Made by a program: the position numbers and the translations under genes. The notes beneath the pieces were generated by a model, which was not told where the DNA came from, did no database searches, and saw nothing but the letters and a program-made list of their open reading frames with translations. Below are positions 1 to 64,000 of a stretch of 64,000 bases of DNA, in pieces. This DNA is from Falsiroseomonas stagni DSM 19981. GTDB lineage: Bacteria; Pseudomonadota; Alphaproteobacteria; Acetobacterales; Acetobacteraceae. Position 1 is the first letter of the stretch. Every line of letters begins with the position of its first letter. The stretch spans positions 1 through 64,000 of the forward strand of contig NZ_FOSQ01000007.1 of assembly GCF_900114315.1 (NCBI RefSeq). Reading direction: 5' to 3'.

Positions 1-1
1 C

Positions 2-314
2 GACCGATTGCCCACCCGCACCGAGCGTGGATCGCAGAGTTGGCTCTACGCCCACCTCGTCCTGGCCCTGCTCTGCGACGACCTCAGCCAGGATGTCCTG
101 GAATCTTCCCCCTGAGGCGTTGCTCGACGACGCCTACACGCCCTCGCTCTGGGCCGTGCAGAAGATCGCGCTGATCGTCCTGCTCGGCACCGTCATCGGC
201 ACCGTCACCATCGCCGACATCCTGCATGCCAGCCCCAAGGCCCATCGCAGCCTCGCCAATGCGCCACGACGCCGAAAACCACACGTCAGCTACCCAGTCA
301 GAAACCTATTTTAG
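2..314 (+). pseudogene. IS4-like transposase C-terminal fragment, frameshifted
   Basis: The fragment enters from the left edge. From base 2 it reads RTERGSQSWLYAHLVLALLC and then DDLSQDVLESSP before TGA at 113-115. This resembles the last conserved helix of IS4-type transposases. Removing one base from the C-run at 108-112 joins it to a second frame that continues (PEALLDDAYTPSLW, a hydrophobic stretch, then a basic tail ANAPRRRKPH) to TAG at 312-314. Such a basic tail is usual in these enzymes, so the two pieces look like one gene broken by a one-base slip. Family assignment rests on general resemblance only. No terminal inverted repeat could be identified on the visible side. Confidence 0.55.
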
Positions 315-321
315 CGCGTAT

Positions 322-373
322 GGGGCTCTGCCCCCTGGTGGATGGGGTATGGGGAAGGCAGAGCCTTCCCCAT
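322..373. repeat. double-hairpin intergenic repeat
   Basis: Two adjacent perfect stems: GGGGC (322-326) with GCCCC (330-334), and an 11-bp stem 349-359 with 363-373 around the loop AGA. It lies just past the stop of the minus-strand cysteine dioxygenase, so it may serve as its terminator, although no T-run follows. It resembles the two-stem elements at 19970, 31356 and 31508. Confidence 0.6.
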
Positions 374-377
374 CAAC

Positions 378-893
378 CTAGGCCGCGTGCACCTCGTTCA
401 CATCGCTGCCGAAGCGGTCATACCCGACCCCGTAGCAATGGATGGAGATCGCCGTCCGGCAGGACAGGTTGGCGATCCGGTGGATCAGGCGCGGGTCGGC
501 CGCACCGTGGCTGCCCTCACCCAGCCGCAGCAGCTTCGTCGCGGTCGGGATCGGGTGTTCGTCGCCCGGCTCGTAATAGGTTTCCGTCAGCGCGCCCTGG
601 TGGACGGCGAAGGCGCACCAGGTGCGGTGGCCATGCACGGGTGACATCTGGCCGGGGCGCCAGACCAGCGCGACGACGGCGTAGCCGCCCTCGGGATCGG
701 CGCCCAGCAGGTGGCGCACATAGCGGTCCGGGCAGCAGGGACAATCCACCTCCGCCAGCAAGGCCGGGTCCGCCGCGAAGGCCGCGATGGCGGCGGCGAC
801 CGCGCCGGGCCGCGCCTCGACCGGCGCGCGTGCCGCGGCGGCGATGCCGGCGAGCATGGTGTCGAGCGGCGGGCGGGTGCGGATGTAGGTCAT
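378..893 (-). CDS. Cysteine dioxygenase family protein
   Basis: A 171-residue cupin-fold, iron-dependent thiol dioxygenase, predicted to oxidise cysteine to cysteine sulfinate in the cytoplasm. The metal-binding pattern is visible as PVHGHRTWC (His87 and His89) with a third candidate His138 (RLIHRIAN). Tyr58 and Arg60 (DRYVR) sit where cysteine dioxygenases hold the substrate carboxylate, which favours cysteine over 3-mercaptopropionate. Tyr154 (SIHCYG) matches the usual active-site tyrosine. The Cys at 93 is one residue closer to the second His than the cross-linking Cys of mammalian enzymes, so a Cys-Tyr cross-link is doubtful. Start chosen at the ATG with an upstream AGAGGA. The gene stands alone between the transposase remnant and a divergent TctC gene. 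Confidence 0.75.
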   Translation of the reverse strand: MTYIRTRPPLDTMLAGIAAAARAPVEARPGAVAAAIAAFAADPALLAEVDCPCCPDRYVRHLLGADPEGGYAVVALVWRPGQMSPVHGHRTWCAFAVHQGALTETYYEPGDEHPIPTATKLLRLGEGSHGAADPRLIHRIANLSCRTAISIHCYGVGYDRFGSDVNEVHAA

Positions 894-1106
894 CAGGGCA
901 TCTGTCCTCTGCCACGCGAGGATAACAGCGTCTTTTTTCTCAGCGCAACCCGGAAAGGGATGGTTGTTCCCTTTTCTGAGGTCTGGAGGGCATGAGTCTC
1001 TCCTGCTGCCGGGGCTGGGAGAAGGGATGCGGCGGCGCGGGCGGGCCCCTGGCCGTGGCGCCCCCGCACGGTATGCTGGCGGGATACCAGGATGAGGACC
1101 GACCCG

Positions 1107-2060
1107 ATGCGCCGCCGCACGCTGCTTTCCGCGCCGCTGCTTGCCAGCCTTGCCACGCCGGCGCTGGGCCAGGCGGCAAGGCGGCCGCTGCGCCTCGTGG
1201 TTCCCTTCCCCGCAGGCGGCACGGCGGATCTGCTGGGGCGGCTCGCGGCGCGGGAGATCGAGGCGGGGATGGGCATGCCGGTGGTGGTGGAGAACCGCGC
1301 CGGCGCCGGGGGCGCGATCGGGTCCGATTCCGTCGCCAAGGGGCCGAATGATGGCAGCGCGATCGTGCTGTCCAACATCGCCTCCCAGGCCATCGGGCCG
1401 GCGGTGTCGCGCAACGTGCCCTATGACCCGATCCGTGACTTCACGCATATCGCGCTGGTCGCTGCCGTACCCTCGGCCATCGCGGTCAGCGCCGCCGGGC
1501 CGATCCGGACGATGGCGGACCTCGTGCAGCGTGCGAAGGCGTCCCCGGGCGCGGTGCGCTTCGGGTCGAACGGCATCGGCACGTCGAGCCATGTGAAACT
1601 GGAACTGCTGAACCGCGCGGCGGGGATCGAGATCACCCATGTGCCCTATCGCGGCAGCGCGCCGGCGGTGACGGATGTGATCGGCGGCCAGGTGGAGGGG
1701 CTGATCGCGGCGGTGCCGGATATCGGCCGCAACGACCGGCTGCGGCTGCTGGCCATCACCCTGCCCGACCGCGCCGCGCGCTGGCCCGATGTGCCGACCG
1801 TGGCGGAGGCCGGCTTCCCGACCCTGGTCGCCACCAACTGGTTCGGCCTTTCCGGCCCCGCGGGCATGCCGGCGGAGATCGCGCAGCGGATCAACGAAGC
1901 CATGGTGGCGGGGCTGAACACGCCGGCCATGGTGGACCGACTGGCGGATCTCGGCGCGCCGCCCAACCGGATGAGCGTGGCGGAATACACCGCGATGGTG
2001 GCGGCGGAAGTGCCGCGCTGGGCGGCGGTGGCGCAGGCCGCGAATATCCGGGCGGAGTAG
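1107..2060 (+). CDS. TctC/Bug family periplasmic substrate-binding protein
   Basis: A 317-residue exported solute receptor of the tripartite tricarboxylate transporter (Bug) family. It opens with an Arg-rich signal peptide (MRRRTLLSAPLLASLATPALGQA). The family signatures follow: LVVPFPAGGTADLLGR, VVVENRAGAGGAIG, a YDPIRDF segment, THVPYRGSAPAV and PDVPTVAEAG. These receptors bind small carboxylates or amides, but ligands cannot be read from sequence. The start at 1107 has GAGGA eight bases upstream; an in-frame ATG at 1092 is the alternative. It is followed after 3 bases by a sulfotransferase gene, so the two are probably cotranscribed. No tctAB membrane genes are adjacent. Confidence 0.9.
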   Translation: MRRRTLLSAPLLASLATPALGQAARRPLRLVVPFPAGGTADLLGRLAAREIEAGMGMPVVVENRAGAGGAIGSDSVAKGPNDGSAIVLSNIASQAIGPAVSRNVPYDPIRDFTHIALVAAVPSAIAVSAAGPIRTMADLVQRAKASPGAVRFGSNGIGTSSHVKLELLNRAAGIEITHVPYRGSAPAVTDVIGGQVEGLIAAVPDIGRNDRLRLLAITLPDRAARWPDVPTVAEAGFPTLVATNWFGLSGPAGMPAEIAQRINEAMVAGLNTPAMVDRLADLGAPPNRMSVAEYTAMVAAEVPRWAAVAQAANIRAE

Positions 2061-2063
2061 GGC

Positions 2064-2858
2064 ATGGCGCGGCGGGCGGTGCTGGTGCTGGGGATGCACC
2101 GGTCCGGCACCTCCGCCCTGACGCGCGTGCTGTCCCTGCACGGGCCGGCGCTGCCCGCGGACCTGATGGCGGGGCGGGCGGACAACCCGCGCGGCTTCTT
2201 CGAGTCGCGCGGCATGGTGGCGCTGGATGATGCGATGCTGGCGGCGCTCGGTAGCGCCTGGGACGATCCGCGGCCGCTGCCGGCGGATGCGCCGGCGCGG
2301 CTCGCGGGCTTCGTGCCGGATTGCGTCGCGCTGCTGCGGGACCAGGTGCCGGAGGATGCGGATTTCATCCTGAAGGACCCGCGCGCCTGCCGGCTGCTGC
2401 CGGCCTGGCTGCCGGCGCTGGTTGCGTTGGGCGCCCTGCCCTTCGCCGTGATCGCGGTGCGCAATCCGCTGGAGGTCGCGGCATCGCTGGCCGAGCGGGA
2501 CGGCATGGAGAGGCTCGACGCGCTGCGGCTCTGGCTGGCGCATGCGGTGGCGGCGGAGCGCGACACGCGGGGCATCGGACGCGTGGTGGTGCATTACGAC
2601 GACCTGCTGCGGGACTGGCGCGGCGTGGTGGCCCGGGTGGGGCTGGCGGTGCGGGGCGGCGCCGCCGCGGCGACGGAGGCCTTCCTGGCCGGGGCGCTGC
2701 GGCACCATGGCCGGACGACCGATGCGCTGCTGCGGGATGCCGGGGTGCCGGCGGTGGTGAAGCGCGCCTATGCGGAATTGCGGCGCGCACCGGGGGAGGA
2801 AGGGTTGGATCCCGCCGTCTTCGACGCGGCGGAGGGATCGATTTTCCTCCGGGGCTGA
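2064..2858 (+). CDS. Sulfotransferase family protein
   Basis: A 264-residue protein starting with LVLGMHRSGTSALTRVLS, the phosphosulfate-binding loop motif of PAPS-dependent sulfotransferases. A second typical segment, FILKDPRACRLLPAWL, follows near residues 105-120 and corresponds to the 3-phosphate-binding part of the family, with VIAVRNPLEVAASLAERDG about 25 residues later. The protein would transfer sulfate from PAPS to an unknown acceptor. No signal peptide is seen, so it is probably cytoplasmic. It begins 3 bases after a TctC receptor and ends just before a hairpin. Many bacterial members of this family act on glycans or lipids, and this gene has no glycan neighbours, so its acceptor remains open. 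Confidence 0.75.
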   Translation: MARRAVLVLGMHRSGTSALTRVLSLHGPALPADLMAGRADNPRGFFESRGMVALDDAMLAALGSAWDDPRPLPADAPARLAGFVPDCVALLRDQVPEDADFILKDPRACRLLPAWLPALVALGALPFAVIAVRNPLEVAASLAERDGMERLDALRLWLAHAVAAERDTRGIGRVVVHYDDLLRDWRGVVARVGLAVRGGAAAATEAFLAGALRHHGRTTDALLRDAGVPAVVKRAYAELRRAPGEEGLDPAVFDAAEGSIFLRG

Positions 2859-2859
2859 T

Positions 2860-2875
2860 CCCCTTGCCGAAGGGG
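2860..2875 (+). terminator. short hairpin after the sulfotransferase gene
   Basis: CCCCTT (2860-2865) pairs with AAGGGG (2870-2875) around GCCG, beginning one base after the TGA. No T-run follows, so it is at best a weak or factor-dependent terminator or an mRNA 3-prime end stabiliser. Confidence 0.35.
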
Positions 2876-2946
2876 CATCGCTGCCCGCATGCTCCGCCCC
2901 TGGAAAGAGCGCCGCGCAAGGCGCACCACCTTGGGAGGGGAACCGG

Positions 2947-3987
2947 ATGTCCATCGTGATGAACCGCCGCGCGGCGCTGCTGGCCGGCGCGGGGCTGCTG
3001 GCGCTGCCGCATGTCGCCAAGGCGCAGGCCGCCTACAAATCCGAATACAAGCTGACCGTGGTCGGCAACCGGCCGATCCCGCTGTCCGAAGGCGCCTTCC
3101 AGTGGGCGGACATGGTCACGCAGCGCTCCGGCGGGCGGATCAACGTGAAGGTCTATCCGGGCAGCCAGCTGGTCGGCGGCGACCAGACGCGCGAATTGGT
3201 GGCGATGCGCCAGGGCGTCGTCGATTTCGGCGTCTTCTCGACCATCAACATCTCCCCGCAGATCCGGGAGATGAACGTCTTCTCCCTTCCCTTCCTGCTG
3301 AATGACCACAAGGGCTACGACGCCATCATCAACGGCCCGGTCGGCGAGGAACTGTTCCGCACCCTCTCCTCCCGCGACGTGGTGCCGGTGGCCTGGGGCG
3401 AGAACGGGTTCCGCGAGATCTCCAACAGCCGCCGCGCGATCCGGGAACCCGGCGACATGCGGGGCATGAAGATCCGCTTCGCCGCCGGGGCGATCTTCAG
3501 CGAGATCTTCACCGCCCTCGGCGCCAACCCCGTGCAGATGTCCTTCGCGGATTTGCAGCCCGCACTCTCCACCGGCGCGGTGGATGGGCAGGAGAATCCG
3601 ATCAACCTGTACCTCGCCTTCCGCATGGACACGCTGGCGCAGCGGCACCTGACGGTGTGGAACTACGTCGCGGATGCCGGGGTCTTCACCGTCGCCAAAT
3701 CGGTGATGGACAGCTTCGCGCCGGCCGACCGGCAGTTGGTGCAGGAATGCGCTCGGGATGCCGCGCGCGCGCAGATCGCGGCGAGCCGGAAGGGCATCGG
3801 CGTGGATGCCGACCGGTCGAGCCTGGAGGAGCTGGGCCGCCGCGGCGTGACGGTGACGACCCTGAGCGATGCGGAGAAGCAGGCCTTCGCCCGCGCCACG
3901 CGGCCCGTCTACGACAAATGGGCGCAGACCGTCGGGGCGGATCTGGTGCGTCGTGCCGAAGCCGCGGTCCGCGGCGCGCGGGCCTGA
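2947..3987 (+). CDS. dctP: TRAP transporter substrate-binding protein (DctP type)
   Basis: A 346-residue periplasmic receptor of a tripartite ATP-independent periplasmic transporter. It has a Tat-like leader (MNRRAALLAGAGLLALP, cleavage near VAKAQA). The body has the usual DctP features: a KVYPGSQLVGGDQTRELVA segment, the SLPFLL motif, GMKIRFAAG (the region with the carboxylate-binding Arg), and FADLQPALSTGAVDGQENP. A start at 2947 is supported by a nearby GGGAGGGG. It is followed by a strong hairpin and then by the matching DctQ and DctM genes. Ligand unknown; organic acids are typical for the family. Confidence 0.93.
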   Translation: MSIVMNRRAALLAGAGLLALPHVAKAQAAYKSEYKLTVVGNRPIPLSEGAFQWADMVTQRSGGRINVKVYPGSQLVGGDQTRELVAMRQGVVDFGVFSTINISPQIREMNVFSLPFLLNDHKGYDAIINGPVGEELFRTLSSRDVVPVAWGENGFREISNSRRAIREPGDMRGMKIRFAAGAIFSEIFTALGANPVQMSFADLQPALSTGAVDGQENPINLYLAFRMDTLAQRHLTVWNYVADAGVFTVAKSVMDSFAPADRQLVQECARDAARAQIAASRKGIGVDADRSSLEELGRRGVTVTTLSDAEKQAFARATRPVYDKWAQTVGADLVRRAEAAVRGARA

Positions 3988-4010
3988 ACAGCTTCGCCTG
4001 ACACGCCACG

Positions 4011-4041
4011 CGGCCCGCCGGGATGACCGGCGGGCCGTTTT
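4011..4041 (+). terminator. intrinsic terminator-like hairpin between dctP and dctQ
   Basis: An 11-bp GC stem (4011-4021 with 4027-4037), loop GATGA, followed directly by TTTT and a pyrimidine tract. It sits 24 bases after the dctP stop and 33 bases before dctQ. It probably lets only part of the transcription continue, giving excess receptor over membrane subunits. Confidence 0.75.
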
Positions 4042-4074
4042 CCTTTCTCCCCCTTTTCAAGCGAACGAACAGCC

Positions 4075-4584
4075 ATGGCTGCCGAGCCCGATCCATCCGC
4101 CTTCCGGGAAAACCCGCCGACCCGCATTCCGCTGAAGATCGAGGAGGCGCTGGTGGCGGCGGCGATGGCGGCGATGGCGCTCATCACCGCGGCGAATGTC
4201 GCCACGCGCTACCTGACCGACATGAGCATCAGCTTCACGGAGGAATACTCCGTGGTGCTGATGGTGCTGGTGGCGCTGCTGGGCACCGCGATCGCGACGG
4301 CATCGGGGCGGCACATCAAGATCGGCTACTTCACCGACATGCTGTCCCCCCAGGGGCAGAAGGTGGCGGAGATGGTGGCCATGGCGCTGACCATCATCTG
4401 CTTCGGGCTGCTGGTCTGGCATGGCTGGCGGCTGGCCTATGACGAATACCGGTTCGAGGTGCTGTCATCCGGCCTCGGCCATCCGAACTGGTGGTACACG
4501 GGGTGGCTGCCGGTGCTGTCCGCCGTGGTGGTGCTGCGGGCGCTCGGGCGGTTCATCCGCCTGGCGCGCGGCGGGGAAGGCTGA
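4075..4584 (+). CDS. dctQ: TRAP transporter small permease (DctQ type)
   Basis: A 169-residue inner-membrane protein with four predicted hydrophobic helices (about residues 24-45, 57-76, 98-118 and 137-155). These surround the family-typical FTEEYSVVLMVLVALLGTA and the following GRHIKIGYF. DctQ forms the small membrane subunit of the TRAP carrier and helps dock the receptor. The start codon follows a pyrimidine-rich leader with no strong ribosome site, which fits low expression. It ends 5 bases before dctM. Confidence 0.9.
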   Translation: MAAEPDPSAFRENPPTRIPLKIEEALVAAAMAAMALITAANVATRYLTDMSISFTEEYSVVLMVLVALLGTAIATASGRHIKIGYFTDMLSPQGQKVAEMVAMALTIICFGLLVWHGWRLAYDEYRFEVLSSGLGHPNWWYTGWLPVLSAVVVLRALGRFIRLARGGEG

Positions 4585-4589
4585 GGCCC

Positions 4590-5876
4590 ATGATCGGTGC
4601 GATCCTGTTCCTGACCTTCCTGGTGCTGCTGCTGGGCGGCATCCCGATCGGCGTGGCGCTGGGCCTGGCGGGCGCGCTGGCGATCCTGCTGGCGGACCAG
4701 TCCATCCTGGCGATGCCGACCAATGTCTATGCGGGCATCGCGAAATACCCGCTGATCGCCATCCCGATGTTCGTCCTGGTCGGCAGCGTCTTCGACCGCA
4801 CCGGGGTGGCGCTGCGCCTGGTGCGCTTCGCGACCGCGCTGGTCGGCGCGGGGCGTGGCGCGCTGGCCTCCGTCTCCGTGCTTGTCGCCATGGTGATCGG
4901 CGGCATCAGCGGGTCGGGGCCCGCGACCTCCGCCGCCGTCGGGCAGGTGGTGACGCGGAGCATGGTGGCGGATGGATATCCGCGGCCCTTCATCGCGGCG
5001 ACGGTGGCGGCGGCGGCGGCGACCGACATCCTGATCCCGCCCTCGATCGCCTTCATTATCTACGCCGTGCTGGTGCCGGGCGTGTCCGTGCCCGCGATCT
5101 TCATGGCGGGGATGTTCCCGGGGATCCTGGCGGGCTGCGCGATCATCGTGGCCGTGCTGATCCTGTCCTTCATCAACGGCTTCGGCGGCAAGGCGCGGGC
5201 GGAGGAACGGCTGCAGGTCTGGCAGACCTTCAAGGAAGCGATCTGGGGGCTGATGGCGCCGGTCGTGATCCTGGGCGGCATGCGGATCGGCGCCTTCACG
5301 CCGACCGAGGCGGCGGTCATGGCCGTCTTCTACGGGCTGTTCGTGGGCGTCGTCGTCTATCGCACCCTCACCTGGCGCGACATGTACGAGATGCTGGTGG
5401 AGGCGGGGGAATTGTCCGCCGTCATCCTGATCGTCGTGGCGCTGGCCAGCGTCTTCGCGTGGTCGACCTCCACGCTCGGCATCGTGCAGCCGGTGGCGAC
5501 CTGGATCGTGGGGCTGGGGCTCGGCGAATACGGGACCATCGCGCTGCTGATGATCGTGCTGATCTTCATCGGCATGTTCCTGGACGGTGTCTCCACCTTC
5601 CTGATTCTGCTGCCGGTGCTGATCCCGATCGCCAACGCCTTCCAGTGGGACCTGACCTGGTTCGGCGTGATCCTTACCATGAAGATCGCGATCGGGCAGT
5701 TCACCCCGCCCATGGCGGTGAACCTGATGGTGTCATGCCGCATCGCCGGCGTGTCGATGGAAACCACGATCCCATGGGTGATCTGGATGATCCTGGCAAT
5801 GTTCGTATCGCTGGCCCTGGTGGTGGTGTTCCCCGACATCGCGCTGTGGCTGCCGCGGGCGCTGGGAACGATGTGA
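4590..5876 (+). CDS. dctM: TRAP transporter large permease (DctM type)
   Basis: A 428-residue polytopic membrane protein, the transport subunit of the TRAP system, which couples sodium entry to solute uptake. Recognisable segments are GIPIGVALGLAGALAIL at the N-terminus, AIPMFVLVGSVFDRTGVA, GGISGSGPATSAAVG, TDILIPPSIAFIIYAVL, GAFTPTEAAVMAVFYG and GQFTPPMAVNL. Length and motif order are normal for DctM. The ATG at 4590 is preceded by GGGGAAGG. The three TRAP genes form one operon that ends here. Confidence 0.95.
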   Translation: MIGAILFLTFLVLLLGGIPIGVALGLAGALAILLADQSILAMPTNVYAGIAKYPLIAIPMFVLVGSVFDRTGVALRLVRFATALVGAGRGALASVSVLVAMVIGGISGSGPATSAAVGQVVTRSMVADGYPRPFIAATVAAAAATDILIPPSIAFIIYAVLVPGVSVPAIFMAGMFPGILAGCAIIVAVLILSFINGFGGKARAEERLQVWQTFKEAIWGLMAPVVILGGMRIGAFTPTEAAVMAVFYGLFVGVVVYRTLTWRDMYEMLVEAGELSAVILIVVALASVFAWSTSTLGIVQPVATWIVGLGLGEYGTIALLMIVLIFIGMFLDGVSTFLILLPVLIPIANAFQWDLTWFGVILTMKIAIGQFTPPMAVNLMVSCRIAGVSMETTIPWVIWMILAMFVSLALVVVFPDIALWLPRALGTM

Positions 5877-6403
5877 TTCGCCATCCCGCCGCGGCGGGGT
5901 GCGCGAGCAGCAGCGGCGTGCGGTGCAACCGCCGCCCTGCGACGCCCGCGGCACGCGAGTTGGCGGGGGCTCCACGAACCATCCCGGTTTTGCATCGGTT
6001 TTCATTAACTGTTTTGTAATTCAAAACGCCCTGCGGTTGAACCAGCGCGCGTTTTACTCAAGCTCCATGTGCGGAAGCCTTCGTATAACGCCTTCAAGTA
6101 GGTGGTATGCCCACTTCGTGCACCGTGATCGGATGGCCAATTCCGGGAGCTGGGCGATGAGGTTGGGCGGCGGGAAGAACGGCACGGACCCGGCGGGCGT
6201 GCGCCGAGGAAATCGGAGACAACCCTGGATTGTCAATCCATGCGGGTCTGCCGTCATGAAATGTCGGCTTCATTCAGATTCACAACGGAAGTGAGCGGTA
6301 GCGAAGCCTGCACGACTGAAGAGCGCCTGGATCGAGTCACGATGACCCAAAGCCGCCTCCTCCCCGCGCCGATCGATCGACCCGGCCGGCCGGGTGACGG
6401 GCA
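5877..6403. other. 527-base spacer with two dyads, no gene recognised
   Basis: No convincing coding sequence on either strand. The middle (about 5985-6065) is clearly AT-richer than the surroundings. It contains the inverted repeat GTTTTG-TAATT-CAAAAC (6011-6027). A second perfect dyad, TGGATTG-T-CAATCCA, lies at 6226-6240. Either could be an operator or part of a small RNA for the downstream histidine kinase gene. No promoter could be assigned with confidence. Confidence 0.45.
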
Positions 6404-8977
6404 GTGACAACCTTCTCCGCGCTGACACCGCTGGAGGGCAGGAAGCCCGGCGACGGACTGCACGGCCAGGCGCCTTCCATGATGCGGCGCGCGGCGGTCG
6501 GCATGGCGGTGGCGGCGAGCATCGTGGGCGCCTGGTGGCTGGCGGCGCGGGTCACGGATGATGCGGCGCAGGCGGAGGTCAGCCGCGTCTATGCCCGCGC
6601 GGAAGCGGATGCGCTGGCAGCCGAGAACCTGGTGCGTCGCGTGGCGGAGGATGGCCGCGCCCTGCGTGACCTGGCGCAGCGCTGGGTCCTGGCGGAAGGC
6701 CCGCAGGCCGAGGTGCGGCGCGAGGAGATCGAGCTGTCGCTGCGCACGCTGCTGTCGCTGCGCAGCCTGCCGGTATTCCACCTGATGATCACCGGGCTGG
6801 ATGGCGTGACGGTGTGGCAGAGCCGCAGCGGACAGCCGCCGGTCAACCTGGCGGACCGCGAGCATGTGCAGGTGCACCGGACGAACGTCCCCTCCCCCTG
6901 GTTCGGCCAGCCCGCCATCTCCCGCGCCACCGGGGAACAGGTGGTGCCGGTCACGCTGCGGCTGGATGACCCGCAGGGCCGGCGGGCGGGCGTGCTGGTC
7001 ATGCATTACCGTCCCGCCGACCTCGGCCGGGCGCTGGCCCTGCTGGGCAGCGGCAGCGACACGGTGCTCTGCCTGATCCGGAACGACGGCGTGCTGCTGG
7101 CGCACAGCGCGATGCAGCGGGACCTGCTGGGCCGCCGCGTCCTGCCCGAGGCCGTGCAGCGGGTGAATGCAGGGACGCGCATCCTGCGCCAGCGCACCAC
7201 CGGCAGCGCCGAGGATGAGGCGATGCTGGTGGTGCTGCGTGCCTCCGACCAGGCGAACATCATCGCGGTCGCGGGCCAGACGACGGAATCCGCGCTCGCG
7301 CCGGTGGTGCGGGTACGCAACCTGGCCATGGCCACCGCCGGCGGCTATTCAGTGGCCGCGCTGTTGATGCTGGCCTTCGGCTACGGAATCGTGCGCCAGC
7401 GCCGGCTGCGGCGCGAGGCCGCCATGCTCCGCGCCGGGCGGGCGGAGGTGGAGCGGCTGCAGGGCAAGCTGCCCGTCGTGATCTTCCTGCGGAAGGTCTT
7501 CCCGGATGGATCGTCCCGCATCCTCTACCGCACGGGCGACATCGCGGGCGTGACGGGCTGGACGAACGGGGAGCTGGAGGGACTCGGCCCCTGGGACAGC
7601 TACGTGATCGAGAGTTCGCTCTCCCGCGCGGAGGGCAATTCGATCGTGCTGCGCGACGGCTTCGCGAAGGCGACCTGGAAGCTCCGCCAGCCCGATGGCA
7701 GCCAGCGCCGGATGCTGACGCAGATGGAACGGCTGTCGGTGAACCCGGCCGGCGGCGGGGAGATCGTCGGCTATATCCGGGACCTGACGGCGGAGCACAG
7801 CGCGAGTGAGCGCGAGGCGGCGGCGCGGCAGGAACTGGATGATACGCTGGCCCTGGCCCCGGTCATCGTCTTCCGCGCCATGCTGGCCTCCGATGCCCGC
7901 GCGATGATCGAGCGGGACAGGCCCTGGTACCGGGAGGTCTTCGTCAGCCGCAGCGTGGAGCCGGTGTCGGGCTGGACGCCGGAGACGCTGGCCGCGGAAG
8001 GCGGGCTGCCGGGGGTGCTGGAGCCCTGGGACAGCCTGGTGGAGGGGATCGAGGCGCTGAAGCGGGACGGCGCCTGGGCCGCCGATCTCGGCCTGCGGCA
8101 CGGGCATGGCGGCAGCATCGTCGTGCGCATGACGGTGCGGCTGGTGGCGGAGGATGGCGATTCCCTCTCCGTCGTCGGCTACATCGCCGATGTGACGGCG
8201 GAACGCGATGCGAAGGCGCGCGCCATCGGCAGCGCCAGGCTGGCATCGCTGGGCGAATTGTCGGCCGGGCTGGCGCATGAATTGAAGCAGCCGCTGCAGG
8301 CGATCGAACTGGCGGTGAGCAATGCGCACAGCGCGCAGAAGCGCGGCAACATGCCGGCGATCGGCCAGCGCCTGGACCGCATCACCGCCTATACCCGCCG
8401 CGCCAACCAGGTGATCGAGCATCTGCGCCGGCTGGCGCGCGGCACGGATGATGCGGCACCGGCGGAGCCCGTCCATATCGAGGAAGCGCTGGCGGGCGTG
8501 CTGGCGCTGATGGCCGGGCCGCTGCGCGATGGCGGCGTGGTAACGCGGGTGGAGCTGACGGACCCGCCGCCGCGGGCGATGGGCCACAATGTCGCGCTGG
8601 AACAGGTGCTGGTGAACCTGCTGGCGAATGCGCGGGACGCGATGCAGTCCCTTCCGCCGGACGATACCCGCCTGGTGACGCTGAAGGCGGAGACGCTGCC
8701 GGAGGGCCGGGTGCTGATCACCGTCTCCGACACCGGGGGCGGCATCCCACCCCAGGTCATGGCGCGGCTGTTCGAGCCCTTTGTCACGACCAAGGGGCTG
8801 GAACGTGGCACCGGGCTCGGCCTGTCCATCTGCCAGGGGCTGATCCGGCGGATGGGCGGCACGATCACGGCGACGAATGAGGGGCCGGGGGCGGTGTTCC
8901 GCATCTCCCTGCCCGCCGCGCCGGCGCCCCTGGCGCCGGTGGCCGAACCGGTGCCGGACAGCCAGGCGGCGGCGTAG
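6404..8977 (+). CDS. Membrane sensor histidine kinase, Cache-PAS-PAS type
   Basis: An 857-residue two-component sensor. Transmembrane segments lie near residues 30-48 and 307-330 and enclose a periplasmic domain of about 250 residues that looks like a double Cache sensor. In the cytoplasm two PAS-like domains follow (about 350-465 and 475-605; each ends with a GYI-x-D-x-TAE pattern). The HisKA segment LGELSAGLAHELKQPLQA carries the phosphoacceptor His625. The ATPase domain has an N-box (VLVNLLANARDAM), a G1 box (DTGGGIP) and a G2 box (GTGLGLSICQ). This HisKA type is common in DctB-like kinases. The start is GTG with weak ribosome-site support; ATG at 6479 is possible. No response regulator is next to it. 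Confidence 0.9.
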   Translation: MTTFSALTPLEGRKPGDGLHGQAPSMMRRAAVGMAVAASIVGAWWLAARVTDDAAQAEVSRVYARAEADALAAENLVRRVAEDGRALRDLAQRWVLAEGPQAEVRREEIELSLRTLLSLRSLPVFHLMITGLDGVTVWQSRSGQPPVNLADREHVQVHRTNVPSPWFGQPAISRATGEQVVPVTLRLDDPQGRRAGVLVMHYRPADLGRALALLGSGSDTVLCLIRNDGVLLAHSAMQRDLLGRRVLPEAVQRVNAGTRILRQRTTGSAEDEAMLVVLRASDQANIIAVAGQTTESALAPVVRVRNLAMATAGGYSVAALLMLAFGYGIVRQRRLRREAAMLRAGRAEVERLQGKLPVVIFLRKVFPDGSSRILYRTGDIAGVTGWTNGELEGLGPWDSYVIESSLSRAEGNSIVLRDGFAKATWKLRQPDGSQRRMLTQMERLSVNPAGGGEIVGYIRDLTAEHSASEREAAARQELDDTLALAPVIVFRAMLASDARAMIERDRPWYREVFVSRSVEPVSGWTPETLAAEGGLPGVLEPWDSLVEGIEALKRDGAWAADLGLRHGHGGSIVVRMTVRLVAEDGDSLSVVGYIADVTAERDAKARAIGSARLASLGELSAGLAHELKQPLQAIELAVSNAHSAQKRGNMPAIGQRLDRITAYTRRANQVIEHLRRLARGTDDAAPAEPVHIEEALAGVLALMAGPLRDGGVVTRVELTDPPPRAMGHNVALEQVLVNLLANARDAMQSLPPDDTRLVTLKAETLPEGRVLITVSDTGGGIPPQVMARLFEPFVTTKGLERGTGLGLSICQGLIRRMGGTITATNEGPGAVFRISLPAAPAPLAPVAEPVPDSQAAA

Positions 8978-9012
8978 GCACGGGCTGGGGCCGGGAAGCC
9001 CCCCTCACCCAA

Positions 9013-9040
9013 CCCTCTCCCCCGTGGGGAGAGAGGGCTT
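9013..9040. terminator. bidirectional terminator-like hairpin
   Basis: CCCTCTCCCC (9013-9022) faces GGGGAGAGAGGG (9026-9037), an almost perfect stem with a two-base bulge, followed by CTTT. It lies between the convergent histidine kinase and M20 genes and can serve either strand. Confidence 0.5.
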
Positions 9041-9048
9041 TCCGGTGG

Positions 9049-10467
9049 CTACAGGCTCATGTCCAGTGCGGGGGTGGCGTCGGGCGGCAGGGGGCTCTCA
9101 TAGGGCTTGCCGCCGGTGCGCTTGCGGTGGTCGGCCTTGGCCTCCGCGATGATGGTGGGGTTCAGCAGCGCATCCACCGCCGTGCCCGCCATCACCTTTG
9201 CCACATGCACCATGCCCTTGTGCGCGGCCGGCAGCTTGCCCTGGCCGGTCAGCTGCCAGGAATGGAAGGGCGTCCCGATGGCGCAGGTGGCGCCGCGGGC
9301 CTGCACGGTCGGCACTTTCCAGGAGACGTCGCCGACATCGGTCGATCCGATCATCGGCACGCCCTTGGCGGATTCCGGCACCACTTCCTCGCACAGCACC
9401 TCCCCCGGGCGGGGCTCCACGCCGACGCGACGCCAGGCGGAGGAGATGTCCTCCGGCAGCAGGGTCGCCTGGAAGGCGGCGGCGACCTCCCGGTCCTTGT
9501 CGTCCCAGACAGGGGCGCCGAGGCGGGCGAGGTTGGCGTGCATCGCGCGTTCCAGCGCCGTGTTGCCGACCAGTTCGGAGACGGCGGAGACGACGCGGGT
9601 GGAGACGGTGCATTCCGTCATCAGCGCCGCGCCATCGGCGATCTTGCGCACGCGCGTGACCAGCTGCTTCAGCTCCTCCACGTTGCGCGCGCGGATGAGG
9701 TAGCGGACCTTGGCGGTGGCCTGCACCACGTTGGGCGCGATGCCGCCGGCATCGAGATAGGCGTAGTGGATGCGGGCGTCGCTCGGCATGTGCTCCCGCA
9801 TGTAGTTCACGCCGACATTCATCAGTTCCACCGCGTCCAGCGCGGAGCGGCCGAGATGCGGCGCGGCGGCGGCGTGGGAGGCGCGGCCGACGAAGGAGAA
9901 GTCGATGCGGGTATTGGCGAGGCTGATCGCATCATCGACGCCCGCGAAATTGGCGGGGTGCCAGGTGATGGCGATGTCGACATCGTCGAAGGCGCCGTCG
10001 CGGACCATGAAGCCCTTGGCGGCGCCACCTTCCTCGGCCGGGCAGCCGTAATACCGAACCCGACCGGGCAGGTTGTTGGATTTGAGAAAATCCTTGACCG
10101 CGGCGGCGGCCATCAGGCTCGCGGAGCCGAGCAGGTTGTGGCCGCAGCCATGGCCACGGCTCTCCCCCGGGACGGGGCGCGGTTCGGTGACGCCCGCTTC
10201 CTGGGACAGGCCCGGCAGCGCGTCATATTCGCCGAGGATGGCGATGACGGGACCGCCTTCGCCGAACTCACCCATCACCGCGGTCGGGATGCCGGCGACG
10301 TTCGTGGTGACCTTGAAGCCCTCGGCTTCCAGCATGGCGCGGTGTTCGGCGCTGCTGCGGTGCTCGTCGTAGCAGAGCTCGGGCATGCCCCAGATGCGGT
10401 CGGCAAGTTCGACATAGGGCTCACGGCGCTGATCGACCAGGCGCCAGATCTCTTCTTCATTGGCCAT
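9049..10467 (-). CDS. M20 family amidohydrolase, AbgB-like
   Basis: A 472-residue cytoplasmic metallo-amidohydrolase of the M20 family, closest in style to the p-aminobenzoyl-glutamate hydrolase B subunit. Zinc-site motifs are visible: GHGCGHNLLGSASL, PAEEGGAAKGFM and, near the C-terminus, STDVGDVSW and CAIGTPFHSWQL. The dimerisation domain is marked by DFSFVGRASHAAAAPHLGRSALDA. It would hydrolyse an N-acyl amino acid or amide; the exact substrate is unknown. The start at 10467 is supported by AAGGAG on the minus strand. No AbgA partner is adjacent. It converges on the histidine kinase gene. Confidence 0.85.
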   Translation of the reverse strand: MANEEEIWRLVDQRREPYVELADRIWGMPELCYDEHRSSAEHRAMLEAEGFKVTTNVAGIPTAVMGEFGEGGPVIAILGEYDALPGLSQEAGVTEPRPVPGESRGHGCGHNLLGSASLMAAAAVKDFLKSNNLPGRVRYYGCPAEEGGAAKGFMVRDGAFDDVDIAITWHPANFAGVDDAISLANTRIDFSFVGRASHAAAAPHLGRSALDAVELMNVGVNYMREHMPSDARIHYAYLDAGGIAPNVVQATAKVRYLIRARNVEELKQLVTRVRKIADGAALMTECTVSTRVVSAVSELVGNTALERAMHANLARLGAPVWDDKDREVAAAFQATLLPEDISSAWRRVGVEPRPGEVLCEEVVPESAKGVPMIGSTDVGDVSWKVPTVQARGATCAIGTPFHSWQLTGQGKLPAAHKGMVHVAKVMAGTAVDALLNPTIIAEAKADHRKRTGGKPYESPLPPDATPALDMSL

Positions 10468-10517
10468 GGGGGGCTCCTTCGTGATGGCGGATTGTCGCGC
10501 GGATCGGCCAGGGGTGC

Positions 10518-10568
10518 CAGAAGGGAGGGGGCAGAAGGGAGGGGCTAGAAGGGAGGGGGCAGGAGGGA
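10518..10568. repeat. G-rich short tandem repeat
   Basis: About three and a half copies of a 13-15 base unit, CAGAAGGGAGGGG with small changes (starts near 10518, 10532, 10545 and 10560). The plus strand is a purine tract with many GGG runs. It lies between the divergent M20 and desaturase genes. Confidence 0.7.
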
Positions 10569-10623
10569 CGAACCGGGAGGGGGATGCGTTGACAGGATCG
10601 CGATTGACCCGGCCGGGCGGGCC

Positions 10624-11388
10624 GTGGATACCCTCCGGGCCGTGACGGACCTCCTCATCGACTATGCCGTGCTGTTCGCGGCGATCCTGGTCATCGCCTA
10701 CCTGCTGCCGGCCGGGGCCTTCCAGCTGGTGATGCGGCTGGCGCCGCCGGCCAGCCGCATCCAGTCCCGCCCGATCAGGCCAGGCCAGGTGCGGCGGGAA
10801 GTGCTGCTGTCGCTCCGGGCCGTCGCCATCTTCGCGCTCTACGGCCTCGGCCTGCTGATGGCCTATCGCGCGGGCTGGACGGCGCTCGACCCCGATTGGG
10901 CGGCCTGGCCCTGGTGGTGGCCCGCGGTCGGGTTCCTGGCCGCGATCCTGATGCATGACACCTGGTTCTACTGGGTCCACCGCGCCATGCACCTGAAGCG
11001 CGTGTTCGGCTGGATGCATGCGCAGCACCACCGATCCGTCACGCCGACGCCTTGGTCCATCCTGGCCTTCGACGTGGCGGAGACGATCCCCCAGTTCGGC
11101 ATCTTCGTGGTGCTGGTGATGCTGGTGCCGATGCACCCGGCGGTGCTGGGCGCCTACCTGCTGTTCGACAGCATGGTGAACGCCGCTGGCCATTGCGGGC
11201 ATGAGATCATCCCCGATCACCAGCGCACGCATTGGCTGCTGCGCTACACCAATGCGGTGACGCATCACGACCTTCACCATTCGCGGTTCGACTGCAACTA
11301 CGCGCAGTATTTCAACATCTGGGACCGGGTCTGCGGCACCTTCCGCGACCGGGATGCCCCGCCTGCCCGGCCTGACCGCGCCGCCTGA
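10624..11388 (+). CDS. Fatty acid hydroxylase / sterol desaturase family membrane protein
   Basis: A 254-residue membrane protein of the di-iron fatty acid hydroxylase superfamily. Three to four hydrophobic segments surround the His clusters HDTWFYWVHR, HAQHHRS, HCGHE and HHDLHHSRFDCNYAQYF, which are the iron ligands of this family. It would hydroxylate or desaturate a lipid, possibly a hopanoid, carotenoid or fatty acyl chain. The start is GTG at 10624; a second GTG at 10642 is possible. It is followed after about 80 bases by the Fe-S/flavoprotein/NuoF-like operon on the same strand. No functional link to it can be shown. Confidence 0.85.
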   Translation: MDTLRAVTDLLIDYAVLFAAILVIAYLLPAGAFQLVMRLAPPASRIQSRPIRPGQVRREVLLSLRAVAIFALYGLGLLMAYRAGWTALDPDWAAWPWWWPAVGFLAAILMHDTWFYWVHRAMHLKRVFGWMHAQHHRSVTPTPWSILAFDVAETIPQFGIFVVLVMLVPMHPAVLGAYLLFDSMVNAAGHCGHEIIPDHQRTHWLLRYTNAVTHHDLHHSRFDCNYAQYFNIWDRVCGTFRDRDAPPARPDRAA

Positions 11389-11470
11389 CGGCCCTGCCTG
11401 AAACGGCGGGCGGCTGGCGGGTTGAGATATGTCATTGGCGCCCGGCGCCGGCCTGGCGGACAGTGGCGCC

Positions 11471-12106
11471 ATGCCGATCCCGATCATCATCGACGGACAC
11501 GCGATCGAGGCCCCGCCGGGCGCCTCGCTCATCCAGGCCTGGATCTCGGCCGGGCTGCCGCTGACGGAGAATGTCGGCTGCATGGGCCAGGGGGTCTGCG
11601 GGGCCTGCCGCGTGCTGGTGCGGCGGGAGGGGGAGAGGATCGCCACCGCCGCCCTGGCCTGCGAGACGCGGGCGGAGGCCGGGATGCAGGTGGCCTTCAT
11701 CGACCATTTCCCGGCCAGGCGTCCCCATGCCTATGACCTGGCGGCGATGGGCGACAGCTGGACGGCGCTTGGCCAGGTGGATGCGGTGTTCCCGGAGGCG
11801 AAGCATTGCCGCCATTGCGGCGGCTGCGACGCCGCCTGCCCCAAGGGGATCGAGGTTCAGAAGGCCGTGACATTGGCGGTGGAGGGGCGCGCGCTGGCGG
11901 CCGGGGCGCTCTTCGACCATTGCGTCATGTGCAACCTCTGCGTCGCCGCTTGCCCGGAACACATCGCGCCGGCGCATCTCGGCCAGTTTCTGCGGCGGAT
12001 GGCGAACAGCCTGACCCTGCGGCCCGGGGATCTGATCGAACGTATTCGGCAGATCGAGGATGGCAGCCAGGCGATCGACCTGGACTCGCCGGGGGCGGCG
12101 CCGTGA
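11471..12106 (+). CDS. Fe-S subunit of an SDH/FRD-like soluble oxidoreductase
   Basis: A 211-residue iron-sulfur protein. The N-terminal plant ferredoxin-like fold carries GCMGQGVCGACRV (Cys37, 43 and 46) with Cys64 as fourth ligand, a [2Fe-2S] site. The C-terminal half has two regular CxxCxxCxxxCP motifs (Cys113-123 and Cys151-161), predicting two [4Fe-4S] clusters. The second differs from the [3Fe-4S] motif of quinone-linked SdhB/FrdB. There is no CCG domain and no membrane segment. It would pass electrons between the NuoF-like and flavoprotein subunits encoded next. Start at 11471 chosen because the fold begins at once; ATG 11429 is an alternative. It overlaps the next gene by 4 bases (GTGA). 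Confidence 0.85.
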   Translation: MPIPIIIDGHAIEAPPGASLIQAWISAGLPLTENVGCMGQGVCGACRVLVRREGERIATAALACETRAEAGMQVAFIDHFPARRPHAYDLAAMGDSWTALGQVDAVFPEAKHCRHCGGCDAACPKGIEVQKAVTLAVEGRALAAGALFDHCVMCNLCVAACPEHIAPAHLGQFLRRMANSLTLRPGDLIERIRQIEDGSQAIDLDSPGAAP

Positions 12107-13707
12107 TCGCCTGGGACCAGGCGCTGGCGGCACCGCGCGACCCCGCGCCACCGCTGCCTTCCGACCGCGATGCGCTGCTGCGGGGCTTCCACCCCGACCA
12201 TGCGCCGGGGGCGATGGAGCGGCTGCGCGTCGGCGTCTCCGCCGGCCAGCCCTGCCCCGCCGCGCTGGCCGACCTTCTGCAATCCAATGCGCTGGTGGAG
12301 GATGTGGACATCGCTGGCCGCGCGATGCGGGAGGCGGAGGTGCTGGTGCTGGGCGGCGGCGGCGCCGGCTGCATCGCGGCGCTGACGGCGGCGCGGGACG
12401 GCGCGCGGGTGCTGCTGGTGACCAAGCTCCGCATGGGCGACGGCAACACGGTGATGGCGGAGGGCGGCATCCAGGCCGCGGTGGGCGCCGAGGATTCGCT
12501 GCAACGCCACTACGAGGACACGCTGCGCGCCGGCCATTTCCGCGCCGACAAGGCGCTGGTGGCGGCGATGGTGCGGGATGGCCCGGCTTCGATCCGCTGG
12601 CTGATCCAGCAGGGCATGGGCTTCGACCTGGAGGAGGGCGAGGACCGCATCGGCGGGCACCTGCTGCGCAAGAAGCCGGGCGGGGCAACGGCGGCGCGGC
12701 TGCTGTCCTTCCGCGACTATACCGGGCTGGAACTGATGCGGGTGATCCGGGAGGCGGTGCTGCTGACCCCCGGCATCACCGTGCTGGAACGCCATCCGGT
12801 GGTGGAACTGCTGACGGACCCGCATGGGCGATGCGCCGGCGCCGTCCTGCTGGAGCTGGGGCGGCGGGAGATCGTGCTGGCCCGCGCGGGCGCGGTGGTG
12901 CTGGCGACCGGCGGCGCCGGCCGGCTGCACCTGAACGGCTTCCCGACCAGCAACCACTACGGGGCGACGGCGGATGGGCTGGTGCTGGCCTACCGCCTGG
13001 GTGCCGGGCTGCGGGAGGTGGAGAGCTTCCAGTACCACCCGACCGGCATCGCCTGGCCGCCCCACCTGGCCGGCACGCTGATCAGCGAGGCCGCGCGCGC
13101 CGCTGGCGGGCTGCTGTTCAACGGGCTCGGCCAGCGCTTCGTCGATGAACTGGCGCCGCGGGATGTCGTGGCCGCGGCGATCCTGCGGGAGATCGCGGAA
13201 GGCCGCGCGGCGGCGCGCGAGGGCTGCGAGGGCGTGCTGCTGGATACGCCGGGGCTGGAGGCGGCGAATCCCGGCATCCTGGCGAAGCGGCTGGTGACGC
13301 TGTCGCATTTGGCGCATCGCGCGGGCTTCGACCCGGCGCGGGAGCCCTTCCTGATCCGCCCCACGCTGCACTACCAGAATGGCGGCATCGCCATCGATGC
13401 GGAGGGCCGGACGGCGGTGCCGGGGCTGTTCTGCGCGGGGGAGGCCTCCGGCGGGTTGCACGGGCTGAACCGGCTGATGGGCAATGCGCTGCTGGAACTG
13501 GTCGCCTTCGGACGGCGGGCGGGGGCGGCCGCGGTGGAGGCAGCGCGCGGGGACCGGCCGCGGGGCGTGGGCCTGACGCATCTCGCGGCGTGGGAGCGGG
13601 GGCTGGTGGCGGCGGGGCTGCCGCTCGACCGGCGGGCGCCCATGGTCTTCCCGCCCTATGGCAATGTGGACCTGGCGGCGATGCTGCGGCAGCGGGTGGC
13701 GGCATGA
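12103..13707 (+). CDS. SDH/FRD-like flavoprotein subunit (non-covalent FAD type)
   Basis: A 534-residue FAD protein of the succinate dehydrogenase/fumarate reductase/aspartate oxidase family. After a 75-residue N-terminal extension comes the Rossmann motif VLGGGGAG (84-89). Catalytic signatures match SdhA/FrdA: QYHPTGI (His312), APRDVV (Arg353), HYQNGGI (His423) and GGLHGLNRLMGNALLE (His453, Arg457). The His that holds FAD covalently in SdhA is Asn115 here (GNTVMAEGG), so FAD should be non-covalent. Quinone-linked succinate oxidases normally need the covalent bond, so a reductase or NADH-linked role is more likely. Start is GTG overlapping the Fe-S gene. No signal peptide, so cytoplasmic. Confidence 0.88.
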   Translation: MIAWDQALAAPRDPAPPLPSDRDALLRGFHPDHAPGAMERLRVGVSAGQPCPAALADLLQSNALVEDVDIAGRAMREAEVLVLGGGGAGCIAALTAARDGARVLLVTKLRMGDGNTVMAEGGIQAAVGAEDSLQRHYEDTLRAGHFRADKALVAAMVRDGPASIRWLIQQGMGFDLEEGEDRIGGHLLRKKPGGATAARLLSFRDYTGLELMRVIREAVLLTPGITVLERHPVVELLTDPHGRCAGAVLLELGRREIVLARAGAVVLATGGAGRLHLNGFPTSNHYGATADGLVLAYRLGAGLREVESFQYHPTGIAWPPHLAGTLISEAARAAGGLLFNGLGQRFVDELAPRDVVAAAILREIAEGRAAAREGCEGVLLDTPGLEAANPGILAKRLVTLSHLAHRAGFDPAREPFLIRPTLHYQNGGIAIDAEGRTAVPGLFCAGEASGGLHGLNRLMGNALLELVAFGRRAGAAAVEAARGDRPRGVGLTHLAAWERGLVAAGLPLDRRAPMVFPPYGNVDLAAMLRQRVAA

Positions 13708-14927
13708 TGGTACTGACGGACCCGGCGCTGCGCGGCCTGGCGCTGGACGGCTACCTGGCGTCGGCCGGGCATGGGCTGCGCGCGGCACTGCGCGATCCCG
13801 GCGCGATCATCCCGGTGATTGAGGCGTCGGGGTTGCGGGGCCTCGGCGGCGCGGGCTTCCCGGCGCATCGGAAATGGGCGGCGGTGGCCGCCGCGCCCGG
13901 TCCGGGCCGTTGGATCATCGCCAATGGCAATGAGGATGAGCCCGGCACCTTCAAGGACCGTTTCCTGCTGGCGGAGACGCCGCACCAGGTGATCGAGGGC
14001 GCGCTGGTCGCCGCCGTGGCGGTCCGCGCCGCGCAGGTGGCGCTGTATGTGAACCCGCGCGATGCAGCGACGGTCGCGGGGCTGCGGGATGCAGCGGCGC
14101 AATGGGCGGCGCATCCGCTGCTGGCCGCGGTCTCGGCGGCTGTGGGAGAGGCCGTCACGCTGCGCGTGGTGGAGAGCAGCGGCCTCTATATCGGGGGGGA
14201 GGAGACGGCGGCCGTGGCCGCCGTGCAGGGCGGCTTCCCCTTCCCCTCCCTGAAGCCGCCCTTCCCCGCGCAGCATGGCGTGCATGGTGCGCCGACGCTG
14301 GTGACCAATGTGGAGACGCTGGCCCAGGCCGGGCACATCCTGGAGAAGGGTGCGGATTGGTATCGCGGCCTCGGCATCGGGGATGCGGCGGGAACGAAGC
14401 TGTTCTCCCTGTCCGGGGACGTGCTGCGGCCGGGGCTGCATGAACTGCCGATGGGGACCAGCCTGCGGTCGCTGGTCTTCGACCATGGCGGGGGGATGCT
14501 GGGCGGGCGGGGGTTCAAGGCGGTGTTCACGGGAGGGCCGTCCAACACCCTGCTGACGGAACGGGACCTCGATGTCGCGATGGATTTCGACAGCCTGCGG
14601 GCGCGGGGATCGCGGCTTGGCACCGGGGCGATGATCGTGGTGGGTGAAGGCACCTCCATCCTGCGCAAGACGGCGGAATATGTGGCCTTCTTCGCGGCAT
14701 CGAGCTGCGGGCAATGCCCGCCCTGCAAGGTCGGTACCTTCCAGGTGGCGCGGCTGCTGGAACGGCTGGAAGCGGGCAGCGGCGGGCCTGGCGACCTGGA
14801 GGCGCTGCGCAATTTGGCCGCGCTGCTGCCGGGCAGCGGGCGCTGCGGCCTGGTGGATGGCGCGGCGACGGTGCTGGCGAGTTCGCTGGCGACCTTTCCG
14901 GCGGAGTATCAGCGCGCGCTGCGCTGA
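13704..14927 (+). CDS. NuoF-like NADH-binding flavoprotein subunit
   Basis: A 407-residue protein of the complex I 51-kDa (NuoF/FdhB) family. FMN and NADH sites are visible: GLGGAGFPAHRKW (47-58), NGNEDEPGTFKDR (74-86) and YIGGEETAAVAAVQG (162-176). The [4Fe-4S] motif SCGQCPPCKVGT gives Cys335, 338 and 341, with Cys381 as fourth ligand. It lacks the thioredoxin-like NuoE domain, so electrons should go from FMN through its cluster to the Fe-S subunit two genes upstream. It overlaps the flavoprotein gene by ATGA. The set is not part of a nuo operon: no other complex I gene is nearby. Confidence 0.9.
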   Translation: MMVLTDPALRGLALDGYLASAGHGLRAALRDPGAIIPVIEASGLRGLGGAGFPAHRKWAAVAAAPGPGRWIIANGNEDEPGTFKDRFLLAETPHQVIEGALVAAVAVRAAQVALYVNPRDAATVAGLRDAAAQWAAHPLLAAVSAAVGEAVTLRVVESSGLYIGGEETAAVAAVQGGFPFPSLKPPFPAQHGVHGAPTLVTNVETLAQAGHILEKGADWYRGLGIGDAAGTKLFSLSGDVLRPGLHELPMGTSLRSLVFDHGGGMLGGRGFKAVFTGGPSNTLLTERDLDVAMDFDSLRARGSRLGTGAMIVVGEGTSILRKTAEYVAFFAASSCGQCPPCKVGTFQVARLLERLEAGSGGPGDLEALRNLAALLPGSGRCGLVDGAATVLASSLATFPAEYQRALR

Positions 14928-14937
14928 ACCCGGCGGG

Positions 14938-15807
14938 TCAGCTGCTGCGCCGCCAGGGCGGCGGCCGCATGTGGCCGCGGCGGATGGCCATGAGGAGCAG
15001 CACGACGCCCGTCGCGGTGCAGAACAGGAAGGCGACCAGCGAGGCTTCCAGGCCGAAGCTGCCGCCCGTCAGCGCGACGGGGCCGTCGATGCGGGGGCGG
15101 ATCAGGCCGGGGTCGGTCACGCCGCCGGAGACGATGCCGGAGAAGATGGCGGATTGCGTGTAGTTCCACGCCATGTGGAAGCCCATGCTGAGCCAAAGGC
15201 GGCGCGTCAGCACATAGGCGGCGCCCAGGAGCAGCCCGGCCTCGATGCTGATGAACAGCGCGCCCAGCATGGTGGCCGCGGGGTTGAGCAGGTGCATGAA
15301 GCCGAAGACGAAGGAGGAGACGAGAAGGGCGATCCAACTGCCCAGCATCTCCTCCACGATGCGGAACAGCGCGCCGCGGAACAGCAATTCCTCGAAGATG
15401 GCGGAGCTGATGGCCATGGCGATCGCGGGCAGCAGGAAGCCCCAGGGGTTCAGGCCCTCGATCCGGTAGACGCCGGGCACCATCAGGATTAGCACGCAGG
15501 CGGTGTAGAGCCCGGCGCCGATCGCGAGGCCGATGGAAAGCTCCCGCCCGAGCGGCGGCAGGGCCAGTTCGCTGACCGCGCGGCCTTCGAGGAAGCGGAC
15601 GAAGCCGGCATAGAAGGCGAAGCCCAGCACCCCCATGCCCGCGGCGGCCGCGGCCGCGCGCAGCGGCTGCCCGGCGAAGACCAGCATGGCGTCGTTGCTC
15701 ATCACCAGCATGACGAAGAGGACGCCGCCCAGCAGCAGGAGGCGCAGCGGCGGAAAGCGGAGGAGCCTGAGCCACAAGGCGGGCTTCGGGGCGGAGGGAT
15801 CGGTCAT
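14938..15807 (-). CDS. CPBP family intramembrane metalloprotease
   Basis: A 289-residue polytopic membrane protein of the CAAX prenyl protease 2/bacteriocin-processing (CPBP, Abi) family. The catalytic motifs are EELLFRG (Glu-Glu...Arg), FVFGFMHLL and GFHMAWN (His...Asn). About eight hydrophobic segments are present. These enzymes cleave substrates within the membrane; the substrate here is unknown. Start set at MTDPSAPKP; a start 54 bases further upstream is possible. The stop lies 10 bases from that of the convergent NuoF-like gene. Confidence 0.85.
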   Translation of the reverse strand: MTDPSAPKPALWLRLLRFPPLRLLLLGGVLFVMLVMSNDAMLVFAGQPLRAAAAAAGMGVLGFAFYAGFVRFLEGRAVSELALPPLGRELSIGLAIGAGLYTACVLILMVPGVYRIEGLNPWGFLLPAIAMAISSAIFEELLFRGALFRIVEEMLGSWIALLVSSFVFGFMHLLNPAATMLGALFISIEAGLLLGAAYVLTRRLWLSMGFHMAWNYTQSAIFSGIVSGGVTDPGLIRPRIDGPVALTGGSFGLEASLVAFLFCTATGVVLLLMAIRRGHMRPPPWRRSS

Positions 15808-15874
15808 GCGGGCAGCCCGGCGGAAGCCGCCAAGGCTAGGCCCGCGGAACGATCCGACCAAGGGATTCGGCGGG

Positions 15875-17326
15875 CTACCGGATCAGCATGATCCAGGGGA
15901 TGCCCACCACCAGGAATACCGCCAGGAACAGCGCCCCGAAGATGGCGCCGAGCCGCCAGTAGTCCCGCGCCGGCAGGTAGCCGCTGCCGTAGTAGACCGG
16001 GCTCGGCCCCGTCGCGTAGGGCGTCAGGATGCCCATGATGCCGAGGGTGAGGACGAGGGCGAGCGTCAGCGCCTTCATGTCCATCCCCGGCACCGCCGCG
16101 CCGACCGTCAGCATCACCGGCAGCAGCGCCGTGACATGCGCGGTGACGGAGGCGAAGGCATAGTGGGCGAGGTAGAAGACGATCACGAGTGCCACGAGCG
16201 CCGTGGTCGGCGACACCCCCGCGACGGCGCCACCGACCTTGGCCGCGAACCAGGCAACGAAGCCCACCTGCGCCAGGCCGCCGGCGAGCGCCACCAGCGT
16301 CGCGAACCAGGCCAGCGTGTTCCAGGCCTGCCTGTTGGCCAGCACGTCATCCCAACTCGCGATGCCGGTCAGGACGATGGCGGCGAAGACCGCCAGGCCC
16401 ACCGTAGTGCTGTTGATCGCCGGCTCCCCGAACACCCAGAGGCCGAGCGCGACCACCACCAGCACGCCGAGCATGACCTCCTTCCGCGTCAGCCTGCCCA
16501 TCCGCGCCAGTTCCTCGCCCGCCCAGGCGACGACCTCCCCGCCCTCCGTCACCTCCGGCGGGTAGAGCTTCCAGGCCAGCAGCGGCACGGCCAGCAGCAG
16601 GATGGCGCCGACCGGGGCGAAGGCCAGGAACCATTCGAACCAGGTGATGGTGACGCGCGCCGTGCGGCTTGCCAGTTCCAGCGCCAGCAGGTTCGGCGCC
16701 AGCGCCGTGAGGAACATGGAGGAGGTGACGCAGGTGGCGGCGATGGCCGTCCACATGACGTAGCCGCCGATCCGCCGCGCCGTCGGGTCGTTCGGCAGGC
16801 TGCCATAGAGCGGCGGCAGGTTGCGCACGACGGGGTAGATGGTGCCGCCGGACCGCGCCGTGTTGCTCGGCGTGAAGGGCGCCAGCGCCAGGTCGGCGAA
16901 GGCGATGGCATAGCCCAGCGTCAGCGTCCGCCGCCCCATGGCGCGCACCAGCAGCAGCGCGATCCGCCGGCCGAGGCCCGATTTCTCATAGCCCAGCGCG
17001 AACATGAAGGCCGCGAAGATCAGCCAGACCGTCGCGTTGCTGAAACCGGACAGCGCCCAGGCCAGCGACGCCGTGGCGGGGCGGAAGCCCGGCCGCGCGA
17101 GTTCCGCCGGGCCGTAGAGCACCCAGGGTGACAGCAGCGCGATCAGCGTGACGCCCGTCAGCCCGATCAGCGCGCCGGGGATGGGTTCCAGCACCAGCGC
17201 CAGCACCACGCCGGCGAAGATGGCGAAGTAGAGCCAGGCATGGGGGGACAGGCCCTCCGGCGCCGGCAGAAGGGCCAGCAACGCCGCCAGCGCCACCGGC
17301 GCGGCCAGTTTCATCCAATGCGGCAT
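15875..17326 (-). CDS. DASS family anion:sodium symporter or antiporter (CitT-like)
   Basis: A 483-residue membrane carrier with about twelve hydrophobic segments. The two substrate/sodium motifs of the divalent anion symporter family are present: FTPSNTARSGGTIYPV and TPYATGPSPVYYGSGY. The second form is typical of CitT/TtdT-type exchangers for citrate, tartrate or 2-oxoglutarate. It would move di- or tricarboxylates across the inner membrane. Start at MPHWMKLAAP; MKLAAP four residues later is equally plausible. Upstream it diverges from the SPFH gene. No enzyme for a matching catabolic step is adjacent. Confidence 0.85.
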   Translation of the reverse strand: MPHWMKLAAPVALAALLALLPAPEGLSPHAWLYFAIFAGVVLALVLEPIPGALIGLTGVTLIALLSPWVLYGPAELARPGFRPATASLAWALSGFSNATVWLIFAAFMFALGYEKSGLGRRIALLLVRAMGRRTLTLGYAIAFADLALAPFTPSNTARSGGTIYPVVRNLPPLYGSLPNDPTARRIGGYVMWTAIAATCVTSSMFLTALAPNLLALELASRTARVTITWFEWFLAFAPVGAILLLAVPLLAWKLYPPEVTEGGEVVAWAGEELARMGRLTRKEVMLGVLVVVALGLWVFGEPAINSTTVGLAVFAAIVLTGIASWDDVLANRQAWNTLAWFATLVALAGGLAQVGFVAWFAAKVGGAVAGVSPTTALVALVIVFYLAHYAFASVTAHVTALLPVMLTVGAAVPGMDMKALTLALVLTLGIMGILTPYATGPSPVYYGSGYLPARDYWRLGAIFGALFLAVFLVVGIPWIMLIR

Positions 17327-17486
17327 GCCCCACCCGATCCGTGATCCGCCGCCAGATTGCGCGCGCCAGGGCCGCGCCGGCATTGATGCGGCGCAAGACA
17401 CGCGAACGTCATCCCGGCGCCGCATTCGCGGGCCAGGAAATGGACCACACCCTGGCCTGCGCCATCACTTGGACTGGAGATTCCGC

Positions 17487-18470
17487 ATGCCCGAGATTCC
17501 CCTCGCCACCATCATCCTCGCCGTCATCGTCATCCTGGCCGTCATCACCGTGGCGAAGGGCGTGCGGACCGTGCCGCAGGGGGAGGTCTGGTCGGTGGAG
17601 CGATTCGGCGCCTTCACGCGCCTGCTCCAGCCCGGGCTCAACCTCATCATCCCCTATGTCGACGGCATCGGCCGCAAGCTGAACGTTCAGGAAGTGGTGC
17701 TCGACATTCCGGAGCAGTCGGTCATCACCAAGGACAATGCCTCGGTCGCGGTCGATGGCATCGTCTATTACCGCGTCATGGATCCCGCCAAGGCGGCCTA
17801 TGCGGTGCAGGATCTGAAGCAGGCGCTGGTCGCCATGGCGATGACCAACATCCGCGCCGTGATCGGGGAGATGGACCTGGACCAGACGCTGTCGTCGCGC
17901 GACCGGATCAACACCTCGCTCCTCACCATCCTTGATGGCGCGACGGAATCCTGGGGCGCCAAGGTCAGCCGCGTGGAGATCCGCAAGATCGAGCCGCCGG
18001 AGAACCTGATCCGCGCCATGAACCTGCAGATGACGGCGGAGCGCGAGCGCCGCGCCAGCGTGGCGAAGGCGGAGGGCGACAAGCAGGCACTGGTCCTCCA
18101 GGCCGAAGGCCGCCGCGACTCCGCGCTCCGCGATGCGGAGGCGCGGGAGGCGCTGGCCCAGGCGGAGGCGAATGCCACGCGCATGGTGGCGGAAGCGGCC
18201 GCCGGGGCGGGGTCCGACGCGCTGCGCTACTTCATTGCCCAGCAATATGTGAAGGCGTTCGAGGCGCTGGCCGCCAACCCCTCCTCCAAGCTCGTCGTCG
18301 TGCCGATGGAAAGCGCCTCCCTCGCGGGCGGGATCACGCAGGCGATGGAATTGCTGCGGGCCTCCCACGCCGGGACCGCGCCACCCGCCGCCCCGCCGCC
18401 CGCACCGCCGCCGCCGGCACCGCCCGCCGGCGGGACCCTGCCGGGGGTGAGCCCATGGACCCGGGGCTGA
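17487..18470 (+). CDS. SPFH/band 7 domain membrane protein (paraslipin type)
   Basis: A 327-residue stomatin-like scaffold protein. One N-terminal helix (about residues 5-23, IPLATIILAVIVILAVITVA) anchors it. The band 7 domain follows (PQGEVWSVERFGAF, PGLNLIIPYVD, ITKDNASVAVDGIVYYRV), then a charged coiled coil (residues about 185-245, rich in AERERRASVAKAEGDKQA). The C-terminus is a Pro-Ala-rich tail. Such proteins form oligomeric microdomains and quality-control assemblies with NfeD partners. The NfeD gene overlaps its 3-prime end by 16 bases, which supports this pairing. Confidence 0.92.
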   Translation: MPEIPLATIILAVIVILAVITVAKGVRTVPQGEVWSVERFGAFTRLLQPGLNLIIPYVDGIGRKLNVQEVVLDIPEQSVITKDNASVAVDGIVYYRVMDPAKAAYAVQDLKQALVAMAMTNIRAVIGEMDLDQTLSSRDRINTSLLTILDGATESWGAKVSRVEIRKIEPPENLIRAMNLQMTAERERRASVAKAEGDKQALVLQAEGRRDSALRDAEAREALAQAEANATRMVAEAAAGAGSDALRYFIAQQYVKAFEALAANPSSKLVVVPMESASLAGGITQAMELLRASHAGTAPPAAPPPAPPPPAPPAGGTLPGVSPWTRG

Positions 18471-18895
18471 TCTGGATCCTCGCCGGGCTGGTCGGGCTCG
18501 GCGCGGAACTGCTGCTGCCGGGCGTCTGGTTCCTCTGGGCGGGGATCGCCGCCATCGGCACGGGGCTGCTGGTGCTGCTGCATGATCCCGGCCTCGGGCT
18601 GGAGGTCGCGGTCTTCCTGCTGCTGCTGGGTACCGGCGTGCTGGCCTCGCTCCGCCTCAAGAAGCGGGTGGAGGGGCCGGCGCATCGGGTCAATGCGCCG
18701 GAGGCCGGGCTGGCGGGGCGCCTGGCCACGGTGATCCTGGTGGAGCCCGGGGGCCTGCGCGTCCGCCTCGGCGACAGCGATTGGGCGGCACGGCTGCCGC
18801 GGGATGCGGCGGCGTCGGTCGGCGACAGCGTCCGGGTCGAAGGGGTGGACGGCACCGTATTGATCGTGAGGCCCGCCGCCGCCCCGCGCGCTTGA
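18455..18895 (+). CDS. NfeD family membrane protein (short form)
   Basis: A 146-residue protein with three hydrophobic segments (LIWILAGLVGLGAELLLPGV, WFLWAGIAAIGTGLLVLL and a third near residue 50-65), followed by a soluble OB-fold domain ending in VGDSVRVEGVDGTVLIV. This is the short NfeD1b type that partners stomatin-like proteins. It starts inside the end of the SPFH gene, so translation is probably coupled. Confidence 0.88.
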   Translation: MDPGLIWILAGLVGLGAELLLPGVWFLWAGIAAIGTGLLVLLHDPGLGLEVAVFLLLLGTGVLASLRLKKRVEGPAHRVNAPEAGLAGRLATVILVEPGGLRVRLGDSDWAARLPRDAAASVGDSVRVEGVDGTVLIVRPAAAPRA

Positions 18896-18970
18896 TGCGG
18901 CGGCGGAATCCCGCATAGCCTTCCGCAAAGCGTGCCGGCACATCGGCGACGCATGGGGAGGAATGTCGAG

Positions 18971-19957
18971 ATGACCCGCGTGACCCGTCGTACCCTGCTG
19001 GCCGCTTCCGGCCTGGGCGCCGCCAGCCTGGCACTGCCCGCGCTGGCCCAGCCGCGCTGGCCCGTGCGGCCTATCCAACTGATCGTGCCATGGGGTGCCG
19101 GCGGCGGCACGGACGCGACCGCGCGAATCGTGGGGTCGCTGCTGGAACGCGACCTCGGCCAGCCCGTGAATGTCGTGAACCGCACGGGTGGTTCGGGCGT
19201 GGTCGGGCACAGCGCCATCGCGACCGCGGCGCCGGATGGCTACACGATCGGGATGATCACGGTCGAGATCGCCATGATGCACTGGCAGGGCCTCACCGAA
19301 CTGAAGCCCACCAGCTACACCCCGCTGGCGTTGATGAACGAGGACCCGCCCGGCGTCACGGTCAACGCCTCCTCCCCCCACGCCGACATCAAGGCGCTGG
19401 CGGATGCGATCCGGGCGAGCCGCCCCGGGCAACTCAAGGCATCCGGCACCGGCCAGGGCGGCATCTGGCACCTGGCGCTGGTGGGCTGGCTGCAGGCGAT
19501 GGGGCTGCGCGGCGACCATGTGCGGTGGGTCCCCTCCAACGGCGCGGCGCCGGCCATGCAGGACCTGGCGGCGAACGGCATCGACCTCGTCACCTGCTCC
19601 ATCCCCGAGGCGCGGGCGATGATCGATGCCGGCCGGGCGAAGGCGCTGGCCATCATGGCGCCGGCCCGCAACCCGATCTTCGGCAACGTGCCGACGCTGA
19701 ACGAGACGCTGGGGATCAACTACTCCTCCGGCGCCTGGCGGGGCATCGCCGGGCCGCCGAACCTGCCGGCGAATGTGCGGGACACCATCGTCGCGTCGCT
19801 CGACAAGGCGTTCAAGTCCAGCGAGTTCCAGGACTTCATGCGCGCGCGCGGCTTCGGCACGGTGTGGGCCGGGCCGCAGGATTTCGCGAGCTTCATGGAC
19901 CGGGCGAATACCGGAATGGGCGAGGCGATGCGCGCGGCGGGGCTGGCGCGGGGCTGA
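18971..19957 (+). CDS. tctC: TctC/Bug family periplasmic substrate-binding protein
   Basis: A 328-residue exported receptor with leader MTRVTRRTLLAASGLGAASLALPALAQ. Family motifs are LIVPWGAGGGTDATARIVG, VNVVNRTGGSGVVG, AAPDGYTIG and NVPTLNETLG. The PWGAGGGTD form of the first loop is the version common in receptors for true tricarboxylate-type systems. Start supported by GGGGAGGAATGTCGAG. It converges on tctA and tctB encoded on the other strand, so it is the most likely receptor for that permease in this window. Confidence 0.9.
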   Translation: MTRVTRRTLLAASGLGAASLALPALAQPRWPVRPIQLIVPWGAGGGTDATARIVGSLLERDLGQPVNVVNRTGGSGVVGHSAIATAAPDGYTIGMITVEIAMMHWQGLTELKPTSYTPLALMNEDPPGVTVNASSPHADIKALADAIRASRPGQLKASGTGQGGIWHLALVGWLQAMGLRGDHVRWVPSNGAAPAMQDLAANGIDLVTCSIPEARAMIDAGRAKALAIMAPARNPIFGNVPTLNETLGINYSSGAWRGIAGPPNLPANVRDTIVASLDKAFKSSEFQDFMRARGFGTVWAGPQDFASFMDRANTGMGEAMRAAGLARG

Positions 19958-19969
19958 CGGCGGGGAGCG

Positions 19970-20026
19970 CCGGGGAGGGCGTAGCCCTCCCCGGACCCCA
20001 CCCACCAAGGGCCAGCGGGCCCTTGG
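19970..20026. repeat. double-hairpin intergenic repeat
   Basis: First stem CCGGGGAGGGC (19970-19980) with 19984-19994, loop GTA. Second stem CCAAGGGCC (20005-20013) with GGCCCTTGG (20018-20026). The spacer CCCCAC and the trailing AACCC resemble the elements at 31356 and 31508. Confidence 0.7.
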
Positions 20027-20050
20027 AACCCTTGAGATACAAGTACGAAT

Positions 20051-20121
20051 GGGGAGGGGGCGTTTCGGCCCCCTCCCCTTTCGTCGTCATGCCCGTGGTC
20101 CAGGAGGACGCTGCCTCCTGG
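20051..20121. terminator. hairpins between convergent tctC and tctA
   Basis: A 10-bp stem GGGGAGGGGG (20051-20060) with CCCCCTCCCC (20069-20078) followed by TTTC, then a second stem CCAGGAGG (20100-20107) with CCTCCTGG (20114-20121). They lie between the stops of two convergent genes and can end transcription from either side. Confidence 0.6.
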
Positions 20122-20155
20122 TGGGGGGATCGAAGGGGGGCAAGGCCCCCCTCGC

Positions 20156-21646
20156 CTACGCCGCCGCGACCTTCCGGCGTTGCAGCGCCCAGGCCAGCAC
20201 CGGCCAGGCCAGGGCACCCAGGGTCAGCGCCGCCAGCACGCCCGCCACGGGCCGTTCGAAGAAGGGCAGCACGCTGCTGTCCGACTTGATGAGCGACGTG
20301 ACGAAGGTCTGTTCCAGCATCGACCCCATGACGATGCCGAGCACCATTGCCGCCACCGGATAGCCGTTGCGCTCCATCACGAAGCCCAGGCAGCCGAAGA
20401 TCGCGACGAGGATGACGGCGAACAGGTTGGCCCCCGTGGCGAAGGTGCCGACGGCGCAGAGCAGCATGATGACCGGCATCACCGCCGAGCGCGGCGCCTT
20501 CAGGATGCGGCTGGCGAGGCGGATCATCAGGATGCCCAGCGGGATCATGATGATGTTGGCGATGATGAAGATGATGTAGAGCGCGTACATGCTGCTGGCG
20601 CGTTCGGTGAACAGCGTCGGCCCGGGGTTCAGCCCCTTCATGTAGAGAACGCCGATGGCGATGGCGGTGATGGTGTCGCCGGGTATGCCGAACAGCAGGG
20701 ACGGCACCCAGCCAGAGGCGAGGGAGGCATTGTTGGAGGCACCGGCCTCCACCAGGCCTTCCGGGTGGCCGGTGCCGAACTTCTCCGGCTCCTTGCTGAA
20801 CTTCTTGGACATGGCGTAGCTGACCCAGGCCGCCATGTCCGCGCCCGCGCCGGGCAGCACGCCGATGATGATGCCGACGACATTGCCCCGCCACATCGGC
20901 CATTGGTACTTCTTCGTCAGCGCCCATTGCCCCGCCAGGATCGATCCGAACTTCCGGTCCGGCAGCGGCGGCGGCGGCGGGATCAGCATGGCCCGCATCA
21001 CTTCGCTGACCGCGAAGACGCCGACCAGCGCGGGAATCGGCTCGATGCCCCCCAGAAGGTCCGTCAGGCCGAAGGTGAAGCGCGGTGTGCCGGCCGGGTT
21101 CTCCATGCCGATGCAGGCCACCAGCAGGCCGAGCAGCATGGAGGCGATGGCCTTCACGGGGGAAGACCGCGCCACCAGCGTGGCACACATCAGGCCCAGC
21201 AGCGCGAGCCAGAAGTATTCGTAGGAGGAGAAGTTCAGCGCCATCTCCGCCAGCACCGGCGCCATGAGCACCAGCGACAGCGTGCCGACGATGCCGCCGA
21301 TCGCGCTGAACCAGAGGCCAGCGCCGAGCGCGAGCTCCGCCTGGCCCTTGCGCGTCATCGCATAGGCTTCGTCGGTATAGGCCGCGGACGCCGGCGTGCC
21401 GGGGATTCGCAGCAGCGCCCCGGGGATGTCGCCGGAGAAGATCGCCATGGCGCTGGCGGAGATGATGGTGGCCACGGCCGCGATGGGCGACAGGTAGAAG
21501 GTGAAGGGCACCAGCAGCGCCGTCGCCATGGTGGCGGACAGGCCGGGCAGCGACCCCACCACCAGGCCGTAGATGGAGGAGAGGATGATGGCGATCACCA
21601 CCTCCGTCTCCGCGACCAGTCGAAGGCCTTCGAGAAGATCGGTCAT
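20156..21646 (-). CDS. tctA: Tripartite tricarboxylate transporter large permease TctA
   Basis: A 496-residue membrane protein with about eleven hydrophobic segments, the transport subunit of the TctCBA system. The conserved N-terminal GSLPGLSATMATALLVPFTF and the mid-protein GVLPGAGADMAAWVSYAMSK are its hallmark repeats, and LLFGIPGDTITAIAIG is a third. Uptake is driven by a cation gradient and needs a TctC-type receptor. The gene starts 16 bases after the tctB stop. This is the only TctA in the window although six receptors are present. Confidence 0.95.
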   Translation of the reverse strand: MTDLLEGLRLVAETEVVIAIILSSIYGLVVGSLPGLSATMATALLVPFTFYLSPIAAVATIISASAMAIFSGDIPGALLRIPGTPASAAYTDEAYAMTRKGQAELALGAGLWFSAIGGIVGTLSLVLMAPVLAEMALNFSSYEYFWLALLGLMCATLVARSSPVKAIASMLLGLLVACIGMENPAGTPRFTFGLTDLLGGIEPIPALVGVFAVSEVMRAMLIPPPPPLPDRKFGSILAGQWALTKKYQWPMWRGNVVGIIIGVLPGAGADMAAWVSYAMSKKFSKEPEKFGTGHPEGLVEAGASNNASLASGWVPSLLFGIPGDTITAIAIGVLYMKGLNPGPTLFTERASSMYALYIIFIIANIIMIPLGILMIRLASRILKAPRSAVMPVIMLLCAVGTFATGANLFAVILVAIFGCLGFVMERNGYPVAAMVLGIVMGSMLEQTFVTSLIKSDSSVLPFFERPVAGVLAALTLGALAWPVLAWALQRRKVAAA

Positions 21647-21662
21647 TTGGTCACCTGGGGGA

Positions 21663-22127
21663 TCACCACGGCGCCGGCAGGACGCCGTCCGGCAGGGGGA
21701 CGCGCAGCAGTTTCGCGAAGACGGCGTGGACGCCGAAGGGGGCGATCAGCGCCAGCGGCAGGAGGAGCCGCCAGGAAGCGCCGAGCGCATAGGCGGCGAT
21801 GCCGATCATGATCGCCGCGGTCGGCAGGAATCCCAGCGGTTCCGCGACCAGCACATACAGCACAAGCAGCGCCGGCGGCAGCAGGGCACGCAGGCCATAC
21901 AGCGGGTGGCGCGGGGTCGGGTCCTCCTCCTCCGGTGCCTCGAACCCCTGGCCGATGCCGAAGGCGACGAGCGCGCCGCACAGCACGAGTCCGCCGCCGA
22001 CCACCATCGGAAAGACGGAGGGTCCGACATCCTGGCCCGGCACGCCTGGCAGGCGCGACCCGAACCAGGCTGCGGCAATGCCGAGCGCGACGAGGATGCC
22101 GCCGGACATGCGGTCCGATAGCTTCAT
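21663..22127 (-). CDS. tctB: Tripartite tricarboxylate transporter small permease TctB
   Basis: A 154-residue membrane protein with four hydrophobic segments (near residues 8-24, 40-58, 80-100 and 105-140). The N-terminal pattern GGILVALGIAAAWFGSRLPG with PSVFPMVVGGGLVLCG is typical of TctB. It forms the small membrane subunit with TctA encoded immediately downstream. Transcription diverges from the MaoC-type gene across a 106-base gap. Confidence 0.9.
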   Translation of the reverse strand: MKLSDRMSGGILVALGIAAAWFGSRLPGVPGQDVGPSVFPMVVGGGLVLCGALVAFGIGQGFEAPEEEDPTPRHPLYGLRALLPPALLVLYVLVAEPLGFLPTAAIMIGIAAYALGASWRLLLPLALIAPFGVHAVFAKLLRVPLPDGVLPAPW

Positions 22128-22233
22128 GGCGTTGATCTGCCGTGGCGCATGGCTCCCCCCTGATGCCCTTGTGGGGAGGCTAGGCTGTAGCGGCCCGTCG
22201 CGACAAGGTACGCCGACCACCAGCGAGGTTGCC

Positions 22234-22677
22234 ATGACGCCCCTGAATTCGCTCGATGAGCTGTCGCCCGGCCAGGAATTCGACCTGGGCCGCTTCGCCC
22301 TGCCGCGGCAGGAGGTGCTGGACTTCGCCGGGAAGTACGACCCGCAATACTTCCACCTGGATGAGGAAGCGGCGAAGGGCTCGATCTTCGGCGGGCTAGT
22401 GGCGTCCGGGCTGCACACCCTGTCCTCCGCCATCGGCCACCTGGTCCGCAGCGGGCTGATCAGCCGGATCAACCTGGCGGGCGGGGGAATGGAACTGTCC
22501 TGGCCGGCGCCGCTGCCGCCGGATACGGAGGTGGCCTTCACGCTGGGCGTGGTGGAGATCCGCCCCTCCCGCAGCAAGCCGGAGATGGGGATCGCGAAAC
22601 TGCGCTACCTGCTGCGGCGGGTGGATACGGGCGCGGTGGTGCTGGACGCCGTCGCCACGCATTTCATGAAGCGGTAG
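22234..22677 (+). CDS. MaoC-like hotdog-fold hydratase
   Basis: A 147-residue single hotdog domain of the R-specific enoyl-CoA hydratase/MaoC family. The hydratase signature is seen as DFAGKYDPQYFHLDEEAA followed by FGGLVASGLHTLS; the Asp and His in DPQYFHLD are the expected catalytic pair. It would hydrate or dehydrate a CoA thioester such as a mesaconyl- or enoyl-CoA. The gene is monocistronic and ends in a repeat-rich terminator region. Confidence 0.85.
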   Translation: MTPLNSLDELSPGQEFDLGRFALPRQEVLDFAGKYDPQYFHLDEEAAKGSIFGGLVASGLHTLSSAIGHLVRSGLISRINLAGGGMELSWPAPLPPDTEVAFTLGVVEIRPSRSKPEMGIAKLRYLLRRVDTGAVVLDAVATHFMKR

Positions 22678-22690
22678 GGCCGGAAACACG

Positions 22691-22772
22691 AACGGCGCGG
22701 GGGTTGCCCCCCGCCCCTCCCGCCGGAGGCGGGGTGAAACGCAAAACGGCGCGGGGGTTGCCCCCCGCGCCG
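22691..22772. repeat. 24-base direct repeat with strong hairpin
   Basis: A 24-base sequence starting AACGGCGCGGGGG occurs at 22691-22714 and again at 22745-22768. The second copy extends into an 11-bp stem (22747-22757 with 22762-22772, loop TTGC). It lies between the convergent MaoC and fusA genes and probably works as a two-sided terminator. Confidence 0.7.
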
Positions 22773-22797
22773 CTGGCGTCAGTCTATCCCGATGGGA

Positions 22798-24879
<2,082 letters not shown>

Positions 24880-25124
24880 GATGGGCCTCCATACGCGAAA
24901 GCGGGCCCGACACTGGGGAAATCCCCGTGGGGAAATCCCTGTGCCGCCCGCGCAATGGTTCCGAATCTAGTCTTGTGCGGAGGGGGAGATGCCCTCTCCC
25001 GGCCGGTTTTGCAAGCGTTCCCGCATGGCGGGCGATGCGGGGCTGCCCTGCGGCAGCGCCGCGTCACCATCCGTCACCACACGACCGCTGCGGCGGCGCG
25101 GGCGGCGTGCTAGTGGTCCGTCCC

Positions 25125-26435
25125 ATGAGTGTTCGCGGATACATCGCCGCCATCCGCTTCGGCTACGGGCTCCGGCTGGGCGAGGCGCCGCCTGCCGACC
25201 CGGAGGCCTGGCTGGTCGGGCAGATCGACAACCCGGCGCCGCCGCCCCAGGGCCTGACAGTGGCCGAGGGCTTCGAGCTTGCCCTTGCCGACCGGGCCGC
25301 GCGGCGGGCCAACATGGAGGCGCCCCGGGCGCCCAATGGCCGCGCGGCGCTGGCCGAGGCCATCCGGGCCGACATGATCGCGCAGGCCCATCGCGCCCTG
25401 ACCACGAAGGAGGGCTACCGCGAAAGGCTGGTCGATTTCTGGATGAACCACTTCACGGTCAGCCGCCGCGTGGGCGCCATCCAGCCGATCATCGGCGCCT
25501 TCCAGCGCGATGCGATCCGCCCGCATGTCACCGGCCGCTTCGCCGACATGGTCGTCGCCGTGGCCCGCCACCCCGCGATGCTCGTCTACCTCGACAACCA
25601 GAACTCCACCGGGCCGGCCAGCCCGGTGGGCGAGCGCCGGCGGCGCGGGTTGAACGAGAACCTGGCGCGGGAGGTGCTGGAACTGCACACGGTCTCCCCC
25701 AGCGGCGGCTATACCCAGCGGGACGTGCAGGAATTCGCCCGCCTGCTGACGGGCTGGTCGGTCGAATCCCGCGTCCCGCCGGTCGGCTTCGCCTTCCGCC
25801 CCGCCACGCATGATCCCGGGGAGAAGGTCATCCTCGGCCGCCGCTTCGGGGACGGAGAGGCGGAGGGCGAGGCCGCGCTGCGGTTCCTGGCGGAGCATCC
25901 CGCCACCTGGCGCCACCTGGCGACGAAGCTCGCCCGGCATTTCGTGGCCGATGATCCGCCGGCGGAGGCGGTGCGGGCGCTGGAAGCCGTGCTGCGCGAC
26001 ACGCGGGGGGACCTCGGCGCCGTTGCCCGCGCGCTGGTGCGTCTGCCGCAGGCCTGGGACCGGCCGCTGGCGAAGATGAAGGCGCCGATGGACTACGTCA
26101 TCACCGCGGCCCGGGCGATCGGGCTGCCGGAGGAACGCGCCGACGTCATCCTCACGGGCCTCGCGGCGCTGGACCAGCCGCTCTGGACCGCGCCGCAGCC
26201 CAATGGCTGGCCGGACGGGCTGGCGCATTGGGCATCGCCGGAGGGTCTGATGCGCCGGGTGGACTGGTCCTACAACCTGGCCGGGCGCGTGCCGCGCGCC
26301 GATCCGCGGGCGGTGGCGGCGGCCGCGCTCGGGCCGCTGGGACGGGCGGAGACCGCGACCGCGGTGGGCCGCGCGGGTTCGGTGCGCGATGCCCTGACCC
26401 TGCTGCTCGGCAGCCCGGAGTTCATGCAGCGATGA
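25125..26435 (+). CDS. DUF1800 family protein
   Basis: A 436-residue protein of the DUF1800 family. Conserved parts are AAIRFGYGLRLGE at the N-terminus, RLVDFWMNHFTVS, LNENLAREVLELHTV followed by GYTQRDVQEFARLLTGW, and KLARHFVADDPP. Proteins of this family are almost always encoded with a DUF1501 partner, as here, and their biochemical role is not established. No signal peptide is evident. It overlaps the next gene by 4 bases (ATGA). Confidence 0.85.
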   Translation: MSVRGYIAAIRFGYGLRLGEAPPADPEAWLVGQIDNPAPPPQGLTVAEGFELALADRAARRANMEAPRAPNGRAALAEAIRADMIAQAHRALTTKEGYRERLVDFWMNHFTVSRRVGAIQPIIGAFQRDAIRPHVTGRFADMVVAVARHPAMLVYLDNQNSTGPASPVGERRRRGLNENLAREVLELHTVSPSGGYTQRDVQEFARLLTGWSVESRVPPVGFAFRPATHDPGEKVILGRRFGDGEAEGEAALRFLAEHPATWRHLATKLARHFVADDPPAEAVRALEAVLRDTRGDLGAVARALVRLPQAWDRPLAKMKAPMDYVITAARAIGLPEERADVILTGLAALDQPLWTAPQPNGWPDGLAHWASPEGLMRRVDWSYNLAGRVPRADPRAVAAAALGPLGRAETATAVGRAGSVRDALTLLLGSPEFMQR

Positions 26436-27631
26436 GCGACGCGAAGCACGCCTCCTTCCGCATCGGCCGCCGCGGCCTGCTGCTGGGCCTGGGCGCCACC
26501 TTCGCGCTGGGGCGGTCGCGGGTGGCCTTCGGCCAGGCGGCGGGGGACCGGCGGCTGGTCGTCATCATCCTGCGGGGCGCGCTGGATGGGCTCCATGCCG
26601 TGCAGCCCTATGGCGACCCAGGGGCGGCGGAGCTGCGCGGGGCGCTGATGCTGCCCGAACCCGGGCAGGAGGGCGGGCTGCTCGACCTCGGCGGCCAGTT
26701 CGGCCTGCATCCGGGCTTCGCCAACCTCCATGCGATGTACCGGGCCAATGAGGCGCTGGCCCTGCATGCCGTGGCGGGCCCCCATCGCAGCCGCAGCCAT
26801 TTCGAGGCGCAGGACCTGCTGGAGACCGGCGCCAGCCGGAGCATGACCAGCGGCTGGCTGAACCGCGCCCTGCAGGCCGTGCCGTCGGCGGGCCCGTCGC
26901 GCGCCGGCATCGCCATCGGCGCCGGCGTGCCGCTGCTGCTGCGCGGGCCGGTCCCCGTGGGCGCCTACGCCCCCCCGGGGCTCGACCGGCCTTCCGAGGA
27001 CCTGATGTACCGCCTCGCGGAGTTGCAGGGCGCCGATCCGCGCCTTGCCGCGCCCTTCGCGGAGGGGATGCGCGCCCGCGGCTTCGCCATGCAGACGCTG
27101 GGCGCGCCGAGCAATGACCCGGATCGCGGCAGCTTCCCGCGCCTGGCGGCGGCGGCGGGACGGCTGCTGTCGGAAAGCGGCGGGCCGCGCGTGGCCGCGC
27201 TGGAACTCGGGGGTTGGGACACCCATGCCAGCCAGGCCGGGCGCATCATGGGACCGCTGCGGTTGCTGGATGACGGGATCGGCCAGCTCAAGACCTCGCT
27301 CGGCGCGGCATGGGCGCGGACGGCGGTGCTGATCGTGACGGAGTTCGGTCGCACCGCCCGGGTGAACGGCAATCTCGGCACGGATCACGGCACCGGCGGC
27401 GTCGCCTTCCTGCTGGGCGGCGCGGTGGCCGGCGGCCGGGTTGTGGCGGATTGGCCAGGGCTGGCGCCCGGGCAGTTGTTCGAGAACCGGGACCTGCAGC
27501 CCACGCGCGACCTGCGGACGATCGCCAAGGGCCTGCTGCGGGACCATCTGCGGCTGCCGGAGGCCGCGGTGGCGCAGGCCTTCCCGGACAGCCGGGACGC
27601 CCCGCCCATGGCCGGGCTGATCAGGGCCTGA
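26432..27631 (+). CDS. DUF1501 family (sulfatase-like) Tat-exported protein
   Basis: A 399-residue protein with a Tat-type leader (FRIGRRGLLLGLGATFALG, cleaved after FGQA). The body shows the DUF1501 pattern: VVIILRGALDGLHAVQPYGD, HAVAGPHRSRSHFEAQDLLE, ALELGGWDTHASQ and VTEFGRTARVNGNLGTDHGTGG. The fold is related to alkaline phosphatase/sulfatase enzymes. Its substrate is unknown. Paired with the DUF1800 gene upstream. Confidence 0.87.
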   Translation: MSDAKHASFRIGRRGLLLGLGATFALGRSRVAFGQAAGDRRLVVIILRGALDGLHAVQPYGDPGAAELRGALMLPEPGQEGGLLDLGGQFGLHPGFANLHAMYRANEALALHAVAGPHRSRSHFEAQDLLETGASRSMTSGWLNRALQAVPSAGPSRAGIAIGAGVPLLLRGPVPVGAYAPPGLDRPSEDLMYRLAELQGADPRLAAPFAEGMRARGFAMQTLGAPSNDPDRGSFPRLAAAAGRLLSESGGPRVAALELGGWDTHASQAGRIMGPLRLLDDGIGQLKTSLGAAWARTAVLIVTEFGRTARVNGNLGTDHGTGGVAFLLGGAVAGGRVVADWPGLAPGQLFENRDLQPTRDLRTIAKGLLRDHLRLPEAAVAQAFPDSRDAPPMAGLIRA

Positions 27632-27699
27632 GCCGCCCGATACCGGGCAACCCGATCGGCGGCCCTGGCGTTCCCCCTGCACGACAAGGGAATGCCAGG

Positions 27700-28032
27700 A
27701 TGCCGGAACGCTTCGCCGTCTATCGCTATGAGATCGAGCGGCCGGGGGAGGCTGATGAGCCGCGCTATTCCCTCGCCCCCATGCAGGGGGTTGGCTATGC
27801 GGGGAATGACGAACCTTCCGACGCCCATCCCCGCGGGAATGAGGCAGCGGAGGCGACGCAATCCCACCCCGCCGGGCATGTGGAGGCGCCGGACGGGACG
27901 AGCATCGCCAGCTTCGAGCCGCCGACGCTGGAGATCCCGGGCCGTGGCCGCGTGGACCTCTCCGCCGTCATCGGGGTGACGGAGGGGGATGCGGCGGAAC
28001 TCGGCCCGCTGCTGCGCTGGCTGCCGGCGTGA
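27700..28032 (+). CDS. Small hypothetical protein
   Basis: A 110-residue acidic protein, not recognised. It begins MPERFAVYRYEIERP, has a low-complexity middle rich in Pro, Glu, His and Ala, and ends with a more ordered segment (LEIPGRGRVDLSAVIGV...LLRWLPA). No signal peptide or membrane helix is seen. A weak ribosome site (AAGGGAA) is present. It follows the DUF1501 gene by 68 bases and faces the phosphoesterase gene, leaving 3 bases between stops. Confidence 0.55.
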   Translation: MPERFAVYRYEIERPGEADEPRYSLAPMQGVGYAGNDEPSDAHPRGNEAAEATQSHPAGHVEAPDGTSIASFEPPTLEIPGRGRVDLSAVIGVTEGDAAELGPLLRWLPA

Positions 28033-28035
28033 CGG

Positions 28036-29031
28036 TCAGCAGCCCGGGCGGGCCATCCGGTCGTCTCGGCCGATGAAGGTGAAGGACCAGGGCTCGGCGG
28101 CCGAGGGATCGACCGCGACCATCACGGCACGGACATCCTGATCCCCCGGCACCATGATGCGGGTCAGGTTCGGGGCGGTGGCGATGGGCCGGTCATGCAG
28201 CCAGAAATGGCTGTCGCCATGCACCAGCAGCACGGGCCTGCCGAAGGCCGCGGCGTGGCGGGCCAAGGCCGAGCGGAAATCGGCATAGCCGCTGTCATAG
28301 CCGCGGCCGCAGCGCGCCACGTAGAACAGATCCGCCTGCACCATCACCACAACCGCCGGGGCGGCAGCGCGGGTGGCATCCGCGAAGGTCGCCTCCAGCC
28401 AGGCCAGGTTGGCGGCGTGCCGGGCCTCGTATTCCGCCAGCGCGCCGGGCGCCTGGGGGACCACGGGCGTGTCGCCGGGGATGCCGGGGCGGCCGTTGTT
28501 GCTGCCGGTGACGTGGAGGGTGGCGAAGACCACGGCGTTGCGGACCCAGCGGGCATTCTCCACCAGCGCGGGGTGGGCGGGGTCCACATCCGCCTGGCGC
28601 AGCAGCGGCATGGGGCGGCGGCCGAGGCTGCTGGCATCCCGGAAATAGCGGGCACGGAGGAAGGCCAGACGCTCCTGCGGCGCATACCGGCCGGCGAAAT
28701 CGCGCCAGCAATCCGTCCATTCATTGTCGCCTGGCGTATAGACCAGCGGGTGGTTCGCCAGGGTGAAGAAGGCGAAGGCGCGGAGCAGTTTCTCGTCCGT
28801 GCACAATTCGCTGCCGCCGATCGTGTCGCCGACATGGACGGTGAAGGCCGGGTTGGCGCGGTTCAGGTCCTGCATCAGGTCGGCGACGCGGGCTTCCTGT
28901 TCCACGCATTCCCGTGGTGCCCAGGGGCGGCAATAGGGCACGTCCCCGAAGGCGGCGAAGCTGAAGGGTTGCGCGGCGGCAGGGGCGACGGGGGCAAGGA
29001 GCAGGAGAAGCAGCGGCAGCAGGCGACGCAT
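28036..29031 (-). CDS. Secreted metallophosphoesterase-like protein
   Basis: A 331-residue protein with a classic signal peptide ([21 protein letters not shown]). The calcineurin-like metal motifs follow in order: [28 protein letters not shown] and [10 protein letters not shown]. These supply the Asp, Asn and His ligands of a dinuclear metal centre. It would act as a periplasmic or extracellular phosphoesterase on an unknown substrate. Start supported by GGAG on the minus strand. It diverges from queA. Confidence 0.8.
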
Positions 29032-29153
29032 CGGGGACTCCGCGGAAGGAACGGCCTGGCGCCCTTCTACCGCGCCGCCCGGCCCGCGTGCATGACGGAT
29101 CGGCGGCGTTCCGTGCTGGACAAGCCCGGGGGTCCGGGCCACATGCCGCGGCC

Positions 29154-30236
29154 ATGCCGGATGCCCCGCCCTTCCCCACGCCGCTGCGAACCGGGGATTT
29201 CGACTATGACCTGCCCGAACGCCTGATCGCCCAGGCGCCGGCCCGGCCACGCGATTCCGCCCGCCTGCTGGTGGTGGGCGATGGGCGGCTGGAGGATCGG
29301 GGCGTCCTCGACCTGCCGGCGATGCTCGACCCCGGCGATGTGCTGGTGGTGAACGACACCCGCGTGATCCCGGCCCGGCTGCATGGCCGCCGGGGCGAGG
29401 CCCGCGTCGAGATCATGCTGAACCGGGCGGAGGGCGGCGGGCTGTGGCACGCGCTGATCCGCAATGCCCGGCGGCTGCGGCCCGGCGATACCGTGGCGAT
29501 CGAGGGCGCGGAAGGCTGCGTGGCGCGGGTGGTGGAGCGCGACGGCGGCAGCGCGCTGCTCGATTTCGGGCCGGACCAGGCGGCGCTGGCAGCCGCGCTG
29601 GAACAGGCGGGCGAGGTTCCCCTGCCCCCCTACATCCACCGCGATGGCAAGCCGGGCGCGGAGGATGTGGCGGACTACCAGACCATCTTCGCGGAACGCC
29701 CCGGCGCCGTGGCCGCCCCCACCGCCAGCCTGCACTTCACCGACCAGCTCCTGGCGGCACTCGACGCGCGCGGCATCCGGCGCGCGACCGTGACGCTGCA
29801 TGTCGGCGCCGGCACCTTCCTGCCGGTGCGGGAGGATGACCCCCGCGCGCACCACATCCACCAGGAATGGTGCGACGTATCGCCGGAGGCCGCGGACACC
29901 ATCAACCAGGCCCGCGCCGAGGGCCGCCGGGTGGTGGCGGTGGGCACGACGGCGCTGCGCACGACCGAAAGCGCGGCGCGGGAGGATGGGACCGTCGCGC
30001 CCTTCCGGGGGCTGACGGACCTCTACATCCTGCCGGGCTACCGCTTCCGCGCCGTCGATGCTCTGGTGACGAATTTCCACCTGCCCAAATCCACGCTGCT
30101 CATGCTGGTCTCCGCCTTCGCCGGCACGCGGCGGATGCGCGCGGCCTATGCGCATGCGGTGGCGCAGGAATACCGCTTCTTCTCCTACGGGGACGGCAGC
30201 CTGCTGTTCCGCTGCGACCAGGATTCCCCCGCGTGA
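29154..30236 (+). CDS. queA: S-adenosylmethionine:tRNA ribosyltransferase-isomerase QueA
   Basis: A 360-residue enzyme that transfers and isomerises the ribosyl part of SAM onto preQ1 in tRNA, giving epoxyqueuosine. Recognisable segments are [25 protein letters not shown] near the N-terminus, [23 protein letters not shown] with [12 protein letters not shown], and [22 protein letters not shown] and [19 protein letters not shown]. Length is normal. It overlaps tgt by 4 bases (GTGA), so the two steps of queuosine insertion are cotranslated. Confidence 0.96.
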
Positions 30237-31420
30237 CCCTGCACTGGACCATGGCCGCCCGAGACGGCGCGGCCCGCGCCGGCACCCTGATGACGGCGCA
30301 TGGGGAGGTGCCGACACCGGTCTTCATGCCGGTCGGCACCGCCGGCACCGTCAAGGCCATGACGGCCGATGCGGTGCGCAGCACCGGCGCGCGGATGGTG
30401 CTGGGCAACACCTACCACCTGATGCTGCGCCCCGGCGCGGAACGCGTGGCGCGCCTCGGCGGGCTGCACAGGCTGATGGACTGGCACGGGCCGATCCTGA
30501 CGGATAGCGGCGGCTACCAGGTGATGTCGCTGGCGGGGCTCAGGAAGCTCGACGCCGATGGCGTGACCTTCCAGTCCCATATCGACGGGTCGAAGCACCG
30601 GATCACGCCGGAACGCAGCGTGGAGATCCAGCATCTGCTGGGCGCCGACGTCACCATGTGCTTCGACGAATGCACGCCCTACCCCGCCACGCATGAACAG
30701 GCCGCCGAGAGCATGCGCCTGTCCATGCGCTGGGCCGCGCGGTCCCGCGCAGCCTTCAAGCCGCGCCCCGGCCACGGCCTGTTCGGCATCGTGCAGGGCA
30801 GCACCTTCGAGGATCTGCGCAGCGAGAGCATCCAGGCCCTGACCGCGATCGGCTTCGAAGGCTATGCCATCGGCGGCCTGGCCGTCGGCGAGGGCCAGGC
30901 GGAGATGCTGCGGGTGCTGGACTTCACCACGCCGCAACTGCCGCAGGATGCGCCCCGCTACCTCATGGGCGTGGGCACGCCCTCGGATCTGATCGAATCC
31001 ATCCGTCGCGGCGTCGACATGTTCGACTGCGTGATCCCCACGCGATCCGGCCGCACCGGCCGCGCCTATACCAGCCGCGGCGTGCTCAACATGCGCAACG
31101 CGAAACACGCGGAAGACACCGGGCCGGTGGACCCCGACTGCGACTGCCCGGCCTGCCGCAACCACTCCCGCGCCTATATCCACCACCTCATCAAGGCCGA
31201 GGAGATGCTCGGCCCGATGCTGCTGACCTGGCACAACATCCAGTACTACCAGCGCCTGACCGCACGCCTGCGGGCGGCGATCCTGGCGGGGCGGTTCGAG
31301 GAAGAAGCGGCGGTGATCGAGGCGGGGTGGGGTGGCGCTGGTGAGGCTGGGGACGGGGCGCTGCCCCCTCCCCAGACCCCTTCCCCGCCAAGGGGCAGCG
31401 GCCCCTTGGATCCCATGTGA
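30233..31420 (+). CDS. tgt: tRNA-guanine transglycosylase
   Basis: A 395-residue Tgt that exchanges guanine 34 of GUN-anticodon tRNAs for preQ1. Active-site segments are [12 protein letters not shown] (general acid Asp), [14 protein letters not shown] (substrate-binding Gly-Gly), and [11 protein letters not shown] (nucleophilic Asp). Zinc ligands are [11 protein letters not shown] and the later His in IHHLIKAEE. The start is GTG overlapping queA. The last 30 or so residues (after EAGWGG) are low-complexity, Pro/Gly-rich and encoded by a double-hairpin repeat, an unusual C-terminal tail not expected in the family. Confidence 0.96.
31356..31410. repeat. double-hairpin repeat overlapping the 3-prime end of tgt
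   Basis: First stem GGGGC (31356-31360) with GCCCC (31364-31368), loop GCT; second stem CCAAGGGG (31389-31396) with CCCCTTGG (31403-31410). Same two-stem plan as at 19970, here read in-frame as the tail of Tgt. Confidence 0.7.
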
Positions 31421-31507
31421 ATTGGAAGGCGGAGAGAGGGGCACGGCGCGCGTCCCCCATCCGAGCGTGCTCGGTGCCCCTCCCTCCGCCTTCCAAAACC
31501 TCGCGGT

Positions 31508-31566
31508 CCAGGGTCCCGCTGGACCCTGGCTGGGTGAGGTTCGGAGAGGGGCAGCGCCCCTCTCCG
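31508..31566. repeat. double-hairpin repeat, inverted copy
   Basis: Stem CCAGGGTCC (31508-31516) with GGACCCTGG (31521-31529), then an 11-bp stem 31542-31552 with 31556-31566 around AGC. The order of the two stems is reversed relative to the copy at 31356, so the 31421-31589 gap holds an inverted pair of elements. It may terminate the minus-strand gene that ends at 31590. Confidence 0.65.
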
Positions 31567-31589
31567 AGGGCCACCCGCACCCACCCCAC

Positions 31590-31982
31590 TCACGGCCTCC
31601 ATCCCCGCAACTCCCCGAACACCTGCGCCACCGTCGGCGGCAGGTCGGGCGGCGGGGTCGTGCCGGGCCAGCGGATGGTCGTGGTGCCCTGGCTGAGGGA
31701 GCAGGTCATGTTCCCCGGCGCGCCCCCGCCCATGCGGATGAAGCCGGCAGCGGCCAGGATGGCGTCCCAGCGGCGGAAGGCGGCTTCGTCCTCCCCCAGC
31801 GGGGTTGCCACTTCGGGGGCGGCGGCGGTTGTGCGGCTGAGGCGGAGGAGGCGCCCATCCGGCATGATGCGCGTGCCGTTGCCGCCGCCGGTCACGCCGC
31901 CGGCGCACCAGGCGGTGATCGGGGTCTGTGCCGCGGCGGGCGTCGCCAGGGCCAGGGCAGCCGCCACCAGGAATACGCGCAT
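31590..31982 (-). CDS. Small secreted hypothetical protein
   Basis: A 130-residue protein of unknown function with a clear signal peptide ([19 protein letters not shown]). Two Cys residues (CAGG near 26 and MTCSL near 93) could form a disulfide in the periplasm. No domain recognised. It is encoded opposite to the queuosine genes and shares the upstream region of queF. Confidence 0.6.
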
Positions 31983-32086
31983 CCTCGCCCCTTCCTTCCG
32001 GCGCTGCTATAGGCGCCGCCTTCCAGGCTAGTGGATTCCAGGCGGTGACGGGACCTTCGATTTCGACGGATACGAGCGGGCTGACC

Positions 32087-32521
32087 ATGCTCGGCCAGCA
32101 GACGGCGCAGCCCGCGACGCCGGAGGCGGCGGTGCTGGAGCGCGTGCCGAACCCGCATCCGGGGCAGCGCTATTGCGTGCGCTTCACGGCGCCGGAGTTC
32201 ACCTCGCTCTGCCCCATGACGGGCCAGCCGGATTTCGCGCATCTCGTCATCGACTATGTGCCGCGGGATTGGCTGGTGGAGAGCAAGTCCCTGAAGCTCT
32301 ACCTGACCGCCTTCCGCAACCACGGCGCCTTCCACGAGGCCTGCACGGTCGGCATCGCGCGGCGCCTGGTGGAGGAGCTGGACCCGGAGTGGCTGCGCAT
32401 CGGCGGCTACTGGTATCCGCGGGGCGGCATCCCGATCGACGTGTTCTACGCCACGGGGGAGCCGCCGGCGGGCGTCTGGGTGCCGCCGCAGGACGTGCCG
32501 GGGTATCGTGGGCGGGGCTGA
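32087..32521 (+). CDS. queF: NADPH-dependent 7-cyano-7-deazaguanine reductase QueF
   Basis: A 144-residue type I QueF that reduces preQ0 to preQ1. It contains [16 protein letters not shown] with the Cys that forms the thioimide intermediate, the family motif ESKSLKLYL (Glu for substrate binding), FRNHGAFHE and a C-terminal GGIPIDVF. Length is right for the short unimodular form. Start placed at MLGQQTAQP, 104 bases from the divergent secreted protein gene. The end overlaps queG by 14 bases. Confidence 0.93.
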
Positions 32522-33548
32522 GGCCCGGGACGCGATACGGGCCCGCGCGCTGGCGCTGGGCTTCGATGCGGTGGGCTTCGCGCGCGCCGCACTGGCCGCG
32601 GAGGCGCGGGAACGACTGGGTGCCTTCCTGGCCGCGGGACACCATGGATCGATGGGCTGGATGGAGGCTCGCGCCGACCAGCGCGCGGACCCGAAGGCGC
32701 TGTGGCCGGAAGCGGTGAGCGTGATCTCGCTCGGCCTGAACTACGGGCCGGACCGGGACCCGATGGAAAGCCTGGGCTGGCGGGACCGAGGGACGATCAG
32801 CGTCTACGCCCGCAACCGGGACTATCATGACCTGGTGAAAGGGCGGCTGAAGCAGCTGGGCGGCTGGATCGCGGGGCGGTTCAAGGGCAGCGGGATCAAG
32901 GTCTTCGTCGATACCGCGCCGGTGATGGAAAAGCCGCTGGCGCAGCAGGCGGGGATCGGGTGGCAGGGCAAGCATACCAACCTCGTCTCCCGCGATTTCG
33001 GGTCCTGGCTGTTCCTGGGCGAGGTGTTCACCACGCTCGACCTGGTGCCGGATGAGGCGGAGCGCGACCATTGCGGACGCTGCGATGCCTGCCTGCGCGC
33101 CTGCCCGACGGAGGCCTTCCCGGCGCCCTACCGGCTGGATGCCAGGCGCTGCATCTCCTACCTGACCATCGAGCATCACGGCCCGATCCCGGCTGAACTG
33201 CGCGCGAGGATGGGCAACCGCATCTATGGCTGCGATGACTGCCTGGCGGTCTGCCCCTGGAACAAATTCGCCCGGGCGCATGAGGAGCCGGCCTTCGCGC
33301 CGCGCGCGGCCCTGACGGCGCCTCGGCTGGCGGAACTGGCCGCGCTGGATGATGCGGGGTTTCGCGCGCTGTTCAGCGCCAGCCCCATCAAGCGCATCGG
33401 CCGCAACCGCTTCGTGCGGAACGTGCTGGTGGCCATCGGCAACAGCGGCGATCCGGCGCTGCGCGCCACGGCGCAGGGCCTGTGCGATGATGCGGATGAG
33501 AGCGTCGCGGAATGTGCGCGATGGGCAAGCGAGAGGTTGCTTGGATGA
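32508..33548 (+). CDS. queG: Epoxyqueuosine reductase QueG
   Basis: A 346-residue cobalamin- and Fe-S-dependent enzyme for the last step of queuosine formation in tRNA. The B12/catalytic half shows [20 protein letters not shown] and [19 protein letters not shown]. The two ferredoxin-like clusters are [16 protein letters not shown] and [11 protein letters not shown], with [12 protein letters not shown] between them. A HEAT-like C-terminus recognises tRNA. Start is GTG inside queF; it overlaps queC by ATGA. Confidence 0.95.
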
Positions 33549-34357
33549 TCCCTTCTGTTGCTGGAGCCGCTTCGCGCCCGCCAGCGGCGGGCGAGGCCGC
33601 GAATGCGGCCCGCCGGCAGTCCGGCGAGCCAAGCGCGCGGAGCGCGCGCCCGGCGATTGAGGGCGAGCGGAGCGACAAGGCGCTGGTGCTGTTCTCCGGC
33701 GGGCAGGACAGCGCGACCTGCCTGGCCTGGGCACTGGACCGCTATGCCGCGGTGGAGACGCTGGGCTTCGACTACGGCCAGCGGCATGTGGTGGAACTGG
33801 AAACGCGCGCCGCCTTCCGCGCGCATGTCGCGGCGCATCCCGTCTGGGGCGGCCGGCTCGGCGCGGATCATATCATCAAGATCGATGCCCTGGGCGCGAT
33901 CAGCGAGACCTCGCTGACCCGCGATGTGGCGATCGAGATGGAGACCGGCGGGCTGCCCAACACCTTCGTGCCCGGGCGGAACCTGATCTTCCTGACCTTC
34001 GCCGCGGCGCTCGCCTTCCGGCGCGGGCTGAAGCACATCGTCACCGGCGTCTGCGAGACCGACTATTCCGGCTATCCCGACTGCCGGGACGACACGATCA
34101 AGGCGCTGCAGGTGGCGCTGAACCTCGGCATGGAGAAGCGTTTCGTCCTGCACACGCCGCTGATGTGGCGGGACAAGGCGGCAACCTGGCAGCTGGCGCA
34201 GGAGCTTGGCGGGGATGGGTTGGTGGAGGCGATCCGGACCATCACCCATTCCTGCTACCTCGGCGATCGCACGCCGCATGAATGGGGCGCGGGCTGCGGG
34301 CATTGCCCGGCCTGTGACCTGCGGGAACGCGGCTGGCGGAAGTGGAAGGCGGCATGA
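33545..34357 (+). CDS. queC: 7-cyano-7-deazaguanine synthase QueC with repeat-encoded N-terminal extension
   Basis: A 270-residue ATP-dependent enzyme that converts 7-carboxy-7-deazaguanine to preQ0. The PP-loop is [16 protein letters not shown], the substrate region [15 protein letters not shown], and the zinc site SCYLG with [14 protein letters not shown]. About 45 residues precede the PP-loop, whereas QueC proteins usually begin a few residues before it. This extension comes from a palindromic repeat (33575-33664). No ATG, GTG or TTG lies in-frame between the repeat and the PP-loop, so the repeat must be translated. Starts in the ATGA overlap with queG. Confidence 0.93.
33575..33664 (+). 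repeat. palindrome-rich interspersed element, copy 1 (inside queC)
   Basis: About 90 bases rich in short palindromes (GCGCGCGG/AGCGCGCG type), ending GGCGATTGAGGGC. It aligns along its length with 35575-35667 and with the reverse complement of 58849-58942. The shared core is GCGA(A)GCCAAGC-CGCGGAGCG. It adds about 30 in-frame residues to QueC. Confidence 0.7.
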
Positions 34358-34899
34358 CCCCGCGGGCGGAGGGCTTCGTCTTCCTCGCGGGGTTCGGGCT
34401 GTGCATCCCGGCGGCCAATTGGCTGATCGGGCATGCAGGCACGATGTGCATCCCGGGCGGGCCCTGCCTGGTGCCGGTCGCGCCAGGGGTCATGGCGCCG
34501 TCGGGCGTGCTGATGATCGGCTTGGCGCTGGTGCTGCGGGATCTGGTGCAGCGCCGGCTCGGGCTGGGATGGGCGTTCGGGGCGGTGCTGGCCGGCGCCG
34601 CGCTCTCCGCCCTGCTGGCGCCGCCGGCGCTGGTGGTGGCCTCCGCGCTGGCCTTCCTGCTCTCGGAACTCGTGGACCTCGCGGTCTATACGCCCTTGCA
34701 ACGGCGGGGCCTGGTGCTGGCCGTGGCGGCGAGTGGCGCGGTGGGCCTGGTGGTGGATAGCGCTGTGTTTCTGTGGCTGGCCTTCGGCAGCCTGGACTTC
34801 ATGGCCGGGCAGGTTCTGGGCAAGGCGTGGATGGTGCTGGCGGCGCTGCCCATCCTGCAGGTGATGCGCAGGCGCGATGCGGCGCGGGGGATTGCATGA
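34354..34899 (+). CDS. VUT/YhhQ family queuosine precursor transporter
   Basis: A 181-residue membrane protein with about five hydrophobic segments, of the vitamin uptake transporter/YhhQ (QPTR) family that imports queuosine precursors. Key parts are [33 protein letters not shown] and [17 protein letters not shown]. Its position inside the queuosine operon (ATGA overlap with queC) supports this role over a purely structural guess. Import would complement the reductase QueF and QueC steps when precursors are available outside. Confidence 0.8.
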
Positions 34900-35552
34900 A
34901 GATCCTGGTGGTTCGGAACAGCGAGACAGCGCCGGAGGGCGCCTTCGGCGACTGGCTGCGCGCGCAGGGGCATGAGCTGGAGATCATCGCCGGCTGTGAC
35001 GTGACGGACGCCCAGATGCAGGCGGCGCCCCTCGTCGTCATGCTCGGATCGCCGCGGGGCGTCTATGAGGGCGCGGCCCATCCCTGGATCGACGCGCAGC
35101 GCGCCATGGTGGCGAAGCGGCTGGAGGCGCAGCACCCCACCATCGGCATCTGCTTCGGCGCGCAGATGATGGCGGCCGCCGCGGGCGGCAGCGTGGCGCG
35201 CCATGCGGAGGGCGTGTTCCATCGCGGCTGGATCGGCAATGCGGAGGCCGCTGAGCCCTCCCTGGAAGGGGTGTGGCCGCGCTGGCATGGCGATGTGATC
35301 ACGCCCCCGCCGCAGGCGACGGTGCTGGCCCGCGATGCCGGCACGGTTCAGTGCTTCGCGCTGCCCAACGCCATCGCCGTTCAGTTCCACCCGGAGGCGA
35401 CACCCGCGATCATGGACCATTGGGCGAGCCTGTCGGCGCCTGGCGCCGTGGACCGCGGAGCGATGCTCGACCAGGGCGCGGTGCTGTTCGAGGAACGGCG
35501 CGCGGCGCGGGAGGCCTTGTTCGCGGAATTGCTACGGCGGGCCGGGGTGTGA
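34896..35552 (+). CDS. Class I glutamine amidotransferase-like protein
   Basis: A 218-residue protein of the GATase1 fold. The nucleophile elbow is GICFGAQMMAAAAGG with the catalytic Cys, and the His-x-Glu part of the triad is QFHPEATP near residue 167. It opens with [15 protein letters not shown]. It resembles GMP synthase-type amidotransferase domains that stand alone, for which several roles are known (for example gamma-glutamyl hydrolase or amidation of small molecules). It overlaps the transporter gene by ATGA and the GNAT gene by one base, so it belongs to the queuosine operon by arrangement; a role in deazaguanine metabolism is only a suggestion. Confidence 0.8.
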   Translation: MKILVVRNSETAPEGAFGDWLRAQGHELEIIAGCDVTDAQMQAAPLVVMLGSPRGVYEGAAHPWIDAQRAMVAKRLEAQHPTIGICFGAQMMAAAAGGSVARHAEGVFHRGWIGNAEAAEPSLEGVWPRWHGDVITPPPQATVLARDAGTVQCFALPNAIAVQFHPEATPAIMDHWASLSAPGAVDRGAMLDQGAVLFEERRAAREALFAELLRRAGV

Positions 35553-36208
35553 TGCGATCGGCACGACGGGGTGACCTGCGGCCGGCAACGCCGGCCGAGG
35601 CGCCGGATGGCGCCCGCGGCCAGTGCGGCGAAGCCAAGCCCGCGGAGCGGGCGCTGGCGATTGAGGCACCGGAAAGCAACACCAACGAGCCGCTGCAAGC
35701 GGCCGTTGGTGTGAGGCTGGACACGCCGCGCCTGCGGCTGCGGCCGCACAGCGTCGAGGATTTCGAGGCGCTGGCGACGCTCTGGGCGGACCCGGCGGTG
35801 ACGCGCTTCATCGGTGGCCGGCCGGCGACGCGGGAGGAAAGCTGGGGGCGGCTGCTGCGCTATGCCGGGCTCTGGCGGTTGCTGGGCTTCGGCTATTGGG
35901 CGGTGGAGGATCGCGAAACCGGCGCCTATCTCGGCGATGTCGGCTTCGCGGATTTCCACCGGCCGCTGGACCCCGCGCCCCCTGCCCTGCCGGAGATGGG
36001 CTGGGTGCTATCGCCCGCCGTGCATGGGAAGGGCCTGGCGACGGAGGCCGCGGCTGCGGCGCTGGCCTGGCTGGGTCGCGACTGCTTCTGCATGATCGAC
36101 CCTGCCCATGCAGGTTCGCTGCGCGTCGCCGCAAAGCTGGGCTTCGTCCAGGTTGGCGTGCCGCGTTATCGCGACGGCGTTACGACCTTGTTGATCCGCC
36201 GCCATTGA
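35552..36208 (+). CDS. GNAT family N-acetyltransferase
   Basis: A 218-residue acetyltransferase of the RimJ/RimL type. The catalytic domain begins at VRLDTPRLRLRPHSVEDFEAL (about residue 53) and has the acetyl-CoA site around GWVLSPAVHGKGLATEAAAAAL. The C-terminus VAAKLGFVQVG is typical. If translation starts at ATG 35552, the first 50 residues come from a palindromic element and a second palindrome. A GTG at 35711 directly before the domain is an alternative start, without an obvious ribosome site. Last gene of the queuosine operon; target unknown. Confidence 0.8.
   Translation: MRSARRGDLRPATPAEAPDGARGQCGEAKPAERALAIEAPESNTNEPLQAAVGVRLDTPRLRLRPHSVEDFEALATLWADPAVTRFIGGRPATREESWGRLLRYAGLWRLLGFGYWAVEDRETGAYLGDVGFADFHRPLDPAPPALPEMGWVLSPAVHGKGLATEAAAAALAWLGRDCFCMIDPAHAGSLRVAAKLGFVQVGVPRYRDGVTTLLIRRH
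35575..35667 (+). repeat. palindrome-rich interspersed element, copy 2 (start of the GNAT gene)
   Basis: About 92 bases aligned with the copy in queC and ending GGCGATTGAGGC. Translated in the GNAT frame it gives a peptide in the same register as in QueC (both start R-P, share G-E in the middle and end A-I-E). Confidence 0.7.
35681..35710 (+). repeat. near-perfect 30-base palindrome
   Basis: Arms ACCAACG (35681-35687) and GCCGCT (35689-35694) pair with AGCGGC (35698-35703) and CGTTGGT (35704-35710) around GCA, with one bulged base. It sits just before the GTG that could start the GNAT domain. Confidence 0.65.
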
Positions 36209-36217
36209 AGGCGGGGC

Positions 36218-36240
36218 CCGGGGGGCGCCACGCCCCCCGG
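36218..36240. terminator. GC hairpin between convergent GNAT and RraA-like genes
   Basis: CCGGGGGGCG (36218-36227) pairs perfectly with CGCCCCCCGG (36231-36240) around CCA. A second weaker stem follows to about 36266. No T-run. It separates two convergent genes. Confidence 0.5.
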
Positions 36241-36268
36241 CGGGGGTGCGGGGGCGGCGTCCCCGCCC

Positions 36269-36940
36269 TTACGCCTTCCCCGGCGTCTGCAACGCGTAAT
36301 ACCCGTGCCGCTTCCTGGCCTCCGCCAGGTCCACCCCCGCGCGGATGTCGCGAAGGATCAGTTCCTCCTTCGCGTCGATCGATTCCGCGATGCCCAGCAC
36401 GTCCATGGCGCGGGAGAGCGGGACGCAGACGACGCAGCTGTCATCGGCGCAGATGACATCGCCCGGGTCCACGCGGACATGGCCGAGCACGACGGGCACG
36501 TTGGTTGCGTCCAGCGCCACGCGGTCCTTGCCGGTGCGCGAATGGTTGGCGCGGGACCAGATAGGGTAGCCGTATTCGCGGCTTTCGCCGACGTCGCGGT
36601 TCACGCCCTCGATCACCGTGCCGGCGATGCCCTTGGCCTTCGCGGCCTCCGTCAGGATGTTGCCCCAGACGGTGCAGTCGATGCGGCCGCGATTGTCGAT
36701 GACGATGACGTCGCCGGCTTCCGCCAGGTGCAGGAAATCGCCCACGGTGCCGCCGGCCGGCCCCATCGGCAGGTAGCGCAGCGTCACCGCCTGGCCGCAG
36801 ATGCGCGCGCCTTGCAGCATGGGCTTCAACCCATCCACCTGCCCCGGGATGGCCAGCTTGTCGCAGGCATCCGAGACGCAGGAGGAAGGCAGCTTCGCGA
36901 AGCGCGCGATCACATCGGGGGCGAGGCGGTCGAAGGACAT
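36269..36940 (-). CDS. RraA-like / HMG aldolase family protein
   Basis: A 223-residue protein of the RraA/4-hydroxy-4-methyl-2-oxoglutarate (HMG/CHA) aldolase family. The family core is DNRGRIDCTVWGNILTEAA followed by KGIAGTVIEGVNRDV, containing the Arg-Asp pair used in metal and pyruvate binding by the aldolases. Its place at the end of a catabolic operon with a dihydroxyphthalate decarboxylase-like protein favours an aldolase role (splitting a C4-substituted oxoadipate or oxoglutarate to pyruvate) over RNase E regulation. Starts 4 bases after the stop of the preceding TctC gene. Confidence 0.8.
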   Translation of the reverse strand: MSFDRLAPDVIARFAKLPSSCVSDACDKLAIPGQVDGLKPMLQGARICGQAVTLRYLPMGPAGGTVGDFLHLAEAGDVIVIDNRGRIDCTVWGNILTEAAKAKGIAGTVIEGVNRDVGESREYGYPIWSRANHSRTGKDRVALDATNVPVVLGHVRVDPGDVICADDSCVVCVPLSRAMDVLGIAESIDAKEELILRDIRAGVDLAEARKRHGYYALQTPGKA

Positions 36941-36944
36941 GGGC

Positions 36945-37910
36945 TCAATCCGGTTGGATGTTGTTGGCGCGCACGATGGCGCCCCAGGTCTCGACCTGCC
37001 GCGCGAAGAAGACGCGGAGTTCCTCGGGCGAGGAGAGGACCAGGCGCGCCTGCTGGGTTTCCGTCATCACGCGGCGGGCGCGTTCCTCCGACAGCGCTTC
37101 GCGCAAAGCGGCGTTCATGGCGGCGATGGTGGCGGGCGGCGTGCCGCGCGGGCCCCAGACGCCCCACCAGGCCTCGGCCTCCAGCCCCTGGTAGCCGGCT
37201 TCGGCGGAGGTCGGCGTATCCGGCAGGCCGGCCAGTCGCGTCGGCCCGAACTGCATGAGGGGGCGGAGCGATCCGCCGGCGATGTGGGGCAGCATCAGCG
37301 CGGCGCTGCCGATCATCATGTCCACATGGCCCGCCACCGCATCGTTCACCGCGAGGCCGCCGCTGCGATAGGGGACGTGCTGGAAGCTCGTGCCTTCCCG
37401 GTCGCCGAGTTGGATCATCGTCAGGTGCCCGATGGTCCCGTTGCCGGTGGAGCCATAGGAGACGCTGTCCCGCTGCGCCTTCGCCCGCGTGACGGCATCC
37501 GCCATGGTGCGGAAGGGCTTGTCCGGCTTGCAGGCCACGGCATAGGGCGAACCACCGATCAGCATGACGGGATCGAGGTCCGTCAGCACGTTCAGCGGCG
37601 GCGTGCGCAGCAGGGCCGGGATGGTCGCGTGGCTGTCGAAGGTCAGCATCCAGGTCAGGCCATCCGGCCGTGCCTTGGCCACGATATCCGCGCCGATGGA
37701 ACCTGCGGCGCCGGAGCGGTTCTCCACCACCACCGTCGCGCCGAGCCTGGCGCCGACACCCGGTGCGACCAGCCGTGCGACGGCATCGGTGGAACCGCCG
37801 GGGCCGAAGGGCACGACGATGCGGATGGTGTTGGACTGCGCGCTGGCGATGCGCGGCGCGGCAAGCACCGCGGCGGCGCCGAGCAGGGCGCGCCGGTTGA
37901 TCCGGACCAT
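36945..37910 (-). CDS. TctC/Bug family periplasmic substrate-binding protein
   Basis: A 321-residue receptor with leader MVRINRRALLGAAAVLAAPRIASAQ. Motifs are IVVPFGPGGSTDAVARL, VVVENRSGAAGSIG, FQHVPYRSGGLAVND and LPDTPTSAEAGYQG. It is the fifth gene of the molybdenum hydroxylase operon, so its ligand is probably a substrate or product of that pathway. No membrane partner is encoded in the operon. Confidence 0.9.
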   Translation of the reverse strand: MVRINRRALLGAAAVLAAPRIASAQSNTIRIVVPFGPGGSTDAVARLVAPGVGARLGATVVVENRSGAAGSIGADIVAKARPDGLTWMLTFDSHATIPALLRTPPLNVLTDLDPVMLIGGSPYAVACKPDKPFRTMADAVTRAKAQRDSVSYGSTGNGTIGHLTMIQLGDREGTSFQHVPYRSGGLAVNDAVAGHVDMMIGSAALMLPHIAGGSLRPLMQFGPTRLAGLPDTPTSAEAGYQGLEAEAWWGVWGPRGTPPATIAAMNAALREALSEERARRVMTETQQARLVLSSPEELRVFFARQVETWGAIVRANNIQPD

Positions 37911-37939
37911 GGACTAATCCTCCCGAGTTGAGCCGGCGT

Positions 37940-38896
37940 TCAGACGCCGTGCGTCGTCTCGTGGAAGAGTGCCTCCGGCTGCACGTCCTGGGAAGTCAGG
38001 CCATCGGCGGCGGAGAAGCGGCACATCGCGGCCATCTCCGCCCGGTTGCGGCGGAAGCCGTAGGGCCAGGGGTCGCCGCCCATGAATTCGGTCTGCTTCG
38101 CGACTTCCGACGCGATCCAGGGGATGGAGACGCGCAGCACATTCACCATCGCGGCCTCCGCCAGCGCATGGGCCTTGGCGGCACTGAAGGCGTTGAACAG
38201 CGCCATGGCCAGGCCAGGATTGGCGGCGGCGACATCACGCCGGATGGCGATGCAGTGCATGATCGGGAAGAAGCCGGTGGCCTTGTAGTAGGCTTCCTCA
38301 TGGGTCCGGAAATCGGGGAACAGGCGGGCGACGGGCGCCGTACCGTTCACGAAGCAGGCAGGCGGGCGGGGGGCGATGACGGCATCGATCTCGCCCCCGG
38401 CCAGCATGGCGTCGAGCGTCTGGCCCTCCGCGATGCTTTCCTTGCGGATGTGGGGCGGCAGCACGATGGGCGTGCGTTCGCCCGCGACCTTCCAGGTGAT
38501 GCCGGACAGATCGACGCCATAGTGGTCGCGCAGCACGCCGCGCACCCAGACCGCCGCGGTCTGCTGGTATTCCGGCAGGCCGATGACGCGGCCGGCCAAA
38601 TCCTTCGGCCCGGTGATGCCGCGGTCGGTGCGGATGTAGATGGCGGAATGGCGGAAGGCGCGGGACGGGAAGACGGGCACGCCGATGTAGCGGCTGTCAC
38701 CGCGCGCGACGGAGAGGATGTGGCTGCCCATCGACATCTCCGTGATGTCGTAGCGGGCTTCCCGCATGGCGATGCGGAACAGGTCCTCCGGCTCCCCCGG
38801 CGTGAAGGCGATGTCGAAACCCTCGACCTTGATGCGCCCTTCCACCACGGCGCGGGTGCGATCGGTCAGCGTGCAGGCGAGGGAAAGCTGGGTCAT
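37940..38896 (-). CDS. 4,5-dihydroxyphthalate decarboxylase-like protein
   Basis: A 318-residue protein resembling the Pht5/PhtD decarboxylase family, which shares the periplasmic binding protein type II fold. Landmarks are LACTLTDRTRAVVEGRIKVEGFD, the segment SMGSHILSVARGDSRYIGVPVFPSRAFRHSAIYIR, and HCIAIRRDV. No signal peptide, so it is probably a cytoplasmic enzyme rather than a receptor. It overlaps the molybdenum subunit gene by 4 bases. In this context it could decarboxylate a hydroxylated ring acid made by the hydroxylase. Confidence 0.75.
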   Translation of the reverse strand: MTQLSLACTLTDRTRAVVEGRIKVEGFDIAFTPGEPEDLFRIAMREARYDITEMSMGSHILSVARGDSRYIGVPVFPSRAFRHSAIYIRTDRGITGPKDLAGRVIGLPEYQQTAAVWVRGVLRDHYGVDLSGITWKVAGERTPIVLPPHIRKESIAEGQTLDAMLAGGEIDAVIAPRPPACFVNGTAPVARLFPDFRTHEEAYYKATGFFPIMHCIAIRRDVAAANPGLAMALFNAFSAAKAHALAEAAMVNVLRVSIPWIASEVAKQTEFMGGDPWPYGFRRNRAEMAAMCRFSAADGLTSQDVQPEALFHETTHGV

Positions 38897-41040
38897 GCAT
38901 CATCCATGGCGCGGGCGATATTCTCGGGCGTGAAGGGCCAGCGCGTGACGCGCACGCCGAGCGCATCGGCGATGGCATTGGCGATGGCGGCGATGACGGG
39001 GCCGAGGCTGCATTCACCGGCGCCGAGTGGGGGCGCTTCCGGCCGCGCGATGAGTTCGGCCTGGACGCGCGGCACATCTGTAAAGCGGAGGATCGGGTAG
39101 GTTTCCCAGCTATCCGACGTGACGTTGCGCGCATCGTGCCGCACGGCTTCCAGCAGGCAGAGCGACGTCGCCTGGATGGCGCCGCCCTCGATCTGGTTCA
39201 GCGATCCGTCGGGGTTCACGACCTCCCCCACATCGGCGGCGAGCCAGAGGCGCTTGCAGCGGATGCGCTCACCGGCCTCGATCTCCGCCACCGCGGCACA
39301 CCAGGCGCCGCTGCCCTTGTAGCGGGAGACGGCGAGGCCCATGCCGATGCCATCGCGCTTCTGCCGGTTGGGCCAATCCGCCATCCGGGCGGCGCGGGAC
39401 AGGACATCGCGGGACCGCGCATCGTCGAGGTGACGGAGGCGATGCGCCAGCGGGTCCTCCGCGGCCTGGGCCGCGAGTTCGTCCATCACGCTCTCGATCG
39501 CCCAGACATTCACCAGCGCGCCCAGGCCGCGCAGCGCGGAGGTGCGGAGCGGCATGGCGGTGATGCGCGCCATGTCGACCTTCAGCGCAGGCACGCGATA
39601 GGGCGGGACGGCATTGCGCTGCGCGCCGCCACCGCCGGCCAGCGGCGGGTTGATGGCGGGCGGCACGGGGAAGCCATCCGCCATCATGGAAGCCGCGAGC
39701 AGCGTCGGCAACGCGCCGCGGCCGGGGCGGCCGGAATGCCCGTTGGAGAGCACCTGCTGCGACCAGCGGAGCAGCGTGCCATCCGCCTCGGCCTCCGCCG
39801 CCACATCGACGATCATCGCGGGGGATGCGGGGCCCCAGGCGAGTTCCTCCGCGCGGGACCACAGCACGCGGATCGGCGTGCCGGGATGGGCGCGGGCGAT
39901 GAGGGCGGCATCGAGCGCGACATCATCCGCGCCATTGTGGCCGTAGCAGCCGGCACCCTCGACATGGTGGAGGATGATGTTGTCCGCCGGCATCCGGAGC
40001 GCCTTCGTCAGGTCGGCGCGGAGGTTGTAGATGCCCTGGCTGTGGCACCAGATCTCCACCGTATCTCCAGTCCAGGTCGCGACGGCGCATGACGTGCCGA
40101 TGGAGCCGTGGGTGATGAAGGGGCGGAAGAAGCGGCGCGCGATCCGGCGCGCGGGCGCGGGGGTTTCGGCGCTGCGTTCCAGCACGATGGAATCCTCGCG
40201 CGGCGCGGAGTCCATCCAGGCCTCGATCGCGTGTTCCTCCGGCAGCGTATCCGCCGCATCCCAGCTGGCGCGGGCGGCCAGGCGGGCGGCGGCTGCCTCC
40301 GCGTGGTGTTCCTGGGTGGCCAGGGCGGCGAGGACGCTGCCATCGCGGAAGATGGTGGCGCCGCCGGGCAGCGGGCCGTCGCGGAGCGCCGCGAGCGTCG
40401 CGCCGCGTGCGGCGGGGCGGACCATGCGGGCATGCATCATGCCGGGCAGGCGCATATCATGCACGAAGCGCGGCTGGCCGAATATCTTGGCCGGCAGGTC
40501 AAGCCGGGGCGCGGAGGTGCCGGCGATCCGGCGGGCGCTTGCTGGCTTGGCGCGGTCGCCCGGCGTGGCCTCGACAGCCAGCAGCGCGGCATCGGCCATG
40601 GACCAGTAGGAACCCAGCACGCGGCCATCCGGGGCGACGAAATCGCCGTCCTGCACCGCAATGTCCTCGCGCGGCACACCGGTCTTCTGAGCCGCCACAC
40701 CGACGAAGATCGCGCGCGCCTCGGCGCAGGCATGGCGGATTGCCATGCCGGATTCCTGGACGGAGAGGCTGCCGCTCGTCACGGCCTCATCCGGGCTTCC
40801 CGGCGTGGAGGCCGGGCGCACCACCAGGCGGGGCAGCGCGACATCCAGCTCCTCGGCGGCGATCTGGGCGAGTGCCGTGATGATCCCCTGCCCCAGCTCC
40901 ACCTTGCCCGGCGTGATGGTCACGGTGCCCCCGGGCTGGATGGACAGCCATTGGTCGAGCCGCCGGTTCACATGCAGGCTGCCGGGGAGCTTCGGCTTGT
41001 CGTCGCCACCCTGCACGGCGTTGCGGAAGGCCAGGTTCAT
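38893..41040 (-). CDS. Xanthine dehydrogenase family molybdopterin-binding subunit
   Basis: A 715-residue large subunit of a molybdenum hydroxylase, of the two-subunit isoquinoline 1-oxidoreductase/nicotinate dehydrogenase (IorB/NicB) type. Recognisable parts are GTVTITPGKVELGQGIITAL near the N-terminus, SVQESGMAIRHACAEARA, AGCYGHNGADDVALDAALIA, and a C-terminal LGAGECSLGPVIAAIANAIADALG with the catalytic Glu. No cytochrome extension is present, unlike NicB proteins. It would hydroxylate an N-heterocyclic or aromatic substrate with water oxygen. It pairs with the 2Fe-2S gene just upstream (4-base overlap). Confidence 0.88.
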   Translation of the reverse strand: MNLAFRNAVQGGDDKPKLPGSLHVNRRLDQWLSIQPGGTVTITPGKVELGQGIITALAQIAAEELDVALPRLVVRPASTPGSPDEAVTSGSLSVQESGMAIRHACAEARAIFVGVAAQKTGVPREDIAVQDGDFVAPDGRVLGSYWSMADAALLAVEATPGDRAKPASARRIAGTSAPRLDLPAKIFGQPRFVHDMRLPGMMHARMVRPAARGATLAALRDGPLPGGATIFRDGSVLAALATQEHHAEAAAARLAARASWDAADTLPEEHAIEAWMDSAPREDSIVLERSAETPAPARRIARRFFRPFITHGSIGTSCAVATWTGDTVEIWCHSQGIYNLRADLTKALRMPADNIILHHVEGAGCYGHNGADDVALDAALIARAHPGTPIRVLWSRAEELAWGPASPAMIVDVAAEAEADGTLLRWSQQVLSNGHSGRPGRGALPTLLAASMMADGFPVPPAINPPLAGGGGAQRNAVPPYRVPALKVDMARITAMPLRTSALRGLGALVNVWAIESVMDELAAQAAEDPLAHRLRHLDDARSRDVLSRAARMADWPNRQKRDGIGMGLAVSRYKGSGAWCAAVAEIEAGERIRCKRLWLAADVGEVVNPDGSLNQIEGGAIQATSLCLLEAVRHDARNVTSDSWETYPILRFTDVPRVQAELIARPEAPPLGAGECSLGPVIAAIANAIADALGVRVTRWPFTPENIARAMDDA

Positions 41041-41504
41041 GCGGGCTGCCCTATCGCCGCGGCGCGCAGCACGGCGCGGATGATGCGGTTGTGGCTGCCG
41101 CAGCGGCAGAGATGCGGATCGAGCGCCGCGCGGACGTCATCCTCGGTGGGCGCCGGCTTGTCGCGCAGCAGGACGGAGGCGCGGAGCAGGATGCCGGAAA
41201 GGCAGAAGCCGCACTGCCCAGCCTGGAGTTCGAGAAACGCCGTCTGCAGGGGATGCGGCGCTTCCGGCGTGCCGAGGCCCTCCACCGTCGTCACGCTGCG
41301 CCCCGCCACCACGCCGCTGTGCAGCGTGCAGCTATAGGCGGGCTGGCCATCGACCAGCACCAGGCAGGCGCCGCATTGTTCCGCCCCACAGCCATAGCGC
41401 GTGCCCGAAAGGCCGAGCGGCCCGCGCAGCGCGGCGAGCAGCGGCGCCTCATCCTCGATCGGCGCGGCCACCGCCGCGCCGTTCAGGGTGAAGGAAACGC
41501 TCAC
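41037..41504 (-). CDS. (2Fe-2S)-binding subunit of a molybdenum hydroxylase
   Basis: A 155-residue electron-transfer subunit. The first cluster motif is GCGAEQCGACLVLVDG with a later Cys (AYSCTL). The second is QAGQCGFCLSG with HLCRCGSHNRI. This is the normal small subunit of IorA/NicA-type enzymes. It passes electrons from the molybdenum centre; the final acceptor is unknown because neither FAD nor cytochrome subunit is encoded here. Overlaps both neighbours by 4 bases. Confidence 0.93.
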   Translation of the reverse strand: MSVSFTLNGAAVAAPIEDEAPLLAALRGPLGLSGTRYGCGAEQCGACLVLVDGQPAYSCTLHSGVVAGRSVTTVEGLGTPEAPHPLQTAFLELQAGQCGFCLSGILLRASVLLRDKPAPTEDDVRAALDPHLCRCGSHNRIIRAVLRAAAIGQPA

Positions 41505-42466
41505 GTCGGCGTCATGCGCGCCATGCGGATGTATTCCGCCTGGCGCGTGATGTCGCGGCGCAGGAAGGCATCGAAATCCGCGATCGACATCGGCAGCGGC
41601 GCGGCGCCGGCGCGGGCCTGGGCTTCCTGGGTGGCCGGCAGCGCGAGGATGCGGTTCACCTCCGCATTCAGCCTTTCCTTGATGGGCTGCGGCAGCGCGG
41701 CCGGCGCCATCAGGCCGAGCCAGATGGATGCCTCGAAGCCCGGCAGCGCTTCCGCCACCGCCGGCACTTCCGGCATCAGCGGGCTGCGCGTCGGCCCCGT
41801 GGTGCCAAGCGCGCGGACGCGGCCGCCCGCGACCTGTTCGCGCATGGTCGGGATGGCGTCGAACATGATCGGCACCTGGCCCGCGATCAGCGCCGTGCGG
41901 GCCTCGTTCGATCCGCGGAAGGGCACGTGCTGCGCCTGCACGCCAGCCATGGCGAGGAAGACCTCCCCCGCCACGTGATAGGGCGTGCCGGGGCCGGAGG
42001 AGGCGTAGTCATACCGCCCGGGATTGGCGCGCAGCAGCGCGATCAGTTCCGGCACCGTGGTGGCGGGGATGGAGGGGTGCACGGCGAGCACGTGGTAGGC
42101 GACGTTGATGGCCGCGACCGGCGCCAGGTCCCGCATCAGCTGGTAGGGCCGGTTGGGGATCAGCGTCTCATTCGCCGTGTGGGTGTTCGACATCAGCAGC
42201 AGCGTGTAGCCATCGGCGGGCGACTTCACGACGAGGTCGGTGCCGATCACGGCGCCGGCGCCGGGCCGGTTCTCGATCACGAAGGGCTGGCCGAGGGATT
42301 GCTGCAGCTGCTCCCCCAGGAAACGCGCCGCGACATCGGCGGAGCCGCCAAGGCCGAAGGGCACCACGATCTTCACCGGCCGGTTCGGCCAGGCGCCCTG
42401 AGCCGATGCGATGGACGGCGCCGCCAGCAGCCCCGCCGCGCCCAACATCAGTCTGCGTGAGATCAT
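41501..42466 (-). CDS. TctC/Bug family periplasmic substrate-binding protein
   Basis: A 321-residue receptor, first gene of the molybdenum hydroxylase operon, preceded by GGGAGGG. Leader MISRRLMLGAAGLLAAPSIASAQG. Motifs are IVVPFGLGGSADVAARFL, FVIENRPGAGAVIG, YDYASSGPGTPYHVAGEVF and MPEVPAVAEALPG. Translation of the hydroxylase genes is coupled to it by overlaps. Ligand unknown, probably linked to the pathway. Confidence 0.9.
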   Translation of the reverse strand: MISRRLMLGAAGLLAAPSIASAQGAWPNRPVKIVVPFGLGGSADVAARFLGEQLQQSLGQPFVIENRPGAGAVIGTDLVVKSPADGYTLLLMSNTHTANETLIPNRPYQLMRDLAPVAAINVAYHVLAVHPSIPATTVPELIALLRANPGRYDYASSGPGTPYHVAGEVFLAMAGVQAQHVPFRGSNEARTALIAGQVPIMFDAIPTMREQVAGGRVRALGTTGPTRSPLMPEVPAVAEALPGFEASIWLGLMAPAALPQPIKERLNAEVNRILALPATQEAQARAGAAPLPMSIADFDAFLRRDITRQAEYIRMARMTPT

Positions 42467-42531
42467 GGGTCCCTCCCGGTGCAACCGTTTGCGGCTACAT
42501 TGTCCATGCCGGCCGGAAGGGCAAGGGTGTT

Positions 42532-43113
42532 TCAGAACCCCGCCATTTCCCGCCGCACCCGGGCCAGGAAGCTCGCGCGCTGGTGTTCCGTGGCGCGGTT
42601 CATGTCGTAGAGGGCGTGATACTGCACCGCCGCCCGCCCGCCGCTGACCACGCGGAAGTAGCGCGTGACGATCTTGCGGGGCGGGTCGCCCATCATCATC
42701 GCCGTCCAGCGCGGGCGCCCATAGGTGCTGATCCCCGCCACCTTCCTGATGTGCAGCAGGTTGGGGGAGGCCACGCCATCCTCCAGCCTGAAGGACACGC
42801 CCGGCAGCATCACGCGGTCCATCCAGCCCTTCAGGATGGCGGGCAGGCCGAAGCACCAGGTGGGGAAGGACAGGACCAGGGCCTCGGCCTCCATCAGGCG
42901 GCGGACGTAATCCGCCACGGGCTCCTGGTTCGACGGCACCTCGTGGTAGCCGCGGCGTTCCTCGGCGCTCAGGACCGGGTTGAAGCCTTCCGCATAGAGG
43001 TCGCAGAAATCCACCTGGTGGCCGGCATCGCGCAGCCCGTCCCGCGCGGCGCGGCTGATGGCGGCATGGAAGCTGTCTTCCAGCGGATGGGCGTAGAGGT
43101 AGTGGATACGCAT
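42532..43113 (-). CDS. NAD(P)H dehydrogenase (quinone)-type flavodoxin-fold protein
   Basis: A 193-residue FMN/FAD flavodoxin-like protein of the NQO/KefF/MdaB family. It has the N-terminal YAHPLEDSFHAAI phosphate loop, CDLYAEGFNPVLS, and FPTWCFGLPAILKGWMDRV, the usual flavin-contact segment. It may reduce quinones or quinone-like aromatic products. The start overlaps the stop of the cupin gene by one base. A same-length paralogue lies on the other strand at 43616. Confidence 0.85.
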   Translation of the reverse strand: MRIHYLYAHPLEDSFHAAISRAARDGLRDAGHQVDFCDLYAEGFNPVLSAEERRGYHEVPSNQEPVADYVRRLMEAEALVLSFPTWCFGLPAILKGWMDRVMLPGVSFRLEDGVASPNLLHIRKVAGISTYGRPRWTAMMMGDPPRKIVTRYFRVVSGGRAAVQYHALYDMNRATEHQRASFLARVRREMAGF

Positions 43114-43544
43114 CAGCGGCGCCCCGCGATGATGGCGATATCCTCCGGCGCCAGGTCGACCGGCGTGCCGTTGCGGATCAGCTCCGCGAAACCCTCATTC
43201 GGCGTCATCATCGTCAGGCAATACAGCTTCTCCTGCGTGTCGTTGACCACGACATGCTCGGTCCCCGGGCGCAGCACGAAGCAATCGCCGGGGCCCACGG
43301 GCATCTCCACGCCATTGGCGTAGGCCTTGCCGGAACCCGCGAGGACGAAGAAGCATTCCTCCGCCGCGCTGTGGGTGTTGGGGGGCGTGCGGCCGCCCGG
43401 TTCGAAGATCTCCACCACCAGGGTGAAGGTCACGCCATCGGCCACGGGATCGAAGAGGCAGGCGAAGTAGTTGCTGTCATCGGGCGCGATGCGGAAGCCG
43501 CGGAGGTCCGCGGCGCGGCGAGACAGGACGGGGGCGGCCATCAT
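43113..43544 (-). CDS. Cupin domain protein
   Basis: A 143-residue single-domain cupin. The metal pattern is PPNTHSAAEECFFVLAGSGKA followed by GDCFVLRPGTEHVVVN. It could be a small dioxygenase, isomerase or sensor domain; the substrate is unknown. It is cotranscribed with the flavodoxin-like gene downstream and diverges from the second flavodoxin-like gene. Confidence 0.75.
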   Translation of the reverse strand: MMAAPVLSRRAADLRGFRIAPDDSNYFACLFDPVADGVTFTLVVEIFEPGGRTPPNTHSAAEECFFVLAGSGKAYANGVEMPVGPGDCFVLRPGTEHVVVNDTQEKLYCLTMMTPNEGFAELIRNGTPVDLAPEDIAIIAGRR

Positions 43545-43615
43545 GCGGCGACGTTCCTTGCAAAGCTCACGCTGATTGTTGCACATCGCGCGCCGGAACA
43601 ACCGGGACAATCGCG

Positions 43616-44197
43616 ATGCGCATCCTGCTGGTGCACAGCCACCCACGGGCCGACAGCCTCAACGCCGCGCTGCGCGACGCCACGCGCGAATCGCTGGAAG
43701 CGGCGGGCCACACGGTGGAGGTGCGGGACCTCTATGCCGAGGGATTCAACCCCGCGCTCAGCGCGGAGGAGCGCGGTGTCTATCACGCGGTGACCGACAA
43801 CTACGCGGGCGTCGCGGACCATGTGGAAAGCCTGCGAACAGCCGATGCGCTGGTTCTGGTGTATCCGACCTGGTGGTACGGCATGCCCGCCATGCTGAAG
43901 GGGTGGTTCGACCGCGTCTGGGCGCCGGGCGTGGCCTTCAAGCTGGGCGATGGCGCGATCGAGCCGCTGCTGACCAACATCAAGCGGATCGCAGTGGTGA
44001 CCACCTACGGGTCCCCCACCTGGCTGCTCTGGTATATCGGCCGCACCGACCGGAAGCTGATGGGCCGCGGCATCCGCCGGCTCTGCGCCAAGGACTGCAA
44101 GGTCGAATGGGTGACGCTGACGCGGATGGACCACCGGACGCGGGCGGAATGCGAGAGCTTCGTCACCCGCGTCCGCGCGCATTTCCGGCGCTGGTAG
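43616..44197 (+). CDS. NAD(P)H dehydrogenase (quinone)-type flavodoxin-fold protein
   Basis: A 193-residue paralogue of the protein at 42532, with the same segments: VHSHPRADSLNAAL, RDLYAEGFNPALSAEERGVYH and YPTWWYGMPAMLKGWFDRVWAPG. The two have equal length and share long identical stretches (for example DLYAEGFNP). It would act as a soluble quinone or nitro-compound reductase. It diverges from the cupin operon across 71 bases and converges on the amidohydrolase gene, with one base between stops. Confidence 0.85.
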   Translation: MRILLVHSHPRADSLNAALRDATRESLEAAGHTVEVRDLYAEGFNPALSAEERGVYHAVTDNYAGVADHVESLRTADALVLVYPTWWYGMPAMLKGWFDRVWAPGVAFKLGDGAIEPLLTNIKRIAVVTTYGSPTWLLWYIGRTDRKLMGRGIRRLCAKDCKVEWVTLTRMDHRTRAECESFVTRVRAHFRRW

Positions 44198-44198
44198 G

Positions 44199-45527
44199 CT
44201 AGAGGCCGACCACCGCATCCAGTTCCCGCCAATCCGGCGCGACGGCATCCAGCACCTTCCCCGCCCGCAGCACGACGCGATCGGCTTGCGGGCGGGACAG
44301 AAGCTCCGTCATGAAGCGGGCGGAGAACAGCACCAGGTCGGCGGTGGCGCCGGCGCGGATGCGGCCATGGGTGGCGCTGACCTGCATCGCCTCCGCCGGC
44401 GCGGCGGCGGCCGCGCGGTGCCAATCCGTGAAGGGATGGTCGAGGTGGAGGATGCGCGTCGCCTCGCGGAACACTTCCGCCATGTCGAGGTCGCCATAGG
44501 CGTAGAAGGGATCGCGCGTATTGTCGGAAGCTACGGAGACGCGGATGCCCGCGGCGCGCATCTCATGCACCAGGGTCACGCCGCGCCAGCGGGGCGTGCG
44601 GCTCGGCACGCGGTCCTGGAGATACATGTTGCACATCGGCAGGACGACGATGTCGATCCCGGCCTCCGCTACGCGGGCGATCGTCTCCTTCGCGAAATCC
44701 TCCGGCTGGATGGACAGCGAACAGCAATGGCCGGCCTGGATGCGACCCTTGAAGCCGCGCTTCAGCGCGGTCAGCGCGATCTCCCGCAGCGCTCGCGCGC
44801 CCGTCTCCCCGCTCTCGTCGACATGAAGGTCGAGGTCGAGGCCACGGGCCTCGGCCAGGGAGAAGAAGTGGTCCAGTTCCTCCTGGAATCCCTCGGGCAG
44901 GTCGTCATGGATGCCGCCGGAATGGCGCGTGACCATGCCGAGCACGCCGCCGCTATCCGCCACCATGTCGGCCAGCGCCGCGCCATCATCGCCCCGGAAA
45001 CGGTCCAGCGGGCAGATGGAGGTCATCTGCAGCGCGATGCGCCCGGCCCAATCGTCCCGAAGCTTGCGGAAGACGCGCCAGGTGCCGGCGCCGTGGGGCA
45101 TGTAGGTGTCGAGGTGGGTGCGGATGGCCACCGTGCCATGCGCATAGGCGCAGCGAAGCGAGAAATCGGCGCGCGCGGCGACGTCATCCGGGCTCCAGGC
45201 CTTGGTGCGGTCGGCCATGACGGCGTTGATGGCGCCGGCGAAGGTGCCGTCCGCATTGCGCGACCGCGGCCAGATATGGCCCTTGTCGAGATGCGTGTGG
45301 GCATCGACGAAGCCGGGCCAGACCTGGCCGCCGCGAAGGTCGATGCCCTCCCCGCCCCCCTTCCCCTGCGGCACCACGGCGGCGATGCGGCCACCCTCCA
45401 CGCGGATATCGACGCGGCAGAGGTCATCGATGTCCGGCGTCCCGACGGGTTCGGCCAGCAGGGAGGCAGGCACGCGGGCGTCCACCAGCCAGTAGTGGCT
45501 GCCGGCAGCAGAAAGGGCGGTCTTCAC
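44199..45527 (-). CDS. Cytosine deaminase-like amidohydrolase
   Basis: A 442-residue metal-dependent hydrolase of the cytosine deaminase/N-isopropylammelide hydrolase group. Metal and catalytic motifs are FVDAHTHLDKGHIW, LHVDESGETG, IQAGHCCSLS and SDNTRDPFYAYGD. The last corresponds to the Asp site region of CodA. It would deaminate or hydrolyse a pyrimidine- or triazine-like ring. It is the last gene of an operon with an ABC importer of the HMP/pyrimidine type, which fits uptake and hydrolysis of such a compound. Start is GTG overlapping the permease stop by one base. Confidence 0.8.
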   Translation of the reverse strand: MKTALSAAGSHYWLVDARVPASLLAEPVGTPDIDDLCRVDIRVEGGRIAAVVPQGKGGGEGIDLRGGQVWPGFVDAHTHLDKGHIWPRSRNADGTFAGAINAVMADRTKAWSPDDVAARADFSLRCAYAHGTVAIRTHLDTYMPHGAGTWRVFRKLRDDWAGRIALQMTSICPLDRFRGDDGAALADMVADSGGVLGMVTRHSGGIHDDLPEGFQEELDHFFSLAEARGLDLDLHVDESGETGARALREIALTALKRGFKGRIQAGHCCSLSIQPEDFAKETIARVAEAGIDIVVLPMCNMYLQDRVPSRTPRWRGVTLVHEMRAAGIRVSVASDNTRDPFYAYGDLDMAEVFREATRILHLDHPFTDWHRAAAAAPAEAMQVSATHGRIRAGATADLVLFSARFMTELLSRPQADRVVLRAGKVLDAVAPDWRELDAVVGL

Positions 45528-46387
45528 TACTTCCGTTCCTTCATCGCGCTTTCGTGCCAGTGGCGCAGCGCGAGATGCGAAATGAGGCTGAGCGCCAGGA
45601 AGATGGCGATGCCGGTGACGGAGATGAGCACCAGGGAGGCGAACATCCGCGGGATCTTCAGCTGGTAGCCCGCTTCCAGGATGCGGTAGGCGAGGCCGGA
45701 AGCCCGCCCGCCCGTGCCCGCCACGAATTCCGCCACGATGGCGCCGATCAGCGCCAGGCCGCCCGAGATCCGCAGCCCCGCCAGGAAATAGGGCATGGCG
45801 GTCGGCAGGCGGAGGTAGCGCAGCACCTGCCAGCGATTGGCGCGGTACAGCCTGAACAGGTCGACCAGATTGTGGTCCGCGCTGTTCAGGCCGAGCGTGG
45901 TGTTCGACAGGATCGGGAAGAAGGCGACGATCCAGGCGCAGATCAGCAGCGCGATCCGGATGTCATCCACCCAGATGAAGATCAGTGGCGCGATGGCGAC
46001 GATCGGCGTGACCTGCAGGATCACCGCATAGGGGAAGAGCGACAATTCGATGATGCGGGACTGCGCGAACAGCACCGCCAGCGCCAGCCCCAGCACCGCG
46101 GCCACGGTCAGCGCGGCGAAGGTGATCTGCAGCGTGATCAGCAGCGACCCCGACAGCGTGCCCCAATCCGTCAGCAGCGTGCGGCCGATCTCAATGGGCC
46201 CCGGCAGGATGTAGGAGGGGATCTCCTTCGCCCGCACAGCCCATTCCCAGGCGCCGAGGGCCAGGAAGCCGATGAGCATGGGCATCAGGATGCGGAGCCA
46301 GCCATCCGGCGTCAGCCCCAGCACCTTGCGCTCGCTATGTTCCTCGACCGCCGTGGCGGCTTCGTTGGAGGAGAGGACGACGCTCAT
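45527..46387 (-). CDS. ABC transporter permease (nitrate/HMP type)
   Basis: A 286-residue inner-membrane permease with about six hydrophobic segments. The family EAA-loop region is NLVDLFRLYRANRWQVLRYLRLPTAMPYFLAGLRI, and ILPGPIEIGRTL near the N-terminus is typical of SsuC/ThiX-type permeases. Works with the ATPase encoded upstream (4-base overlap) and the receptor two genes upstream. Confidence 0.9.
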   Translation of the reverse strand: MSVVLSSNEAATAVEEHSERKVLGLTPDGWLRILMPMLIGFLALGAWEWAVRAKEIPSYILPGPIEIGRTLLTDWGTLSGSLLITLQITFAALTVAAVLGLALAVLFAQSRIIELSLFPYAVILQVTPIVAIAPLIFIWVDDIRIALLICAWIVAFFPILSNTTLGLNSADHNLVDLFRLYRANRWQVLRYLRLPTAMPYFLAGLRISGGLALIGAIVAEFVAGTGGRASGLAYRILEAGYQLKIPRMFASLVLISVTGIAIFLALSLISHLALRHWHESAMKERK

Positions 46388-47151
46388 TCGCCCATGGCCC
46401 GGGACAGGGCCGCGGAGATGTCGCGGCAATGGGCGGCATAGGCGGCGGAAGTGCGGAACACCTCGCCACGGGGATAGGGGGCATCCACGGAGAGGTCCTC
46501 CACCACGCGACCGGGCCGCGCGGCCATGACGACGATGCGGCGGGAGAGGTAGACGCTTTCGAACACCGAATGGGTGACGAAGATGGCGGTGAAGCGCTCC
46601 GCCTCCCACAGCGTCAGCAGGTCGTTGTTCAGCTTGTGGCGCGTGATCTCATCGAGCGCCGCGAAGGGTTCGTCCATCAGCAGCAGGCGCGGCTTGGTGA
46701 CAAGGGCACGGGCGATGGAGACGCGCATCTTCATGCCGCCGGACAGGGCGCGGGGGTAGGATTTCTCGAACCCCGCCAACCCAACGGAAGCCAGCGCCGC
46801 GGCGGCACGCGCCTCGGCCTCCGGCTTCGGCACGCCGGCCAGGCGCAGCGGCAGCATCACGTTCTTCAGCGCGTTGGACCAGGGGGCGAGGGTCGGCTCC
46901 TGGAAGACGAAGCCGACATCGCCGGTAGCGTGGCCGCCCGAGGCCATCTCGATCCGGCCCGCACTCGGCGGGATCAGCCCCGCCATCATGCGCAGCACGG
47001 TGGATTTGCCGCAGCCCGAAGGGCCAAGCAGGGAGACGAAATCCCCCTGCCCGATGGCCATGTCCACGCCCCTGACCGCGAGCGTCCCGTTGGCGTAGCG
47101 CTTGGTGACGCCCGCCAGCGAGACGACGGGCGCCCCCACGCCAACATCCAT
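46384..47151 (-). CDS. ABC transporter ATP-binding protein
   Basis: A 255-residue ATPase of the nitrate/sulfonate/taurine-type importers. Walker A is LLGPSGCGKST, the signature SGGMKMRVSIARAL, Walker B RLLLMDEPFAALD, and the switch His lies in FVTHSVFESV. Start placed at MDVGVGAPVV, one base after the receptor stop. A longer reading frame upstream would overlap the receptor gene heavily and is less likely. Confidence 0.93.
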   Translation of the reverse strand: MDVGVGAPVVSLAGVTKRYANGTLAVRGVDMAIGQGDFVSLLGPSGCGKSTVLRMMAGLIPPSAGRIEMASGGHATGDVGFVFQEPTLAPWSNALKNVMLPLRLAGVPKPEAEARAAAALASVGLAGFEKSYPRALSGGMKMRVSIARALVTKPRLLLMDEPFAALDEITRHKLNNDLLTLWEAERFTAIFVTHSVFESVYLSRRIVVMAARPGRVVEDLSVDAPYPRGEVFRTSAAYAAHCRDISAALSRAMGE

Positions 47152-47152
47152 G

Positions 47153-48172
47153 TCAGGCAAGACCGACGCGCTTGTTGACGAAGTCCAGGCTGTAGGCGCG
47201 CTGGAACTCCATGCCGGCGGGGTAGAGGCCGACATCGCGCATCCCTTCATAGAATGACTGCCAGCGCGCATCGGTCATGGCGCCGCAGCCCAGCGTCAGC
47301 GCATCGCCGGACATGACGATCCCGTTGCTGTTCATCACCTGGATCGCATAGGCGATCTTGGCGTCGTCCATGTCGGGGTTGTCGCGCTTGATGAGGGCGT
47401 TGGCCGCGGCGATGTTCTGGCCCGTCAGGTACTGGGTCCAGCCTTCCATCGTGGCGTTGACGAAGCGCTGCACCAGGTCCCGGCGTTCCGTCACCATGCG
47501 GCGGCTGACGTCGATGGTTGTGTTGTAGTTGTTGTAGCCGGCATCGGCGATCAGGAAGACCTTCGGCCGCGCGCCGGCCTGGATGGCGGCGAAGGGCTCC
47601 GACGACACGAAGCCCTGCTGGATTGCCATGCGGTCGGCCAGGAAGGGGCCGACATTGAAGGTGTAGGGACGGATCTGCTCATCCGTGAAGCCGAAGCGCC
47701 GGCGCAGGAAGGGCCAGTAGGTGACGCGGCCTGAAGCGCCGATCAGCACGGGACGGCCGCGCATATCCTCGAAGGAATTGATGCCGTTGCCCTCATGCGT
47801 CATCAGGATCTGCGGATCCTTCTGCATGATGGCGCCGATCGTCAGGAAGGGCAGGTTCTCCCGCACATAGTTCAGGGCCTGGAAGCCGTTGGACATGATG
47901 AAGTCCACGCGGCCCGCCAGCAGGAGCTGGGACGGGTTCTGCTGCGGCCCGCCCATGCGGATCTCGCAATCGATGCCGTAGCGGCGATAGATGCCGGAGG
48001 CAACCGCATGATAGTAGCCGCCATGTTCCGCCTGGGCGCGCCAGTTGGTCTGGAAGGAGACGCGATCCAGCGTCTGCGCCAGCGGCACGCGCGCGCCGGC
48101 GACCGCCGCCAGGGTGAAGGCCGTGCCGCCCGTCAGCAGCGCCCGCCGCTCGATCCGATACCTCGTCCGCAT
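47153..48172 (-). CDS. ABC substrate-binding protein (NMT1/THI5-like)
   Basis: A 339-residue exported receptor with leader RRALLTGGTAFTLAAVAGARVPLAQ. The mature part begins VSFQTNWRAQAEHGGYYHAVASGIY, the characteristic opening of THI5-like receptors for pyrimidine-type ligands. It is the first gene of the importer operon and shares its upstream region with the divergent polyamine-type importer. A ligand such as a pyrimidine or a related ring fits the downstream hydrolase. Confidence 0.88.
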   Translation of the reverse strand: MRTRYRIERRALLTGGTAFTLAAVAGARVPLAQTLDRVSFQTNWRAQAEHGGYYHAVASGIYRRYGIDCEIRMGGPQQNPSQLLLAGRVDFIMSNGFQALNYVRENLPFLTIGAIMQKDPQILMTHEGNGINSFEDMRGRPVLIGASGRVTYWPFLRRRFGFTDEQIRPYTFNVGPFLADRMAIQQGFVSSEPFAAIQAGARPKVFLIADAGYNNYNTTIDVSRRMVTERRDLVQRFVNATMEGWTQYLTGQNIAAANALIKRDNPDMDDAKIAYAIQVMNSNGIVMSGDALTLGCGAMTDARWQSFYEGMRDVGLYPAGMEFQRAYSLDFVNKRVGLA

Positions 48173-48434
48173 CCGCCGATCCCTTTCTTCCGCATCCCGG
48201 TTGCCGCCGACTCGCGGCGGTTCGCCCCACTAGAAGGGGGCATGGCCGAAAGTCAGCAAGGGCCATGCCAGGGCCCATGAAGCGCGGGCAGGCATAGACC
48301 AAGCGGGCACCGATGCGAAAGCGGGCAGTCGCGGAAATTTTAGGCATCCGTTGCGCGCCAGCCGACCCGGCACCCTGTCTTTCCACCCCGCACGGGCATG
48401 GCGCCGGGGCCCCGGCTTTGCCTACAGTCCGGTC

Positions 48435-49541
48435 GTGCAAGAAAACGCCCCCCACCTCCGCCTCGACCGCCTCACGAAGCGCTATGGAAGCCAGGCCGCC
48501 GTCGATGGCGTGTCGCTCTCCGTCGATCGGGGCGAATGCATCGCGCTTCTCGGCCCCTCCGGCTGCGGCAAGACGACCACGCTGCGGCTGGTGGCCGGCT
48601 TCATCATGCCGGATGAGGGACGCATCCAGCTCGACGGCAAGTCGATCGAGCGGTCGCCCCCGCATCGCCGCCAGATCGGCATGGTCTTCCAGAACTACGC
48701 GCTCTTCCCGCACATGACGGCGGCCGACAATGTCGGCTTCGGGCTGGAGATGCGCGACGTCTCCCGCGCCGAGCGCGACAAGCGGGTGGCGGAGGCGCTT
48801 TCGATGGTGGGCCTCGCGCATCTGGCAGACCGCTACCCCGCCCGCATGTCGGGCGGCCAGCAGCAGCGCGTTGCGCTCGCCAGGGCGCTGGTCATCCGCC
48901 CCGACCTGCTGCTGCTGGATGAACCGCTGTCGAACCTCGATGCCGGGCTGCGCGTGGAGATGCGGGAGGAGATCGCCCGCCTGCGCGCCGCCGCCGGCAT
49001 CACCACGCTGTTCGTGACGCATGACCAGGAGGAGGCGCTGGCGTTGGCCGACCGCGTCGCCGTGATGGATCGCGGCCGCATCGTCGAATGCGCCTCGCCG
49101 GCCGAGCTCACGGAACGGCCCCGGCATCTCTTCACCGCGGGTTTCCTTGGCGCCCGCACCGTGCTGGCGGGCCGCGCCGCCGACGGGCATTTCGTGCTGG
49201 AGGACGGGACGGCGCTGCCCCTGCCGGAGGATGCGCCCGAACGGCCGAGCCATCTGGTGCTGCGCGCGGCGCGCCTCTGGCTGCTGCCGGCGCTGGAGGC
49301 GGAACTGCCGCGCGGGCCCCTGCCCTACAACCGCCTGGCGCTGCCGGCGGTGGTCACGGCGGCGACGCGCCTTGATGACAGCATCCATTACGAGGTCGCG
49401 GTCGGCAGCCGGCAGATCAGGGTCCATCGCCCCTCCGCCGAGCTCGCCATCGCGCCGGGCACCGACGTCACCCTCGCCGCGCCGCCGGAAGCGGTGTCGT
49501 GGATCGAGGATTTCACCGCCGCAACGGGAGCATCAGCATGA
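48435..49541 (+). CDS. ABC transporter ATP-binding protein (PotA type)
   Basis: A 368-residue ATPase of the polyamine/opine/iron group. Walker A is LLGPSGCGKTT, the signature SGGQQQRVALARAL, Walker B LLLLDEPLSNLD, and the switch FVTHDQEEALAL. A C-terminal TOBE-like region follows residue 240. Start GTG at 48435 (VQENAPHLRLDRL) is chosen because the domain begins there; an upstream ATG at 48351 would add 28 residues of unlikely sequence. It overlaps the receptor gene by ATGA. Confidence 0.92.
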   Translation: MQENAPHLRLDRLTKRYGSQAAVDGVSLSVDRGECIALLGPSGCGKTTTLRLVAGFIMPDEGRIQLDGKSIERSPPHRRQIGMVFQNYALFPHMTAADNVGFGLEMRDVSRAERDKRVAEALSMVGLAHLADRYPARMSGGQQQRVALARALVIRPDLLLLDEPLSNLDAGLRVEMREEIARLRAAAGITTLFVTHDQEEALALADRVAVMDRGRIVECASPAELTERPRHLFTAGFLGARTVLAGRAADGHFVLEDGTALPLPEDAPERPSHLVLRAARLWLLPALEAELPRGPLPYNRLALPAVVTAATRLDDSIHYEVAVGSRQIRVHRPSAELAIAPGTDVTLAAPPEAVSWIEDFTAATGASA

Positions 49542-50581
49542 GCATCCAGACATCTCGTCGTGCCCTTCTGGCCGCCGCCGCGCTGGCCGCGCCCGCGATC
49601 TGGGGCCGCGACGCGGTCGCGCAGATCCGCCGGGGCGATGAACTGACGGTCGGCATCTGGGGCGGTGCGCAGGAACGCATCACGCGGCAGTTCTGCGCCA
49701 CGCCGCTGGAACGCCAGCATGGCGTGAAGATCAACTATGTGCTGGGCGGCACGCCCGAACGCCGCGCCCGCGCCTATGCCGAACGCGGCCGGCCTTCCTT
49801 CGACCTGCTCTACCTCAACATCTTCGAAAGCCGGCAGGCGGTGAAGGACGGGGTGACGATGGCGTCCAGCGCCAATGTCCCCAACTTCGCCAACCTGTAT
49901 GACATCGCGAAGATCGGCGGCTATGCCGTGGCCTTCAACCCCGTCACCATCGTCTATGACCGCCGCAAGGTGGCCGCGCCGATGACGTCCTGGCGCGACT
50001 TCTGGCGCGACGATCTGAAGGGCAAGGTGATCTGGCCGACCTATCCGGGCGCGCAGGGCACATCCGCGCTGCTGATGGCCGCCAAGGTCTGGGGCGGCAG
50101 CGAGAGCAATATCGACCCCGCCTTCACCAACATCGCCCGCCTGCGCCCCTTCGCCGCCATCCAGGGCAGCCAGGACCAGCTCTATGGCATGTTCGACCAG
50201 GATGTCGGTGCTGCCAGCGTGGAGTTCGGCAGCTTCACCCGCAAATACGCGGAGACGCGCAACCCCAACATCGTCATCGCCGACCCGACCGAGGGCCAGG
50301 CCATCGCGACCAATGTCGCCTGCATCACGACCGGCACGCGCAACCAGGCGCTGGCGGAAGCCTTCGTGAACCTGCACCTCTCCCCGGAATGCCAGGCGGC
50401 CTATGCGGAGGAGATCTACTACTCCCCCACCATCAAGAACGTCAGCTTCGCCCCGGAACTCGCGGCCAAGCTGATCCTGGGCGAGGCCGCGGTGAACAAG
50501 CTGGTGGACTTCAACTGGGACCTGGTGATCGCGAACCAGCCCCGCTGGTCCAGCCGCTTCACGCGTGAGATCGCGGGCTGA
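49538..50581 (+). CDS. ABC substrate-binding protein (PotD type)
   Basis: A 347-residue exported receptor with leader MSIQTSRRALLAAAALAAPAIWGRDAVAQ. The body resembles spermidine/putrescine-type receptors: LTVGIWGGAQERITRQF, FDLLYLNIFESRQAV, YDIAKIGGYAVAFNPVTIVYDRR and TSWRDFWRDDLKGKVIWP. Ligands of this group include polyamines, opines, thiamine and iron; none can be chosen from sequence. It has a GGGAG ribosome site and lies between the ATPase and the permease. Confidence 0.9.
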   Translation: MSIQTSRRALLAAAALAAPAIWGRDAVAQIRRGDELTVGIWGGAQERITRQFCATPLERQHGVKINYVLGGTPERRARAYAERGRPSFDLLYLNIFESRQAVKDGVTMASSANVPNFANLYDIAKIGGYAVAFNPVTIVYDRRKVAAPMTSWRDFWRDDLKGKVIWPTYPGAQGTSALLMAAKVWGGSESNIDPAFTNIARLRPFAAIQGSQDQLYGMFDQDVGAASVEFGSFTRKYAETRNPNIVIADPTEGQAIATNVACITTGTRNQALAEAFVNLHLSPECQAAYAEEIYYSPTIKNVSFAPELAAKLILGEAAVNKLVDFNWDLVIANQPRWSSRFTREIAG

Positions 50582-50617
50582 CATCGGGCCACTGGATACG
50601 GGCATACGGGACGGCGC

Positions 50618-52321
50618 ATGAATTCCTCTCCGCGGGCCGGCTGGCTCGCCCTGCCCTATGGGCTGTGGCTGCTGGCCGCCTTCGCCGCGCCGCTCGGTGC
50701 CGTGGCGCTGCTCTCCGTGCAGGAGAGCAGCGAGATGTTCGCGCCGCTCTCCCTCCTGCCCTCCGGCGCGCAGTATGCGGAACTGCTGGGGGACCGCTTC
50801 TATGTGCGGGTCTTCCTCAACACGATCTGGCTGGGGCTGGGAGTGGCGGCGGCCTCCACCTTCCTCGCCTATCCGCTGGCGCTGTGGCTGACGCGCCTGC
50901 CGCCGCGCTGGAAGCCGGTGGGCTTTGCGGTGGTGCTGGTGCCGCTGCTGACCAATGTGGTGGTACGGTCGCTCGGCATCATCCTGCTGTTGGCGCCGCG
51001 GGGCATCGTATCGGGCATCGGGCAGTTCTTCGGGCTGCCGCCGTCCAACCTCCTGTTCGGCTGGTTCGCCGTCGGCCTGGCGCTGACGCAGGTCTTCCTG
51101 CCCTACATGGTCCTGGCCTTGTACGACGTGCTCGACGGCCAGGATAAGCGGCTGGAGGAAGCGGCGGCGGGCCTCGGCGCCGGACCGGCCATGCGCTTCC
51201 TGCGCGTGATCCTGCCGCTGTCGCTGCCTGGCCTCCGCGCCGGGCTGACCGTGACCTTCCTGATGGCATCGACAGCCTACGTCTCCGCGACCCTCGTCGG
51301 CGGGCGGAAGGTGTGGGTTTCCGGCATGGTGGTGCTGAAGGAGGGGATGGAGATCCTGAACTACCCCCTCGCCGCCGCGCTGGCGATGATGATGCTGGGC
51401 GCGTCGGTGGTGGTCACGATCCTGATCGGGCGCGCGATCGGGTTCCTGACGCCCTGGGTGACAGGCCGCGCGCCGCGCTTCCGCCTCTCCCTGCCGCCAG
51501 GCCTCCGCCGGCCGCTGGTCGCTGTGGCGGAGGCCGCGGCGCCGGTCGTCTCCCGCTTCCTGCTGGCACTGGCCATTGGCGTCCTGATCTTTCCGCTGCT
51601 GCTGGTCGCCGTCGCCTCGGTGAATGACAGCCCGCAGGCGACGGTCGCGCAATTCGTCGGCTTCACCTGGAAGTGGTACGGGATGGTGCTGCAGAATGAG
51701 CGCTATCTCTCCGATGCCTGGGTCAGCGTGAAGCTGGCGCTGGCCTGCGTCGCCATTTCGCTGGCCATCGCGCTCCCGGCCTCCTTCGCCCTGGTGCGGG
51801 CGGGGTTCAGGGGGCGGGAGGTGCTGGGCGCGGCGCTGATGCTGCCCCTCGCCCTGCCGGGCATCGCGATCGGCCTTGGCATGTTGCGGCTGCTGCAATG
51901 GTTCACGGCGCTGCCGCCCTTCATGGGCGTGCTGGCGGTGCATGTGGTGCTGGTCGCGCCCTTCATGCTGGCGCTGCTGCGCGCCTCCGTCGCGGGGCTG
52001 GACCGGACGCTGGAGGAAGCGGCAAGCGGCCTCGGCGCGCCGCCCGCGCGCGTCTTCCGCAAGGTGATCCTGCCGCAGCTTGGCCCGGGCATCGCGGTGG
52101 CCTGCGTCATCGGCTTCCTGCTGAGCTTCGGGGAGGTGACGGTGACAGCCTTCCTGACAACGGCGCGGCTGCAGACCCTGCCGGTGCGCATCTATGCCGA
52201 GAGCACCTTCAGCCTGGAGAACACGGTGAATGCCATCAGCACCATCTTCATCCTGATGACGGTGGCGATGCTGATCCTGGTGAACCGCTTCATGCCGCTG
52301 GACCGGGTCTGGAAGCGGTAG
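50618..52321 (+). CDS. ABC transporter fused double permease
   Basis: A 567-residue membrane protein made of two permease domains in tandem, replacing the usual PotB and PotC pair. Each half has an EAA loop: KRLEEAAAGLGAGPAMRFLRVILPLSLPG (residues about 178-206) and RTLEEAASGLGAPPARVFRKVILPQLGPG (about 465-493). About twelve hydrophobic segments. Such fusions are known in iron-type importers and some polyamine-type systems. It ends at a strong terminator. Confidence 0.92.
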   Translation: MNSSPRAGWLALPYGLWLLAAFAAPLGAVALLSVQESSEMFAPLSLLPSGAQYAELLGDRFYVRVFLNTIWLGLGVAAASTFLAYPLALWLTRLPPRWKPVGFAVVLVPLLTNVVVRSLGIILLLAPRGIVSGIGQFFGLPPSNLLFGWFAVGLALTQVFLPYMVLALYDVLDGQDKRLEEAAAGLGAGPAMRFLRVILPLSLPGLRAGLTVTFLMASTAYVSATLVGGRKVWVSGMVVLKEGMEILNYPLAAALAMMMLGASVVVTILIGRAIGFLTPWVTGRAPRFRLSLPPGLRRPLVAVAEAAAPVVSRFLLALAIGVLIFPLLLVAVASVNDSPQATVAQFVGFTWKWYGMVLQNERYLSDAWVSVKLALACVAISLAIALPASFALVRAGFRGREVLGAALMLPLALPGIAIGLGMLRLLQWFTALPPFMGVLAVHVVLVAPFMLALLRASVAGLDRTLEEAASGLGAPPARVFRKVILPQLGPGIAVACVIGFLLSFGEVTVTAFLTTARLQTLPVRIYAESTFSLENTVNAISTIFILMTVAMLILVNRFMPLDRVWKR

Positions 52322-52345
52322 CCCTTCCCCCTCCGCCGCCCCACG

Positions 52346-52380
52346 AAACCCCTCCGTCGCCCGGCGCCGGAGGGGTTTTT
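52346..52380 (+). terminator. intrinsic terminator after the ABC permease
   Basis: AAACCCCTCCG (52346-52356) pairs with CGGAGGGGTTT (52368-52378) around an 11-base loop, ending in a run of five T (52376-52380). It starts 24 bases past the stop and is one of the clearest rho-independent terminators in the window. Confidence 0.85.
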
Positions 52381-52489
52381 CGTTTGCGGTTGACGCGCGG
52401 CGGCACTTGGCTACATGCTTGCTGTACGAAGGACGCTGTCCTGCATTGCGAGACGCCCATCCCGCAGCGCAGTCGGGGAAGGAAACCAG

Positions 52490-54610
52490 GTGCCAGACGA
52501 TGTGACGGGCGCGCCGCGCGCCCTTGCGGCCGCGACCGCCGCCACCGGCTATTCGCTGGCCGTCGATATCGGCGGCACCTTCACGGATGTGGTGCTGCGC
52601 CATGCGGATGGCCGCGCCACCACCGACAAGACGCTGACCACCCATCGCAACCTGCTGGAAGGCTTCTTCCGCGCGGTGGATTTGGCGCTCGGCAAGGCGG
52701 GTGTGGGGCCAGAAGCGGTGACGGAGGTCACGGTCCACGCCACCACCCTGGTGACCAATGCGGTCATCGAGCGTCGAGGCCCGCCGACCGCCCTGCTGGC
52801 GACGAAGGGTTTTCGGGATATCCTGAGCATCCGCAACGAACATCGCTACGACATGTTCGACCCGCAGATCGAATTCCCCGATCCGCTGGTGCCCGACAGC
52901 CTGGTCTACACGCTGGATGAACGCATGCTCGCGACCGGCGCGGTGGAGAAGCCGGTCGACGCGGCGGAAGCCGCTGACCTGGCGCATCGCATGGCCGCCG
53001 ATGGCGTGAAGGCGGTGGGCATCTGCCTGCTCAATGCCTATCGCAACGGGGCCAATGAACGCGCGGCGCGGGCGGCGATACTGGCGGCGGTGCCCTCCAT
53101 GGAGGTCACTCTGTCCTCGGAGGTCTCACCGCAGATCCGCGAATATCCGCGCGCCTCCACCACGGTGATGAATGCCTACACCCAGCCCATCGTCGCGCCC
53201 TATCTGGCGGCGCTGTCGGCGGAGCTGGTGCGGCGGGGCTTTCCGAACCGGCCGCTCATCATGCTGTCGAATGGCGGCGTCGTCGGCACCTCCATCGCCG
53301 GCGCCTTCCCGGTGCGGATGATCGAGAGCGGGCCGGCGGCCGGCGCGCTGGCGGCCAGCTACTTCGCCGATGTGCTCCACCTCCCGCGGCTGCTGTCCTT
53401 CGACATGGGCGGCACCACGGCCAAGGCCTGCATGATCGATGCCGGCAAGCCGCTGGTGGCCGGGGAGTTCGAGGTCGATCGCCGCTACCGCTTCAAGCCC
53501 GGCAGCGGCTTCCCCATCACCATCCCCGCCGTGGACATGATCGAGATCGGCGCCGGCGGCGGCTCCATCGCGCGCGTCGACAATCTCGGCCTGCTGAAGG
53601 TGGGGCCGCGCAGCGCGGGGTCGGAACCAGGGCCGGTCTGCTACGGCCGTGGGGGCACGGAGCCCACGGTGACGGATAGCGACGTGGTGCTGGGCCTGCT
53701 GGATGCGGACCGCTTCCTCGGCGGCGACATGAAGCTGGACATGGCGGGTGCCGCGGCCGCGCTGGGGCGGCTTGGCGAACGCCTCGGCACCGATGCGGTC
53801 GCGACGGCGCGCGGGGTGTTCGAGGTAGTCTGCGAACAGATGGCCGGCGCGGCGCGCGCCCATGCGACCGATCGCGGCATCGATTGGCGCGGATTGCCGA
53901 TGCTGGCCTTCGGCGGCGCCGGTCCCGTCCATGCCTGCCGCGTGGCGGAACTCCTGGAATGCCGGCACCTGGTCTTCCCACCGATGGCCAGCGTGCTCTC
54001 CGCCTTCGGGACCCTCGTCTCCCCGGTACGGCTGGACCTGGTGCGTTCCGCGCTCTCCCCGCTCGCGACGCTGGACTGGGCGGCCGTGCGCGCGCTGGTC
54101 GGCGGCATGGCGGATGAGGGCCGCGCGGCCCTGGCGGAGGCGGGCGTCGATGCCGCGGATGCGACGCTGGAACTCGGCGTGGATTGCCGCTACCGCGGGC
54201 AGCAGAACGAGGTCACGACCGAACTGCCGCTGTCCGTGCTGGACAGCGGCGATGCGGTGGCGCTGCGCGAATCCTTCGAGCAGGCCTACGAAGCCCTCTA
54301 CGGCATCCGCCTGCCCGATGTCCCGATCGAGGTCGTGACCTGGCGCCTGGCCGCGCGCGGGCCGCTGCCCGTTGCCAGCCCCTCCCCCATGCCGGGCGGC
54401 ACGCCCGCCAGCCCGCGCACGCATCGCCCCGTGGCGGTTGAGCCTGATGTGCCGATGGTGCCGGTCTATGACCGCGGAGCCATCGCCGTCGGCCAGAAGA
54501 TCGAAGGCCCTGTCATCATAGAGGAACGGGAGACCACGCTGGTGGTGCTGCGCGGCTGGACGGCCAGCGTGCACCCGACTGGCGCCGTGGTCGCGGAGCG
54601 CGTGGCATGA
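52490..54610 (+). CDS. hyuA: Hydantoinase/oxoprolinase family subunit A
   Basis: A 706-residue ATP-dependent hydantoinase/5-oxoprolinase alpha subunit. The ATPase motif is YSLAVDIGGTFTDVVL; later blocks are THRNLLEGFFRAVD, TTLVTNAVIERRG, LSFDMGGTTAKACMID, GAGGGSIARVD and AFGGAGPVHACRVAELL. It cleaves a cyclic amide such as a hydantoin, oxoproline or related ring, using ATP, together with HyuB. Start GTG at 52490 has GGGGAAGGAA upstream. Overlaps hyuB by ATGA. Confidence 0.92.
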   Translation: MPDDVTGAPRALAAATAATGYSLAVDIGGTFTDVVLRHADGRATTDKTLTTHRNLLEGFFRAVDLALGKAGVGPEAVTEVTVHATTLVTNAVIERRGPPTALLATKGFRDILSIRNEHRYDMFDPQIEFPDPLVPDSLVYTLDERMLATGAVEKPVDAAEAADLAHRMAADGVKAVGICLLNAYRNGANERAARAAILAAVPSMEVTLSSEVSPQIREYPRASTTVMNAYTQPIVAPYLAALSAELVRRGFPNRPLIMLSNGGVVGTSIAGAFPVRMIESGPAAGALAASYFADVLHLPRLLSFDMGGTTAKACMIDAGKPLVAGEFEVDRRYRFKPGSGFPITIPAVDMIEIGAGGGSIARVDNLGLLKVGPRSAGSEPGPVCYGRGGTEPTVTDSDVVLGLLDADRFLGGDMKLDMAGAAAALGRLGERLGTDAVATARGVFEVVCEQMAGAARAHATDRGIDWRGLPMLAFGGAGPVHACRVAELLECRHLVFPPMASVLSAFGTLVSPVRLDLVRSALSPLATLDWAAVRALVGGMADEGRAALAEAGVDAADATLELGVDCRYRGQQNEVTTELPLSVLDSGDAVALRESFEQAYEALYGIRLPDVPIEVVTWRLAARGPLPVASPSPMPGGTPASPRTHRPVAVEPDVPMVPVYDRGAIAVGQKIEGPVIIEERETTLVVLRGWTASVHPTGAVVAERVA

Positions 54611-56166
54611 ACACCTCCCTCGACGGCATCGCGCTGGAGATCCAGTGGTCCAACCTGATCGCGACGGTGACGGAACAGGCGCGCGCGCTGCAGCGCATCG
54701 CCTTCAGCCCCATCGTGCGGGAGGCGGGGGACCTGGCCACCGCGCTGTTCGACCGGCGCGGGCGGATGGTGGCGCAGGCGGTGACGGGCACGCCAGGGCA
54801 CATCAACAGCCTGGCCGCCGCCGGCCAGCACTTTGTCCGTGCCTTCCCGCCCGATAACCTCTCCCCCGGCGATGTGCTGATCACCAATGATCCCTGGCTT
54901 TCCGCGGGGCATTTCTTCGACATCACGGTGATGACGCCTGTGTTTCGCGGCGGCGCCTGCATCGGCTTCTTCGGCAGCACCATCCACCATACCGATATCG
55001 GCGGCTACGGCGTCGGTGCCGGGGCGCGCGACGTGCATGAGGAAGGGCTCTGGATTCCGCTGGCGAAGCTCTATGAGAAGGGCGTCGCCAATGCGCTGCT
55101 CTTCGACATCATCCGCCGCAATGTCCGCACGCCCGACCATGTGGCAGGCGACCTGGCCGCGCAGGTGGCGGCGGGGCGTGTGGGGGCGGAGCGCCTGAAC
55201 GCGCTCTGCGACCGTACCGGCTTCGATGACATCGAGGCACTTTCCGATGCCATCATCGGCCGGTCGGAAGAAGCGACGCGGGAGAGCATCCGCAAGCTGA
55301 CGCCCGGCACCTTCCATGGCGAGAGCATCTTCGATGTCCCCGGCGGGCTGAAGGTGACGCTGAAGGCGGCGGTGACGGTGGATACCGATGCCGGCGAACT
55401 CGTCATCGACTTCACGGGGTCTTCGCCTGAAGCGCCGATCGGCATCAATGTCGTGCTGAACTACACGGCGGCCTATGCGAACTTCGCCGTGCGCGCCTGC
55501 CTCGACCCCGACCTGCCCAACAACTACGGCAGCCTCTTCCCCGTGAAGGTCCGCGCGCCGGAAGGCAGCATCGTGAATTGCCGCTACCCTGCGCCGGTGA
55601 ATGCGCGGCACGTGGTCGGCATGTATGTTCCCTTCCCCGTGCTGAAGGCGCTGCACCAGGTGATGCCGGACCGCGTGCTGGCGGAGGGTTCGGGCGCGGT
55701 CTGGACCATCCAGATCCAGGGCAAGGATGATGAAGGCCAGCCCTTCACCTCCTCGATGTTCAACTACTCCGGCGGCACGGGCGCGCGGCGGGAGAAGCCC
55801 GGCCTTTCTGCCACCTGCTACCCTACGGGCGTCGCGGCGGTGCCGGTGGAGGTGCTGGAAGCCGCCATGCCCATCGTCTTCACGCGCAAGGAGCTTCGCC
55901 GCGGATCGGGTGGCGCGGGGCGGATGCCCGGCGGCGATGGCCAGGTCATCGGCTACCGCATGAGGACCCGCGATCCCTGGCTGCTCAACGTGGTGGCCAG
56001 CCGCACCGACCTCGGCCCGGAAGGGCTGGAAGGCGGTGGCGATGGGTTGCCCGGACGCTTCCTGGTCAACGGCAAGCCGGTGAACGAGGCGCGCAAGATG
56101 GCGATGGCGGCCACCGACGAAGTGCTGATGGAAACGCCCGGCGGCGGCGGCTACGGTAAGGCATAA
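54607..56166 (+). CDS. hyuB: Hydantoinase/oxoprolinase family subunit B
   Basis: A 519-residue beta subunit, normal length. Family blocks are ALQRIAFSPIVREAGDLATALFD, DVLITNDPWLSAGHFFDIT, GSTIHHTDIGG, FTGSSPEAPIGINVV, and a C-terminal RGSGGAGRMPGGDGQVIGYR and TPGGGGYG. It carries part of the active site for ring opening. Encoded directly after hyuA and followed after 41 bases by a TctC receptor. Confidence 0.93.
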   Translation: MNTSLDGIALEIQWSNLIATVTEQARALQRIAFSPIVREAGDLATALFDRRGRMVAQAVTGTPGHINSLAAAGQHFVRAFPPDNLSPGDVLITNDPWLSAGHFFDITVMTPVFRGGACIGFFGSTIHHTDIGGYGVGAGARDVHEEGLWIPLAKLYEKGVANALLFDIIRRNVRTPDHVAGDLAAQVAAGRVGAERLNALCDRTGFDDIEALSDAIIGRSEEATRESIRKLTPGTFHGESIFDVPGGLKVTLKAAVTVDTDAGELVIDFTGSSPEAPIGINVVLNYTAAYANFAVRACLDPDLPNNYGSLFPVKVRAPEGSIVNCRYPAPVNARHVVGMYVPFPVLKALHQVMPDRVLAEGSGAVWTIQIQGKDDEGQPFTSSMFNYSGGTGARREKPGLSATCYPTGVAAVPVEVLEAAMPIVFTRKELRRGSGGAGRMPGGDGQVIGYRMRTRDPWLLNVVASRTDLGPEGLEGGGDGLPGRFLVNGKPVNEARKMAMAATDEVLMETPGGGGYGKA

Positions 56167-56207
56167 CGACTCCCGGCAAACGGGCGTCCTCTGAGGAAAC
56201 GACAGGA

Positions 56208-57173
56208 ATGATCGCAAGGCGCGCGCTGCTCGGCAGCGCATCGGTGCTGGCGCTGCCCGCTGTGGTGCGGGCGCAGGCGCTGTTCACGCGGCCCGTCCGC
56301 TTCGTCCTCGGCTTCGCGGCCGGCGGCGCGGGGGACATCACGGTGCGGATGCTGGTGCCGCATATGCAGGCGGAAATCGGCCAGCCCATCGTGGTGGACA
56401 ACCGCCCCGGCGCCGGCGGGATCATCAGCGCCGAAGCGGTCGCCCGCGCCGCGCCGGATGGCCACACCATGTACCTGCTGACCACCAGCAACATGGCCGC
56501 GCCCGCCTTCTATCGCACCATGCCCTTCGACGTGACACGCGACTTCGCGCCGGTCGGCCGCATGGTCTGGTACGACCACGTCATCGCCGTGAACCCGCAG
56601 CTTCCCGTGAACACGCTGGCGGAGCTGATCGCCTATGCGAAGGCGCGGCCGGGGACGCTGAACATCGGCTCCATCGCCGTCGGCAACGCACAGCACCTCG
56701 GCGTCGAGCTGTTCCGCGCCATGGCCGGCGCGCCGATGACGACGGTGACCTATCGCTCCTCCCCGGAGCTCATCACGGCGCTCTCCACCGGGGAGATCCA
56801 GGTGGCGGGCGAATTGCTGGCGCCGACCCTGCCGCAGGTTCAGGCCGGGCGCGTGAAGCTGCTGGCGGTGACGGCGCCGACGCGCTTCCCGACCCTGCCC
56901 GATGTGCTGACCAGCGCGGAAAGCGGCCTGCCCGACTACATCGTCCGGTCCTGGAACGCGATCGTCTTCCCCGCCAATACGCCGCGCCCGCAGATCGAGG
57001 CGATGAACCGTGCCATCCGCCGCGCGCTCGGCGTGCCGGAGATCCGCAACCGCCTGATCGAGCTCGGCGGATTGCCCGAGGCGAGCAGCCCGGAGGAACT
57101 CGGCGCCATGATCCCGAATGAGGTCGCGGCCTGGGGCCGCATGGCGCAACTCGCGGGGGTGGAGAAGCAGTGA
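56208..57173 (+). CDS. TctC/Bug family periplasmic substrate-binding protein
   Basis: A 321-residue receptor in the hydantoinase operon. Leader MIARRALLGSASVLALPAVVRAQ. Motifs are FVLGFAAGGAGDITVRML (the first loop is AGGAGD rather than PGG-TD), IVVDNRPGAGGIIS, MTTVTYRSSPELI and LPDVLTSAESG. Overlaps the aldolase gene by 4 bases. Ligand probably an amide or ureide handled by HyuAB. Confidence 0.9.
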   Translation: MIARRALLGSASVLALPAVVRAQALFTRPVRFVLGFAAGGAGDITVRMLVPHMQAEIGQPIVVDNRPGAGGIISAEAVARAAPDGHTMYLLTTSNMAAPAFYRTMPFDVTRDFAPVGRMVWYDHVIAVNPQLPVNTLAELIAYAKARPGTLNIGSIAVGNAQHLGVELFRAMAGAPMTTVTYRSSPELITALSTGEIQVAGELLAPTLPQVQAGRVKLLAVTAPTRFPTLPDVLTSAESGLPDYIVRSWNAIVFPANTPRPQIEAMNRAIRRALGVPEIRNRLIELGGLPEASSPEELGAMIPNEVAAWGRMAQLAGVEKQ

Positions 57174-57889
57174 GCGAGGCGGAGCGGCTGCTCAAGCAGG
57201 ACCTGCTGCACGCCTACCACATCCTCGATGCCGATGGTCAGGCCAGCGGCATCGCGGGGCATCTCACCGCAAGGCTGCCGGGGGCGGATCGCTTCTGGTC
57301 GCATCAATGGGGTATCGGCTTCGACGAGGTGCGGGCGGATGGCCTGATCGAGGCCGATTTCGACCTCGACACCACGCGCGGCATCGGGCGGGTGAACCCG
57401 ACCCTGCATATCCACACGCGCATCTACCGCGCGCGGCCTGACGTGACCTGCATCATCCACACCCATGGCAAGGCCGGCGTGGCGCTGGGCTGCGCGGGGA
57501 TGACGCTGGAGACCATCACCCAGACCGGCGCCGTCTTCCATGACGACATCGCGCTGTTCGACGAGTTCCACGGCATCGTGCTGGACACCAACGAAGGCGA
57601 TGCCATCGCCGCGGCGCTGGGGCCGAAGCGCGGGCTGCTGCTGAAGAACCATGGCGCGCTGGTGGTCGGTGCCTCCATCGCGGAAGCCTGCATCGGCATG
57701 ACGGTGCTGGAATGGGCCGCCGATGTGCAGCTTCGCGCCGCCGCCGCAGGCCCCCTGCAGAAGCTCGACCCCGCCGCTGCCGCGCAATCGAAGAAATTCC
57801 TGCTGGATGCGGCCAACCTCGGCCTGCGCTGGGATTTTCTCAAACGAAAAATCGCCCGAAGCCGGCCATTCCTGGGAGAGACGCCATGA
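57170..57889 (+). CDS. Class II aldolase/adducin family protein
   Basis: A 239-residue zinc aldolase-fold protein. Metal and substrate motifs are SGIAGHLTARLP, VNPTLHIHTRIY, CIIHTHGKAGVALGC and LLKNHGALVVGAS. It may split a hydroxy-acid or act as a decarboxylase or epimerase. The start is GTG overlapping the upstream TctC gene, and the end overlaps the next TctC gene (ATGA). Confidence 0.85.
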   Translation: MSEAERLLKQDLLHAYHILDADGQASGIAGHLTARLPGADRFWSHQWGIGFDEVRADGLIEADFDLDTTRGIGRVNPTLHIHTRIYRARPDVTCIIHTHGKAGVALGCAGMTLETITQTGAVFHDDIALFDEFHGIVLDTNEGDAIAAALGPKRGLLLKNHGALVVGASIAEACIGMTVLEWAADVQLRAAAAGPLQKLDPAAAAQSKKFLLDAANLGLRWDFLKRKIARSRPFLGETP

Positions 57890-58842
57890 AGCGCCTTCTG
57901 CTTGCCGCCCTGCTGGCCTGCACCGCGCTGCCCGCCATGGCGCAGCAATTCCCCAACCGGCCCATCCGCTGGATCGTTGGCTTCGCGCCGGGCGGCGTCG
58001 GCGATACCACCGCGCGCATCGTCGGCCAGAAGCTCAGCGAGACCCTCGGCCAGCCCGTCGTGATCGAGAACCGGCCCTCCGCCGGCGGGATCGTGGCGAG
58101 CGAGACGGTGGCGCGCGCGGCGCCCGATGGCCACACGCTGCTGCTGGTGACGGCGACGGCGGCCACGGCGCCGCATCTGTTCCGGCAACTGCCCTACCAC
58201 CCCATCGACGATTTCGCCTTCGTGTCGCAGATCGCCAGCTTCCCGCACGCCATCGTCGTCGCCGCCAACTCGCCCTATCGCAACCTGCAGGATCTGGTGG
58301 CGGGGGCGCGGGCGAATCCCGGGCGGGTCAATCTCGGCTCCGTCAGCGTCGGCACGGCGCTGCATCTCTCGCTCGAACTGCTGCGCTCCATGGGCAGCAT
58401 CCCGGCGGAGATCGTGACCTATCGCGCCACCGGCGAATTGCTGAACGCCACCGTCTCCGGCGATGTGCAGGCGGCGATGGAGGTGGCGGCGACGACGCTC
58501 GGCCAGATCAGCGGCGGGCGGATGCGGGCGCTGGCGGTGACATCACCGCGGCGCATGTCGATCCTGCCGGATGTGCCGACCGTCGCCGAGTCCGGACTGC
58601 CCGACTACAATGTCATCACCTGGAACGGCATGGCCGCGCCGCGCGGCACGCCGCGCCCGATCATCGACCGGCTGAATGCCGAGGTCGCGCGCGCCATGGC
58701 GATGCCCGATGTGCGCGACCGCCTGCTGCCGATCGGCGTGGAGCCCGCGCCAGGCACGCCGGAGGCGCTGCATGCGCTGCTCACCGCCGAAACCGCCCTC
58801 TGGGGCCGGGTCATCGAAGCCGCGAGAATCGAGAAGCAATAG
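57886..58842 (+). CDS. TctC/Bug family periplasmic substrate-binding protein
   Basis: A 318-residue receptor and the second one in this operon. Leader MKRLLLAALLACTALPAMAQ is of the ordinary Sec type, unlike the Arg-Arg leaders of the other receptors here. Motifs are WIVGFAPGGVGDTTARI, VVIENRPSAGGIVAS, EIVTYRATGELL and LPDVPTVAESG. It shares the GFAxGGxGD loop with the receptor at 56208, so the pair may be recent paralogues with related ligands. Confidence 0.9.
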   Translation: MKRLLLAALLACTALPAMAQQFPNRPIRWIVGFAPGGVGDTTARIVGQKLSETLGQPVVIENRPSAGGIVASETVARAAPDGHTLLLVTATAATAPHLFRQLPYHPIDDFAFVSQIASFPHAIVVAANSPYRNLQDLVAGARANPGRVNLGSVSVGTALHLSLELLRSMGSIPAEIVTYRATGELLNATVSGDVQAAMEVAATTLGQISGGRMRALAVTSPRRMSILPDVPTVAESGLPDYNVITWNGMAAPRGTPRPIIDRLNAEVARAMAMPDVRDRLLPIGVEPAPGTPEALHALLTAETALWGRVIEAARIEKQ

Positions 58843-58848
58843 TTCGAT

Positions 58849-58942
58849 GCCCTCAAGCGCCGGGCGGCCGCATCCGCGGCCTTGGCTTCGCGGCACTGGC
58901 CGCGGCGGCCGTCCGGCCGCTCGGCCCGCAAGCGGGCCGCAT
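58849..58942 (-). repeat. palindrome-rich interspersed element, copy 3 (intergenic)
   Basis: Reverse complement aligns with the elements in queC and at the GNAT start: it shares GCGGCCAGTGC-GCGAAGCCAAG and ends GGCGCTTGAGGGC. It lies 6 bases after the TctC stop and 27 bases before the cupin gene. Confidence 0.65.
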
Positions 58943-58969
58943 GTTCCTCCTGATGAGCAAGGTAGCACC

Positions 58970-59302
58970 ATGAACATCCCCAAGATCGACTGGAACAGCA
59001 TCCCCTGGACGACCGTCCGCCCCGGCGTGGAACGCAAGGGCTTCACGGGCGAAGGCGCCACTGTCGCGCTGCATCGCCTGCATCCCGGGCACGAGCCGAA
59101 GCCGCACAACCATCCTAACGAGCAGATCGTCTACATCATGGCCGGCACCATCGATTTCCACATCGAGGGTGAGGTGCATCGCCTCGGCCCGGGGGGCCTG
59201 CTGGTGGTGCCGCCGAACGCCATGCATCACGGCGTGGTCGTGGGGGATGAGATGGTGCTGAACCTCGATGTCTTCACGCCGGCCAGGCCGGAATATGCCT
59301 GA
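58970..59302 (+). CDS. Small cupin domain protein
   Basis: A 110-residue single cupin. Metal pattern HEPKPHNHPNEQIVYIMAGTIDF followed by GLLVVPPNAMHHG. It resembles small catabolic cupins such as ureidoglycolate or sugar-associated cupins, but no substrate can be assigned. It overlaps the next gene by 8 bases and so belongs to the hydantoinase operon despite the repeat inserted upstream. Confidence 0.78.
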   Translation: MNIPKIDWNSIPWTTVRPGVERKGFTGEGATVALHRLHPGHEPKPHNHPNEQIVYIMAGTIDFHIEGEVHRLGPGGLLVVPPNAMHHGVVVGDEMVLNLDVFTPARPEYA

Positions 59303-60347
59303 CCTTTCCGTCCGCGTCGGGGGCATCACGCTCAATAACCCCGTCATCATCGGCTCCGGCGACCATACGATGACGGAAGGCGCGCTGGTGGCCGCGCGCG
59401 CCACCGGCGCGGGCGCCGTCGTCGCCAAGTCGATCAATGAGAGCGTGGCCGCGAAGCGCCAGCTGGATGGCAGCGACCATGTGCTGCTGGACAGCCGGTG
59501 GAACCCCATACCCTGGGATTTCGCGCCGCCGCCGGATGCGATGCTGCTGGGGCGTTCGGGCCTGCACCAGTCGCCCAGCGAGGACTGGATCGACATCGTC
59601 GCCGCGCAGGACAGGGAAGCCGCGAAGACGGGGCAATACGTCATCGGCTCCATCATCCTCGCCAACCTCGACACCGCCTGCGACCTGGCGAAGCGCTACG
59701 AGGCCGCCGGCATCCGCGTGCTGGAACTGAACATCGGCGCGCCGCATGGCGATGAAGCCGTGCCCGGCGCCATCATCCAGGAACGCGCGGCGAACAGGGT
59801 GCGGGAGATCACGGCCAGGCTCCGCGCCGCGATCTCCATCCCGCTCTGGATCAAGCTGACGGGGCAGAGCGAGGATGTCGGCGCCCTCGCCTTGGCCGCC
59901 AAGGAAGGCGGCGCGGATGCGACCATCGTCATGGGCCGCTTCATGGCGCTGGTGCCGGATATCGAGACCCGCGCGCCGATGCTCGGCACCGCCGGCGCCA
60001 TCGGCGGGCCGTGGTCGCTGGCGCTGACCTGCCGCTGGCTGGCGGAGGCGCGGAAGAAGGTAGGCGCCGATTATTCGCTGCTGGGCACGAACGGCGCGCG
60101 GGACGGGCTGGACGTGGTGCGCTTCCTGCTCGCCGGCGCACGGGCCGTGGAGATGACCAGCGCGATCATGGCCGGCGGCTTCGATGTCGCGCGCCGCGCG
60201 GTGGCGGAGATCGAGGCCTATCTGGTCCGCACGGGCGGTGATGTGGAGGACCTCATCGGCCTCGCCGCCGAACGGCGCGTGGCCTATGGCGTGCAGGCGG
60301 ACCGGCCGGGCTACTGGCGGGACTTCGTGCCACCCGAAGCCAGGTAG
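59295..60347 (+). CDS. Dihydroorotate dehydrogenase-like flavoprotein
   Basis: A 350-residue TIM-barrel flavoprotein of the DHOD/dihydropyrimidine dehydrogenase (PreA) family. FMN-site parts are PVIIGSGDHTMT, AVVAKSINES, LELNIGAPHGDEA, IPLWIKLTGQ and LGTNGARDGLDVVRFLLAGARAVEM. The SCPHG of PreA is GAPHG here, and the catalytic Cys in the following loop appears replaced (Ile160 region). No Fe-S domain is attached. It would reduce or oxidise a ring compound related to the hydantoinase substrate. The 3-prime end overlaps the convergent IclR gene by 37 bases. Confidence 0.8.
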   Translation: MPDLSVRVGGITLNNPVIIGSGDHTMTEGALVAARATGAGAVVAKSINESVAAKRQLDGSDHVLLDSRWNPIPWDFAPPPDAMLLGRSGLHQSPSEDWIDIVAAQDREAAKTGQYVIGSIILANLDTACDLAKRYEAAGIRVLELNIGAPHGDEAVPGAIIQERAANRVREITARLRAAISIPLWIKLTGQSEDVGALALAAKEGGADATIVMGRFMALVPDIETRAPMLGTAGAIGGPWSLALTCRWLAEARKKVGADYSLLGTNGARDGLDVVRFLLAGARAVEMTSAIMAGGFDVARRAVAEIEAYLVRTGGDVEDLIGLAAERRVAYGVQADRPGYWRDFVPPEAR

Positions 60348-61120
60348 CGGTTCGACCCCAGCCGGGCGCTGACGGCGCTTGCGGCTTCGTGCAGGGCCTC
60401 CAGCATCGACGCTGGCGGCGGGTCCTGCACGAATTGCACGGAGCCGACGATGCCGAGGGAGCCGACCAGCACCTCCCCGGCCGCGAACAAGGGCGCGGCG
60501 AGGACGTTGATGCCGGTCAGCGCCTCCCCCGGCGCGGTCTCCCACAGCCGGTCGCGGACCAGGGCGATGCGGTCGCGCAGAACAGCGGGGTCCGTGATGC
60601 TGTCGGGTGTCAGCTTCTCCAGCGGTCCGGACAGGAGGCGGTCGCGCAGCTCCGCCGCCGCGAAGGCCAGCATGATGCGCCCCTGCGCGGAGCAATGCGC
60701 GGCGGGGCGGTTACCGGGCTGCACGGTGATGGAGACCTTGTTCGGGGCCTCCAGCGCATGCACCACCAGCGGGTCGCCGCCCGTCGGCACGGCCAGCAGG
60801 ACGGATTGCCCCACGGCATCGCGCAGCCGGTGCATGGCGGGCTCCGCCACGCGCTTCAGGTCGAACTGCTCCCCCGCCGCCTGGCCGATCTGGTACATGC
60901 GCCAGGTCAGGTGATAGCGCTCCGTCGTCTCCTCCTGCGCCACCAGCCCGGCCTGGCGCAGCGTGACGAGGTGGCGGTGGACGCGGCCCTTGGGCTCCGC
61001 CAGGTCGCGCGCCAGGTCGGAGACGCGCATCGGCCCACCGGCCAGGGCCATGGCTTCGAGCACCCGCACCGCCATCAGGACGGAACGGACGGCGGCTGTA
61101 CCCTCGGTGTCATCGCTCAT
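60311..61120 (-). CDS. IclR family transcriptional regulator
   Basis: A 269-residue repressor/activator. The N-terminal winged helix is VLMAVRVLEAMALAGGPMRVSDLA with EPKGRVHRHLVTLRQAGLV as recognition part. The C-terminal effector domain has VHALEAPNKVSITVQPGN, HCSAQGRIMLAF and GINVLAAPLFAAGEVLVGSLGIVGS. It is encoded convergently to the hydantoinase operon and is the likely regulator of that operon, though its operator was not identified. Confidence 0.9.
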   Translation of the reverse strand: MSDDTEGTAAVRSVLMAVRVLEAMALAGGPMRVSDLARDLAEPKGRVHRHLVTLRQAGLVAQEETTERYHLTWRMYQIGQAAGEQFDLKRVAEPAMHRLRDAVGQSVLLAVPTGGDPLVVHALEAPNKVSITVQPGNRPAAHCSAQGRIMLAFAAAELRDRLLSGPLEKLTPDSITDPAVLRDRIALVRDRLWETAPGEALTGINVLAAPLFAAGEVLVGSLGIVGSVQFVQDPPPASMLEALHEAASAVSARLGSNRYLASGGTKSRQ

Positions 61121-61163
61121 GCAACGTCATCATGGGCAGCGCCATCCGCGGCGCCAAGCCCTG

Positions 61164-62312
61164 TCAGGGCAGGTGGCGCAGGCGGTCCAGCAGGCGGTCG
61201 ATATCGTCCGCGGCGTGATACAGGCCGAAGCCGAAGCGCAGACGCCGGCCGCGACGGTCCGTGACGATGTCGGCGGCGGCCAGGCGGGCCTGCCAGCCCC
61301 CGGCGTCATCCAGGTCGAAGGCCAGGAAATTCCCGCGCCGGCGTTCCGTGACGGGCACGGCGAGGTGCCGGGGATGGAGGCCGGTGCCCGCCAGCCCCGC
61401 GACGAAGCGTGCCTGGAGGGCATGGGCATGGGCGCTGATGGCGGCGGTGTCGATGCGCTGCGCCGCCAGCCAGTCCATCGCGGCGTTGAGGCGGTAGAGG
61501 CCGGACGGGTCGAAGGTGGCGCCCATCATGCGCCAGCCATCGGTGGCATAGGGCACGCTGCCATCGCTGGCCGCCAGCGCCCCGAAGGCGGCGTACCAGC
61601 CCGTGGCGCGCGGCCGGGGCAGCCAGCCCGGCGGGCAGTGCATGAAGCAGGCACCCTCCCCGGCCATGGCGTATTTGTAGCCGCCGGCGAGGTAGAAGGC
61701 GCGGTCGGCAACCGCCGAGATGTCCACCGGCCTCGCCATGAAGCCGTGATAGCCATCGATCACCAGCACGGCGTCGCCTGCGGCCTGCGCCAGGTCGCGA
61801 AAATCCTCCTGCGCGTAGCCGGAGTGGAAGAAGACCTCGCTGGTCCAGACCAGGTCGAAGCCGGCGCGCGCGGCCTCCGCCAGGCGGGGCAGGCAGTCCG
61901 GGCCGGGGTCGGAAGCGATGCGGGTGACGTGAACGAGACCCTCCTCCTCCAGCCGCGCAACCTGGCGGGCGAAGGAGTGGAATTCGCCATCGGTGGTCAG
62001 GATGCGGGCGGGGCGTTGGGTCGGCAGGCTGGACAGGATGCGGATGACGAATTCATGCGTGTTGGGCGCGAAGACGATGCTGGCGGGGTCGGGCGCGCCG
62101 ATATGCCGGGCGACATGGCGTTGCGCGTCCTGCCAGACCTGGCCCAGCACGACGCTCCATTTGTCGTCCTGATGCTCGGCCGCCACATCCCAGGCGGCCA
62201 ACTGCGCATCCCGCGTCGCGTCCGGCCAGGGATGGTGGCTATGCGCCGCCACATGCAGCCGGCCGGGCCGGGCGCCGAGGAAGCGGGAGAAATGGGCGCG
62301 CAGGTCCAGCAT
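61164..62312 (-). CDS. Class V aminotransferase-fold enzyme, kynureninase-like
   Basis: A 382-residue PLP enzyme. The lysine that binds PLP lies in FYLAGGYKYAMAGEGACFM, similar to the kynureninase pattern; earlier parts are VFAPNTHEFVIRILSSLP and DAVLVIDGYHGF (Asp for the pyridine ring). It is divergent from kynA across a 62-base region with a palindromic operator. This context favours cleavage of kynurenine to anthranilate, but a related aminotransferase or desulfurase activity is possible. Length is shorter than most kynureninases. Confidence 0.75.
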   Translation of the reverse strand: MLDLRAHFSRFLGARPGRLHVAAHSHHPWPDATRDAQLAAWDVAAEHQDDKWSVVLGQVWQDAQRHVARHIGAPDPASIVFAPNTHEFVIRILSSLPTQRPARILTTDGEFHSFARQVARLEEEGLVHVTRIASDPGPDCLPRLAEAARAGFDLVWTSEVFFHSGYAQEDFRDLAQAAGDAVLVIDGYHGFMARPVDISAVADRAFYLAGGYKYAMAGEGACFMHCPPGWLPRPRATGWYAAFGALAASDGSVPYATDGWRMMGATFDPSGLYRLNAAMDWLAAQRIDTAAISAHAHALQARFVAGLAGTGLHPRHLAVPVTERRRGNFLAFDLDDAGGWQARLAAADIVTDRRGRRLRFGFGLYHAADDIDRLLDRLRHLP

Positions 62313-62331
62313 ATTCGGGTTCCCTTCCCGG

Positions 62332-62353
62332 GATAGTTTAAGCTTAAACTATC
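62332..62353. promoter_or_regulatory. perfect 22-bp palindromic operator
   Basis: The half-site GATAGTTTAAG is followed exactly by its reverse complement. It is AT-rich in a GC-rich setting and lies midway between the divergent kynureninase-like gene and kynA (19 bases from one start and 21 from the other). It is most simply a dimeric repressor site controlling both genes. Confidence 0.8.
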
Positions 62354-62374
62354 GGGGTTCAAGGAGACTCTCCC

Positions 62375-63199
62375 ATGGTCGAAGGCGTCGAGACCGATTT
62401 CGCGAAGCGGATGAGCTATGGCGACTACCTCCGGCTCGACCAGCTGCTGACCGCGCAGGCACCGCTGTCAGGCCAGCATGACGAGCTGCTCTTCATCACC
62501 ATCCACCAGGTGCAGGAGCTGTGGATGAAGCTCCTGAACCATGAGATGGACCTGGCGATCGAGAACATGCGGCGCGATGAGCTGCGGCCCTGCTTCAAGG
62601 CGCTGTCCCGCGTCTCCCGCATCCAGGCGCAGTTGATCGGCGCCTGGGACGTGCTCTCCACCATGACGCCGCATGACTACCTGGCCTTCCGCGCCAGCCT
62701 CGGCAGTTCATCCGGCTTCCAGTCCTGGCAGTACCGGATGATCGAGTTCCGCATGGGCGCGAAGGACGAGTTCATGCTGCGCCCGCATCGCCACCGCCCC
62801 GACATCATCGGCCCGTTGGAGGCGGCGTTCCGCGGCCCCTCCATCTATGACGAGGCGCTTCGACTGCTGGCGCGGCGGGGGCTGCCGGTGCCGGTGTCCG
62901 TGCTGGAACGCGACCTGACGAAGCGGCACGAGGCGGATGAGGGCGTCACGGCGGCCTGGGCGGTGGTCTATGAGAATCCGGAGGCGCATTTCGACCTGTA
63001 TGAACTGGCCGAGGAACTCGTGGATCTCGAGGACGCGTTCCAGACCTGGCGCTTCCGGCACATGAAGACGGTGGAGCGCATCATCGGCCACCGGATGGGC
63101 ACGGGCGGCTCGGCGGGCGTCTCCTACCTCAAGGGCGTGCTGGAGAAGGGGTTCTTCCCGGAGCTGTGGTCGGTGCGGACCAGGCTGAAGGCGCGGTGA
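62375..63199 (+). CDS. kynA: Tryptophan 2,3-dioxygenase
   Basis: A 274-residue heme enzyme that opens the indole ring of tryptophan to N-formylkynurenine. Diagnostic parts are MSYGDYLRLDQLLTAQAPLS, HDELLFITIHQVQELWMKL, SSGFQSWQYRMIEFRMG, and the heme-ligand region WRFRHMKTVERIIGHRMGTGG with GGSAGVSYLK. Length is normal for bacterial enzymes. Ribosome site AAGGAG. First step of the kynurenine route; the arylformamidase is not in the window. Confidence 0.96.
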   Translation: MVEGVETDFAKRMSYGDYLRLDQLLTAQAPLSGQHDELLFITIHQVQELWMKLLNHEMDLAIENMRRDELRPCFKALSRVSRIQAQLIGAWDVLSTMTPHDYLAFRASLGSSSGFQSWQYRMIEFRMGAKDEFMLRPHRHRPDIIGPLEAAFRGPSIYDEALRLLARRGLPVPVSVLERDLTKRHEADEGVTAAWAVVYENPEAHFDLYELAEELVDLEDAFQTWRFRHMKTVERIIGHRMGTGGSAGVSYLKGVLEKGFFPELWSVRTRLKAR

Positions 63200-63501
63200 G
63201 TGTGACTTTTTAGTCGCTAACCCGTTTAAGCCGTTTATGCCGTTTAGCCGCGTTTAGCACCGTGTTCGCGCGGCGATTTGGGACAAATTCCGGGCGACGA
63301 AGGCGCGCCCGGCCCTTCCGGCGATGCGGGGCATGGCGGGGGCGATGGCGGCTTGAACATATCAGGAACAGTGGCCGCCTTCCAGTGATTTCGGGGGCCA
63401 GCGGGGCGGGCGCGGCTGGCGGGGTCCCGCTCCTTGTCGAAATCGGGCATGAGGAGGCGGCACGGCCCCTGCCCGGCCGCGCGCCAGCAGGAGCCCGCGC
63501 C
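63200..63501. other. 302-base spacer with CGTTTA tandem repeats
   Basis: No gene seen. It starts with a small dyad GACT-TTTT-AGTC (63204-63215). Then CGTTTA occurs four times at 63223, 63232, 63241 and 63251, a 9-10 base period. The first copy, GTTTAAGC, equals half of the palindrome upstream of kynA. The rest is GC-rich leader to the ureohydrolase gene. Confidence 0.6.
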
Positions 63502-64000
63502 ATGGCCGGAACGCCCACCTTCGCCACCCCGCCCGGCTTCCTCGGCGTGCAGCGGCGCGACCCGGCAGGCGGCATCGCCGTGGCGGGCATCCCGCTGGAT
63601 ATCGGCACCACCAACCGCGCCGGCGCGCGGGATGCGCCGCGGGCGATCCGGGCGGCGTCCCGGATGCTGGTGGATGGCGCGCATCCCGGGTCCTGGGTGG
63701 ACCCGGCGACGCTGCCGATCGCCGATATCGGGGATTTCGCCATCGCGCTGGGGGATATCCCGGCCAGCCTGGCGCTGATCGAGCAGCAGGCCAGCGTGAT
63801 CGACCACCTGGTCGCGCTGGGGGGCGAGCATGGCATCACGCTGCCCCTGCTGCGCGCGCTGCGGCAGCGGGTGGGGGCGCCGCTGGCGCTGGTGCATTGC
63901 GACGCGCATGTGGACACTTGGCCGGATAATTTCGGCCAGGCCTACGCCCATGGATCGGTCTTCTGGCACGCGATCCGGGAGGGGCTGGTGGACCCCCGCC
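63502..64000 (+). CDS. Agmatinase/arginase family ureohydrolase (partial)
   Basis: The gene runs off the right edge; 166 residues are visible. It starts MAGTPTFATPPGF and shows the ureohydrolase pattern: AGIPLDIGTTNRAGARDAPRAIR, LGGEHGITLPLLRAL, and the metal motif VHCDAHVDTW followed by YAHGSVFWHAI. The Asp and His residues bind two manganese ions. It fits agmatinase-like enzymes better than arginase. Downstream of kynA on the same strand but separated by about 300 bases with possible regulatory repeats, so probably transcribed separately. Confidence 0.87.
   Translation, partial: MAGTPTFATPPGFLGVQRRDPAGGIAVAGIPLDIGTTNRAGARDAPRAIRAASRMLVDGAHPGSWVDPATLPIADIGDFAIALGDIPASLALIEQQASVIDHLVALGGEHGITLPLLRALRQRVGAPLALVHCDAHVDTWPDNFGQAYAHGSVFWHAIREGLVDPR

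Follow-up and report, generated by a model that had tools for sequence, protein, structure and literature searches.

How does a gene whose start codon overlaps the stop codon of its neighbour come to carry a palindromic repeat at its very beginning, and does the protein carry the repeat as well? The window, by which we mean the whole stretch of 64,000 nucleotides that was analysed, raises this question at queC (33545..34357, plus strand, 270 codons, Pfam QueC). The queC start ATG (33545-33547) overlaps the stop TGA (33546-33548) of the upstream gene queG (32508..33548, plus strand, Pfam QueG_DUF1730 and Fer4_16) in the tetranucleotide ATGA (33545..33548, plus strand). Together with a nearby ORF of tgt-like sequence, the two genes occupy 29867 to 34357, presumably as a queuosine gene neighbourhood. 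An initial annotation of this DNA described the repeat as a member of a selfish family resembling the Rickettsia palindromic elements (RPEs) and held that it is translated as part of QueC. The reading that we favour, to which we assign a probability of roughly 0.8, is that the repeat comes from a family, spread across the Alphaproteobacteria, of non-autonomous, MITE-like elements that insert at TNA with a 3-bp target duplication, and that the fusion in queC came about through loss of the element's right end.

Results

The insert in queC and its absence from relatives

The insert begins at the queG stop codon that overlaps the queC start, and relatives lack it. On the plus strand, the TGA at 33546-33548, presumed insertion site and left target copy, is followed by a left arm of 23 nt (33549..33571), which has the length found in full-length copies and a diverged sequence. 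Next come the 92 bases of the core (33572..33663, plus strand), made of covarying hairpins, open in the queC frame, ending in GATTGAGGG and matching the covariance model of the element at 93.9 bits (E 1.2e-13). The conserved GAGGG within it (33659..33663, plus strand), which is Shine-Dalgarno-like in other copies, has no start codon at a useful distance here. A right remnant of 10 nt (33664..33673, plus strand) separates it from the conserved GAC-AAG-GCG.

A search for QueC in 59 genomes, its own included, gave a match at E<=1e-30 in 34. In the nearest congeners (G005, G012 and G013; core identity 92-94%), the end of queG runs directly into ATG-GGT-GAC, followed by GAC-AAG, GGG-AAA or GGA-AAA, and the queC start sits within TGATG, at the place where the queG stop in the window reads ATGA. 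Set against these junctions, the right arm of the element, the right TGA and the native ATG-GGT are missing from the window. The initial annotation had called for a comparison of queC with its relatives, and the outcome agrees with an insertion: the junctions of 29 relatives were read, and a profile search of their queC loci found no element core at E<=0.01, the same profile recovering both copies in the own queC locus. Since the queC copy has neither a right end nor a second TGA, a target duplication cannot be demonstrated for it. The residue that is K5 in the nearest congeners is K45 here, a net gain of 40 residues; the figure of about 30 given initially holds for the contribution of the core and falls short of this total, the rest coming from the left arm and the short right remnant.

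The start codon of QueC

With the right end and the native ATG missing, a ribosome that starts at the ATGA of the queG stop has to read across the element. The initial annotation had reached the same view on the ground that no ATG, GTG or TTG lies in frame between the element and the PP-loop, and this is incorrect: a GTG at 33686..33688 (plus strand, V48) is in frame, three codons ahead of the PP-loop SGGQDS. QueC could then be unextended, its translation starting at this GTG, with the element merely a leader and GAGGG lying upstream with 22 nt between. That spacing is poor, and a start at the GTG would remove A46-L47, which is invariant in a 15-sequence alignment, together with three of the five residues of the predicted strand 45-49, thus cutting predicted beta strand 1; ATG 33545, the competing start, has GAGAGG 8 nt upstream. 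We consider an unextended QueC unlikely. Because a GTG start would cost A46-L47 and residues of strand 1, translation through the element is the likely reading, and the statement that the insert must be translated softens to one that it very likely is.

The Pfam domain of QueC covers residues 45-267 and leaves residues 1-44 outside. In a structure model of the protein (15 sequences, mean pLDDT 72), residues 1-42 have a pLDDT below 50 and strand 1 occupies 45-49. Judging from the sequence, QueC very probably carries about 40 extra residues derived from the element, and the model suggests that they would form a disordered N-terminus.

Copies in the window and beyond

The similarity of three copies within the window, reported in the initial annotation, is confirmed: the queC copy aligns at 80% (90 nt, E 2e-16) with 35578-35666 and at 81% (57 nt, E 9e-8) with 58849-58905 read as the reverse complement. 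The first match belongs to a full-length copy of 159 bp (35553..35711, plus strand) between a GATase gene and a GNAT gene, flanked by TGA at 35550-35552 and 35712-35714. The last base of this element and the right TGA copy together rebuild the GTG start of the GNAT gene (35711..35713, plus strand), which matches Pfam GNAT from here. The third copy (58850..58942, minus strand) is an intergenic core with no recognisable ends or target duplication.

The source genome (44 contigs, 6.38 Mb) gave at least 47 matches at E<=1 to the queC copy as query, with 40 of 276 candidates scored. With a covariance model trained on 18 copies, the count was at least 52 at E<=1 and at least 45 at E<=0.01 (150 of 23167 candidates scored), so that the genome-wide profile search proposed in the initial annotation yields far more than chance-like matches; 44 of the own-genome copies were examined in context. 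The element is present in all 15 genomes of the genus, its own included, at no fewer than 33-112 copies each (150 candidates scored per genome). It occurs in at least 21 of the 120 genomes of a family sample, two of the genus among them (35 candidates scored each), and in at least 19 of the 289 genomes of a class sample, again with its own included (14 candidates scored each as a rule). As the number of candidates scored was limited, each copy number is a minimum and genomes with weak copies may have gone undetected. A scan of named records with one strict pattern returned 48 stretches, all of them alphaproteobacterial to judge by the genus names in the record titles. A plasmid search returned seven records, from Azospirillum and Niveispirillum, covering 42-48% of the query at 76-80% identity. 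Relatives of the element occur across the Alphaproteobacteria.

Architecture of the element

The layout consists of core hairpins, with conserved loops and stems that are free in sequence but complementary, followed by a TTGAGGG-like stretch and the right arm. Ordinary full-length copies measure 125-161 bp, those with extra hairpins up to about 208 bp, and they contain no transposase coding sequence. Within the genus, full-length copies are usually 158 or 159 bp long and run from a TACCAACGGC-like start to a GCCGTTGGTA-like end; the two ends pair over about 10 bp in the genus and about 5 bp in other groups. In an alignment of 18 copies, standard pairs occupy 98.8% of the pair cells and 14 of the 28 pairs have changes on both sides. 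Cells with a double change number 52, against 13.5 (sd 2.6) in shuffles, and the effect is lost when the partners are slid, the structure having been derived from the same alignment on which it was tested. Selection for structure in RNA or single-stranded DNA could account for such covariation; mutation that keeps palindromes, for example by template switching, may be an alternative source.

A second recurrent palindrome, approximately GTCACGCCG-AGGCGTGCC-TCGGCACGACG, is nested between the core hairpins of several copies (L025, L069, L083, L086, L130, L131 and L133), and from this the elements seem to grow by further hairpin insertion. Head-to-tail arrays of cores, spaced by about 100-126 nt, were seen at L011:1265-1482, on contig 4 of G006 at 705717-706015, and at L143 and L298. 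Over genus and class loci, GANTC methylation sites occur at 1.63/kb in elements and 0.86/kb in flanks (44 in 27 kb versus 144 in 167 kb), roughly a doubling that is reminiscent of the Caulobacter CIR repeats and may hint at a link with them.

Ends and target duplication

Copies of the element insert at TNA, usually TGA or TCA in the genus, and duplicate this target. Identical triplets flank 21 of the 26 full-length copies from G000, G012 and G013, and all of them are TNA (TGA, TCA or TAA). Because the G000 copies behind the end model had been selected for their duplication, the fairer figure is that from G012 and G013, which lay outside the end definition and show the duplication in 9 of 13 full-length copies. 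The copies start near TACC, and the last base is A in 21 of the 26; a tandem pair in G000 is bordered by TTA left and right. A stricter automatic search found the end pair together with the duplication at 27 of 169 cores; shuffled flanks gave 7 of 845. The failure of the other 142 indicates that most copies are decayed or have other ends. Applied to 50 matches from the named scan, this search passed four, all from a G045-type MAG, and a reading of 22 loci from other taxa found the core accompanied by other or decayed ends.

G045 belongs to another family and carries near-identical copies of 146 bp. Duplicated TTA, TAA or TGA borders 9 of the 10 copies for which both flanks are available, six more left ends, cut by contig ends or lacking a right end, having been left out. 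Only 4 of 13 readable stop-type triplets there end an ORF of at least 100 codons, which makes the target TNA rather than a stop codon. In the GC-rich genus, part of the preference for gene ends probably reflects which insertions selection tolerates.

A right-end pattern applied to six genomes, with part of the relatives' matches read, found no transposase between ends that would mark an autonomous partner; nor was a transposase with exact ends found by an end pattern in three genomes or by a left-end pattern in G045. Exact TNATACCAACGGC sites number 26 in three genomes, and the seven that lie outside the listed cores and right ends look like element ends, as judged by profile or by eye. Such a partner may sit in another place or carry less exact ends.

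Empty sites

The flanks of 13 sites were joined and sought in congeners, and the joint could be read in at least one congener at 11 of them. A single TGA stands at the joint in nine of these 11: at ATGA starts (L094, L088 and L110), at stop/start overlaps reading ATGA, GTGA or TTGA (L089, L104, L185 and L200), at L070, and at L014, where it is a stop only. Codon usage or inspection by eye identified the coding genes next to most of these sites. L116 has three relatives without the insert, with TGA at the joint in only one, and the L016 site is empty but without TGA. The joint of L013 was seen solely as an unbroken match in the flank-joining search, and for L020 this search found no empty relative among the congeners. 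Five congeners have no insert at the GNAT site and show a GTGA or ATGA overlap instead.

A shorter relic was noticed in G000 at L318, the site of L200. This stretch of 26 nt includes GGGCGCTTGAGGGAATGA and TTGAGGG-AATGA and is apparently a deletion derivative in which the hairpins are lost and GAGGG and ATGA kept. The same junction is filled in G013 and, to judge from broken matches of 170-179 nt, in G005 and G012.

Position at gene junctions and open frames

Fourteen of the 21 duplications lie at the stop of a coding-like ORF on either strand, five have a start at the right end only and two have neither; L116, one of the five, has no native start by the empty-site reading. A same-strand coding-like stop lies within 200 nt upstream in 79 of the 150 distinct cores that have GAGG and enough flank, and in 21 of these 79 the distance from the first base of that stop to the start of the core is 26 nt. 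Since the last base A and the second TGA together give ATGA, the upstream stop and the downstream start both survive an insertion. At L185 and L200, the GTG or TTG start of congeners appears converted to ATG by the rebuilt end.

Among 38 copies with a coding-like start within 200 nt, GAGG precedes the start by 7-10 nt in 12 and by 43-45 nt in eight. Starts 3-12 nt after GAGG are found at 12 of 150 elements versus 220 of 3106 GAGG elsewhere, a control in which codons inside genes are included. In view of this lack of enrichment, a role as ribosome site rests on the sharp peaks in distance, from which we infer that the GAGGG near the 3' end serves as the ribosome-binding site of the downstream gene in some copies.

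In the 158-bp copies at start codons (L013, L094, L088 and L110), the frame of the left ATG runs through 54 codons as far as the right TGA, its stop. Of the 26 full-length copies, 12 have that frame open, close to the 0.40 that shuffling predicts; for the remaining five frames the counts are 17, 2, 20, 19 and 23. The frame of the left ATG is open in 10 of 13 TGA-flanked sense copies versus 1 of 10 TCA-side copies (Fisher p 0.003), in a comparison that was chosen after seeing the data and among copies that share descent. The openness of this frame in the sense TGA copies suggests translation, without proving it, and open element frames may keep translational coupling in other copies.

How often such frames join a gene was surveyed over 167 distinct cores (seven sets of loci), with a codon table derived from the window, which suits distant genomes less. 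Twenty-one open frames run across the core into a coding-like stretch, and all 21 have some start codon after the element. From a reading of these frames, we judge queC, whose only early start after the element is the GTG at 33686 within strand 1, to be the single forced fusion; the survey listed no C-terminal extensions. The GNAT copy can be read through in frame, yet its right end also rebuilds the GTG start.

Discussion

The proposal of an RPE-like family that specialises in entering protein-coding genes in frame draws on several shared features. RPEs are palindromic, interspersed sequences of about 150 bp that can form translated in-frame inserts, as far as the accessible text of one account goes (PMC10969869). 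By that account, the present element resembles them in its size of about 100-160 bp, its palindromes, its interspersion and its translatable insert, which is in frame in queC, the GNAT copy being readable as well. What speaks against the proposal is the habit of the element. Frequent in-frame insertion would be expected of such a family, and one fusion among 167 distinct cores was judged to be forced; the copies sit at stop and start codons with a TNA duplication of 3 bp, and it is by this description that the two are set apart. The ends differ as well, being TACC-like and GGTA-like in full-length copies, whereas the RPEs of R. conorii are said, in the part of PMC3733652 available to us, to end in CGTC, a motif found here only inside some cores and never at full-length ends. 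An RPE-like specialist is thus distinctly unlikely. What endures of the original idea is an interspersed, palindromic and probably selfish family; what does not is a habit of in-frame insertion inside genes.

One could envision that no mobile element is involved and that the repeat is a conserved cis-regulatory RNA such as a leader, an attenuator or a 3' UTR stabiliser. The strong covariation of the stems, the conserved loops, the sense orientation after stops and the position of GAGG 7-10 nt before starts in 12 copies would all suit such a role. We nevertheless find it very unlikely, given that presence varies between congeners at the same junction, that the flanks carry target duplications and that the neighbouring genes look unrelated. 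Rfam yielded no match at gathering score in the window and none at E<=1 in 33500-35800. Individual copies of the element may have been co-opted for regulation.

Highly improbable, in our view, is an element of the REP/BIME type moved by a RAYT (Y1) transposase, to which GC-rich hairpins, location after genes and tandem arrays might point. REPs are not known to make target duplications. Y1_Tnp is absent from the own genome and occurs in 10 of 120 genomes of the family, G128 being the only one of the 10 that also has the element (21 of the 120 do), both counts apparently coming from the same sample. This absence, from the own genome and from all but one of the 21 element-bearing genomes, leads us to reject RAYT as the mobiliser. 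In the part of PMC3733652 at hand, REPs are given as 20-40 bp long, GTAG REPs may supply a TAG stop and are in some cases found in ORFs, often N-terminally, and CGTC repeats are reported missing from Acetobacteraceae, the family of the present genome. The likeness to GTAG and CGTC REPs, within that text, lies in hairpins near gene ends; the present unit is much longer, its ends are without GTAG or CGTC, and it shows no association with RAYT. Chance similarity and assembly artefact are ruled out by the genome-wide copies, the distribution in genus and family, and the empty sites.

Bacterial MITEs (NEMIS, RUP, ERIC, QMITE, CIR and others) stand close to the reading that we favour, being short, non-autonomous and mostly intergenic, with inverted ends and a target duplication. 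The present element is likewise short, contains no transposase coding sequence and duplicates a target of fixed length (3 bp). It differs in ends that pair over about 5-10 bp, where the accessible text of PMC3733652 gives 15-30 bp for the terminal inverted repeats of MITEs, in a multi-hairpin core with covarying stems, in its TGA/ATGA habit and in that no parent transposase was found. In its workings it resembles a MITE and, at queC, an RPE; as neither such a transposase nor long inverted ends were found, we file it only as MITE-like. A MITE read in frame has been described, at least in the portion of PMC5896051 available, where QMITE2 encodes the C-terminal 33 residues of EnhC in a single Coxiella strain. 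No published description of the present family was apparent in the open-licence papers searched.

On the MITE-like reading, the element would consist of successive hairpins framed by a TACC-like and a GGTA-like end. At queC, it would have entered the TGA of the overlap between queG stop and queC start, and its right end would then have been lost together with the native queC ATG. The gene would have survived by means of the ATGA at the queG stop, whose frame crosses the element without a stop and meets queC in phase. This is the order of events that we infer, and the QueC fusion looks like a by-product of an overlapping stop and start combined with loss of a right end.

It is tempting to speculate further, if only tentatively, that the element is a specialist of gene junctions. 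Its TGA target, its final A and its GAGGG might together let it enter stops, starts and ATGA overlaps with neither gene broken, the coupling of the two genes being exchanged for a ribosome site of the element's own or for a leader of 54 codons. Such a leader peptide would be made where GAGGG lies far from the start, and its stop would overlap the native start (L013, L094, L088 and L110); the new N-terminus of QueC would then stem from the same design. The contrast in frame openness between TGA-flanked sense copies and TCA-side copies lends this idea some support, though across the 26 copies taken together openness is close to chance. If these interpretations are correct, a class-wide mobile family would be entering overlapping genes almost harmlessly, and would offer a concrete route to N-terminal tails of proteins and to the loss and regain of translational coupling in operons. 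Gene-start annotation beside such copies may then often be wrong.
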